This document shows positions 1 through 41,898 of a stretch of 41,898 bases of DNA, piece after piece. This stretch comes from Xanthomonas sp. GPE 39. GTDB lineage: Bacteria > Pseudomonadota > Gammaproteobacteria > Xanthomonadales > Xanthomonadaceae. A program made the position numbers and the translations under genes. Numbering within the stretch: the stretch's first letter is position 1; every line of letters begins with the position of its first letter. The DNA lies in NCBI RefSeq assembly GCF_000963005.1, contig NZ_JZHZ01000007.1, positions 3,294,017 through 3,335,914 of the forward strand. The letters run 5' to 3'. Under the pieces are notes generated by a model, which was not told where the DNA came from, did not search any database, and saw nothing but the letters and a program-made list of their open reading frames with translations.

Positions 1-24
1 CGGATAGGAGCGTGCTGGCTTCAT
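1..24 (-). CDS. Possible transposase N-terminus, cut by the window edge
   Basis: An ATG at 24 on the minus strand opens a frame that runs off the left edge and reads MKPARSYP. Many IS5-family transposases begin with a short basic stretch followed by a Tyr-Pro motif, and this fits. About 26-40 bases upstream lies a sequence that looks like an IS terminal repeat. Only eight codons are visible, so the identification is an inference from position and a weak resemblance. Confidence 0.3.
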
Positions 25-43
25 CCGCTTACGATAGCCGCGA

Positions 44-70
44 AAGCCTCAAGTTCATAACACGCTCTAG
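44..70 (-). mobile_element. Probable insertion-sequence terminal end
   Basis: Read on the minus strand, the motif GAGCGTGTTATGAACTT begins directly after a CTAG tetranucleotide (67-70), a common target of IS5-family elements. The possible transposase start lies shortly inside it. The end sits 18 bp beyond the stop codon of the NRPS gene. The other end of the element is outside the window, so the inverted repeat cannot be confirmed here. Confidence 0.35.
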
Positions 71-87
71 CAGTCGTGTTAGGCCGC

Positions 88-2532
88 CTAATCACTCTTG
101 TGAATATACCGTGCAATCCCTGCCACAGTGTTGCGACCGGCCAAAGCGTGAATGTCGATATCGATATTCAAGGCATTGGAGATCTCCACAAAGAAGATGG
201 CCAGTCTCAGTGACGATGCCCCCATAGCAAAAAGATCATCGTCTACCGATTTCAGCGGATAATCCGGCATGATTTTTTGCCAAATCCCCCATAGTTCTTG
301 CTTTATAGGATCTTGCGGCAACTCTACCGATTGTATTTGCGTGGCAAAGATCGGAAGAGCATGAAGCTTTGCACGATCAATTTTACCGTTAGCATTAAGA
401 GGAAACTCATCAATCAAGGTATAATGGCGCGGGACCATTGCTGGCTGCAAATGCTCCTTCAGATACGACGTAATGCGTTCAAGCGCGGCAGGTTCATGCC
501 TATGGGGGCTTTCTCGCATCAGTAGATGCATCACAAGAACCCCATCGGTCCCGTTCATGCTGTTCCACGTCACGACAGCCTGGCGTACATCCTCGCAAGC
601 GCTCAGGCACATCTCGATCTCGTTCAGACCGATCCGGACGCCATTAATCTTGATTTGGTCGTCATGACGTCCTACAAAGACGAAATTGCCATCATCGTCG
701 GAAAACGCCAAGTCACCCGTTCTGTATATCCGCTCATCCTCGACTATTCCTGGCAGATTAAGAATTGAAAAGCGAGTCGTATTGAGATCCTCCCTGCCTA
801 TATAGCCAGGCGACACGATTGGCCCACCGATGCAAAGCTCACCAACGATACCAGCAGCAACTGGCATCATCATTTTGTCGAGCAAATAGGTCCGGACATT
901 GGGCAGGGAGTGGCCTATGGGTACATGTCGCTTCGCACGGTCGTTGAAATCGCAAGCATGGGCTGACATTAAAATTGTCGTTTCTGTCGTACCATATATA
1001 TTAAAGAGGCGCAAAGATTCTACAGACCCGCCTGGATAGAATTGGCTGGCATTTGCTGCTTCTCCACCAACAATAGCGGTGTGCAACGTGCTTGGCAGGC
1101 AATTCGGTGCAGCTGCGATTTTCGGCGCCCATTCATGCCAAACTGCTGTCGGCAGACAAATAACATTCATCTGATGCCTATCCAGCATTGCGAAATACTC
1201 GACCATCGAAAGTAATTCAGATCGCGGATGGATATAAATAGCGCCACCATGACATAGGCTCATGAAGATTTCGAGCAAGGAAAAATCGAAGGCTGCTTCG
1301 GTAAATTGTCCTATCCTTGGTGCACATTGCTTCAGTCCGAATGCCTCCCGAGCAGCAAAAATATGCTCCGACAGCGAGCCATGGGTAATGCGAACACCTT
1401 TGGGATGACCTGTACTTCCTGACGTATAAATAACGTAGGCATCGTCATCAAGGCAGACTTCCGGCAGGGTGATATTCTCGATGCCAGTCGAGACCGTCAT
1501 TTGATGGAGGTTGACGACAGGACAATGGATATTGTCCAGACATGCATGATTTGAGCTTTCGTACAGAACGACTGTTACTGAACAATCGGCAACGATATAA
1601 GCATTGCGTGCGGGTGGATTGCGCATACTTAAAGGTACATAGACCATGTTTGCCCGAAAAATACCGATGATCACGGCAACCCAGTCTGGTGAGCGCTCCA
1701 TCAACACACCAACGCGGCTGCCTGCAGGCAATCCTAATCCTATCAGGCTGTGTGCTATTGCACCTGCTCTGCTCCACAAGGTGCCATATGTCAGCTGCGT
1801 TTGGTCGTCCTGCACGGCCACTGCCCGAGATGTCTCATCTGCTGCATGGCACGCAATGAGGTCAATGACAGGCACGATGGGATACAACCGACATGGACCG
1901 AAACCCGATTCAACGAGCACTTTCAGGTCCGTGTCTGGAACATAATAGAGCTCGTCAATCGTGCGATGCGGCTGCTCCACAATCATTTCAAGCAAGTGTG
2001 ATAAATGAGCGGCAAAACGATCTGCCACTGCGCGCGGCAAATAATCATCACGATAACAAAGACGCATCACACTTGACTTGGATGTGTCAGAAAAGATGAT
2101 TTTGAGAAAGCAGCTCGCCATGTCGAGCGATGCCACTTCAAAACTATCGAACACATGTGTAATGACGGGTGTGAGTGCATCCTGGGCTGTATATCTGCCA
2201 TTGGTGGCACTCAGATGTTCAAGCAGAACAGAAAAGTGTTGCTGGCCAGGTTGCTCTATTTGATAGACCAACAAAGCCGGAACGATGCGCTTGTCGGGAT
2301 CTTTCGCCGAGATTTCCACCTGAATTTCCAAACGTTCAACGTGAGTATAACGATATAGAAGTGCAGTCGTCGCTGCCGTCAATACATCTTTGGAGCTTAC
2401 GGCAAATGCAGCAGACAAGCGATGTGCCGCCATGACAGCATCCTCGCTCAACGAGTGTTCCACGATCCGCATGCAACCATCGCGCCCTGTATCGATAGAT
2501 GCGCGTTTCAATGCGTCAATAATTTTAGTCAT
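88..2532 (-). CDS. Single-module NRPS protein: partial C, adenylation, carrier domain
   Basis: 814 residues. Residues 1-200 resemble only the C-terminal half of a condensation domain and contain no HHxxxDG motif, so peptide-bond catalysis is unlikely. The adenylation domain spans about 225-725: A3 at 369-379 (YTSGSTGHPKG), A4 around D416, A5 at 511-518 (NIYGTTET), A8 near YRTGDL (603-608), and A10 Lys at 717. The carrier domain ends the protein with GASSL, where Ser774 is the likely phosphopantetheine site. Aligning to GrsA by eye gives binding-pocket residues D-F-L-C-I-G-I-I-L-K, which I cannot assign to a substrate. Family knowledge: it would activate an amino or related acid and load it on its own carrier. 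It is the last gene of a four-gene operon, overlapping the upstream hydrolase by 4 bp. No thioesterase domain is fused. GC is lower than in the housekeeping genes. Confidence 0.88.
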   Translation of the reverse strand: MTKIIDALKRASIDTGRDGCMRIVEHSLSEDAVMAAHRLSAAFAVSSKDVLTAATTALLYRYTHVERLEIQVEISAKDPDKRIVPALLVYQIEQPGQQHFSVLLEHLSATNGRYTAQDALTPVITHVFDSFEVASLDMASCFLKIIFSDTSKSSVMRLCYRDDYLPRAVADRFAAHLSHLLEMIVEQPHRTIDELYYVPDTDLKVLVESGFGPCRLYPIVPVIDLIACHAADETSRAVAVQDDQTQLTYGTLWSRAGAIAHSLIGLGLPAGSRVGVLMERSPDWVAVIIGIFRANMVYVPLSMRNPPARNAYIVADCSVTVVLYESSNHACLDNIHCPVVNLHQMTVSTGIENITLPEVCLDDDAYVIYTSGSTGHPKGVRITHGSLSEHIFAAREAFGLKQCAPRIGQFTEAAFDFSLLEIFMSLCHGGAIYIHPRSELLSMVEYFAMLDRHQMNVICLPTAVWHEWAPKIAAAPNCLPSTLHTAIVGGEAANASQFYPGGSVESLRLFNIYGTTETTILMSAHACDFNDRAKRHVPIGHSLPNVRTYLLDKMMMPVAAGIVGELCIGGPIVSPGYIGREDLNTTRFSILNLPGIVEDERIYRTGDLAFSDDDGNFVFVGRHDDQIKINGVRIGLNEIEMCLSACEDVRQAVVTWNSMNGTDGVLVMHLLMRESPHRHEPAALERITSYLKEHLQPAMVPRHYTLIDEFPLNANGKIDRAKLHALPIFATQIQSVELPQDPIKQELWGIWQKIMPDYPLKSVDDDLFAMGASSLRLAIFFVEISNALNIDIDIHALAGRNTVAGIARYIHKSD

Positions 2533-3419
2533 GCCATTGCCTCGGTTAACGGCTTTTCTGCCTGTAACCGCAGGAAATTATCCATTGTGACAAGGGCTGG
2601 GGTGCCTGGACGGCACGGCAAATAATGGTCTTCGCCATCGAGAATGAGCTTTTCGGCCTGACTGAGAAATGCAAGAGGCAAGTCGGAACTTTGCGGAGAA
2701 GCGATCTTATCTTCAGCGCTGGCGATCAAGAGCGTTGGCGTATCTACGGAATTACACAAGCCCGACAAACCTTCGGCATAGACAGCATGCACGCACATTA
2801 CATATTTGTAGAATGTTTCAGCATCACGTAACGCGATGCTCGTGTGCTGATAAAACTCTTGATTAACATCGACTTTCGCAGCGAGGATATCTCTTACGGT
2901 CGAGGCAACTCGGGGTCGTCCCGCACAGCTTTTGATGAGATCATCGAATTCGCGTTCGTAGTCCGTGCGACGACTGGTCTCGAAGGCCCCGTTGCAGCAC
3001 ACTAGCGCAGAAAATCGATTTTCCAGCAACAAGGCAGCACGTACCGCGATCAAAGCACCAGTGCAGTATCCGAGCAGTCCGGCACGAGATAGAGCAAAGT
3101 GCTCCATAAGCGTAATGATATCGCGCGCATGAGAGGATGCGTCGATAGCCTCGTCAGTCAGAGTGCTCGTCGCACTATCCAAAACGAATCGGCTGTATAT
3201 TACATACACGGATGACCATCGACGCAGTTGCCGGATCATCGGCAATAAGGGATCTGCTGTAACGCCGATTGGTAGTACTATAACATTAGCATAAGAGCTT
3301 TCAGGGTTGAGGCATACATCCACCTGGAACCGTTGACTGTCCGCCGCTATGAGCCACTCGCTAGATAGATGGCATGGCATCTCTGAGTCGCTTAAAACTA
3401 GTTTAACTGGATTTATCAT
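2529..3419 (-). CDS. Alpha/beta hydrolase with cysteine nucleophile (thioesterase-like)
   Basis: 296 residues with an alpha/beta-hydrolase layout. The nucleophile elbow reads GYCTG, placing Cys119 where most thioesterases have Ser. Asp237 (SAEDK) and His265 (GEDHY) complete a plausible Cys-Asp-His triad. Cys at this position is known in dienelactone hydrolases and in some NRPS thioesterases that form strained rings, for example the obafluorin and sulfazecin enzymes. The ATG overlaps the upstream hydrolase stop by 4 bp, and its own stop overlaps the NRPS start by 4 bp, so it is translationally coupled to both. Inferred role: releasing or editing the acyl group on the NRPS carrier. It has no signal peptide and should be cytoplasmic. 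The fold is well supported; the substrate is not. Confidence 0.75.
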   Translation of the reverse strand: MINPVKLVLSDSEMPCHLSSEWLIAADSQRFQVDVCLNPESSYANVIVLPIGVTADPLLPMIRQLRRWSSVYVIYSRFVLDSATSTLTDEAIDASSHARDIITLMEHFALSRAGLLGYCTGALIAVRAALLLENRFSALVCCNGAFETSRRTDYEREFDDLIKSCAGRPRVASTVRDILAAKVDVNQEFYQHTSIALRDAETFYKYVMCVHAVYAEGLSGLCNSVDTPTLLIASAEDKIASPQSSDLPLAFLSQAEKLILDGEDHYLPCRPGTPALVTMDNFLRLQAEKPLTEAMA

Positions 3420-4276
3420 GGCGATTTTTCCGTTTTGTGCTCAGAGAAAGAAGCGAAAAAGTTTTCTACTGCGGCCACAACGTTTGGCACCTTCAAAATA
3501 TTGGCATGTGAAGCTCCTGGAATTTCCATATACTCCGCTTCCCGCCAGGCGTCCGCATAGGCTTGTCCCTCAGCTAAACCGACCACTCCGTCGTCTCGAC
3601 CCTGAATGATTAGGCCACGCTGTGGTCGTGGCATCTGTGTGATGATGAATGACGGATCCTGCATCGTCAGCACATCACCACCTTCATGAGCATTCAGCAT
3701 AACGTTGAGAGTTCCCATCTCTTTATCGCTCAAGCGATTCATGCGCTGAAAATGCTCAAACACCAGAGCCGCACGAAAGACACCGGATATTGCAACAAAA
3801 TGATTAATGCGCAACCCGCGAGCTATCGCATACCAAATCCAAAGGTTGCCAAGCGAATGGGCCACAACACCATGCAGCGCTCCCTCTCTGCAGATGATTT
3901 CTGCGAAAGCAGCAACGACATCGCTTGTCGAAAGCTTATAATTCTTGTCATTACTCTCATCGGAAAAATCAATCATCAAGGTGCGCCAACCTGATTCCGC
4001 AAGCGCACGAGCAATCGAGGCAAATTGGCTTCCCCTGCCACTTATGCCATGGACCAGCAGAATATTCGGCCCCTCTCCCATGCTGCGCAAACCCACCCGC
4101 ATAGCGTTCAGTGTAAAGCCACGGTCAGGAAGCGCTGACCAGAATTGATCCTCTTCCGGCGGACGTTTCGAGCGATAAAAGAGATACCATCGCTCGAGAT
4201 ATCTATCCATCGCTCTATCCATCGCCATGACGGAATCTGATTCGAGTTCATATTTCAATCGGGCGGACTCTTTCAT
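3416..4276 (-). CDS. Alpha/beta hydrolase (Ser nucleophile)
   Basis: 286 residues. LLVHGISG (about 73-80) forms the oxyanion-hole loop, and the elbow AHSLG carries Ser141. Asp228 or Asp229 (GRDDG) and His257 (GASHA) complete the triad. The first Gly of GxSxG is Ala, which is tolerated in the superfamily. The N-terminal 45 residues are charged and precede the fold. They contain a short direct repeat, AMDRAMDRY, and Met17 is an alternative start. The annotated ATG overlaps the P450 stop by 4 bp (4273-4276), which favours it. It is the second of two hydrolases in the operon, so they probably act at different steps, for example release and editing. Substrate unknown. Confidence 0.75.
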   Translation of the reverse strand: MKESARLKYELESDSVMAMDRAMDRYLERWYLFYRSKRPPEEDQFWSALPDRGFTLNAMRVGLRSMGEGPNILLVHGISGRGSQFASIARALAESGWRTLMIDFSDESNDKNYKLSTSDVVAAFAEIICREGALHGVVAHSLGNLWIWYAIARGLRINHFVAISGVFRAALVFEHFQRMNRLSDKEMGTLNVMLNAHEGGDVLTMQDPSFIITQMPRPQRGLIIQGRDDGVVGLAEGQAYADAWREAEYMEIPGASHANILKVPNVVAAVENFFASFSEHKTEKSP

Positions 4277-5529
4277 GATGCCACCAGCTCAACTAGACGT
4301 GGGCAGGCAGGAGAAGAAACAAGGTCATCAACAGAAACCGTCTTGATCGGCAACTTTGAAAATCCGCGCAAAACACTATTGAGTTGTCGCTCAGGAGTTC
4401 CCGATAAGACTATTCGCTCTGCATGCTTCACTAATGCACCGATCACCGCACGACCTAACCGTCTTGCCAGTCTTTGACCGATGCAGGCATGGACGCCGCT
4501 GCCGAAACTGAGCGTGCGTGACATGGGACGGTCGATACGAAAATCCCGACCGTTACTGAAAACGGTTTCATCATGGTTCGCGGACCCGAAGAGTATCGCG
4601 ACCTTCACGTCGGCTGGAAGTCTATAGCCATCCACCACAAAGGCCCGCTTCGTAGTGCGCGTTATAATCTGCGACGGAGAATCGAAGCGAAGTGCCTCAT
4701 TGTAGGCAGCCGGGACTAGTGAAGGGTTGGCACGTAACATTTCCCATTGGTCATCATGCGTTGCCAAGCAATAAATTGCGTTACCGATCGAATGTACCGT
4801 AGTATCGACGCTTGCAATGATAAGCGTCGAAAGTAGTTTATCGGCCTCGAAATCGGTAATAATACCTTGAGTGGCATTATTTTTTATCGCCGCGCCGACG
4901 CTGCCCGATTCGAGCCTGCTGATGAAATAGCCGAGAAGGGATTGCCCTTTTTGCATCGCCGCCAATCCGTTATTGACTCGCTCCCTGGCGGCCGTCTCGA
5001 TCGTATTGTTGAGCGGCCCATAGGCATTGAAGTGCGCATCTGTAAAACCTGCCAGCCTATGTCTACCGGTTTGCGGAAGGCCGAGGAGATCATAGATCGC
5101 ATTCTGGGTAACGGCTCGCGCCAGATCCGAAATGGCATCGAACTGTTCTTGCTGGACAAGGCTTTTGACGGTCTGATCGGCAATTACATCGATTTTTGCC
5201 TCTAATATTGCCAGCCTCTCGGTCATAAGTGCCGAATGCAGGACCTTTCGTAACCGGTCATGCTCTGGCGGGTCACTTGCCTGTATGGTCACGCCGATCT
5301 GGTGGGAATCCATCAGGGCATTGAGCGTCACGCCTTTCGCTGCTGAAAATACGTCATGATCCTCAAGGGCTTGCTTTGCCACTTGGTAACGGGTGAGCGC
5401 AAAAGCATTACAGCAAGACAGGAACACGACAGGCCCGAGGGCTCGCAATATCTCATAACTTTCATAAGGATCGGACAGACAAGCTTCTGAAAACAAGTCG
5501 ATGTCCGAGATGGGTAGTTTGTCTAACAC
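4273..5529 (-). CDS. Cytochrome P450
   Basis: 418 residues, the usual length of a soluble bacterial class I P450, with no membrane anchor. The I-helix has ASVDTT (239-244, with D242 and T243), the K-helix ExxR is E278-R281, and the heme loop FGSGVHACIG (342-351) supplies Cys349 as the thiolate ligand. The GTG start (5527-5529) has a GAGAG-type ribosome site just upstream. It is the first gene of the coupled operon with two hydrolases and an NRPS module. In known clusters such as nikkomycin and novobiocin, a P450 beta-hydroxylates an amino acid held on an adenylation-carrier protein. The same role is inferred here. No ferredoxin or ferredoxin reductase gene is adjacent; a general FNR lies far away at 30411-31196. 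Confidence 0.93.
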   Translation of the reverse strand: MLDKLPISDIDLFSEACLSDPYESYEILRALGPVVFLSCCNAFALTRYQVAKQALEDHDVFSAAKGVTLNALMDSHQIGVTIQASDPPEHDRLRKVLHSALMTERLAILEAKIDVIADQTVKSLVQQEQFDAISDLARAVTQNAIYDLLGLPQTGRHRLAGFTDAHFNAYGPLNNTIETAARERVNNGLAAMQKGQSLLGYFISRLESGSVGAAIKNNATQGIITDFEADKLLSTLIIASVDTTVHSIGNAIYCLATHDDQWEMLRANPSLVPAAYNEALRFDSPSQIITRTTKRAFVVDGYRLPADVKVAILFGSANHDETVFSNGRDFRIDRPMSRTLSFGSGVHACIGQRLARRLGRAVIGALVKHAERIVLSGTPERQLNSVLRGFSKLPIKTVSVDDLVSSPACPRLVELVAS

Positions 5530-5640
5530 GGAAGGACTCTCAATTTTAAGAATGGAATAAATTTCTTTTGAATATTCCGCTTTACTGGAAAATTTTTATC
5601 GTTTTATAAATTTTGCTTGCGCCTTTCCGTACCCATTCGC
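5530..5640 (-). promoter_or_regulatory. AT-rich leader, likely promoter of the P450/NRPS operon
   Basis: The stretch before the P450 start is markedly AT-rich. It includes a TTTATAAA block at 5603-5610 that can serve as a -10 element on the minus strand. I could not find a good -35 hexamer at 17 bp, so the exact promoter is uncertain. Its composition differs sharply from the GC-rich gaps elsewhere and suits a horizontally acquired, possibly H-NS-type silenced operon; that last point is inference. Confidence 0.3.
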
Positions 5641-6352
5641 ATTGCAATCCTGCGTTCGGCAGGCTCACTTAGTCTGTCCATAGGATGCCTTGAGTACAAA
5701 AATGCGCCGCGCACACTAACAGCTCAAGCAACTTAATCTCAAGCAACAAATGCAGTGACTTTCTGAGGAGTACGCCGTCCTGCAGATTGAAGTAAGCAAC
5801 GGCGTCAGCATCGGATCGATACGCCTCAGATCCAGTACGTCCACATTATCGGGTGAGCTTGCTCATCAAGACGAGCCGACTGACGTTGCCAACCCTGCCG
5901 CGAAGCGCTATCGACTGCACCGTAAGAACAGCGTGCGCGCACGCAAGATCGTTGAGGATGGTGCGTTATTACAGAGCATTGGCGACAACTGTGTGCTGTC
6001 GCGCGCAAGTCCAGCGGCGTGAATGCGGATTACTTACGCTCAACTTTCAAGTGCAACGCCGCGCAATCATGCTGTGTGGACGCATGGAAAAACAGTCGCG
6101 TCATTTGATTTCTGAGACGCAAGATACTGCAAATGGAAGTCTGGAAACGGTGTCAGCATCCGTTGCCAGACCGACGTCCATCCATCACATCAGTGCTGTG
6201 TAGCAGCCGGATTTGTGGATGCTACTTTCTAGCGAGACGAAAGCTGGGACGTGAAGAAGCATTTTCCGAAACAAGCGCTTTTCGGAAGAACAGAGCATCG
6301 GCTTCCTGCACGAGGCGGAGGGAGAGTTTCACGTCATCGGCAGACCGGAACG
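5641..6352. other. Gene-poor island edge, possible gene remnants
   Basis: About 700 bases between the accessory operon and the SDR gene have no convincing gene. On the plus strand a frame free of stops for roughly 80 codons ends at about 6022. It reads protein-like (for example DEPTDVANPAAKRY) but has no good start, ribosome site or recognisable family. It may be the remnant of a gene broken when the island was inserted. GC rises from left to right across the stretch. Confidence 0.3.
6265..6288 (-). terminator. Stem-loop downstream of the SDR gene
   Basis: TTCCGAAA (6265-6272) and TTTCGGAA (6281-6288) form a perfect 8-bp inverted repeat with an 8-base loop, about 65 bases past the SDR stop. 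No clear T-run follows on the minus strand, so it may act as a processing or stabilising hairpin instead. Confidence 0.35.
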
Positions 6353-7927
6353 TCACCAATCCGTCGGCGCGTAGTCCTTGAGAAACTGGCCCCACACATG
6401 CTCGCCGGTATTGAAGCCGTGGATGATCGGATCGACGATGCGCGCCGCACCATCGACGATGTCCAATGGCGGATGGAAGCGCTCCTCACGTACTTTGCGC
6501 GCGGCGATTTCTGCCGGATCCTCGTCGGTGACCCAGCCGGTGTCCACGCTGTTCATGTGGATGCCGTCGTTGTGGTAGTCCGCCGCCGACGTGCGGGTCA
6601 TCATGTTCAACGCCGCCTTGGCCATGTTGGTGTGCGGATGCCGGGTGGTCTTGAAGTTGCGATAGAACTGCCCCTCCATCGCCGACACGTTGACGATGTG
6701 CTTGTCGCGCTCGGGCGTGCGCAACAGCAGCGGCTTGAGCCGCGCATTGATCACGAACGGTGCAATCGCGTTGACCAACTGTGTTTCCAGCAGTTCCACC
6801 GACGACACCTCGGCCAAGAGCAGACGCCAGGAATTACGTCCACGCAAATCCACCTGCTGCAGATCCTGGTCTAGCCGCCCTTCCGGAAACACATGCTGTT
6901 GGCCGAGCAGATCGTCGGCAAGCAGTGGCATCTGCGATAACGCTGCGGCATGCAATAAGCCATCAGTCCCGCCGAGACTCTGCCCTGCACCGGCCGGCAG
7001 CGTGGTCGCTGACGCCGCCGGCAGCAATTCCGGGCCACGCAAACCTTCGTAGCTGCCGACCAACCCACGCACCTGCTCGGGCAATTCGTGCAGCGCGGCG
7101 GTTTCGCCCGCCATCATGTGCGCATAGAACTGTGGCGGTCGACGCACCGTCTGGCACGCATTGTTGATGATGAAATCCAAACGCGCACGGGTGGCGAGCA
7201 AGTGGCTACAAAACGCTTCCACGCTGGGCGTGTGGCGCAGGTCCAAGCCGAACACCTGCAGCCGATGTCCCCACTCGGCGAAATCCGGCTCTTGCGCATA
7301 GCGCGCAGCCGAATCGCGCGGGAAACGCGTGGTCACGATCAACTCGGCGCCGGCACGCAGCAGTTTCAATCCGGCCTGATAACCGATCTTGACCCGTCCA
7401 CCGGTCAACAGTGCCACGCGTCCACGCAGATCCGTCGTTTCGGTGCGCTTGAAGTAATTCATCTCGGCGCAGGGCGGACACATCTGGTCGTAGAAATGAT
7501 GCAACTGAGTGAACTTCTGCTTGCACACGTAGCAGTGACGCAATTCGGGCGACTGCGTCGCCGACTCTTCGGCATCAACCTGCACACAACTCAGCGCAGC
7601 GGGCGATTGCGGTGGGAAATAGTTGGGCGTACTAAACACGGGCTTGCGGCGCAATGCACGGATACCGGTCTGCTCCAGTAACGCCTCGGCCTTGCGCACT
7701 TTCTCCTGATGGCGTTCGCGCGCCTGTTGTTTGAGCAATTTGCGCCGCGTCTTGGGTTCGGGATGGAAGACCTTGGCCACCGCCTGATGCAGGCGCACGC
7801 GCTCGGCTTCGGGCAGGGAGTCGAGGAGCGTGCGGTCGGCCTCGATGGCGTCGAGCAATTCCAGGGTGATGCGCAAGCGCTCGGACAAGGGCAGGTCGTC
7901 GGTGGAAACAGGGGCGGTGGTGTTCAA
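6353..7927 (-). CDS. SDR oxidoreductase with N-terminal zinc-ribbon-like domain
   Basis: About 524 residues if started at the TTG at 7925-7927. The frame stays open further upstream, but that part is Arg-rich low-complexity sequence and reads as non-coding. Residues about 1-130 are charged and helical. Residues 131-155 hold two CxxC pairs (C132/C135 and C150/C153), a likely zinc ribbon. From about 168 a Rossmann SDR follows, with TGGRVKIGYQ as the nucleotide loop and a NNAC motif. In the active-site region NVSAMEG gives the Ser, but the usual YxxxK reads TNMAK, so the catalytic Tyr is replaced by Thr. It may therefore bind NAD(P) without classical SDR catalysis or use another residue. About 100 residues between the NNAC and NVSAMEG motifs are an insertion relative to minimal SDRs. 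Function unknown. Confidence 0.75.
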   Translation of the reverse strand: MNTTAPVSTDDLPLSERLRITLELLDAIEADRTLLDSLPEAERVRLHQAVAKVFHPEPKTRRKLLKQQARERHQEKVRKAEALLEQTGIRALRRKPVFSTPNYFPPQSPAALSCVQVDAEESATQSPELRHCYVCKQKFTQLHHFYDQMCPPCAEMNYFKRTETTDLRGRVALLTGGRVKIGYQAGLKLLRAGAELIVTTRFPRDSAARYAQEPDFAEWGHRLQVFGLDLRHTPSVEAFCSHLLATRARLDFIINNACQTVRRPPQFYAHMMAGETAALHELPEQVRGLVGSYEGLRGPELLPAASATTLPAGAGQSLGGTDGLLHAAALSQMPLLADDLLGQQHVFPEGRLDQDLQQVDLRGRNSWRLLLAEVSSVELLETQLVNAIAPFVINARLKPLLLRTPERDKHIVNVSAMEGQFYRNFKTTRHPHTNMAKAALNMMTRTSAADYHNDGIHMNSVDTGWVTDEDPAEIAARKVREERFHPPLDIVDGAARIVDPIIHGFNTGEHVWGQFLKDYAPTDW

Positions 7928-8193
7928 GACAGATCCGGGGTGGCGACGGCGAACCGTGGCAAAGGCCAGCGCAATACTGGCATGGACAACGTACCGCTGT
8001 GCTGTACACACCCCAGCATGGTATGCGGAGGCGAGCGACAGCGCAGACAGCGACGACGCGGGCCGTTGGAACCGGCCACGCCGGTATTTTCGCCGATCCG
8101 GGAGGGGCGATGCCACGTCGCAGCAGTGCCCACGGGCCAAGGGCAACGCCGGCCACCGGCTCATCGCGTGCGCCGGCGCTAGCGTGGTTTCGC

Positions 8194-8751
8194 TCAGCGT
8201 GTCGGGAACGGTGCGAATTGGCCGCGTTGCAGTTTGGCCACATCGTTACCCTGCGCGTCCTTGGCCTGTAGGTCGGCACCCTTGGCGGCGAGTTCCTTCA
8301 GCACCTCGGTGCGCTGGAACAACGCCGCGTACATCGCCGCGGTCTGGCCAGCGTTGTTGCGCTGGTCGGGCGCACAGTCGGCTTGCATCAGGCGCTTGGC
8401 AATCGTCAGTTCGCCCTTGAAGATCGCGCCCATCAGTGCGGTGTTGCCGCGCTTGTCCTGTGCGCACGGGTCGGCACCAGCGCGCAGCAACTGTTCCACC
8501 GCCGCCTGATGGCCGTGGTAGGCGGCCAGAATCAGCGCGGTATACCCCTTGTCGTCGCGGGTATTGAGGTCGTAGTGGGCATGGATGAATTCGGCCAGCA
8601 TGTCCTGGCGGCCTTCGCGTGCGGCATCGAAGAAATAATCACGCAGTTGCGCCTGGATCTTGGCGGGATCCTTCGACACAGGCGCAGCAGGTGCGGCGGT
8701 GGCGGTTGCCACAGCGATCATGCTGGCGAGAAACACAGCAAAACGGCGCAT
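8194..8751 (-). CDS. ankB: Exported ankyrin-repeat protein, catalase partner
   Basis: 185 residues. A signal peptide occupies about 1-20 (hydrophobic core, then ATAAPA). Several ankyrin repeats follow, recognisable by G-TALxxA patterns such as GYTALILAA and GNTALMGA between about 65 and 170. The ATG has a GGAGA ribosome site at good spacing. It lies 72 bp downstream of a periplasmic catalase on the same strand. This is the arrangement of Pseudomonas katB-ankB, where the ankyrin protein is needed for full catalase activity. The same role in the periplasm is inferred here. It probably shares the catalase transcript. Confidence 0.85.
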   Translation of the reverse strand: MRRFAVFLASMIAVATATAAPAAPVSKDPAKIQAQLRDYFFDAAREGRQDMLAEFIHAHYDLNTRDDKGYTALILAAYHGHQAAVEQLLRAGADPCAQDKRGNTALMGAIFKGELTIAKRLMQADCAPDQRNNAGQTAAMYAALFQRTEVLKELAAKGADLQAKDAQGNDVAKLQRGQFAPFPTR

Positions 8752-8823
8752 CTTCGTTCTCCATCTCGATGAAAATACGCAGCGCGCAGACCAGCAGGCC
8801 CCGCCGCGCTGCGTGGTGAATGC

Positions 8824-10347
8824 TCAGTCCTGCAACTGCGCGGCCAACTGCTTGACCCGCGCCAGGTCGCCCTTGGCAACACGCGCCACTCCCGTGCCAT
8901 AGGCCGGATCGGCCTTGTACAGGAACGACAGCATGATGTGCTTGCTGGCATCGTCGGTTCCGGCCAGCGATTCGCCGAAGCTCTGGATCAGATCCTGTTG
9001 CTCTTTCTTGCTATAGCTGCGGAACAGGTCGCCGGCCTGCTTGAAATTCTGTTCGCGGGTGATCTTGGCCTGTTGTGTCGTGCCGGAGAGCGGCAGTTGG
9101 CTGTAGCGGGCATTGGGATCCTGCGGGCGCGGAGCGAGCCGGCTCGGCTCGTAGTTCACAGCGCCGACGGTGCTGCCGCCGTTCATCGCGCCATCCTGAT
9201 TGCCGTTGTTCACCGGCACGCGCGGCCGGTTCACCGGCAGGCTCAAACCATTGGTGCCGATCCGGTACAACTGGGTATCGGCATAGGAAAACAAGCGCCC
9301 TTGTAGCAACCGATCTTCAGAAGGTTCGATGCCGGGCACCAGATTGGCCGGCGCCATCGCAACCTGCTCGGTTTCCTGGAAGAAATTCTCCACGTTCTTG
9401 TTCAAGACCAACTGGCCGATCTTGCGCTCGGGCACACCGGGCCAGATCTTGGTCGCATCCAGCGGGTCGAAATCAAAATTAGCCAAGTCTTCCGGCTTGA
9501 GCACCTGGATGTACAGATCCCACTTTGGATAATCGCCATGTGCAATCGCGTTCACCAGATCGTGAGTCAAATGGCTGTAGTCCTTGCCCTGCATCGCGAC
9601 GACCTGCTTGGGATCGAGATTGCGGATGCCCTGCAGCGATTTCCAATGGAACTTGACGTAATGCACCTGGCCTTGTGCATTGACAAGTTTGTAGGCATGC
9701 ACGCTGTTGCCATCCATGAAACGGTAACCGGCAGGCGTGCCTTCGTTGGAGTACAGCAGGGTCAGCGTGCGCGTGGCCTCGGGCACGTGCGAGAAGAAAT
9801 CGAAACGGCGCGCGTCGTCGTCAAGATTGGTACGCGGATCGGGTTTGAATGCATGCACCATGTCCGGGAACTTGATCGCATCACGGATGAAAAATGTCGG
9901 GAAATTGTTCCCGACCAGGTCCCAGTTACCCTCGCGGGTGTAGAACTTGGTAGCAAAACCGTGCGGATCGCGCATGGTTTCCGGCGAATGATTGCCATGC
10001 ACCACCGAGGAGAAACGCACGAACACGGGGGTGATTTCGCCCGGTACGAATACCTTGGCCTTGCTCAGATCGGAAATATCGGCTGTGGCGGTGAAAACGC
10101 CATGCGCGCCGGTGCCGCGCGGATGCACCACGCGTTCGGGGATGCGCTCGCGGTCGAAGCGCTGCAACTTTTGAATCAATTGCACATCTTGTAGCAGGGT
10201 CGGGCCATTGGGACCGGCGGTCTGCGAATTCTGGTTGTCACCCACCGGGGCGCCGTTGTCGCGGGTGAGCGTGGACTGCGCGGCTCCCATCGGAACGATC
10301 AGGAACTGCGACAGCAGGACGAATATCAGCAAATGGAAAGTGCGCAT
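8824..10347 (-). CDS. katB: Periplasmic heme catalase
   Basis: 507 residues from the ATG at 10347. The frame extends upstream, but that part lacks catalase sequence. Residues 1-23 are a signal peptide ending near MGAAQ, so the enzyme should be exported. It breaks hydrogen peroxide into water and oxygen. Clade-typical catalase features are present: the active His75 in RVVHPRGTG, Asn148 in GNNFP, and the proximal heme ligand Tyr355 in RLFSYADTQ. The length fits small-subunit monofunctional catalases. The ankyrin-repeat protein follows 72 bp downstream. Peroxide control by OxyR is expected from relatives, but I can show only a weak site-like sequence upstream. Confidence 0.95.
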   Translation of the reverse strand: MRTFHLLIFVLLSQFLIVPMGAAQSTLTRDNGAPVGDNQNSQTAGPNGPTLLQDVQLIQKLQRFDRERIPERVVHPRGTGAHGVFTATADISDLSKAKVFVPGEITPVFVRFSSVVHGNHSPETMRDPHGFATKFYTREGNWDLVGNNFPTFFIRDAIKFPDMVHAFKPDPRTNLDDDARRFDFFSHVPEATRTLTLLYSNEGTPAGYRFMDGNSVHAYKLVNAQGQVHYVKFHWKSLQGIRNLDPKQVVAMQGKDYSHLTHDLVNAIAHGDYPKWDLYIQVLKPEDLANFDFDPLDATKIWPGVPERKIGQLVLNKNVENFFQETEQVAMAPANLVPGIEPSEDRLLQGRLFSYADTQLYRIGTNGLSLPVNRPRVPVNNGNQDGAMNGGSTVGAVNYEPSRLAPRPQDPNARYSQLPLSGTTQQAKITREQNFKQAGDLFRSYSKKEQQDLIQSFGESLAGTDDASKHIMLSFLYKADPAYGTGVARVAKGDLARVKQLAAQLQD

Positions 10348-10738
10348 CGCATCGGCTCGCGTTGAGGGAACTGCAGCATCCCAACGCCATCGCATGCAGA
10401 GAATTCGTTCGTTGCAATCGCTGCTATCGATACGTTCAATCCATACGCCACAACGTGATGAAAATCCTCCTTGAAATGCGTCATGCGCCGTGGATTGCAG
10501 CAAAAATCGCTCCATGACGACCGCTGCGGCGACACGCATTGACATCAAAATGTAGACGCCGCGGCGCCACCTACCGCACGGTCAAACAATTCCGGACAAC
10601 TCGAACAACCGTGCGCGCAGCGGCAACACACTCGGCTGCAACACCGGATGTCGATTCGATCTGGTGCCGGAAGCTGTCGCCACATTCCTGCCGACCTGCC
10701 GACGCTACCTGGAGCCGCCACCGATGCCGGTCCCAGCG
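10348..10738 (-). promoter_or_regulatory. 391-bp gap upstream of katB, holding its promoter
   Basis: This gap separates the end of the DinG-like gene from the katB start. It holds no supported gene. Around 10415-10445 there are loosely symmetric ATCG/CGAT and GATAG elements that could be an OxyR-type site, but they match the consensus poorly and no strong -10 box stands out. Confidence 0.25.
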
Positions 10739-12871
10739 TTATCTGCCGATCACCCGCTTGAATGGCGGCAGTGCATCGATGATGCGTTTGCCATAGCGTT
10801 TGGTCAGTAGCCGCGAATCGAGAATGATGACGCGACCATGGTCGCTGGAGGTGCGGATCAGGCGGCCGGCGAACTGGGTGAGAGTGCGCAGCGCATGCGG
10901 CACCGCGATCAGGTTGAAGGCGTTCAGACCACGGCTCTCGAACCATTCACCGAGGGTGGCGGTTTGCGGATCGGTCGGCACGGCGAACGGCACCTGAGTG
11001 ATGACCACGGTGGTGCACGCTTCGCCAGGCAGGTCCAGGCCCTCGCCGAAGGAATGCAGCCCGAACAGCACCGACCCTTCGCCGGCACCGATGCGACGCA
11101 GGTGCTCGGCAATCATCTGCGATTTGGAGCCGTCGCCCTGCACCAGCACGCGATTGCGCTGGGCGATGGGCAACAGGTCGGCGACCTTGAGCATCTTCCA
11201 GCGCGAGGTGAACAACACGATGGAGCCTTTACCCCAATCCAATTCACGCACCAGGTAGCGCGCCACTTCGCGTGGATGGCCATCGCGATCGTCCGGTGCC
11301 ACGGGAAACGCGGGTACGATCAATTCGGCCTGATTGGGCAAGTCGAACGGTGAGGACAGCGACACCATTTCGGCATGGTCGGGCAGGCCGTTATCGATCG
11401 CCAGGACCTGAAAATCCCCGCCGCCGGTGAGCGTGGCCGAGGTCAGTACCGCCGCATCCACTTCGCTCCACAACAGCGAGCGCAACACCTGCGCGGCCGA
11501 CACCGGCGAGCAATGACAAATCAGGTCGGCATCGCGCGAGGCGGTGATCCAGCGCGCCATCGGCGGCTGGCCTTCCTGGTCCTCGCGGCGCCAGCCCAGC
11601 CATAACGCGTACTGCTGTTCGACCATCTCCAGGGCCATGCCCAGATTCCGCTGCAGGCGCTCCTTGGCCGTGTCCTCTTGCTTGGACTTGACCGCCATCT
11701 GGTGCGCGGCCTGCACCCAGTTCAACAACGCGGCGGTGTCCTGCGCCTGCGCGTCGATCAGCGGCATCCACTCCTGCGGCAGGCGTCCGTTGGGCGCACG
11801 CCACATCGGCGTGTCTTCGCCAGGCTCCGGCACCCACACGCGTTCGATCTCGGCACGGAACGCCTTCAGCCCCTTGACCACGTGCGCCGCCAGCTCGATC
11901 GCCTCATTCGGCAACTGCTTGCCAATGGTGTCCTTGTCGGCAAGCCGATACGCCGCGGCGATCAACGCCTGCAAACGCCCGGTGCGCTGCGCCATCTCGT
12001 CCAGCGGCAGACTGGCGGCCCCTTGATCGATGGCGACACTGCCGATGTGATGGCCTTCGTCCAACACCAACAACATATCCGACGGCGGCGCGATCAACGG
12101 CTGACCATTGTCGCTGTCACCCAGCGCCAGCGCCGACAACAACAGCGCATGGTTGGTTACCACAATCTGCGCGTCGCGTACCTCGCTGCGCGCCTTCAGC
12201 ACCGGGCACTGCGCCGCGAACGAACAACGGCGTCCGGCACAGCCGGCCGCATTGGTGGTGATGCGCGCGCGTAACGCGGGCGCAATCGGCTCCGGCACAG
12301 CATCCAGATCGCCATTCCAGGTTCTCTCGGCATAAGCCTTCGCCAGCGCGCGTGCCTGTTCGGCCTCGGCTGGACTGGGCGGGCGGTCGTACAGCGGTGC
12401 CTGGTCCTCGAACATGCTGTCCTGCGCCACCTCGCCGTGCAGCTCGGCCACATTGCGCGGGCACAGGTAGCGGGTGCGCCCCTTGGCCAAGGCCACCGTG
12501 GCCTCCAGGCCGGTGGCCTTGAGGAACGCCGGGATGTCGCGCTCCACCAACTGCGCCTGCAGGGCCACCGTGCCGGTACTGATGACCAGTTTCTTCTTGC
12601 TCGCCAGCGCGATTGGCACGCCGGCGGTCAGGTAGCCCAAGCTCTTGCCGACGCCGGTGGGTGCCTCGGCCACGCCCACGCCACCAGAGGTCCCCAGCGC
12701 GCGCGATACCACGCCGATCATCTGACTCTGCGCACGGCGCACGCGGAATCCGGGCGTATTGGCCTGCAGCTTGGCGTAGGCATCGCGGATGGCCAGCTTG
12801 ACCGGCTCGGTGAGCTGACGCGGGGATGGCACAGGCGCGCGCGGTGCCGACGGCGCAGGTGTATCGGTCAT
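10739..12871 (-). CDS. dinG: DinG-family Fe-S DNA helicase
   Basis: 710 residues from the ATG at 12871; upstream codons in the same frame overlap aroE and look non-coding. The Walker A motif APTGVGKS is at 70-77 and the DEGH box at 271-274. Four cysteines, C137, C211, C216 and C222, sit between the first helicase motifs at the spacing of the 4Fe-4S cluster of XPD/DinG helicases. The C-terminal part has QFAGRLIR, a motif VI. The family unwinds DNA 5' to 3', including D-loops and RNA-DNA hybrids, in repair and replication. The start lies 22 bp after the aroE stop, so the two genes may be co-transcribed. YoaA is the close alternative within the family. Confidence 0.88.
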   Translation of the reverse strand: MTDTPAPSAPRAPVPSPRQLTEPVKLAIRDAYAKLQANTPGFRVRRAQSQMIGVVSRALGTSGGVGVAEAPTGVGKSLGYLTAGVPIALASKKKLVISTGTVALQAQLVERDIPAFLKATGLEATVALAKGRTRYLCPRNVAELHGEVAQDSMFEDQAPLYDRPPSPAEAEQARALAKAYAERTWNGDLDAVPEPIAPALRARITTNAAGCAGRRCSFAAQCPVLKARSEVRDAQIVVTNHALLLSALALGDSDNGQPLIAPPSDMLLVLDEGHHIGSVAIDQGAASLPLDEMAQRTGRLQALIAAAYRLADKDTIGKQLPNEAIELAAHVVKGLKAFRAEIERVWVPEPGEDTPMWRAPNGRLPQEWMPLIDAQAQDTAALLNWVQAAHQMAVKSKQEDTAKERLQRNLGMALEMVEQQYALWLGWRREDQEGQPPMARWITASRDADLICHCSPVSAAQVLRSLLWSEVDAAVLTSATLTGGGDFQVLAIDNGLPDHAEMVSLSSPFDLPNQAELIVPAFPVAPDDRDGHPREVARYLVRELDWGKGSIVLFTSRWKMLKVADLLPIAQRNRVLVQGDGSKSQMIAEHLRRIGAGEGSVLFGLHSFGEGLDLPGEACTTVVITQVPFAVPTDPQTATLGEWFESRGLNAFNLIAVPHALRTLTQFAGRLIRTSSDHGRVIILDSRLLTKRYGKRIIDALPPFKRVIGR

Positions 12872-12893
12872 CGCCGTCGCAGCAACAAAACGC

Positions 12894-13742
12894 TCAATTG
12901 GCACTGACCAGCACGGCTTCGCGTTCGCGCAGCGCGGCATACACCGGATCGGTCTGCGGACGCACGCCATGCCAGCCCGCGAAACTCTCCGCCGCCTGTT
13001 CCACCAACATGCCCAGGCCATCCACGGTATCGCGGCACTGTGCCGCGCGCGCCCAGGCCAGAAACGGAATGGCGACTTCGCCGTAGTTTAAATCCACCGC
13101 CAGGGTCATGCTGTTGACCAACGACAACGGCAGGGTGAATCCCACCGTCGGATCGCGACCGATGGTGGTGGCATTGAGGATCAATTCAAAATCGCCCAGC
13201 TCGCGCAGGTCGTCCCAATAGCGCGAGGTCGCGCGGGCCGGCTCGCCCAGCGCATCGATCAGGGCGTCGGCGCGTTCTGGCGAGCGGTTGACCACCACCA
13301 ATCGCTGCACCCCGGCCTCCAGCAGCGCAGGCGCCACGCCGCGCGCGGCACCGCCGGCGCCGATCAACAGGGCACGGCGGCCACGCAGGTCCAGACCGTG
13401 CCGCCCGGTCAGGTCGCGGACCAGACCAGCGCCATCGGTGTTGTCGCCGTGCCATTGCCCATCCCGGTAACTGAGCGTGTTGACCGCACCGGCACGTTGC
13501 GCACGCTCGCTGCGAACGGCGCTGATCGCGAACGCGGCTTCCTTCAGCGGCACGGTCACGTTGGCACCGACTCCCCCCTCGGCGAGGAACGCGGCCAGCG
13601 CCGACGCGAACCCTTCCAGAGAAGCGTCGAGCGCCTCGTACTGCATGGCGATGCCGGTCTGCTTGGCGAACGCGGCGTGGATACGTGGCGACAGCGAGTG
13701 GGCGACAGGGTGACCGAACACGGCAAAGCGGGAGTTGGACAT
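12894..13742 (-). CDS. aroE: Shikimate dehydrogenase
   Basis: 282 residues from the ATG at 13742. It reduces 3-dehydroshikimate with NADPH in aromatic amino acid synthesis in the cytoplasm. Visible features are the substrate loop [10 protein letters not shown] (10-19), catalytic Lys67 in NVTVPLKE, Asp103 in GDNTDG, and the NADP loop GAGGAARG (128-135). The usual NATSxG motif reads NATTIG, a conservative change. The dinG-like gene follows after 22 bp. The beta-propeller gene at 13795 starts divergently 52 bp away, so their promoters share a short interval. Confidence 0.95.
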
Positions 13743-13794
13743 GGAACGCTCGTTGGTTGTTTTAGACTGGAGGCGACATTTCACGGAATTGCAC

Positions 13795-14694
13795 ATGCGA
13801 ACCCATGCTTTGCCGCTCGCGCTGGTGGCGAGTTTACTCTGCGCACCGTCGGCGTTCGCGCTTTCCGAATTCGGCATGGAAGGCATGGGCGTGGTCTCCA
13901 CCGTCGCCGAGGAGACCCGCGCCAGCGTCGCGGCGGATGGCCAGCACATCGTCTGGGCCAGCCCTGACCGTGCCGGCGGCCCTGGCGGCGGCGATCTCTG
14001 GCAGGCCGTGCTGCGCGACGGTCGCTGGAGCGAACCACAGCCACTGCCGCCACCGGTGAATTCGACCAGCGCCGAGACCGATCCATTTTTCAGCGCCGAC
14101 GGGCGATGGCTGTATTTCGCCTCCGAGCGTCCCGGTGGATATGGCGGCAGCGATCTGTATCGCGCGCCGGTGCTGGCCGACGGCCGCTATGGTGCCCCGC
14201 AAAATCTGGGGCCGGCAGTGAATTCGCGCGGCGACGAACGCGCACCGACGCTCTCGCTGGACGGAACGCAGCTATTGTTCGCCAGCACAGGGCACGGCGG
14301 TGCAGGCGGCCTGGATCTGTTCGTCGCAGGCCTGGACGGCCAGACGTTCGCGCAACCGCACGCGCTGGCCGGGGTCAACAGCGCCGACGACGAGACTGAT
14401 GCAGCCTGGCTGGGCGATGGCCGCGCGCTGCTGTTTACCCGCGCACGCGAGGGCCAGGGTAGCCAGGTGCTGCTCGCGCAATGCGCCGACGGACGCTATG
14501 TGTCACCGCAGCCCCTGGCGCTATCGTTCAACAGCGCCGATGGGCACACCGCTGGTGCCGTGCTGGACGCCTCCAAACCAGGCGAACTACTGCTGAGCGG
14601 CAGCGCGCGTGCGCCGAAGGCCGGCAAACGCGACGTGTATCGGATGAAAACCCCGCGTGCCAGCGGCAGCGGCGACTGCATGGCAACCCGTTGA
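13795..14694 (+). CDS. Secreted WD40-like (PD40) beta-propeller protein
   Basis: 299 residues. A signal peptide ends near SAFA (22). The rest consists of repeated blocks of the PD40/TolB type, with recurring patterns such as [24 protein letters not shown] and GGx[13 protein letters not shown]. These predict a periplasmic or outer-membrane-associated beta-propeller. No enzyme motif is seen. Related domains occur in TolB and in OmpA-linked envelope proteins, so binding of protein or wall components is possible. The ATG at 13795 is preferred over an upstream in-frame start because the signal peptide begins there. A hairpin follows the stop directly. Confidence 0.75.
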
Positions 14695-14697
14695 GCG

Positions 14698-14720
14698 GCG
14701 ATCGCGTCGTGGCCGATCGC
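14698..14720 (+). terminator. Hairpin after the beta-propeller gene
   Basis: GCGATCG (14698-14704) and CGATCGC (14714-14720) form a 7-bp stem with a 9-base loop, starting four bases after the stop. There is no clear T-run. It lies between two convergent genes. Confidence 0.35.
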
Positions 14721-14860
14721 TGAACGCCATCGCGCCTGGCCATGCCATCGGCATGCGAGGCAGCGATAGCCGGCTTGGCATCGCGCATCGCTGACGTGAT
14801 TGCATGCACAGCGGTTGGTCAAACCAGCAACACCACGCCAGCACGACCACGCCAGCCGGC

Positions 14861-17365
14861 TCAGTACACGTCGCGCCGATAGCGGCCAGCCGTGCTCAGC
14901 GCGTCGAGAGCGTCCTCGCCCAGGATCTCGTGCAAGGCGGCCTCCACGCCACACGCCATGCCGTCCAGACTGCCGCAGACATACACGGCGGCACCGCGCG
15001 CGATCCAGTCGCGCACCGCTCCGGCCGCCTCACGCAAGCGATCCTGCACATACTGCTTGCCCGCTTGGTCGCGCGAAAACACCAGGTCCAGACGTTGCAG
15101 ATGACCACTGGCCTGCCATGCCTGCAGCTCATCGGCAAACAACGCATCGTGCGCCGCATTGCGTTCGCCGAACAGCAACCAATGCCCATGCACACCGGCC
15201 TGGTCGGCCTCGCGCAACAAGCTGCGTAAGCCGGCGATGCCGGTACCGTTGCCGATCAACAGCATCGGCGTAGCGCCCTGGCGACGGAAACCGGGATTGG
15301 CGCGTATCCGTGCCCGCAGCGGCGCATTCGCCGGCGCATGCAGACACAACCAGCCCGACCCCAGGCCGACGCCACCGTCATCGCACAGATGCAGCCGCAC
15401 CACCAGGTGCAACACGCCATCGGCCAGGGTCGAGGCAATCGAATACTCGCGTAACGGCAACCGCGGCAGTGTCTGGAACCAATCCTGCAATGCCTGCGTC
15501 GGCGTCACCGGCGGCGACAGCTCACGATCGGCCAACGCCTGCCACAGCGGTCGCGATGTGCCGTCGGCCTGTACCAGCACGTCCGCGTCCAGCGCCTGTG
15601 CGGCGAGCCAGGTACGCACCGCATGCTCGGCATGGCAGGGCTGCACTTGCAGAATGTCGCCAGCCTGCCAGTGCGCTGACGCTGGTGGTGCCAGCGCAAT
15701 CCACCACAGCGGTGCCCCGGCACTGCCAGGATTGAGCAAGCGTCGCTCGATCAAGCGCCAGTCCAACGGTTCAGGCACCTGCAACGCCGGCGTCGCCATC
15801 GCCACACCGGTGAGATCGGATATCTGCCGCTGCCACTGCGCCAGTGCCTGCGGGTCGGCGCGATCCACCTCCAGCGTCGGGAACAATGCCTGTGCGCCCT
15901 GCGCGTCCAGCCACTGCTCCAGTTGCCGCGCGAATCCGCAGAACTGCGGGTAGTGGCGATCACCCAGCGCCAACACCGCGTAGCGCAACTCAGGCAGGGC
16001 CTGAACCTGGCGCAGCACGCGCTTGGCAAAGCCGCGCGCCGTATCCGGCGACTGACCATCGCCGAAGGTACTGACCACGAACAGCGCACGCTGCCGCGTG
16101 CGTAACTGCGCCGCATCCAACTGCGCCAACGTGAGCACCTGTACTCCCAGACCGGCGGCCTGCATGTGGCTCGCCGCCTCCCAGGCCAGGCGTTCGGCGA
16201 AACCGCTCTGACTGGCGAAACCCACCAACCAGTCACCGGAGCCGGTTGCCGACGGCACTGCCAGATCGCCGCGTATGCGGCGCAACGCGCGCTGTTTGCG
16301 GCGTCGGTCCAGGTACAACATCCAGCCGGTGATGCAGAACAGCATCATGCACAGGCTCGACAGCAGCATCGCCAACCGGCCCGGCAGGCCGAAGAAACTG
16401 CCGGTATGCAGCGCAAACATGCTGGTCAGCAGTTGTCGTCCCAGCGGTTGCTGCCGGTAGTCCTGGCGGCGCTCGATCAAACCACTGGACGGATCGATCT
16501 CTACGCTGTCATAGGCCCGGCTATGTGCCGGATCCGGTGGCAGGTAACGCGCGATCACCGGTTGCCCGCGACGGCTAGGCAGGCGCACGTCCAGATAGGT
16601 GCGATGCGCAGCCGGCAGCGTGTCCAGCGCGGCCTGCAACCGCACATAGTCGATCACGGGCGGCGAACCGCCGTCATCGCCCTCCTTGGACGCCGGATCG
16701 CCCCCCAGCATCGCCACCAGCCCCTGCCGGTACCAATCGTAGGACCAGTACAACCCGGTCGCCGCGGTCATCAGGTACAGCACCAGACACCAGGTGCCGG
16801 CCACCGAGTGCAGACTCCACAGGAAACTGCGCCCCTGCCGCGTCCACTCCACCACCCACCATGCGCGCCAGTTCCACCAACGCCGCGGCCAGCGCAGGTA
16901 CAGGCCGGACAGGCAAAAAAACAACAACGCGATGACGCAGGCCCCGGTGACGGCCTTGCCGCGCTCGCCAGCGGCCAAGCGTCGATGCAGGTTCTCCACG
17001 AACGCGAAGAAGCCGCTCAGACGCGGCGGTGCCACGACCGCGCCGGTGTAAGGATCAAAGTACATCCGTCCGCCCTGGTACCCAGGCAGGCGCAGGTTCG
17101 ACGGGCGCGTGCCGGTGGGATCGACCAGTAACCGGTTGGTCCGATGCGCGCCGTCCAGATCCAGCCGCCGCGCCAATTCCGACAACGGCAGCGGCTGTTC
17201 GCCGGCCGCATACCGCGCCGCCGTGGCAGCCAACGGCGGATTGACCAAGCGCACGATCTCATCCTCGAACGCGAGCGTTGCCCCACTCAGCCCCATGACC
17301 GATAGCACCACCCCGGCACTGATACCGAGCAGCCAATGCAACTGGAACAGCAACCTCTTGATCAC
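14861..17365 (-). CDS. PepSY-TM / flavodoxin / FNR-like membrane reductase
   Basis: About 834 residues from the GTG at 17365; upstream in-frame codons would run through the Fur box. The N-terminal half is a PepSY-associated membrane domain with helices near 9-30, 137-158, 187-210 and 330-352, and His residues suited to heme (for example LHWLLG, NLHRRL, LHSVAG, LHTGS). From about 378 a flavodoxin domain follows (FASQSGFAE), then an FAD/NAD(P) reductase part ending in YVCGSLDGM and a C-terminal Tyr. Together these resemble a cytoplasmic NADPH reductase fused to a transmembrane electron carrier. The likely role is reduction of ferric siderophores or ferric iron at the inner membrane. The Fur box 34 bases upstream of the start supports this. 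Confidence 0.82.
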   Translation of the reverse strand: MIKRLLFQLHWLLGISAGVVLSVMGLSGATLAFEDEIVRLVNPPLAATAARYAAGEQPLPLSELARRLDLDGAHRTNRLLVDPTGTRPSNLRLPGYQGGRMYFDPYTGAVVAPPRLSGFFAFVENLHRRLAAGERGKAVTGACVIALLFFCLSGLYLRWPRRWWNWRAWWVVEWTRQGRSFLWSLHSVAGTWCLVLYLMTAATGLYWSYDWYRQGLVAMLGGDPASKEGDDGGSPPVIDYVRLQAALDTLPAAHRTYLDVRLPSRRGQPVIARYLPPDPAHSRAYDSVEIDPSSGLIERRQDYRQQPLGRQLLTSMFALHTGSFFGLPGRLAMLLSSLCMMLFCITGWMLYLDRRRKQRALRRIRGDLAVPSATGSGDWLVGFASQSGFAERLAWEAASHMQAAGLGVQVLTLAQLDAAQLRTRQRALFVVSTFGDGQSPDTARGFAKRVLRQVQALPELRYAVLALGDRHYPQFCGFARQLEQWLDAQGAQALFPTLEVDRADPQALAQWQRQISDLTGVAMATPALQVPEPLDWRLIERRLLNPGSAGAPLWWIALAPPASAHWQAGDILQVQPCHAEHAVRTWLAAQALDADVLVQADGTSRPLWQALADRELSPPVTPTQALQDWFQTLPRLPLREYSIASTLADGVLHLVVRLHLCDDGGVGLGSGWLCLHAPANAPLRARIRANPGFRRQGATPMLLIGNGTGIAGLRSLLREADQAGVHGHWLLFGERNAAHDALFADELQAWQASGHLQRLDLVFSRDQAGKQYVQDRLREAAGAVRDWIARGAAVYVCGSLDGMACGVEAALHEILGEDALDALSTAGRYRRDVY

Positions 17366-17398
17366 GGCGCAAAGCGGAACGGAGAAAGATCGGGCATT

Positions 17399-17417
17399 GT
17401 AAATGAGAATGCTTATC
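17399..17417 (-). promoter_or_regulatory. Fur box upstream of the membrane reductase
   Basis: The 19-mer GTAAATGAGAATGCTTATC matches the classical Fur consensus (GATAATGATAATCATTATC) at 14 of 19 positions by eye. It lies 34 bases upstream of the proposed GTG start. Repression of the reductase by iron-loaded Fur is inferred. Confidence 0.7.
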
Positions 17418-17561
17418 GAGTTCGACAACTCATTTATGAATTTCGTCAGCAAACAATCGTGATGGAAAACTTTTGCGATCACATCAAACTGTCGCCAAAA
17501 CGTCACCCATCACGGTCATTTTCTTGCCCTCACTTCTTATGAAACGAAAGCGAGGTTGCGT

Positions 17562-18317
17562 ATGTCCGTTTCCCTGCGCAGTTGTGCTGTGTTGCTGGCG
17601 CTGTTCGCGGCGCATGCGGCGAACGCCGCCACCGGTTGCCCCGCGCTCTATGCCGACGGCCAGGCACCGACGGTGGACGCGTCGATCAGCGCACGCACTA
17701 CCGAGGTATGCCACACCGAGTATGTCCTGCTCGCCTCGGGCGTGACTAAGGGCCCGCTGTACTCGGCCGAGCACCTGACCGACCAACAAGTCGCCGGGGC
17801 CGAGAAGATCGGTCGAGTCGGTAGCTTCCACGACGAAACCGCCATCCCCGTCGCGGATCGCTCCAGGAGTTCGGACTACACCAATTCCGGCTACGACCGC
17901 GGCCACATGACGCCGGCGGGCGATGCCTCCACCATAAGCTCGGAAAAGGAAACGTTCTCGATGGCCAATGTGGTGCCGCAGAACCACGTGCTCAACACCG
18001 GCGAATGGGCGCGGATCGAAGAGCAGGTACGACAGATGGCCACGCAGCGCGGCGAAATCTACGTGGTGACCGGGCCCGTGTTCGACAGCGGCACCCACAG
18101 CGGCATCGGCAACGACAACGTGCAGGTACCGGACGCGGTGTGGAAAGCGGTCTACGTGCCGGACGTCGGCGCGGCCGCCTACCTGTGCGTGAACGACAGC
18201 AGCATCCAGTGCGAGGTGGTCTCGATCAACGACCTGATCGCCATGACCAAGCTGGATCCGTTCCCGTCGCTGAGTGCGAGCATGAAGGCCAATCCGATCA
18301 CACTGACCCTGCCGTGA
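17562..18317 (+). CDS. Secreted DNA/RNA non-specific endonuclease
   Basis: 251 residues from the ATG at 17562, which has a GCGAGG-type ribosome site six bases upstream; a TTG two codons earlier is less likely. A signal peptide ends near ANA (22). The beta-beta-alpha-Me nuclease signature is present as YDRGHMTPAGD with catalytic His115. Asn141 or Asn145 and Glu153 are the likely magnesium-site residues. The family (Serratia nuclease/NucA type) cuts single- and double-stranded DNA and RNA. Export points to nutrient scavenging or clearing extracellular DNA. No immunity gene is adjacent, which suits an extracellular enzyme. A strong stem-loop lies downstream, shared with the convergent hemB gene. 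Confidence 0.9.
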   Translation: MSVSLRSCAVLLALFAAHAANAATGCPALYADGQAPTVDASISARTTEVCHTEYVLLASGVTKGPLYSAEHLTDQQVAGAEKIGRVGSFHDETAIPVADRSRSSDYTNSGYDRGHMTPAGDASTISSEKETFSMANVVPQNHVLNTGEWARIEEQVRQMATQRGEIYVVTGPVFDSGTHSGIGNDNVQVPDAVWKAVYVPDVGAAAYLCVNDSSIQCEVVSINDLIAMTKLDPFPSLSASMKANPITLTLP

Positions 18318-18402
18318 TCGCGGTGACTGCGCAATCCACCGCCACAGCGCCGTGATCCAGACCAGCGCGCTGTCAGGTCAGCGCAGGCTAGCCCATCGCC
18401 GA

Positions 18403-18432
18403 GGTGTGGCGGTTTCAATGCACCGCCACACC
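18403..18432. terminator. Bidirectional stem-loop between nuclease gene and hemB
   Basis: GGTGTGGCGGT (18403-18413) and its exact complement ACCGCCACACC (18422-18432) form an 11-bp stem with an 8-base loop between two convergent genes. No T-run follows on either strand, but position and strength favour a shared transcription end. Confidence 0.6.
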
Positions 18433-18443
18433 GTCACCGCCAC

Positions 18444-19857
<1,414 letters not shown>

Positions 19858-20029
19858 GCCAGGCTCCACAAGCACACTGACCGCGACCATAGCATCTGCG
19901 GCAAACCTTTCAAGACCACACCTGGCGAGGCATGGCCGACACACACATCACAGTGACCGACAGCGGGTTCGGCGCGATTCACCCTGCCCGCCTATGATCG
20001 CGTGGTGATCCGCCCACGGAGGTAATGCC

Positions 20030-20479
20030 ATGCACGTGCGTCCGTTGTTGCCGCTGGCCCTGCTGTTCGCGCTGGCCGGCTGCGCCAGTTCTTCCAAAGT
20101 GATGGTCGGTGCGACGCGTCCAGCCATCGATCCGGCCCTGGTGCAGATTTATTCGACCCCGCCAGCGGGCGCGGTCGATATCGCCCAATTGGAAGCCTCC
20201 AGTGCGGCAGGCTTCGGAACCCAGGGCCAGACCGACGCGGCGCTGGCGCGACTCAAACAGGAGGCCGCCAAACTCGGTGCCAACGGCGTGGTGCTGATGG
20301 GTGTGAGTTCGCAACGCTCCGGCGGCGGTGTCTCGCTCGGCGGCGGCAGCTATGGTGGCCACGTCGGCGGCGGCCTGGGCATCGGCATCCCGACGACACA
20401 GAAACACGCCGCCGGCATGGCGATCTGGGTACCGCCAGGTGCAAGCAAACCGGCAACACCACCCCACACCGGGCAATGA
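20030..20479 (+). CDS. Lipoprotein with glycine-rich segment, unknown
   Basis: 149 residues. The signal peptide ends in the lipobox LAGC with Cys18, so it should be lipid-anchored. The middle (about 75-92) has an alpha/beta pattern LKQEAAKLGANGVVLMGV. This recalls small envelope lipoproteins with heavy-metal-binding-like folds (YbjQ- or RcsF-type), but the match is only in pattern. A Gly-rich stretch, SGGGVSLGGGSYGGHVGGG, follows at about 97-115. The sequence before the ATG has GGAGG at good spacing. No neighbour is clearly linked. Confidence 0.75.
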   Translation: MHVRPLLPLALLFALAGCASSSKVMVGATRPAIDPALVQIYSTPPAGAVDIAQLEASSAAGFGTQGQTDAALARLKQEAAKLGANGVVLMGVSSQRSGGGVSLGGGSYGGHVGGGLGIGIPTTQKHAAGMAIWVPPGASKPATPPHTGQ

Positions 20480-20502
20480 AGCCGATGGCAGCGCGGGTTG
20501 AC

Positions 20503-20680
20503 TGAAACAGGGCAGCAGGTGGATGGCAGCAAGCGGACATTGCGCCTGCCTATGCCATCACCTCACTGGCAGACGCCGGCCTCAACCGACACGGCGACAT
20601 CCGCTGCGGGATCACTTTCGGTTACGTGGACATCCTGATCCTGGCCGACCACGCCGCGCCGACAACCTCGCGTGTGTGAG
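20503..20680 (+). pseudogene. Possible gene remnant, perhaps GST C-terminus
   Basis: In one plus-strand frame about 60 codons read protein-like, including WQQADIAPAYAI and HGDIRCGITFGY, ending in TGA just before the DPP-IV stop. QADI within a helix recalls the C-terminal half of glutathione S-transferases. There is no start codon or N-terminal domain. The identification is weak. Confidence 0.25.
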
Positions 20681-20681
20681 C

Positions 20682-23673
<2,992 letters not shown>

Positions 23674-23785
23674 GAGCTCAGTCCTGTCCTTTCGAGGAAC
23701 TCGCAGTGTAACGGCCGCCTGCGCTTGGCAGCATTGCCGCAGGGCGGGTACCCTGGCTGTTTGACGCAATGCGACATTCCGACCC

Positions 23786-24394
23786 ATGACGCTCCAGCGC
23801 CCGCACCCTAGCCTGACTCCACTATCCAGCCTGATCTTCGCCTCGCGCTGGCTGCAATTGCCGCTCTACCTGGGATTGATCGTGGCCCAGGGCGTGTACG
23901 TTTTTCTTTTCGGCAAAGAACTATGGCACCTGATCCACGAAGCGCCGGACCTGAGCGAGCAGCAAATCATGCTGATCGTGCTTGGCCTGATTGATGTGGT
24001 GATGATCTCCAACCTGCTGGTGATGGTGATCGTCGGCGGCTACGAAACCTTTGTCTCGCGGCTGCGCCTGGAAGGCCATCCCGACCAGCCGGAATGGCTG
24101 AGCCACGTCAACGCCAGCGTGCTGAAAGTGAAGCTCGCGCTGTCGATCATCGGCATCTCCTCGATCCACCTGCTCAAGACCTTCATCGCCGTCGGCGCGC
24201 TCGGCGGTATGCCGCTGTGTTCACCGGACCAATTGGCGAGCGCCGCGGCGACAGTGGATCTGAAAAGCTGCGCGACACTGACCCACGACGGAGTTCTGTG
24301 GCAGACCATCATCCATGGCATCTTTATCCTATCGGCGATCGGCATCGCCTGGACCGACCGGCTGATGGCCTCGCCAGCGAAACCAACGCACTGA
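23786..24394 (+). CDS. UPF0114 (YqhA-like) inner-membrane protein
   Basis: 202 residues with hydrophobic segments near 24-44, 62-86, 114-137 and 170-190. The segment NLLVMVIVGGYETFVSRL is characteristic of the UPF0114/YqhA family, as is the following IGISSIHLLKTF. The function of the family is not established. The ATG follows a short upstream sequence shared with the divergent GST gene. A segment with two cysteines (PLCSPDQ and KSCATLTH, about 148-168) lies between the last two helices and could be periplasmic. Confidence 0.88.
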   Translation: MTLQRPHPSLTPLSSLIFASRWLQLPLYLGLIVAQGVYVFLFGKELWHLIHEAPDLSEQQIMLIVLGLIDVVMISNLLVMVIVGGYETFVSRLRLEGHPDQPEWLSHVNASVLKVKLALSIIGISSIHLLKTFIAVGALGGMPLCSPDQLASAAATVDLKSCATLTHDGVLWQTIIHGIFILSAIGIAWTDRLMASPAKPTH

Positions 24395-24578
24395 CCAGCG
24401 TGCCCAGGGTCACGCTTTTTCCTCCATCCGACGAGGACTGGCACGCATGCAATACCAACGGATGCTAGATTGACTCACGCAGTGCGCTGACGGCAAGGGG
24501 AACGGGGATGCCGTCGCAAATACGCCAGCAACACTATCCGCATCGCGACATCGTCATCACCGGGGATCAGAAAAAAGC

Positions 24579-25592
24579 ATGCCGCACGACACTACATTCG
24601 CCAGGACGCGCCACATCGTCGCGACCCTGCTGCTGGCCACGCTAGCTGCGTGTTCCAAACAAGAAAAGGCCGCGCCCGACGCCACACCGGCCAGCGCCGC
24701 AGCAAGTGTGCCGACGACGCCCGCGGCCTCGGGCAACGTGCAATCGATGGACACCGAGCAATTGCGCGCTTCGGCCAGCGAGGCGCTACGCCAGAACCGC
24801 ATGTATACGCCTGCCGGCAACAATGCCGTGGAATACTACTTGGGGCTACGCGACAAGCAGCCGGACGATGCCGGGGTGAAGAGCGCGCTGACCGATCTCA
24901 TGCCGTACACCTTGATCGCCGCCGAACAGAGCATCAACCGCGAGGATTTCCCGGAAGCCCAGCGCCTGATCGGTTTGATCGAGAAGATAGACAGCCAGGC
25001 ACCGGCCTTGCCACGGCTCAAGCAGGGCGTGAGCAAAGGCATGCAGACCGTGGCACAGCGTAGCCAGGAAGAAGCCGTAAAAGCCAAGAAAGCGGCCGAA
25101 CAGAAAACCAAACTGGCCAGCGAGCAACAGAAACAGGCGCAACCGCAAACCAGCCAGGCACAGGCCTCGCAACAGATGGCCGCGCAACAGGAGGCCGCAC
25201 GCCGCGAAAGCGCGCGCCAGGAAACACCACCCCAGCTCGCGCCCAGCACAACGGCTGCCGCGCCGCAACCGGCCGCGCAGCAACGAGCCGCGACGCCGGC
25301 TCCAGCGCCGACGCCCGCAGCATCCACAGCCAGCGTGCAGGCGTTGCGTCCGATCAGTACTCCGGCACCTCGTTATCCGCCAGAAGCACTGCGCTCGGCC
25401 ATCGCCGGCGAAGTGTTGGTGGAGATTACCGTCGGCACCGACGGCGCGGTCACCAACGCGCGCGTGTTGCGTTCCACCCCGGGGCATGTGTTCGACCACG
25501 AGGCGTTGAGCGCGACCAAGCGCTGGCGCTTCGAGCCGGTCAGCGCACCGATCACCACGCGACGCACACTGGCCTTCAACCCCGGCGGTTAA
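24579..25592 (+). CDS. Lipoprotein with TonB C-terminal domain
   Basis: 337 residues. The N-terminus has a lipobox-like LAAC with Cys25, so it may be a lipoprotein rather than a bitopic TonB. Residues about 50-155 are helical and TPR-like. About 155-255 are rich in Gln, Ala and Pro, a flexible periplasmic spacer. Residues 257-337 match the TonB C-terminal domain: PRYPPEALRS, GEVLVEITV, TDGAVTNARVLRS and a final KRWRFEP. TonB proteins carry energy to outer-membrane receptors. A form without an obvious ExbB-contacting transmembrane helix would work differently, perhaps as a periplasmic adaptor. No exbB or exbD is adjacent. Confidence 0.75.
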   Translation: MPHDTTFARTRHIVATLLLATLAACSKQEKAAPDATPASAAASVPTTPAASGNVQSMDTEQLRASASEALRQNRMYTPAGNNAVEYYLGLRDKQPDDAGVKSALTDLMPYTLIAAEQSINREDFPEAQRLIGLIEKIDSQAPALPRLKQGVSKGMQTVAQRSQEEAVKAKKAAEQKTKLASEQQKQAQPQTSQAQASQQMAAQQEAARRESARQETPPQLAPSTTAAAPQPAAQQRAATPAPAPTPAASTASVQALRPISTPAPRYPPEALRSAIAGEVLVEITVGTDGAVTNARVLRSTPGHVFDHEALSATKRWRFEPVSAPITTRRTLAFNPGG

Positions 25593-25608
25593 GAGTAAGA
25601 ACGGCATC

Positions 25609-25655
25609 ACCGCCGGACGTGCGCGGGCAGTGCTCGGCCCCGTATACACGGCGGT
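25609..25655 (+). terminator. Structured hairpin after the TonB-like gene; possible intron relic
   Basis: ACCGCCG (25609-25615) pairs with CGGCGGT (25649-25655), with inner GGGC/GCCC pairing, 17 bases after the stop. It may simply be a terminator. Read on the minus strand, the bases around it recall the structured tail that follows reverse-transcriptase genes in group II introns, but no RT or catalytic domain V is visible nearby. Confidence 0.35.
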
Positions 25656-25856
25656 TCCTGCGCACTGTCCGCCCCCAGCCGATAGCGACTGGCGAGGTTT
25701 TGTTCGCCACTCCAAGCCAACGCGACGCGCCATCGAGTCGTGCTCACACAAGCGATGCCGAGCACAGCCGCCAACGACGCCAAGGCATGGAGAGCGCACG
25801 ACCGCGCCCAAGGCACGCAGCACCTCAGCAGGCAGGCCGCATCCGCCCAGCCGTTG

Positions 25857-27038
25857 CTATCCGGCAATCGCCAACTGCTCCTGGCGGTAACGGCGCACCG
25901 CAGCCAACCATAACAGTGCGGCCAAGCCGAAACCGGCGATCAGATAGACCGCCCAGATCTGCGGGTCGATCGGCTCGCGGCGGATGATCTTCAGCAGCAT
26001 CTGGTTCTGCGCCAGAAACGGCACCGCGAACTGCCATGGCATGGTTTTCAGCGGATACACCATCAGCGCGTAACCGGGCAGCATCGGCAGCAGCATCAGC
26101 CAGGCCATGTGGCTCTGCGCCTCCTTCATGCTCTTGGCCGCTGCGGCCAGCACGGTCAGCAGCGAGGTCCCGATGAACAACATCGGCAACAGCACGAACA
26201 GCATCTGCAACATCGCCACGACACTAACGTTGAGTTGCTGGCCGATGCCACTGGCGACTTGCGCGCTGAGCTTGAACGCGAGCAGGGTCAGCAGCAGCGA
26301 GACCAAACCGACCAGGCAGGCAGCGGCGATCTTGCCGCTGACGATGGCGCTGCGCGAGGCCGGCGTGGCCAGCAACGGCTCCAGCGACTGTCGCTCGCGC
26401 TCGCCAGCGGTGGCGTCGAGAATCAAGTGAGCACCACCGATGAACGAGGTGATGGTCAGCAGCACCGGCAGCAGCATCGCCAGCAATGCCGCACCCTTGG
26501 CTTCGGGCGTGGCCAGATCCTGGACAGCCACGTCCAGCGGTCGCGCGACCTGCGCATCGATCCCGCGCGCCATCAGCCGCAGCGCGCCGACCTGCTGGCT
26601 GTACATGCTAAGCGCCGCCTGCACCCGGGTAGTCGGGATATCGGCATCGCGGCGGGTGCTGTCCTTGATGATCTCCACCAGCGCCGGGTGTCCCTGGTGC
26701 CAGGCGTTCGGGTAGTCCTCGTCGATCTTCAACGCCAGGTCCACGGTTTGACTGCGGATCGCTGCGCTCAAGTCCTTCGGGGGTGGAACCGCATTCAATC
26801 CCTGCATGGCGAGAAACGCCACCAAATTCGGCGCGCGCTCACGGCCGATGACCGGAATGTCCAGCGGTTTGTCGATCTGGGTGCGGACCCGGCTCTCGGC
26901 CAACGCGCCCATTCCCAAAATCAGCGCCGGATAGAGCAGCGGGCCGACCAACAACGCCAGCGCCAGAGTGCGGCGATCACGCGAGAGGTCGCGCAGTTCC
27001 TTGCGCATCACGGTGAATACAGTGTGGAGCAGGCTCAT
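25857..27038 (-). CDS. ABC-2 type exporter permease (NatB-like)
   Basis: 393 residues. One transmembrane helix lies near 27-48, then a large periplasmic domain (about 50-175), then five or six helices from about 178 to 382. This layout and the GERERQSLEPLLATPASR segment are typical of NatB/ABC-2 permeases. The start overlaps the stop of the ATPase gene by 4 bp (27035-27038), so both form one exporter. Bacillus NatAB exports sodium, but the substrate here is not shown by the sequence. Two further genes lie upstream on the same strand, starting with a lipoprotein peptidase. Confidence 0.88.
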   Translation of the reverse strand: MSLLHTVFTVMRKELRDLSRDRRTLALALLVGPLLYPALILGMGALAESRVRTQIDKPLDIPVIGRERAPNLVAFLAMQGLNAVPPPKDLSAAIRSQTVDLALKIDEDYPNAWHQGHPALVEIIKDSTRRDADIPTTRVQAALSMYSQQVGALRLMARGIDAQVARPLDVAVQDLATPEAKGAALLAMLLPVLLTITSFIGGAHLILDATAGERERQSLEPLLATPASRSAIVSGKIAAACLVGLVSLLLTLLAFKLSAQVASGIGQQLNVSVVAMLQMLFVLLPMLFIGTSLLTVLAAAAKSMKEAQSHMAWLMLLPMLPGYALMVYPLKTMPWQFAVPFLAQNQMLLKIIRREPIDPQIWAVYLIAGFGLAALLWLAAVRRYRQEQLAIAG

Positions 27039-27781
27039 GCGTGTAACCCCTCGTCGCTGCCAATCGCCTTGACGAAGGCGTCTTCCAGATTGTCTTCGCC
27101 GGTCAGCGCACGCAGCTCCTCAGCGGTGCCCGCGGCCACCACCGTGCCGTTGGCGACGATGACGATGCGATCGCACAGCGCCGCCACCTCCTGCATGATG
27201 TGGCTGGAAAAGATCACGCAGCGTCCTTGCGCGCGCAGTCCGCGCAGGAAACCGCGCAGCGCACGGGTCGTCATAACGTCCAGGCCGTTGGTAGGTTCGT
27301 CGAGGATCACATTGCGCGGATCGTGGACCAGCGCGCGCGCAATCGCGGTCTTGGTGCGCTGGCCCTGGCTGAAGCCTTCGGTCTGCCGGTCGAGGATATC
27401 GTCCATGTCCAGCGCCGCCGACAACAACTGGGTGCGCTCGGCAATCCGCGCCGCCGACAAACCGTGCAGTTCGCCGAAGTAGGCGATGTTCTCGCGCGCG
27501 GTCAAACGCTTGTACACGCCGCGTGCGTCTGGCAGCACGCCCAGCGCACGCCGCACCGCCAACGGATCTTCGGCGACGTCGATGCCATCCACGCGCACCT
27601 GGCCCTGGTCGGGGGCCATCAGCGTATAGAGCATGCGCAAAGTGGTGGTCTTGCCGGCGCCATTGGGACCGAGCAAGCCGGTGATCTGGCCATCTGCGGC
27701 CTCGAAGCTGACCCCCCGCACCGCCTGCACGCGACCGGCCTTGGTCTTGAATGCCTTATGCACGTTGTCGACAAGAATCAT
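27035..27781 (-). CDS. ABC transporter ATPase (NatA-like)
   Basis: 248 residues from the ATG at 27781, which has GGGAGAG just upstream. Walker A is GPNGAGKT (38-45) and Walker B VILDEP (158-163). The signature motif reads FSQGQ (137-141) instead of LSGGQ, as is usual in NatA-type ATPases. The switch His lies in SSHIMQEV. It powers the permease encoded by the overlapping downstream gene. The upstream peptidase stop is 31 bp away, so the three genes are probably one operon. Upstream in-frame codons overlap the peptidase gene and are not part of it. Confidence 0.92.
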   Translation of the reverse strand: MILVDNVHKAFKTKAGRVQAVRGVSFEAADGQITGLLGPNGAGKTTTLRMLYTLMAPDQGQVRVDGIDVAEDPLAVRRALGVLPDARGVYKRLTARENIAYFGELHGLSAARIAERTQLLSAALDMDDILDRQTEGFSQGQRTKTAIARALVHDPRNVILDEPTNGLDVMTTRALRGFLRGLRAQGRCVIFSSHIMQEVAALCDRIVIVANGTVVAAGTAEELRALTGEDNLEDAFVKAIGSDEGLHA

Positions 27782-27812
27782 GCGCAACTCTCCCGGTCTA
27801 ACGATGCGCAGC

Positions 27813-29327
27813 TCATGGTTCCCATCCATTGAATGAAGTGAAGGCAGGCACGCCGCGCATCGCATCCAGGCAACTGGCATCGAGGTGCTTGGCATCGGCG
27901 GTTTCGAAGAACCGACCCAATAACTTGGGCATGCACCCCAAGGTCATGGTGCCGTGCCCCTGTCCGCGCAGCAGCAGATGGCGGCCGTTGGGCAGATCGC
28001 GCAGCACGCGCTCGGCATAGCGCGGCGGGGTCACCGGATCTAGTTCGCCCGAGGTCAGCAACACCGGCAGGTTGGAGTTCAACGGCGCGGTGAAATCGGC
28101 GGGGCGGGTGCCCGTCGGCCAGGCCGGGCAGGCGGCGAAAAACATCCGCGCCACCTCCGGCCCGAGCAGGGTGTCGTGCCGTGCCGGTGCGCGGTAACGG
28201 TCGGCGTCTTCGGCGCAGATCACCGACCACTGCATGCCACGGTTCATTTGATCCTGCATCTGCAAGTCCATCATCCGTGCCAGGGACATCAACGGCGCAT
28301 AGCGACCATGGGCGGCCTCGTCCAGGGTCAACGGCAGCAACGCGGAGGTTTGCGGCGCATAGGAAAAGGAAAACGCCAGGTTGGTGACGGTATCGGCAGT
28401 GACCTGATCGTGCGTACTCTGACCACTGGCCGGGTCGCGATAATCCACCGCCACCGGCGTCTGCCGCAGCCGCTCCACCACCGTGCGCAACTGCATGCGC
28501 GTATCGACCGGGAAGCGTTTGGCGCACGCCGGCGTGGCCTTGCACTGCTGCGCCTGCAGGGTGATCGCATCTTCGAAGGTCGTGGCGAATTCGCCGCCGA
28601 CCACCAGATCATTCGGCACCACGCCATCGAGTACCACGCTGCGCACATGCGCCGCATAGCCACGCGCGTACTGCTGAGCGACACGGGTGCCATAGGAGCC
28701 CCCGATGAGATTGATCTTGTCCACGCCCAGCGCTGTGCGCACCGCATCCAGGTCGGCAATCGCCTGAGTGGTGGTGTAGTGGCGCGGGTCGGCGTGCCCC
28801 TTGAGCGATTGCGCGCAACGCCTGGCGTAATCGAGCACTTCTGCAGGGCTGGGCGCGCGCACCGAGTCGGCCGGCGGCAAGGTCTTGCCGTCCGCGCCAA
28901 GGCAGGTCAACGGATTGGACTGCCCGGTGCCGCGCTGATCGATCAGGAACACATCGCGGCGCCTACGCGTTTCGTGCAATGCCAGATCGACAATACTGGC
29001 GACCTGGGTGGCAGCCTGACCCGGGCCGCCGGCCAGGAAGAACACCGGGTCAGGGTCGCTGCTGCCCTGACCGGTCACCGGCAACCAGGCGATGTTGAGC
29101 GCGATCTTGCGCCCGTTCGGTGCGGCCGGATTCTCCGCCACCGGCATGCGCGTGCACTGCGCCTCGACGTTGTTGGCCGCAAGCGGACTGGTCAATGTGC
29201 AAGGATGGAAGCGCAGCATGCCGTAGCTGCGTCCCGGCGTCTGCGCTGCCGGCACCGGATTGGCCTGGCAAGCGGCCAGCAAAAGGGTGGCCGCCATGAT
29301 CGCCAACGGCATCGAACGGTATCGCAT
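27813..29327 (-). CDS. Lipoprotein alpha/beta-hydrolase peptidase (S33, tripeptidyl aminopeptidase-like)
   Basis: 504 residues from the ATG at 29327, chosen because AGGA lies eight bases upstream. The signal peptide ends in the lipobox LAAC with Cys20, so it is lipid-anchored in the envelope. FLAGGPGQ forms the oxyanion loop. The elbow GGSYGT gives Ser211, with Asp430 (SGELDP) and His458 (GQGHG). A C-terminal TAP-like segment follows, as in Streptomyces SlpD/E and tripeptidyl aminopeptidases, which cut N-terminal peptides. Several Cys residues (43, 58, 142, 171, 261, 268) suit disulfides in the periplasm. It is the first gene before the NatAB-like exporter, though a functional link is not evident. 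Confidence 0.87.
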   Translation of the reverse strand: MRYRSMPLAIMAATLLLAACQANPVPAAQTPGRSYGMLRFHPCTLTSPLAANNVEAQCTRMPVAENPAAPNGRKIALNIAWLPVTGQGSSDPDPVFFLAGGPGQAATQVASIVDLALHETRRRRDVFLIDQRGTGQSNPLTCLGADGKTLPPADSVRAPSPAEVLDYARRCAQSLKGHADPRHYTTTQAIADLDAVRTALGVDKINLIGGSYGTRVAQQYARGYAAHVRSVVLDGVVPNDLVVGGEFATTFEDAITLQAQQCKATPACAKRFPVDTRMQLRTVVERLRQTPVAVDYRDPASGQSTHDQVTADTVTNLAFSFSYAPQTSALLPLTLDEAAHGRYAPLMSLARMMDLQMQDQMNRGMQWSVICAEDADRYRAPARHDTLLGPEVARMFFAACPAWPTGTRPADFTAPLNSNLPVLLTSGELDPVTPPRYAERVLRDLPNGRHLLLRGQGHGTMTLGCMPKLLGRFFETADAKHLDASCLDAMRGVPAFTSFNGWEP

Positions 29328-29404
29328 GGGGCGCATCCTTGAAGTCATGCCACGCAGGATGCCATGCCAGGGCACCACGTCGTTGTTAGTAGATGCATGT
29401 GGGG

Positions 29405-29605
29405 TCACGCAGGATCCTCGTAAAGAAACATGTCCTCGATGCGGTGCCCGAACAGCCGCGCGATGCGAAATGCCAGCGGCAAGCTCGGGTCGTACTTGCC
29501 GGTTTCCAGTGCATTGATGGTCTGCCGCGACACGCCCAGACGCTCGCCCAGTTCGCCTTGCGACCAGCCACGCGTCTCGCGTAGCTCGCGGATCCGGTTA
29601 TTCAT
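29405..29605 (-). CDS. Small XRE-family transcriptional regulator
   Basis: 66 residues from the ATG at 29605. Nearly the whole protein is a Cro/CI-type helix-turn-helix domain: helix 2 and recognition helix lie about 15-34 (SQGELGERLGVSRQTINALE). The following KYDPSLPLAFRIARLF is typical of the YozG-like group, as is the ending IEDMF. Its start overlaps the stop of the membrane-protein gene by 4 bp, so the two are co-translated. Family members usually repress their own operon. A palindrome upstream of the membrane gene is the likely operator. Confidence 0.92.
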   Translation of the reverse strand: MNNRIRELRETRGWSQGELGERLGVSRQTINALETGKYDPSLPLAFRIARLFGHRIEDMFLYEDPA

Positions 29606-30180
29606 TGATAGCGGCGCGCGTTCACGATCTTGATCATCCCGTAAGCGATGCACAGCGCAGGAAATACCCACAGCATCACCTCCGACGCCGGCAGCGTGAT
29701 CATGTCGGCGGCCTGTAGAAAACCTGCCGTCATGTACCCAGCACAGAGCAAGCCGGCAGCGAGAGCGATTGATTCCAGTTCGATGCGCCGCTGCATTTCG
29801 TCGGAGTCGCGCACGAAACGTGCTACCGCACGGATCACCAACAGCAGCAGCAACGCAGGCAGTAACGCGATCACCATACGTAACCAGAGGCTATCGACGC
29901 CGCCAAGCAAACGCTTCCAGCCCAGCATCACCAACACGTAAGCCAGCATCGGTGGAAAGAATTCGCGGTAGTAGCGCCGCGCCAGTGACGGCAACGCGCT
30001 ATCAAGCAGGCTGGCCGGCGACCACCACGAAAGCAGCGCCAGAACCAAACACACGATGCTGGCGCTAAAGCACCGCCTACGTAAATGCACATCACCGTGA
30101 AACGGCAACCAAACGGCAGCCATTAGGAACACCACGCTCAGGCACAACGCCGCAATTGCATTGCGCTTGCACCCGCTCAC
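29602..30180 (-). CDS. Polytopic membrane protein paired with XRE regulator
   Basis: 192 residues with about six hydrophobic segments (near 8-26, 40-55, 76-95, 103-121, 138-156 and 163-184). A charged loop, RFVRDSDEMQRRIE, precedes the last pair; this recalls DUF2178-type membrane proteins, often encoded next to YozG-like XRE regulators. Function unknown. The GTG start has GGGGTGAG upstream. It overlaps the regulator by 4 bp. The pairing suggests the regulator controls, or is sensed through, this membrane protein. Confidence 0.75.
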   Translation of the reverse strand: MSGCKRNAIAALCLSVVFLMAAVWLPFHGDVHLRRRCFSASIVCLVLALLSWWSPASLLDSALPSLARRYYREFFPPMLAYVLVMLGWKRLLGGVDSLWLRMVIALLPALLLLLVIRAVARFVRDSDEMQRRIELESIALAAGLLCAGYMTAGFLQAADMITLPASEVMLWVFPALCIAYGMIKIVNARRYQ

Positions 30181-30237
30181 TGCTCACCCCCGACCATCGT
30201 CACGCACCATTGGACGCCACCGCCACCATGGCCCATC

Positions 30238-30278
30238 GTCGTATTCCGCATACGCCCTCCTGTCAAGCGAACTTGACA
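30238..30278 (-). promoter_or_regulatory. Candidate promoter of the membrane protein/XRE operon
   Basis: On the minus strand, TTGACA at 30261-30266 (read as the complement) is followed after 17 bases by TACGAC (30238-30243), a weak -10 box. The -35 lies within the large palindrome, so a bound repressor would block it. Confidence 0.4.
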
Positions 30279-30282
30279 GGAG
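30257..30282. promoter_or_regulatory. Perfect 11-bp palindrome, likely operator
   Basis: CTCCTGTCAAG (30257-30267) and CTTGACAGGAG (30272-30282) are exact complements around a CGAA loop. A third TGTCAAG copy lies at 30304-30310. The site is 77 bp upstream of the GTG at 30180 and overlaps a possible -35 box. It is the probable binding site of the XRE regulator. A hairpin in RNA is the alternative. Confidence 0.6.
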
Positions 30283-30410
30283 AATGCACGCCGAAATTCT
30301 TCATGTCAAGCTTCCTTTACAACAGGGAAACATTGCTTGAATGAGGCGCGTATGCGGCGTGCCAGAGGAAACACCCAGGCGCACTGACAAACCGCACGCG
30401 TAGACAAACG

Positions 30411-31196
30411 CTACTTACTGCTGACGTACTTCTCGCGGCGAATGTGCTGCACCGGCAGGCCAGCGTCCTTCAACGCCTCGAAGCAGGCATCGACCATGTT
30501 CGGGTTGCCGCATAGATACGCAATATCGCCCTCGGCCTGCGGTGCAAATTCCGGCAACCATTGCTGTACATACCCATGGCGTACATCGGCATGCGGCGCT
30601 TGCGGCAATTCGCGCGAAAAACACGGCACGAAGCGGAAACGCGGATGCGCGTCGGCAAAGGCACGGAACTCATCGCCATACAGCAATTCGTCCGGTGTCC
30701 GTGCGCCCAGCAGCAGCACCACCTCCACGCCGCGTTCGGCCATCGCCTTCTCCAGCAACGGCAGCATCGAGCGATACGGCGTGACGCCGGTACCGGTGGC
30801 GATCAGCAGGTAACGGCGGTTGGTCTCCTCCGGCTGCAAACAGAAACGTCCAAAGGGGCCGCTCGCCACCACCTGACCTCCGATTTCCAGCGCCTCGAAC
30901 AAGGCAGTGGCCGCGCCGCCAGCGACAAAGCTCACCGCGATCTCCACCGTCGCATCGGCGGCCTGCGCCGGGTCGTGGCGAGTGGCCAGAGAATAGCTGC
31001 GCTTGGTGGCGGTGCCGTCGGCATACTGAAAATGCACCTGCACAAATTGGCCAGGCAGGAACGGCAACGGCTCTCCGTCGTCGCGAACGAAACGGTAATG
31101 GCCGACGGATGGCGCCAGCATGCGGCGATCGACCAACTTCAGCGGGAATTGGGCAGGCACGTCGTTGCAACAGTCTATGGCCGTGGGCGACGCCAC
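30411..31196 (-). CDS. fpr: Ferredoxin/flavodoxin-NADP+ reductase
   Basis: 261 residues, the usual length of bacterial Fpr. The FAD motif RSYS is at 66-69, the NADP-binding GTGVTP at 135-140, and the C-terminal CGNPNMV at 229-235. The protein ends in the short KYVSSK typical of subclass I bacterial enzymes. It moves electrons between NADPH and ferredoxin or flavodoxin, for oxidative stress defence and possibly for P450s. It starts 62 bp from the divergent ABC ATPase gene. It could supply electrons to the P450 at 4273-5529, but nothing in the sequence links them. Confidence 0.92.
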   Translation of the reverse strand: MASPTAIDCCNDVPAQFPLKLVDRRMLAPSVGHYRFVRDDGEPLPFLPGQFVQVHFQYADGTATKRSYSLATRHDPAQAADATVEIAVSFVAGGAATALFEALEIGGQVVASGPFGRFCLQPEETNRRYLLIATGTGVTPYRSMLPLLEKAMAERGVEVVLLLGARTPDELLYGDEFRAFADAHPRFRFVPCFSRELPQAPHADVRHGYVQQWLPEFAPQAEGDIAYLCGNPNMVDACFEALKDAGLPVQHIRREKYVSSK

Positions 31197-31205
31197 GCGG
31201 TCTTC

Positions 31206-31211
31206 TATAAT
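31206..31211 (+). promoter_or_regulatory. Consensus -10 box for the YadGH-like operon
   Basis: TATAAT lies 48 bases before the proposed TTG start at 31259 and reads toward it. No good -35 is visible at 17 bp, so strength is uncertain. Confidence 0.45.
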
Positions 31212-31258
31212 AGCCGCTGCACTTCTCCAGCGCCGTCGACGCGGCGCGAAGGCCTACT

Positions 31259-32260
31259 TTGACTCCCCCATCCCCCATGCCCTCGCATTCCCCCACGCCC
31301 GCACTTCGGGTACGCGACCTGCGCAAGACCTACGACAACGGCGTGCAAGCATTGCGCGGCGTGTCGCTGGACGTGATGCCTGGCGACTTTTTCGCCCTGC
31401 TTGGCCCCAACGGCGCCGGCAAATCCACCCTGATCGGCATCATCAGCTCGCTGGTCAACCTCAGCGCCGGTCAGGTCGAGGTGTTCGGCACCGACCTGAG
31501 TACCCAGCGCAGCGCCGCAATGCGCCTGATCGGCCTGGTGCCGCAGGAAATCAACTTCAACCTGTTCGAAAAACCATTCGACATCCTGGTCAACTACGCC
31601 GGTTTCTACGGCATGCCGCGCGCCGAGGCCGAACAACTGGCCGAGACCGAACTGCGCCGCGCGCACCTGTGGGAAAAAGCGCAGGTGATGAGCCGCACGC
31701 TGTCCGGCGGCATGAAGCGACGCCTGATGATCGCCCGCGCGATGATGACCCGACCACGCCTGCTGATCCTCGATGAACCCACCGCTGGCGTGGACATCGA
31801 AATCCGCCGCGACATGTGGCGCGTTTTACGCGAGATCAATGCGGCGGGCACCACCATCATCCTGACCACGCATTACCTGGAGGAAGCGGAAAATCTGTGC
31901 CGCAACCTGGCGATCATCGACCGCGGCCACATCGTCGAACAAGGCCCGATGCGCGCATTGCTGGCCAAACTGGACGTGGAAGGTTTCCTGCTGGATATCG
32001 ATGGCCAATTGCCGGCGCAGTTGCCGAGCATCGAAGGCACCACCCTGTTGGCGCAGGACGCGCACACCCTGGACCTGGACATGCCACGCGCGATGGACCT
32101 CAACCGGGTGTTCGCCACACTCGGCGATGCTGGTATCCGCGTGCGATCCATGCGCACCAAGAGCAACCGTCTGGAAGAACTGTTCGTCCGCCTCACCGGC
32201 GAACACCGCAACACCGGATCGGGCAATACCGCCGCGCCGCAACCGCCCGCCTCCCCCTAA
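31259..32260 (+). CDS. yadG: ABC-2 exporter ATPase (YadG-like)
   Basis: 333 residues from the TTG at 31259, favoured because AAGG lies six bases upstream; an ATG at 31277 is an alternative six codons in. Walker A is GPNGAGKS (49-56), the signature LSGGM (148-152) and Walker B LILDEP (169-174). The segment THYLEEAE marks the switch region. After the ATPase core, about 90 residues form a regulatory C-terminus. The permease gene follows after 16 bp. Such pairs export lipids, polysaccharide or drugs; the YadGH substrate is not established. Confidence 0.9.
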   Translation: MTPPSPMPSHSPTPALRVRDLRKTYDNGVQALRGVSLDVMPGDFFALLGPNGAGKSTLIGIISSLVNLSAGQVEVFGTDLSTQRSAAMRLIGLVPQEINFNLFEKPFDILVNYAGFYGMPRAEAEQLAETELRRAHLWEKAQVMSRTLSGGMKRRLMIARAMMTRPRLLILDEPTAGVDIEIRRDMWRVLREINAAGTTIILTTHYLEEAENLCRNLAIIDRGHIVEQGPMRALLAKLDVEGFLLDIDGQLPAQLPSIEGTTLLAQDAHTLDLDMPRAMDLNRVFATLGDAGIRVRSMRTKSNRLEELFVRLTGEHRNTGSGNTAAPQPPASP

Positions 32261-32276
32261 CCACACGGCGACGACC

Positions 32277-33092
32277 ATGACCACGCCTCCCGCATCCCCG
32301 CAACACTTCTCCGATCCCACCCCCGCGCAACGCAACTGGGTCGCCCTGCTGACCATCGTGCGCCGCGAGGTCAAGCGCATTCTGCGCATCTGGGGCCAGA
32401 CCCTGGTGCCACCGGCGATCACCATGACCCTGTACTTCATGATCTTCGGTGGTTTGATCGGTTCGCGCATCGGCGAGATGGGCGGCTACAGCTACATGCA
32501 ATTCATCGTGCCCGGCCTGGTGATGATGAGCGTGATCCAGAACAGTTACGGCAATATCAGTTCCTCGTTCTTCGGTGCCAAGTTCGGTCGCCATGTCGAG
32601 GAATTACTGGTCAGCCCGATGCCCAACTGGGTGATCTTGTGGGGCTACGTCGCTGGTGCGGTCCTGCGCGGGCTGATGGTCGGGGTCATCGTGCTGATTA
32701 TCGCCATGTGCTTCACGCAGCTACACATTCCGAATCCGCTGGTGACATTGAGCACATTCCTGCTCGGCGCGACCATCTTCTCCCTGGCCGGCTTCATCAA
32801 CGCGGTGTACGCGAAGAAATTCGACGACGTGGCAATCGTCCCGACCTTCATCCTGACTCCCATGACCTACCTTGGCGGCGTGTTCTACTCGACCAAGCTG
32901 CTGCCGGGCTGGGCCGAGGCCGCCACCCACGCCAACCCGATTTTCTACATGGTCAACGCCTTCCGCTATGGACTGCTTGGCACCAGCGACGTGCCACTGT
33001 GGGTGGCCTATACGCTGATGCTGGGCTTCGTCGCGGCGCTGGCGGCACTGGCGCTGTGGCTGCTGCGGCGCGGGGTCGGGTTGCGTAGCTGA
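32277..33092 (+). CDS. yadH: ABC-2 exporter permease (YadH-like)
   Basis: 271 residues from the ATG at 32277; upstream codons in this frame overlap the ATPase gene. An amphipathic N-terminal segment (VRREVKRILRIWGQTLVPP) precedes six hydrophobic segments from about 47 to 265. The signatures GLIGSRIGEMGG and FLLGATIFSLAGF are typical of the ABC2_membrane family. It starts 16 bp after the ATPase stop, and the PanE-like gene begins 19 bp later. The three are probably one transcript. Confidence 0.9.
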   Translation: MTTPPASPQHFSDPTPAQRNWVALLTIVRREVKRILRIWGQTLVPPAITMTLYFMIFGGLIGSRIGEMGGYSYMQFIVPGLVMMSVIQNSYGNISSSFFGAKFGRHVEELLVSPMPNWVILWGYVAGAVLRGLMVGVIVLIIAMCFTQLHIPNPLVTLSTFLLGATIFSLAGFINAVYAKKFDDVAIVPTFILTPMTYLGGVFYSTKLLPGWAEAATHANPIFYMVNAFRYGLLGTSDVPLWVAYTLMLGFVAALAALALWLLRRGVGLRS

Positions 33093-33111
33093 CAGTGGCG
33101 AACAAGACCGC

Positions 33112-34056
33112 ATGCGCATCCTGATCCTCGGCGCCGGCGCGACCGGCGGTTACTTTGGTGGACGCCTCGCACAAGCGGGCGTCGATGTCAGCTTCTTGGT
33201 GCGGCCAGCGCGTGCGGCGCAGTTGCGCGGCGACGGTTTGCGCATCCGCAGCCCGCATGGCGACGCGACGATCGCGGTGACCACGCTCACCGCCGACACG
33301 TTGGTGTCGGTTGCCGATGCGCAGCCGTTCGATCTGCTGTTGCTCAGTTGCAAAGCCTACGACCTGGACAGCGCACTGGAGGCAGTCGCTCCAGCGCTGC
33401 ACCCGGATACCTGCGTGCTGCCGATCCTCAATGGCCTGCGCCACTACCCACTGCTGGACGCCCGCTTCGGCGCCGAACATGTGCTGGGTGGACTGTGCTT
33501 CATCAATGCCGTGCTCGACCGCGATGGCACGGTACAGCATCTGGCCAAACCAGCATCGCTCACCTTCGGCGAGCGCGATGGACGCGGCAGCGACAGCCCG
33601 CGTGTGCGCGCCTTCGCCGCCGCCTGCACGCAGGCCGGACTGGATCACCTGGCCACACCACGGATCGCACAGGAACAATGGATCAAGTACACGTTCCTGA
33701 CCGCACTCGCCGCAGCGACCTGCCTGATGCGCGCACCGATCGGGGCGATCGTCGCCAGCGATGACGGCGTGGCACTGCTATGCGGGCTGTATGCCGAGTG
33801 CGTGGCCGTCGCCGACACCGCCGGCGAGCCGATCCCCGACGCGGCGCAGGCCAACGCACTGCACTTGTTGACCCGGCCCGGCTCGCCGATGAAAGCCTCG
33901 ATGCTGCGCGATCTGGAAGCAGGACACCAAGTGGAAGCACAGCACATCGTCGGCGATATGTTGGTGCGTGCTCGCAACGCCGGTCACGCTGCGCCACTGC
34001 TGATGGCCGCTTACTGCCATCTACAGGCGTATCAGACCACCCTATCTGCACCCTAG
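33112..34056 (+). CDS. PanE/ApbA-family ketopantoate reductase-like protein
   Basis: 314 residues. The N-terminal NADP loop is GAGATGG (7-13). Lys81 (SCKAYD) and Asn107-Gly108 (ILNGL) match the family, and Lys192 (WIKYTF) is the likely catalytic lysine. However, the conserved Asn residues that normally follow it (+4 and +8) are replaced by Leu and Ala, so the substrate may not be ketopantoate. Family knowledge: 2-dehydropantoate is reduced to pantoate for pantothenate synthesis. It lies 19 bp after the exporter permease, probably in the same transcript. Confidence 0.85.
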   Translation: MRILILGAGATGGYFGGRLAQAGVDVSFLVRPARAAQLRGDGLRIRSPHGDATIAVTTLTADTLVSVADAQPFDLLLLSCKAYDLDSALEAVAPALHPDTCVLPILNGLRHYPLLDARFGAEHVLGGLCFINAVLDRDGTVQHLAKPASLTFGERDGRGSDSPRVRAFAAACTQAGLDHLATPRIAQEQWIKYTFLTALAAATCLMRAPIGAIVASDDGVALLCGLYAECVAVADTAGEPIPDAAQANALHLLTRPGSPMKASMLRDLEAGHQVEAQHIVGDMLVRARNAGHAAPLLMAAYCHLQAYQTTLSAP

Positions 34057-34201
34057 ACGCTGCGTTGCACTGGCGTTGCCAGCCAATCGCATCCGAACGT
34101 CAGCACGGCGCATGCAACCATCCTAGGTACCCGCCGCTCCTACAACTGCCAGCCTGCACAAGGGCGGGAATTGGAAATCCCGTTGCGCCCCACAGGGCGA
34201 C

Positions 34202-34999
34202 TCACGCCACGCCAGGCAAACGGAAAAACGCCCGCGACGCTGCGGTACTGGTCATCGCGGTGGTCGCCACGTCCTCGCCACGGTCGCGCGCCAACTCCTC
34301 GACGATATGTGCCAGAAACGCCGGCTCGTTGCGTCGGTCCTTCGGTGTCGGCTTGAGCGTGCGCGGCAGCAGGTAGGGCGCATCGGTTTCGATCATCAAC
34401 CGTGCAGCGGGAATGTGCCTGACCAATTCGCGCAAGTGCGCGCCACGGCGCTCGTCGCACAGCCAGCCGGTGATACCGATGTACCAATCGCGGTCAAGAT
34501 AATCGAACAATTCCTCGCGCGTGCCGGTGAAGCAGTGCACCACCGCCGGACCGAGCTTGCCATCGAACTGCCGCATCAACGCCAGGAAATCGGCATGCGC
34601 ATCGCGTTGATGCAGGAACAGCGGCTTGCCGATGTCGGCGGCCAGTTGCAGTTGCCGCTCGAAAGCGCGGTGCTGCGCCGGGCGTGGAGAGAAATCGCGG
34701 AAATAATCTAAGCCGCATTCACCCACCGCCACTACCTCGGCATGGGTATGCAGCGCGCGTAGCTCGGCATCGCACTCTGCGGTGTATTCCAGCGCGTGGT
34801 GCGGGTGCACGCCGGCAGTGGCGTAGAGCAGGCCGGGATGCTGCTGCGCGAGTTGCAAGGCCAGCGGCGAGTGTTCGCGGCTGGCGCCAGTGACCACCAT
34901 CTGCGCGACACCAGCGGCGCGGGCACGTTGCAGCACCGCGTCGCGGTCGCGGTCGAAGGAGTCATGAGTAAGATTGGCGCCGATATCGATCAAGGTCAT
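34202..34999 (-). CDS. tatD: TatD-family metal-dependent DNase
   Basis: 265 residues from the ATG at 34999. Metal and catalytic residues are visible: HPHH (65-68), Glu94 in GECGLDY, His130 in FLHQRD, His155 in VVHCFTG and Asp206 in IETDAPYLLP. The N-terminus, DIGANLTHDSF, is of the TatD type rather than the DFHCHL form of YcfH. The family has 3'-5' exonuclease activity and acts in DNA quality control. It is divergent from hrpB, with 98 bp between the starts. Confidence 0.92.
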   Translation of the reverse strand: MTLIDIGANLTHDSFDRDRDAVLQRARAAGVAQMVVTGASREHSPLALQLAQQHPGLLYATAGVHPHHALEYTAECDAELRALHTHAEVVAVGECGLDYFRDFSPRPAQHRAFERQLQLAADIGKPLFLHQRDAHADFLALMRQFDGKLGPAVVHCFTGTREELFDYLDRDWYIGITGWLCDERRGAHLRELVRHIPAARLMIETDAPYLLPRTLKPTPKDRRNEPAFLAHIVEELARDRGEDVATTAMTSTAASRAFFRLPGVA

Positions 35000-35097
35000 G
35001 CGGATACGCGCAAGAGCAGCCAGGAAAGCGAACGATTGTACGGGCCAGACCGGCACTGCCGCTCTACAGCGACGCGCCCGCCCCGTATCCTTGGCCG

Positions 35098-37695
35098 ATG
35101 ACGTCCACCGTGTTTCCGATCGATCCACTCCTGCCGCAGATCCGCGACAGCCTCGCCGCCCACCCGCGCCTGGTGCTGGAAGCCCCACCCGGCGCCGGCA
35201 AGACCACCCAGGTGCCGCCGGCCTTGCTGGACGCGCCGTGGCTACAGGGCCGTCGTATCGTGATGTTGGAACCGCGCCGGGTCGCCGCGCGCAGCGCCGC
35301 CACGTTCATGGCCCAACAGCGCGGCGAGGCCCCCGGCGAGACCGTGGGCTACCGCATCCGCTTCGAGAACAAGATCTCCGCACGCACCCGCATCGAGGTC
35401 GTCACCGAGGGCATCCTGACCCGCATGCTGCAGGACGATCCGCTGCTCGAGGGCATCGGCGCGCTGCTGTTCGACGAATTCCACGAGCGCCACCTGGCTG
35501 CGGACTTGGGCCTGGCGTTGGCGCTGGACGTGCAGGCACAAGTGCGCGAGGACCTGCGCATCGTGGTGATGTCGGCGACACTGGACGGCGAACGCCTGGC
35601 GCAATTCCTCGACGCGCCGCGACTGTCCAGCGCCGGGCGCAGTTTCCCGGTGGAGATCGCGCATTTCCCGGCACGACGCGAGGAATCGCTGGAAGCACAA
35701 ACGCGCCGCGCCATCGACCACGCGCTGCAGCAGCATCCCGGCGATGTGCTGGTATTCCTGCCAGGGCAACGCGAGATCGCGCGGGTACACGCGGCGCTGG
35801 AAGCGGGTGGGATTGCAACGGGCAACAGCGCGGACGCCGGCGCGACACATCCAGGCGCTTGTCCGTCAGCACACGACACCGCGCCCCCTGCGCTCCACGC
35901 GGCAGCAGCGAACAGGGTGGAGGTACTGCCCTTGCACGGCGAGTTGCCGGTCGAGCAGCAGAGCAAGGTTCTGCAAGCCGATCCGCATGGCCGGCGACGC
36001 GTGGTGCTGGCGACCAACGTGGCCGAATCCTCGGTCACCCTGCCCGGCGTGCGCGTGGTGATCGACGCGGGGCTGGCGCGCGAACCGCATTACGATCCCA
36101 ACAGCGGTTTCTCGCGCCTGGACGTGACGACTATCGCGCAGGCTTCCGCCGACCAGCGCGCTGGCCGCGCCGGTCGCGTTGCCAGTGGCTGGGCGTATCG
36201 GCTGTGGCCACAATCGCAGCGCCTGGAGGCACAACGGCGCGCGGAAATCCTGCAAGTGGAACTGGCCGGCCTGGTGCTGGAACTGGCCGCCTGGGGCAGC
36301 GACGGCCTGCGCTTCGTCGATCCACCGCCGACCGGCGCACTCGCTGCCGCGCGCGAATTACTGCAACGGCTCGGCGCGCTCGACGCAAACCAGCTCATCA
36401 CCGCCGATGGCCGCCGCATGCTGGCACTCGGCACGCATCCACGGCTGGCGGCGATGCTGTTGGCGGCCACGGATGCGCGCACCCAAGCGTTGGCCTGCGA
36501 TCTAGCCGCGCTGATCGAGGCACGCGACCCGCTACGCCAGGGTGGCGATGCGCTGGCCGCGCGTTGGCGCGCGCTGGCCGCATTCCGTCGCGGACGCGTG
36601 CCGCACGATGCCCACCGTGGTGGTCTGGCCGCAATCGATGCCGCCGCCGCGCAATGGCGGCGCCGTTTACGTAACACTGCCGTTGCGCCGGAGAGCGTGG
36701 ACGCGCACGTGCTCGGCGACCTGCTCGCCCACGCCTTTCCCGACCGTATCGGCGTGCGTCACCCGCATGATCCGTTGCGCTACCTGCTGGCCAACGGGCG
36801 CAGCGCACGCTTGTTCGAACACAGCGACCTGCGCGGGGAACCCTGGCTGGTCGCCACCGAACTACGCCACGAGGCCAAGGACGCCTTGCTGCTGCGCGCC
36901 GCGCCAGTGGACGAGAACGCCCTACGTGCGCAATTTCCGCAGCGCTTCGTGCAACAGGACGTGGTGCGCTGGGATGCAGAACGGCGTGCGCTAAGCGCGC
37001 TGCGCGAAAGCCGCTTCGACCGCATCGTGCTCGACAGCCGCCCTGCCGGTCGCGTCGACCCGGCGCATGCGGCGACCGCACTGACCGAAGCAGTGCGCGA
37101 GCTGGGCCTGCACGCATTGCCGTGGAGCGAGGACGTGCGGCAATGGCGTGCGCGCGTGATCGGGCTGCGGACATGGATGCCGGAACTGGACCTGCCGGAT
37201 CTGCGCGATACAGCGCTGCTGGACAGCCTGGAGGACTGGCTGCGTCCGGCCTTCGTCGGCAAGACCCGGCTCGACGCACTCGGCGAGGACGCACTCGCAG
37301 AGGCATTGAAAACACGATTGCCGTGGGACCGACGCCAAGCCATCGACCGCCACGCCCCCGTGCGCATCGCGGTGCCATCGGGCATGGAGCGGCGCATCGA
37401 CTACGCGCTGGACCACGCCGGCCAACCACAACCGCCGGTACTGGCGGTCAAACTGCAGGAACTGTTCGGACTGACCGACACCCCCCGCATCGCCGATGGC
37501 CGCGTGCCACTGGTGCTGCACCTGCTCTCGCCCGGTGGACGGCCACTGCAAGTCACCCAAGACCTGCGCAACTTCTGGTCCAACACCTACCCGGAAGTGA
37601 AGAAAGAAATGAAGGGCCGCTATCCACGCCATCCGTGGCCCGATGACCCCTGGACCGCCACCGCCAGCCACCGCGCCAAACCGCGCGGCACCTAG
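35098..37695 (+). CDS. hrpB: DEAH-box ATP-dependent helicase HrpB
   Basis: 865 residues, close to the usual 800-850 of HrpB. Walker A lies in APPGAGKTT (29-37), the DEFH box at 126-129 and SATL at 159-162. QRAGRAGR follows in the C-terminal helicase lobe, then the HrpB-specific C-terminal domain ending with RYPRHPWPDDPW. About 30 residues near 240-275 form a low-complexity insertion (NSADAGATHPGACPS). The biological role of HrpB is not well defined, and it is unrelated to the Hrp type III regulator of the same name in other bacteria. Confidence 0.95.
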   Translation: MTSTVFPIDPLLPQIRDSLAAHPRLVLEAPPGAGKTTQVPPALLDAPWLQGRRIVMLEPRRVAARSAATFMAQQRGEAPGETVGYRIRFENKISARTRIEVVTEGILTRMLQDDPLLEGIGALLFDEFHERHLAADLGLALALDVQAQVREDLRIVVMSATLDGERLAQFLDAPRLSSAGRSFPVEIAHFPARREESLEAQTRRAIDHALQQHPGDVLVFLPGQREIARVHAALEAGGIATGNSADAGATHPGACPSAHDTAPPALHAAAANRVEVLPLHGELPVEQQSKVLQADPHGRRRVVLATNVAESSVTLPGVRVVIDAGLAREPHYDPNSGFSRLDVTTIAQASADQRAGRAGRVASGWAYRLWPQSQRLEAQRRAEILQVELAGLVLELAAWGSDGLRFVDPPPTGALAAARELLQRLGALDANQLITADGRRMLALGTHPRLAAMLLAATDARTQALACDLAALIEARDPLRQGGDALAARWRALAAFRRGRVPHDAHRGGLAAIDAAAAQWRRRLRNTAVAPESVDAHVLGDLLAHAFPDRIGVRHPHDPLRYLLANGRSARLFEHSDLRGEPWLVATELRHEAKDALLLRAAPVDENALRAQFPQRFVQQDVVRWDAERRALSALRESRFDRIVLDSRPAGRVDPAHAATALTEAVRELGLHALPWSEDVRQWRARVIGLRTWMPELDLPDLRDTALLDSLEDWLRPAFVGKTRLDALGEDALAEALKTRLPWDRRQAIDRHAPVRIAVPSGMERRIDYALDHAGQPQPPVLAVKLQELFGLTDTPRIADGRVPLVLHLLSPGGRPLQVTQDLRNFWSNTYPEVKKEMKGRYPRHPWPDDPWTATASHRAKPRGT

Positions 37696-37893
37696 CGTCG
37701 CTAACAAAACCAAGGCGGCGCTGAGCGCACCCGCCCGACAACAACGCACGACACGTCCTGCGCCGCTTCTAGCGCATGTTGCTTGCGCGCAACGATCTTC
37801 AGCGCGCAGCCGCATCGGGGTTACAGCGCTAACGTGCTGTATACGCTATGCGAGGGACACTAGCTCCCTTCCTTCCTGCACGTAGGAACGCCC

Positions 37894-38307
37894 ATGAGCA
37901 AGCTGACCATCATCACCGACCGCGCTCTGGACCTGGCCAGCCATGCCGGAGATAGTCTCAAGCATCTCGGCCCGCAGGCGAACAAGTGGTTGCACTCGGG
38001 TATGACCATCGGCGCAATCAAAACGGGCGCGGCGCTGGGCGCGGTGAAGACCGGCGGCAAGGCAGCACGCAATGCAGTGCGCCGCAATCCGGCATTAGCG
38101 ATTGCGGCGGCAGCGGTAGGCGTGGGCCTGATCGGTTACGCCCTCTATCGCAAGCGCCAACGCGACAAAACCGCGCCCATCGAGGGCAAGGCACAGCGCA
38201 TCGAGACCAGCAAGCGCAGCAATAGCAACAGCGGTGCGGGCCGCAGCACATCGGCCACACGCCGCGTGCGCCGTAGCAAGACCGCACAGGACGCCACCGA
38301 ACAATAA
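37894..38307 (+). CDS. Small membrane-anchored basic protein, unknown
   Basis: 137 residues. AGGA precedes the ATG at good spacing. A hydrophobic segment lies at 66-85, followed by YRKRQRDK and a basic, Ser-rich tail (about 100-137) with RRVRRSKT. The N-terminal 60 residues are amphipathic, with Gly/Ala/Lys repeats (KTGAALGAVKTGGKA). I do not recognise a family. It may be a single-pass inner-membrane protein with a basic cytoplasmic tail. It is flanked by hrpB and the accessory toxin locus. A TATACG sequence near 37838 is a possible -10. Confidence 0.7.
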   Translation: MSKLTIITDRALDLASHAGDSLKHLGPQANKWLHSGMTIGAIKTGAALGAVKTGGKAARNAVRRNPALAIAAAAVGVGLIGYALYRKRQRDKTAPIEGKAQRIETSKRSNSNSGAGRSTSATRRVRRSKTAQDATEQ

Positions 38308-38324
38308 GCAGTCGCGTCGCGACA

Positions 38325-38364
38325 TCGCCCGGCCGCAGCCAGACACAACGCCGCGACCGGGCGA
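38325..38364 (+). terminator. Inverted repeat after the small membrane protein gene
   Basis: TCGCCCGG (38325-38332) and CCGGGCGA (38357-38364) are exact complements separated by 24 bases, starting 17 bases after the stop. No T-run follows. Confidence 0.35.
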
Positions 38365-38559
38365 CACCACTGGATCGCGTTTTTGTGCGCACGGCTAGTG
38401 CTGACAAAACGCGCGACGACCTCCGCGGTCATCCACCACGTCTGCCTACGACTGATCGCCGCGCCCACAGCATCGGGCTGCTGAGAATGTTCAGCGACAC
38501 CCGCGCCATTTCGATGGAGGAGGTGACGGTCTGCGGAGCAAGACCAATCGGGTTGTTCA

Positions 38560-38850
38560 ACCGGGTACGCGCCTGTGGCCCTGGCATGGACTGCGGGAGT
38601 AGTTTTCGCGCAGGTACTCGGCTTGGCGCTGTTGCTGCGGGTGTGGAACCGGTGCCCTGGCTATCGCACTGCTCCTGCTCGCATTGCCGCGCGTCCTTGG
38701 CATGGTGGTGAACTGGTGGTATTGCTTGCGCGAGGTAATGCTGCTGCTCGTGCGCCACCTGCGCTTGCTGTTCCTACTGCAATTGCACGATCCGCGCCTG
38801 CTCGTGCTCCTGCCATTCAGCCGTCTTTGGCTTATCGAACAATTCCCTGT
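38560..38850 (-). pseudogene. Broken fragment of an XVIPCD/Gln-rich toxin gene
   Basis: Read on the minus strand, the frame gives KPKTAEWQEHEQARIVQLQ, then an in-frame TAG (38774-38776), then EQQAQVAHEQQHYLAQA. This aligns with residues 409-444 of the neighbouring lipase toxin (KPASVDMQEQERIAQLQQQ, EQQAQAAREQQHRLAQ). It is therefore a decayed duplicate of the Gln-rich linker of this toxin family. Nothing of a lipase or secretion domain remains. The codons from about 38670 down to 38429 stay open but lose the resemblance. Confidence 0.65.
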
Positions 38851-38892
38851 CTGTGTGTATCGCGTGCTGTGGCGCTCATGCCATCGGTCTGG

Positions 38893-41133
38893 CTATCGAA
38901 CATACGGGTGCTCGTATTGATGTTGCTGCTGTTGCTGCCGCATGGCCGTCAATTCCGCCTCCTGTGTCTGCAATTGGGTCTGCACGTGCTGAAGCGTGGA
39001 CTGCACCGATGGCGCAGGTTCGCTCATGTCCAGCATGAAGTGGTTATAAGGGACATCGAGATTGCGGCCATAGAGCGTATCGCCCTTGACCACGAAATCG
39101 TTTTTCCCTCCTGTGTTCATTCCTTGGAGCGCCATCTTGCCGACGAGCTGGTGCATGCGTTCCTCGGACACCGAGATGCCCCTGCCCTCCATGGTGGTTT
39201 TGGTCTGTGCGTAGAGCGCGTGCAGCGGGGAATTGGGGCTGCTGTAGGGTTCCAGCGCTTTTGGGGCTGCCTGCTGCTGCGCAGTGGCGAGGTCGGGACG
39301 AGGCGGGTTCGAGCGCTCGGCGACGGCATCGGTCAAATGGGAGGGAGCAGGCTTAGCTTGGCCTGCCAAATGGCGGTCGGTGGCGAGGTCCTGTGTCTTC
39401 TGCCGCGTGGCGAACTGGGCATGCGTGTGCAGTGCTTCGAGCGTGCCTGGGTCGGCGATGCCGGTCGGCTCGCGGCCAGCCCAACGCTGGAAATTCTCTA
39501 CCGCCTGTTGGGTGCGGGGGCCGTAGTCCTTGTCGTCCTGGATGGCCTTGCCATCGTGGTCAGTGGCGCCGATGCTCTGCAAATGTTGTTGCAAGGACTG
39601 CACGGCGACGCTGCGGTCGCCAGGCTCCAGGGGATGTGCCGTCATCAGCGGGAGCTGTGGTGCGTGCGCCACTGGCGGGGTATGCAACATCGATTCGGCG
39701 GCCTGACGCTGTTCGTGTTGATGCGAACGGGTGTCTTGGCTATGGCGCTGTTCGCGTTCGTGTTGCTGCGCATCCATGGCTTGGCGGTGCAACTGCGCGT
39801 GTTGCTGCGCGAGGCGGTGTTGCTGCTCGCGTGCTGCCTGCGCTTGCTGTTCCTGCTGCTGCAGTTGCGCGATCCGCTCCTGTTCCTGCATGTCCACGCT
39901 GGCTGGTTTTTGTGGAGCCAATGCGTTGTCATGTGACGTCGGCGCATGTGTCTGCGAATGCGCTTGCGCCAGTTGCGGCGCGTGCTGCGGCGCCTGTTGT
40001 ATGCGTTCGTGGTGCTGTTGGGCGGCGTGGTCTTCCTGCATCGACGTGTGCCTGTCCATGACGGGTGGTGGCACGGACCCAGCAGCAGATGATGAAGAGG
40101 AGGACGTATCCGCGTGCGTCGCTGTGGGAGAGATGGACGCGGCTTGCGCGCTGTGCTGGAACAACTGACCCGGATGCGTCAGCGTGTCGTAGGCTTGCCC
40201 AGCGGTGTGTTCGACCGCGTCGATGTCGCGCGAAACGCTGTGCTTGGCCGCGTCGTAGGCATGTTCCGCCCGTGCCTGAAGCGCCTGCGCAGTGACTTGC
40301 TGAAGCGCCGCGCTCAACGCCTCGCGGTCCCGATGGACGTCCAGGTGAAATTGATCGAAAGCGGCCTTGTTGTGCGCGTACTGTTGTTGGTGCTGCGCCA
40401 GCCTAGCCGGCTCAAGCACACTCTGTGGACCAGTGAAATGGGTGCCGCTGTGATCGCCCAGGCGCATCGCCCGCAACGGATTGGGCGGCGCGGCGCCGGG
40501 GCTGGCGCCGAGATAACCCCCTGTCCGGAGCGATTGCACATCCTCCGCGCTGGCCAAGATCACCACCATGCCGTAATGGCGGCTGGCCGCGCTGACCGGA
40601 TCGCCGGCCATCACGTAATTGGTCACCTGCCTGCCGCCCTCCGGCACGTGGTGGCTCAGGCTCACCGCGCCGTAGGCATTGAACGTGGCGCCGCGCAGAC
40701 CAAACTCCGCCGCCTCGATCTGCGCCAGTGCGCCGCCGAGGGAGTGACCGGAGACGGTGATGTGGTCTTTGGAAATGCCTTGCTGCTGCGCCTTGTCGAG
40801 CATCTCCCGGGTGAAGCTATCGGCAGCCGCCTTCTGCGGATTGACTCGATCCCGCACCATCGTGAGGTCGGCGATTGCATCCGACACGGTGGTGCGCGTG
40901 TGGTGCAGCAGATCTGGATCGGTACCGCGATAGGCGATGATGATGTCATTTGTATCTCTATTGAGATAGGCAGTCGCGTGAAACCCGGTGGATGGATCAC
41001 TTTTGTAACCGAATATTTCGTACCGACGCCCATCCAAATAGGTGAAATTAACTTTATTGCCAGCGCCACTCTGCCTTAGATCATTATAGGCATCAATCGC
41101 CGCATCGGCTCGTGTTTGATCCTTAGAACTCAT
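38893..41133 (-). CDS. Lipase toxin with peptidoglycan-binding and XVIPCD-like C-terminus (X-T4SS effector)
   Basis: 746 residues. Residues about 25-240 form a class 3 lipase: IIIAYRGTD, the elbow GHSLGG with Ser131, probable Asp178 (AGDPV), and His228 or His232 (GDHSGTHF). About 330-480 are a Gln/His-rich linker. Residues 503-568 match a peptidoglycan-binding domain (LQQHLQSIGA, YGPRTQQAVENFQ). Residues about 625-735 resemble the XVIPCD secretion domain (SPLHALYAQT, SEERMHQLVGKMAL, DTLYGRNLD) and end in a Gln-rich tail. XVIPCD effectors pass through the Xanthomonadales type IV secretion system into rival bacteria, where a lipase would attack membrane phospholipids. The start overlaps the immunity gene stop by 4 bp. 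The lipase is sure; the XVIPCD call is by pattern only. Confidence 0.78.
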   Translation of the reverse strand: MSSKDQTRADAAIDAYNDLRQSGAGNKVNFTYLDGRRYEIFGYKSDPSTGFHATAYLNRDTNDIIIAYRGTDPDLLHHTRTTVSDAIADLTMVRDRVNPQKAAADSFTREMLDKAQQQGISKDHITVSGHSLGGALAQIEAAEFGLRGATFNAYGAVSLSHHVPEGGRQVTNYVMAGDPVSAASRHYGMVVILASAEDVQSLRTGGYLGASPGAAPPNPLRAMRLGDHSGTHFTGPQSVLEPARLAQHQQQYAHNKAAFDQFHLDVHRDREALSAALQQVTAQALQARAEHAYDAAKHSVSRDIDAVEHTAGQAYDTLTHPGQLFQHSAQAASISPTATHADTSSSSSSAAGSVPPPVMDRHTSMQEDHAAQQHHERIQQAPQHAPQLAQAHSQTHAPTSHDNALAPQKPASVDMQEQERIAQLQQQEQQAQAAREQQHRLAQQHAQLHRQAMDAQQHEREQRHSQDTRSHQHEQRQAAESMLHTPPVAHAPQLPLMTAHPLEPGDRSVAVQSLQQHLQSIGATDHDGKAIQDDKDYGPRTQQAVENFQRWAGREPTGIADPGTLEALHTHAQFATRQKTQDLATDRHLAGQAKPAPSHLTDAVAERSNPPRPDLATAQQQAAPKALEPYSSPNSPLHALYAQTKTTMEGRGISVSEERMHQLVGKMALQGMNTGGKNDFVVKGDTLYGRNLDVPYNHFMLDMSEPAPSVQSTLQHVQTQLQTQEAELTAMRQQQQQHQYEHPYVR

Positions 41134-41723
41134 GGCGCAATCTCCCTGACTGTCATGACAATTGGGAAAAATGAATTAGGATTTTTGACGTAATCTGGAT
41201 TTATTGATGAATAACCAAGCGCGCCATAGCGCACAGAGCCTGGATTGCCATAGTCTATTTTCTTGAAATAGTCTGTCTGCGAGCCATTTTTCAAGAAATC
41301 CTCAAATACTGACCCAGCACCAAATGCCACGCCTTTTGCAACAAATGAGGCGCCCACACTGGAAGGCTCCCAATGGCAATAACCTAAACCATAGTAATCT
41401 TCATCCTGCATGAAGTCTCGATAGAAATATCCCTTCCAGGTCTTTTCATCGATGCGCGTCATCTCGAAATCCTGCCCCACGATTGGCGGCATGACATGCA
41501 CGCCAAGGAACTTATCTTCCGGGGTGCATTCTTGATTTGAAACTTTATATTCCAAGTAGCCTTTCACCGAGTCCCACGGCCCCGGCGCATCCGCCGTGAC
41601 GATGACCTCGTAGCGTTTGACCGGATGTGGGTTGTGCTTTGGATTCTTTGGATCACCGTGCGACATAGAACATCCTGCGGATAGGCTAAGGAAAAGGGCG
41701 AGCAACGACAGAGTGGGTTTCAT
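41130..41723 (-). CDS. Lipoprotein, probable immunity protein of the lipase toxin
   Basis: 197 residues. The signal peptide ends in the lipobox SAGC with Cys18, so it should be lipid-anchored in the periplasm. The rest is a beta-rich domain with several Tyr and Trp residues (for example GYFYRDF, YYGLGYCHWE) and Cys pairs. I recognise no enzyme motif. It is 4 bp overlapped with the toxin gene downstream. Known Xanthomonas type IV effectors have such periplasmic lipoprotein inhibitors (X-Tfi) encoded directly upstream, which protect the producer. The role is inferred from position and localisation. Confidence 0.7.
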   Translation of the reverse strand: MKPTLSLLALFLSLSAGCSMSHGDPKNPKHNPHPVKRYEVIVTADAPGPWDSVKGYLEYKVSNQECTPEDKFLGVHVMPPIVGQDFEMTRIDEKTWKGYFYRDFMQDEDYYGLGYCHWEPSSVGASFVAKGVAFGAGSVFEDFLKNGSQTDYFKKIDYGNPGSVRYGALGYSSINPDYVKNPNSFFPIVMTVREIAP

Positions 41724-41724
41724 G

Positions 41725-41898
41725 TTAGTGCGACACCGGAGGCATGGATGATGGTATCCCCATGGTTTGCGCGCTGTCCGTGTTGCGCGAACGTGCCGCC
41801 AGACCGGTCAGCGCCCCCATGGGGTTCAAGGGAAAAGCCGCAATGCCCGCCCGATGCGCCGCCGAGGCCATTCGCTCGTCCATGTCGTGTACCGCATG
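41725..41898 (-). CDS. C-terminal end of an upstream gene, cut by the window edge
   Basis: An open frame enters from the right edge and ends in TAA at 41725-41727, one base before the immunity gene ATG. The visible 57 residues read helical at first (DERMASAAHRAGIAAF), then loop-like, ending IPSSMPPVSH. It must be in the same operon as the immunity and toxin genes. I cannot name its family from this fragment. Confidence 0.6.
   Translation of the reverse strand, partial: HAVHDMDERMASAAHRAGIAAFPLNPMGALTGLAARSRNTDSAQTMGIPSSMPPVSH

What the first reader, a model, noticed from the sequence alone, without database searches (positions are those of the whole stretch)
88..5529. Unrecognised P450 / two-hydrolase / one-module NRPS operon
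Four genes, each joined by a 4-bp overlap, encode a P450, two alpha/beta hydrolases and a protein with a half condensation domain, an adenylation domain and a carrier. A carrier-bound amino acid oxidised by the P450 and released by a hydrolase is a known logic (nikkomycin, novobiocin), but this gene combination with two free-standing hydrolases and no fused TE is not one I know. Composition is visibly more AT-rich than the neighbours, pointing to transfer.
Basis: partly seen in the sequence, partly recalled or inferred. Interest (0 to 1): 0.85.

Follow-up and report, generated by a model that had tools for sequence, protein, structure and literature searches.

The report
Amino-acid oxidise-and-deliver gene cassette
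Four joined genes in a relative of the sugarcane bacterium Xanthomonas albilineans probably load one amino acid onto a carrier protein, oxidise it there, and hand it over to another peptide-building machine instead of simply cutting it free.

Summary
In detail: four minus-strand genes (P450, two alpha/beta hydrolases H1 and H2, A-T protein with a condensation-domain remnant), joined by 4-bp overlaps, GC 0.501 against 0.640 in window 6301-41898. X. albilineans CFBP2523 has the same four genes in the same order (80-88% protein identity) at another chromosomal site; dN/dS 0.17-0.32 says they are kept working. In trees H2 groups (100/99; 99/98) with six other cysteine proteins, and one serine protein; all six cysteine proteins stand in loci with A-domain or NRPS genes, four of them beside an A domain and a chlorinating enzyme. 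That is the setting of SyrC/CmaE/CysB aminoacyl shuttles. The likely logic is therefore load, oxidise, transfer to another carrier, rather than load, oxidise, hydrolyse. The P450 resembles CYP199A but lacks that family's carboxylate-binding residues. Amino acid, oxidation, acceptor carrier and the role of H1 remain unknown. Verdict: new variant of a known kind, moderate interest.

The parts
4273..5529 (-). cytochrome P450, 418 aa, GTG start; CYP199A-related; heme-Cys motif FGSGVHACIG at 342, EALR at 278, DTT at 242-244
3416..4276 (-). H1, alpha/beta hydrolase, 286 aa, serine nucleophile motif (AHSLG, S141), role unclear
2529..3419 (-). H2, alpha/beta hydrolase-fold protein, 296 aa, cysteine nucleophile; proposed aminoacyl shuttle between carriers
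3063..3065 (-). H2 Cys119 codon, nucleophile elbow GYCTG
2709..2711 (-). H2 Asp237 codon, presumed catalytic acid
2625..2627 (-). H2 His265 codon, presumed catalytic base
88..2532 (-). one-module NRPS protein, 814 aa: condensation remnant - A - T, no TE match
1855..2532 (-). N-terminal 226 aa, C-terminal remnant of a condensation domain (Pfam match at 1915-2106), no HHxxxD pattern
382..1845 (-). adenylation domain with core motifs (YTSGSTGHPKG, YRTGD, NGKIDR)
103..285 (-). carrier (T) domain, motif DDLFAMGASS
67..5901 (.). block shared with X. albilineans CFBP2523 (85% DNA identity) but at another chromosomal site there

Best explanation
A horizontally acquired 'modify in trans and deliver' cassette of an NRPS system. 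The A-T protein loads one amino acid onto its own carrier; its condensation remnant cannot condense. The P450 oxidises the carrier-bound residue. H2 takes the aminoacyl group onto Cys119 and passes it to the carrier of another NRPS protein encoded elsewhere in the genome. H1 may clear mis-loaded carriers (type II thioesterase-like) or act later. Shown here: gene order, motifs, the conserved C-D-H residues, the clade, the neighbourhoods of the relatives, the two genomic sites, purifying selection. Inferred: that the P450 substrate is the carrier-bound residue, that H2 transfers rather than hydrolyses, the acceptor, and the role of H1.
For: H2 keeps Cys119, Asp237 and His265 in all six sequences of alignment A6. 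In trees of 18 and 17 rows H2 groups with these relatives at 100/99 and 99/98, away from the other hydrolases. All 4 A6 relatives outside the two Xanthomonas sit beside an A-domain gene and a chlorinating enzyme, each chlorinating enzyme above the TIGR01762 cut-off. Two further cysteine members: one beside NRPS and MbtH genes in Sinorhizobium, one in X. albilineans in a locus with condensation, carrier and thioesterase domains, a PABA-synthase-type gene and a carbamoyltransferase, which I take for the albicidin locus. SyrC, CmaE and CysB transfer aminoacyl groups between carriers; CysB was shown to do so in vitro (passages of PMC7966384, PMC8748450). The P450 lacks the CYP199A carboxylate-binding residues (R92, S95, S244 become Q, V, T), as expected if the carboxyl group is tied up as a thioester. 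No fused TE was matched. The genome holds many condensation and carrier domains as possible acceptors. dN/dS is 0.17-0.32.
Against: H2 is only 22-26% identical to the four A6 relatives, and its closest branch in the clade is not resolved. One clade member (L095) has serine, and one cysteine protein (L096) lies outside the clade, so Cys alone is not diagnostic. SyrC, CmaE and CysB themselves were not in the trees. No NCBIfam model names H2 a shuttle; its weak hits are enol-lactonases and esterases, though such generic models also top the list for the halogenase-associated relatives. No acceptor carrier was identified, and the NRPS regions of this assembly look unreliable. The structure model of H2 failed (pLDDT 31.5). 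H1 is not explained. The shared block holds no redox-partner, transporter, regulator or MbtH-like ORF that I could see.
Confidence: 0.6

Rival explanations
1. Load, oxidise, hydrolyse: the P450 oxidises the carrier-bound amino acid and one of the hydrolases (H1 with serine, or H2) releases it as a free beta-hydroxy or otherwise oxidised amino acid, as in novobiocin, nikkomycin and echinomycin.
For: A stand-alone A-T protein, a P450 and a thioesterase are the parts of those systems (passages of PMC3578932; PMC7966384). H1 keeps a serine nucleophile motif. The best plasmid match of H1 (23.8% identity) stands beside a polyketide synthase and a second hydrolase gene.
Against: H2 groups with the cysteine shuttle-type set. 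H1 matched no thioesterase family at E 0.001. Of the 14 genomes other than the own one with an H1 match I looked into one neighbourhood; the two neighbours tested were a phosphotransferase and a NAPRTase. The shared block has no further enzyme gene that would use a free amino acid.
Confidence: 0.22
2. The P450 acts on a small aromatic acid or other free molecule, as CYP199A enzymes do, and H2 acylates it with the carrier-bound amino acid to give a small conjugate.
For: CYP199A is the nearest solved P450 group, 202-213 bits against 147 for the next. By eye in the printed alignment, F182 and A248 of its ring pocket are kept and F185 is Y. A carrier-to-small-molecule acyltransferase is known (CouN7, in a passage of PMC8748450).
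Against: The residues that hold the free carboxylate are replaced in both species. No aromatic-acid gene lies in the block.
Confidence: 0.1
3. H2 is a cysteine thioesterase that cyclises a beta-hydroxy-aminoacyl thioester to a beta-lactone, obafluorin-like (recalled).
For: Cysteine nucleophile plus a P450 that could beta-hydroxylate.
Against: No thioesterase-family match for H2 at E 0.001, and the neighbourhoods of its relatives are those of carrier-to-carrier shuttles. No such thioesterase was in my trees, so this was not tested directly.
Confidence: 0.04
4. Decaying or passenger genes with no function.
For: Low GC and a different site in each species; a transposase gene about 9 kb before the copy in CFBP2523, transposase-like ORFs nearer to it (by eye) and a conjugation-gene set about 2 kb beyond it.
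Against: All four frames intact in both species, core motifs intact in the window copy, dN/dS 0.17-0.32.
Confidence: 0.04

Closest known systems
Syringomycin SyrB1/SyrB2/SyrC
   Same: Stand-alone A-T protein, an oxidising enzyme acting on the carrier-bound residue, and a shuttle protein to another NRPS (passage of PMC8949500)
   Different: The oxidiser there is a halogenase; here a P450. An extra serine hydrolase and a condensation remnant are present here. Acceptor unknown
Coronamic acid CmaA/CmaE/CmaD
   Same: A shuttle moves the aminoacyl group from an A-T didomain to another carrier (passage of PMC8748450)
   Different: There the shuttle delivers to a free-standing T protein and later enzymes work on that; no free-standing T gene was seen in this block
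Cystobactamid CysH/CysJ/CysB and the albicidin counterpart
   Same: A residue is modified on a stand-alone module and shuttled to a module whose own A domain is inactive (passages of PMC7966384)
   Different: CysH carries an AMDH domain, and CysJ is an oxygenase that is not a P450 (the latter recalled). The albicidin-type relative in X. albilineans (L127) is a distant member of the same clade
Type II thioesterase-like shuttles: WS9326A WS5/WS20, legonindolizidine LgnA, rotihibin RthD
   Same: Aminoacyl transfer from a stand-alone A-T didomain to another carrier (passages of PMC8748450, PMC10956176, PMC8552735)
   Different: Those shuttles are of the type II thioesterase kind; H2 matched no thioesterase family. 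That WS9326A also uses a P450 is recalled
Echinomycin Qui18/Qui15/Qui14, novobiocin NovH/NovI, nikkomycin
   Same: Stand-alone A-T protein plus P450 acting on the loaded amino acid (passages of PMC3578932)
   Different: There a thioesterase is held to release the free amino acid; here the conserved cysteine partner points to transfer
CYP199A4 / PbdA (CYP199A)
   Same: Nearest solved structures to the P450
   Different: Carboxylate-binding R92, S95, S244 replaced by Q, V, T; the gene sits with an NRPS gene, not with aromatic degradation genes
Short NRPS genes XALc_0364 and XALc_1145 of X. albilineans
   Same: One-module NRPS genes in the same species group (passages of PMC3849588)
   Different: Those are C-A-PCP-TE and overlap a glycosyltransferase; this one has no TE match and sits with a P450

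Membership tests
SyrC/CmaE/CysB aminoacyl shuttle (H2) | alpha/beta-hydrolase fold with a cysteine nucleophile (that SyrC and CmaE use Cys is recalled) | tested here: met
   C119, D237, H265 invariant in 6 of 6 sequences of A6; fold by profile match of A6 to 56 distinct PDB sequences at E up to 1e-5; no usable model
SyrC/CmaE/CysB aminoacyl shuttle (H2) | common descent with shuttle proteins | tested here: inconclusive
   Clade support 100/99 and 99/98 with halogenase-locus and albicidin-type members. SyrC, CmaE and CysB themselves were not in the trees
SyrC/CmaE/CysB aminoacyl shuttle (H2) | gene next to a stand-alone A-T protein and an oxidising enzyme | tested here: met
   H2 sits between H1 and the A-T gene, with the P450 first in the operon; 4 of 4 A6 relatives outside the two Xanthomonas sit beside an A domain and a chlorinating enzyme
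SyrC/CmaE/CysB aminoacyl shuttle (H2) | transfers the aminoacyl group between two carriers | not testable with these tools
   needs biochemistry; step referred
SyrC/CmaE/CysB aminoacyl shuttle (H2) | an acceptor carrier (A-less or dead-A module, or free T) | tested here: inconclusive
   Pfam maps of G000 show no case that I could trust; the NRPS stretches look mis-assembled
Novobiocin/nikkomycin/echinomycin-type release | thioesterase that releases the free modified amino acid | tested here: inconclusive
   H1 is an alpha/beta hydrolase without a thioesterase match; no functional test
CYP199A (P450) | carboxylate-binding R92, S95, S244 (CYP199A4 numbers) | tested here: not met
   Q, V and T in the window (places counted by hand with the heme cysteine as anchor) and in CFBP2523; residues from passages
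Functional condensation domain | HHxxxDG motif in a full-length domain | tested here: not met
   no HHxxxD pattern; only profile positions 392-455 match, below cut-off

The most novel reading that the evidence does not exclude
A mobile cassette that pairs a P450, evolved from an aromatic-acid oxidase line by losing its carboxylate clamp, with a SyrC-type cysteine shuttle. It makes an oxidised amino acid in trans and supplies it to whichever NRPS assembly lines a host owns, so that peptide chemistry changes by gaining one 5.8-kb block.
Probability: 0.35. Interest if true: 0.65.

Novelty: new variant of a known kind. Interest (0 to 1): 0.5.

Why it matters
If true, the shuttle logic known from halogenase and other oxygenase systems also works with a P450, and the cassette is a compact portable unit that adds an oxidised residue to someone else's peptide. 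It would also explain a one-module NRPS gene without a working condensation or release domain in a group whose large NRPS products are mostly unknown, and it would mark cysteine hydrolases beside A-T genes as delivery enzymes rather than thioesterases.

Tried and rejected
H1 relatives: 15 of 398 genomes at E 1e-12, own included. I fetched three neighbourhoods (L137-L139) and looked into one; in L137 the three proteins tested were the hydrolase, a phosphotransferase and a NAPRTase. L138 and L139 were not read. The best plasmid match of H1 lies beside a polyketide synthase and a second hydrolase.

N-terminal remnant of the A-T protein as a search handle: only the own genome among 369 at E 1e-6 (G001 did not appear among the rows shown); its profile has one PDB match, at E 0.43.

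Acceptor hunt in the own genome: 51 condensation, 47 carrier and 54 AMP-binding places, not all of them NRPS. Alternating strands and truncated domains make an A-less module impossible to call, so I drew no conclusion.

Structure of H2 from two sequences: pLDDT 31.5, discarded, no fold search made. A model of the N-terminal remnant could not be queued.

Rows dropped: of the 11 places other than the own one I put 9 in the trees; L103 (biased composition) and L104 (a stop inside) were left out. For the second tree I also left out H1 of both species and L088_other, and added L127 and L109. Of 8 plasmid records with an H2 match I opened 3; the five unopened are Sinorhizobium records with the same scores as the opened one. 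L109 and L127 were not in alignment A6.

The A-domain code, read by eye against recalled GrsA positions, is D-F-L-C-I-G-I-I-L-K (C at the ninth place in CFBP2523). I recall no exact match; I treat the substrate as unknown, perhaps hydrophobic or aromatic.

AT, P450, H1 and H2 searched in plasmids by protein: no place with the four genes among the rows and regions that I read (for AT 15 of 2457 records listed, for P450 40 of 1198).

Whether strain GPE PC73, the subject of most of the papers, has the operon was not tested; the passages read list no such locus, but one names a P450 gene, XALc_2283 (351 aa), which I could not compare.

Full report
What is there. Four ORFs on the minus strand: P450 (5529-4273), hydrolase H1 (4276-3416), hydrolase H2 (3419-2529) and a one-module NRPS protein (2532-88), each joint a 4-bp ATGA overlap. 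Pfam and NCBIfam confirm a P450, two alpha/beta hydrolases, A and T domains; the condensation match covers only profile positions 392-455 and is below its cut-off, and there is no HHxxxD pattern. The operon has GC 0.501 against 0.640 for window 6301-41898. In the 370 bases of the shared block upstream of the P450, the ORFs of 30 aa or more that lie wholly inside are 36, 39 and 42 aa long, and none of the ORFs listed there looks like a carrier or MbtH protein by eye.

Where it is. The window lies in an unnamed 3.53-Mb genome. The nearest named copy is in X. albilineans CFBP2523 (L004), whose four proteins are 80-88% identical in the same order. By contig position (H2 at base 129150 in both) I take G001 to be the same strain. 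Within the genus, H2 is in 2 of 20 genomes, own included. The shared block is window 67-5901 at 85% DNA identity. To its right, window 6008-8786 matches a locus of G001 whose fetched 17 kb carry no operon; the corresponding 12.8-kb stretches of G007 and G010 carry none either. In CFBP2523 the block lies about 2 kb after uvrB, with VirB8, CagX and TrbI conjugation genes about 2 kb beyond its other end and a transposase gene about 9 kb before it; a transposase-like ORF shortly beyond the block, seen by eye, had no Pfam match. So the block sits at two different sites in two close relatives and has the GC of neither neighbourhood: it is mobile or was acquired twice. dN/dS between the copies is 0.17 (P450), 0.24 (H1), 0.21 (H2) and 0.32 (A-T), so it is kept working. 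The left border of the block in the own genome lies close to a run of N and is uncertain.

What H2 is. In H2 the nucleophile elbow reads GYCTG. A tblastn against plasmids returned 8 records. The best two are in Burkholderia stagnalis, beside an adenylation gene, a carrier and a chlorinating enzyme, and in Kitasatospora, between a chlorinating enzyme and a large NRPS. Genome searches with the H2 profile gave 3 of 297 family genomes at E 1e-8 and 2 of 398 phylum genomes at E 1e-10, both counts including the own genome; the two hits outside the albilineans pair (G172, G485) again stand beside an A-domain gene and a chlorinating enzyme. All four chlorinating enzymes exceed the TIGR01762 cut-off. 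Cys119, Asp237 and His265 are invariant in the six sequences. A wider class search with the six-sequence profile found 11 of 369 genomes at E 1e-15, own included; of the 11 other places, 9 were put in a tree, where one (a serine member fused to a reductase, L095) falls in the H2 clade and 8 fall outside. One of the 8, L096, also has a cysteine. Clade support is 100/99, and 99/98 after adding two more relatives: a Sinorhizobium protein beside MbtH and NRPS genes, and a cysteine protein of X. albilineans in a locus with condensation, carrier and thioesterase domains, a PABA-synthase-type gene, an MFS gene and a carbamoyltransferase, for which the own genome has no match of comparable score (1.1e-25 against 2.3e-6). 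I infer that the latter is the albicidin shuttle; a paper states that one 'X. pseudalbilineans' strain lacks the albicidin locus (passages of PMC4584326). Within the clade, the exact neighbours of H2 are not resolved.

What such proteins do. SyrC carries the threonyl or chlorothreonyl group from SyrB1 to SyrE (passage of PMC8949500), CmaE carries an aminoacyl group from CmaA to CmaD (passage of PMC8748450), and CysB was shown in vitro to load CysK module 3 from CysH (passages of PMC7966384). The same paper contrasts this with novobiocin, nikkomycin and vancomycin, where a thioesterase frees the amino acid. That contrast is the choice here, and the family of H2 speaks for transfer. Type II thioesterase-like proteins can also act as shuttles (passages).

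The P450. The 18 best PDB sequences form one block at 202-213 bits, those with a family name being CYP199; the next is at 147. In CYP199A4 and PbdA, R92, S95 and S244 (CYP199A4 numbers) hold the benzoate carboxylate and are said to be conserved in the CYP199A family (passages of PMC11854964 and PMC11530827). By the printed alignment they are Q, V and T here, and R243 is S (counted by hand with the heme cysteine as anchor; the same stretches in CFBP2523). Heme cysteine, ExxR and the acid-alcohol pair are present. This fits a substrate without free carboxylate, such as a carrier-bound amino acid; it does not prove it. Among the 40 plasmid rows listed of 1198, the closest by identity are two Rhodococcus P450s at 38.8%; the one opened lies among aromatic-degradation genes.

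The A-T protein. The A-domain core motifs searched for are present, including the late lysine. The remnant at its N-terminus was found in no other genome of 369 and has no significant PDB match. H1 keeps a serine motif and is an alpha/beta hydrolase without a thioesterase match.

What I could not settle. The amino acid, the kind of oxidation, the acceptor carrier and the role of H1. The assembly of the own NRPS regions shows alternating strands and broken domains, so an A-less acceptor module cannot be recognised. The structure model failed.

Literature. The passages shown of four papers on X. albilineans and its sister species describe three large NRPS loci besides albicidin and two short C-A-PCP-TE genes with a glycosyltransferase, and no locus like this one; one of them names a P450 gene, XALc_2283, that I could not compare. 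A fifth gave one passage, on NRPS indels. I saw passages, not whole texts. Two searches that combined a P450 with a SyrC-type shuttle returned few papers; among those I opened, one describes a cluster with both kinds of gene, a piperazic-acid lipopeptide cluster whose stand-alone A-T protein is thought to be served by a SyrC-like protein while its P450 is assigned to hydroxylation of alanine and piperazic acid residues (passages of PMC10609185). One listed paper (PMC4787774) I did not open. That such a pairing is not described elsewhere is a statement about these searches only; subscription papers are mostly not held.

Verdict. Real, intact, conserved and probably functional; the logic is most likely a P450 version of the SyrB1/SyrB2/SyrC kind. 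New variant of a known kind.

Noticed in passing
G000 contig C1, about 65-145 kb, 1420-1437 kb and 1599-1615 kb: NRPS stretches with alternating strands and/or truncated C and A domains, probably mis-assembly of repeated modules.
   Followed up: partly
L127 1450-2424 (G001 C1:360578-361417) and L140: A SyrC/CysB-like cysteine protein in X. albilineans in an NRPS locus with PABA-synthase-type, carbamoyltransferase and MFS genes, with no counterpart of comparable score in the window's genome.
   Followed up: partly
L003 8-1444 and 2608-4227, left of the window: Two copies of a cellulase-like gene with long Gly-Gly-Gly-Thr-Ser linkers interrupted by runs of N (Pfam GH5 tested for the second); the second runs into the operon's 3' end only through a scaffold gap.
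   Followed up: no
L091 8670-12283 (G172, same family as the window): A hydrolase - A domain - chlorinating enzyme trio, with a transposase-like ORF upstream (by eye), in another genus of the family; looks like a halogenating delivery set.
   Followed up: partly
L004 17672-20588: VirB8, CagX and TrbI-type conjugation genes about 2 kb beyond the end of the operon in X. albilineans CFBP2523.
   Followed up: partly
L106 8929-11016 (G1024): A reductase (NAD_binding_4) fused to an H2-like hydrolase with serine, beside an AMP-binding gene and an AurF-like oxygenase: an unusual fusion.
   Followed up: no
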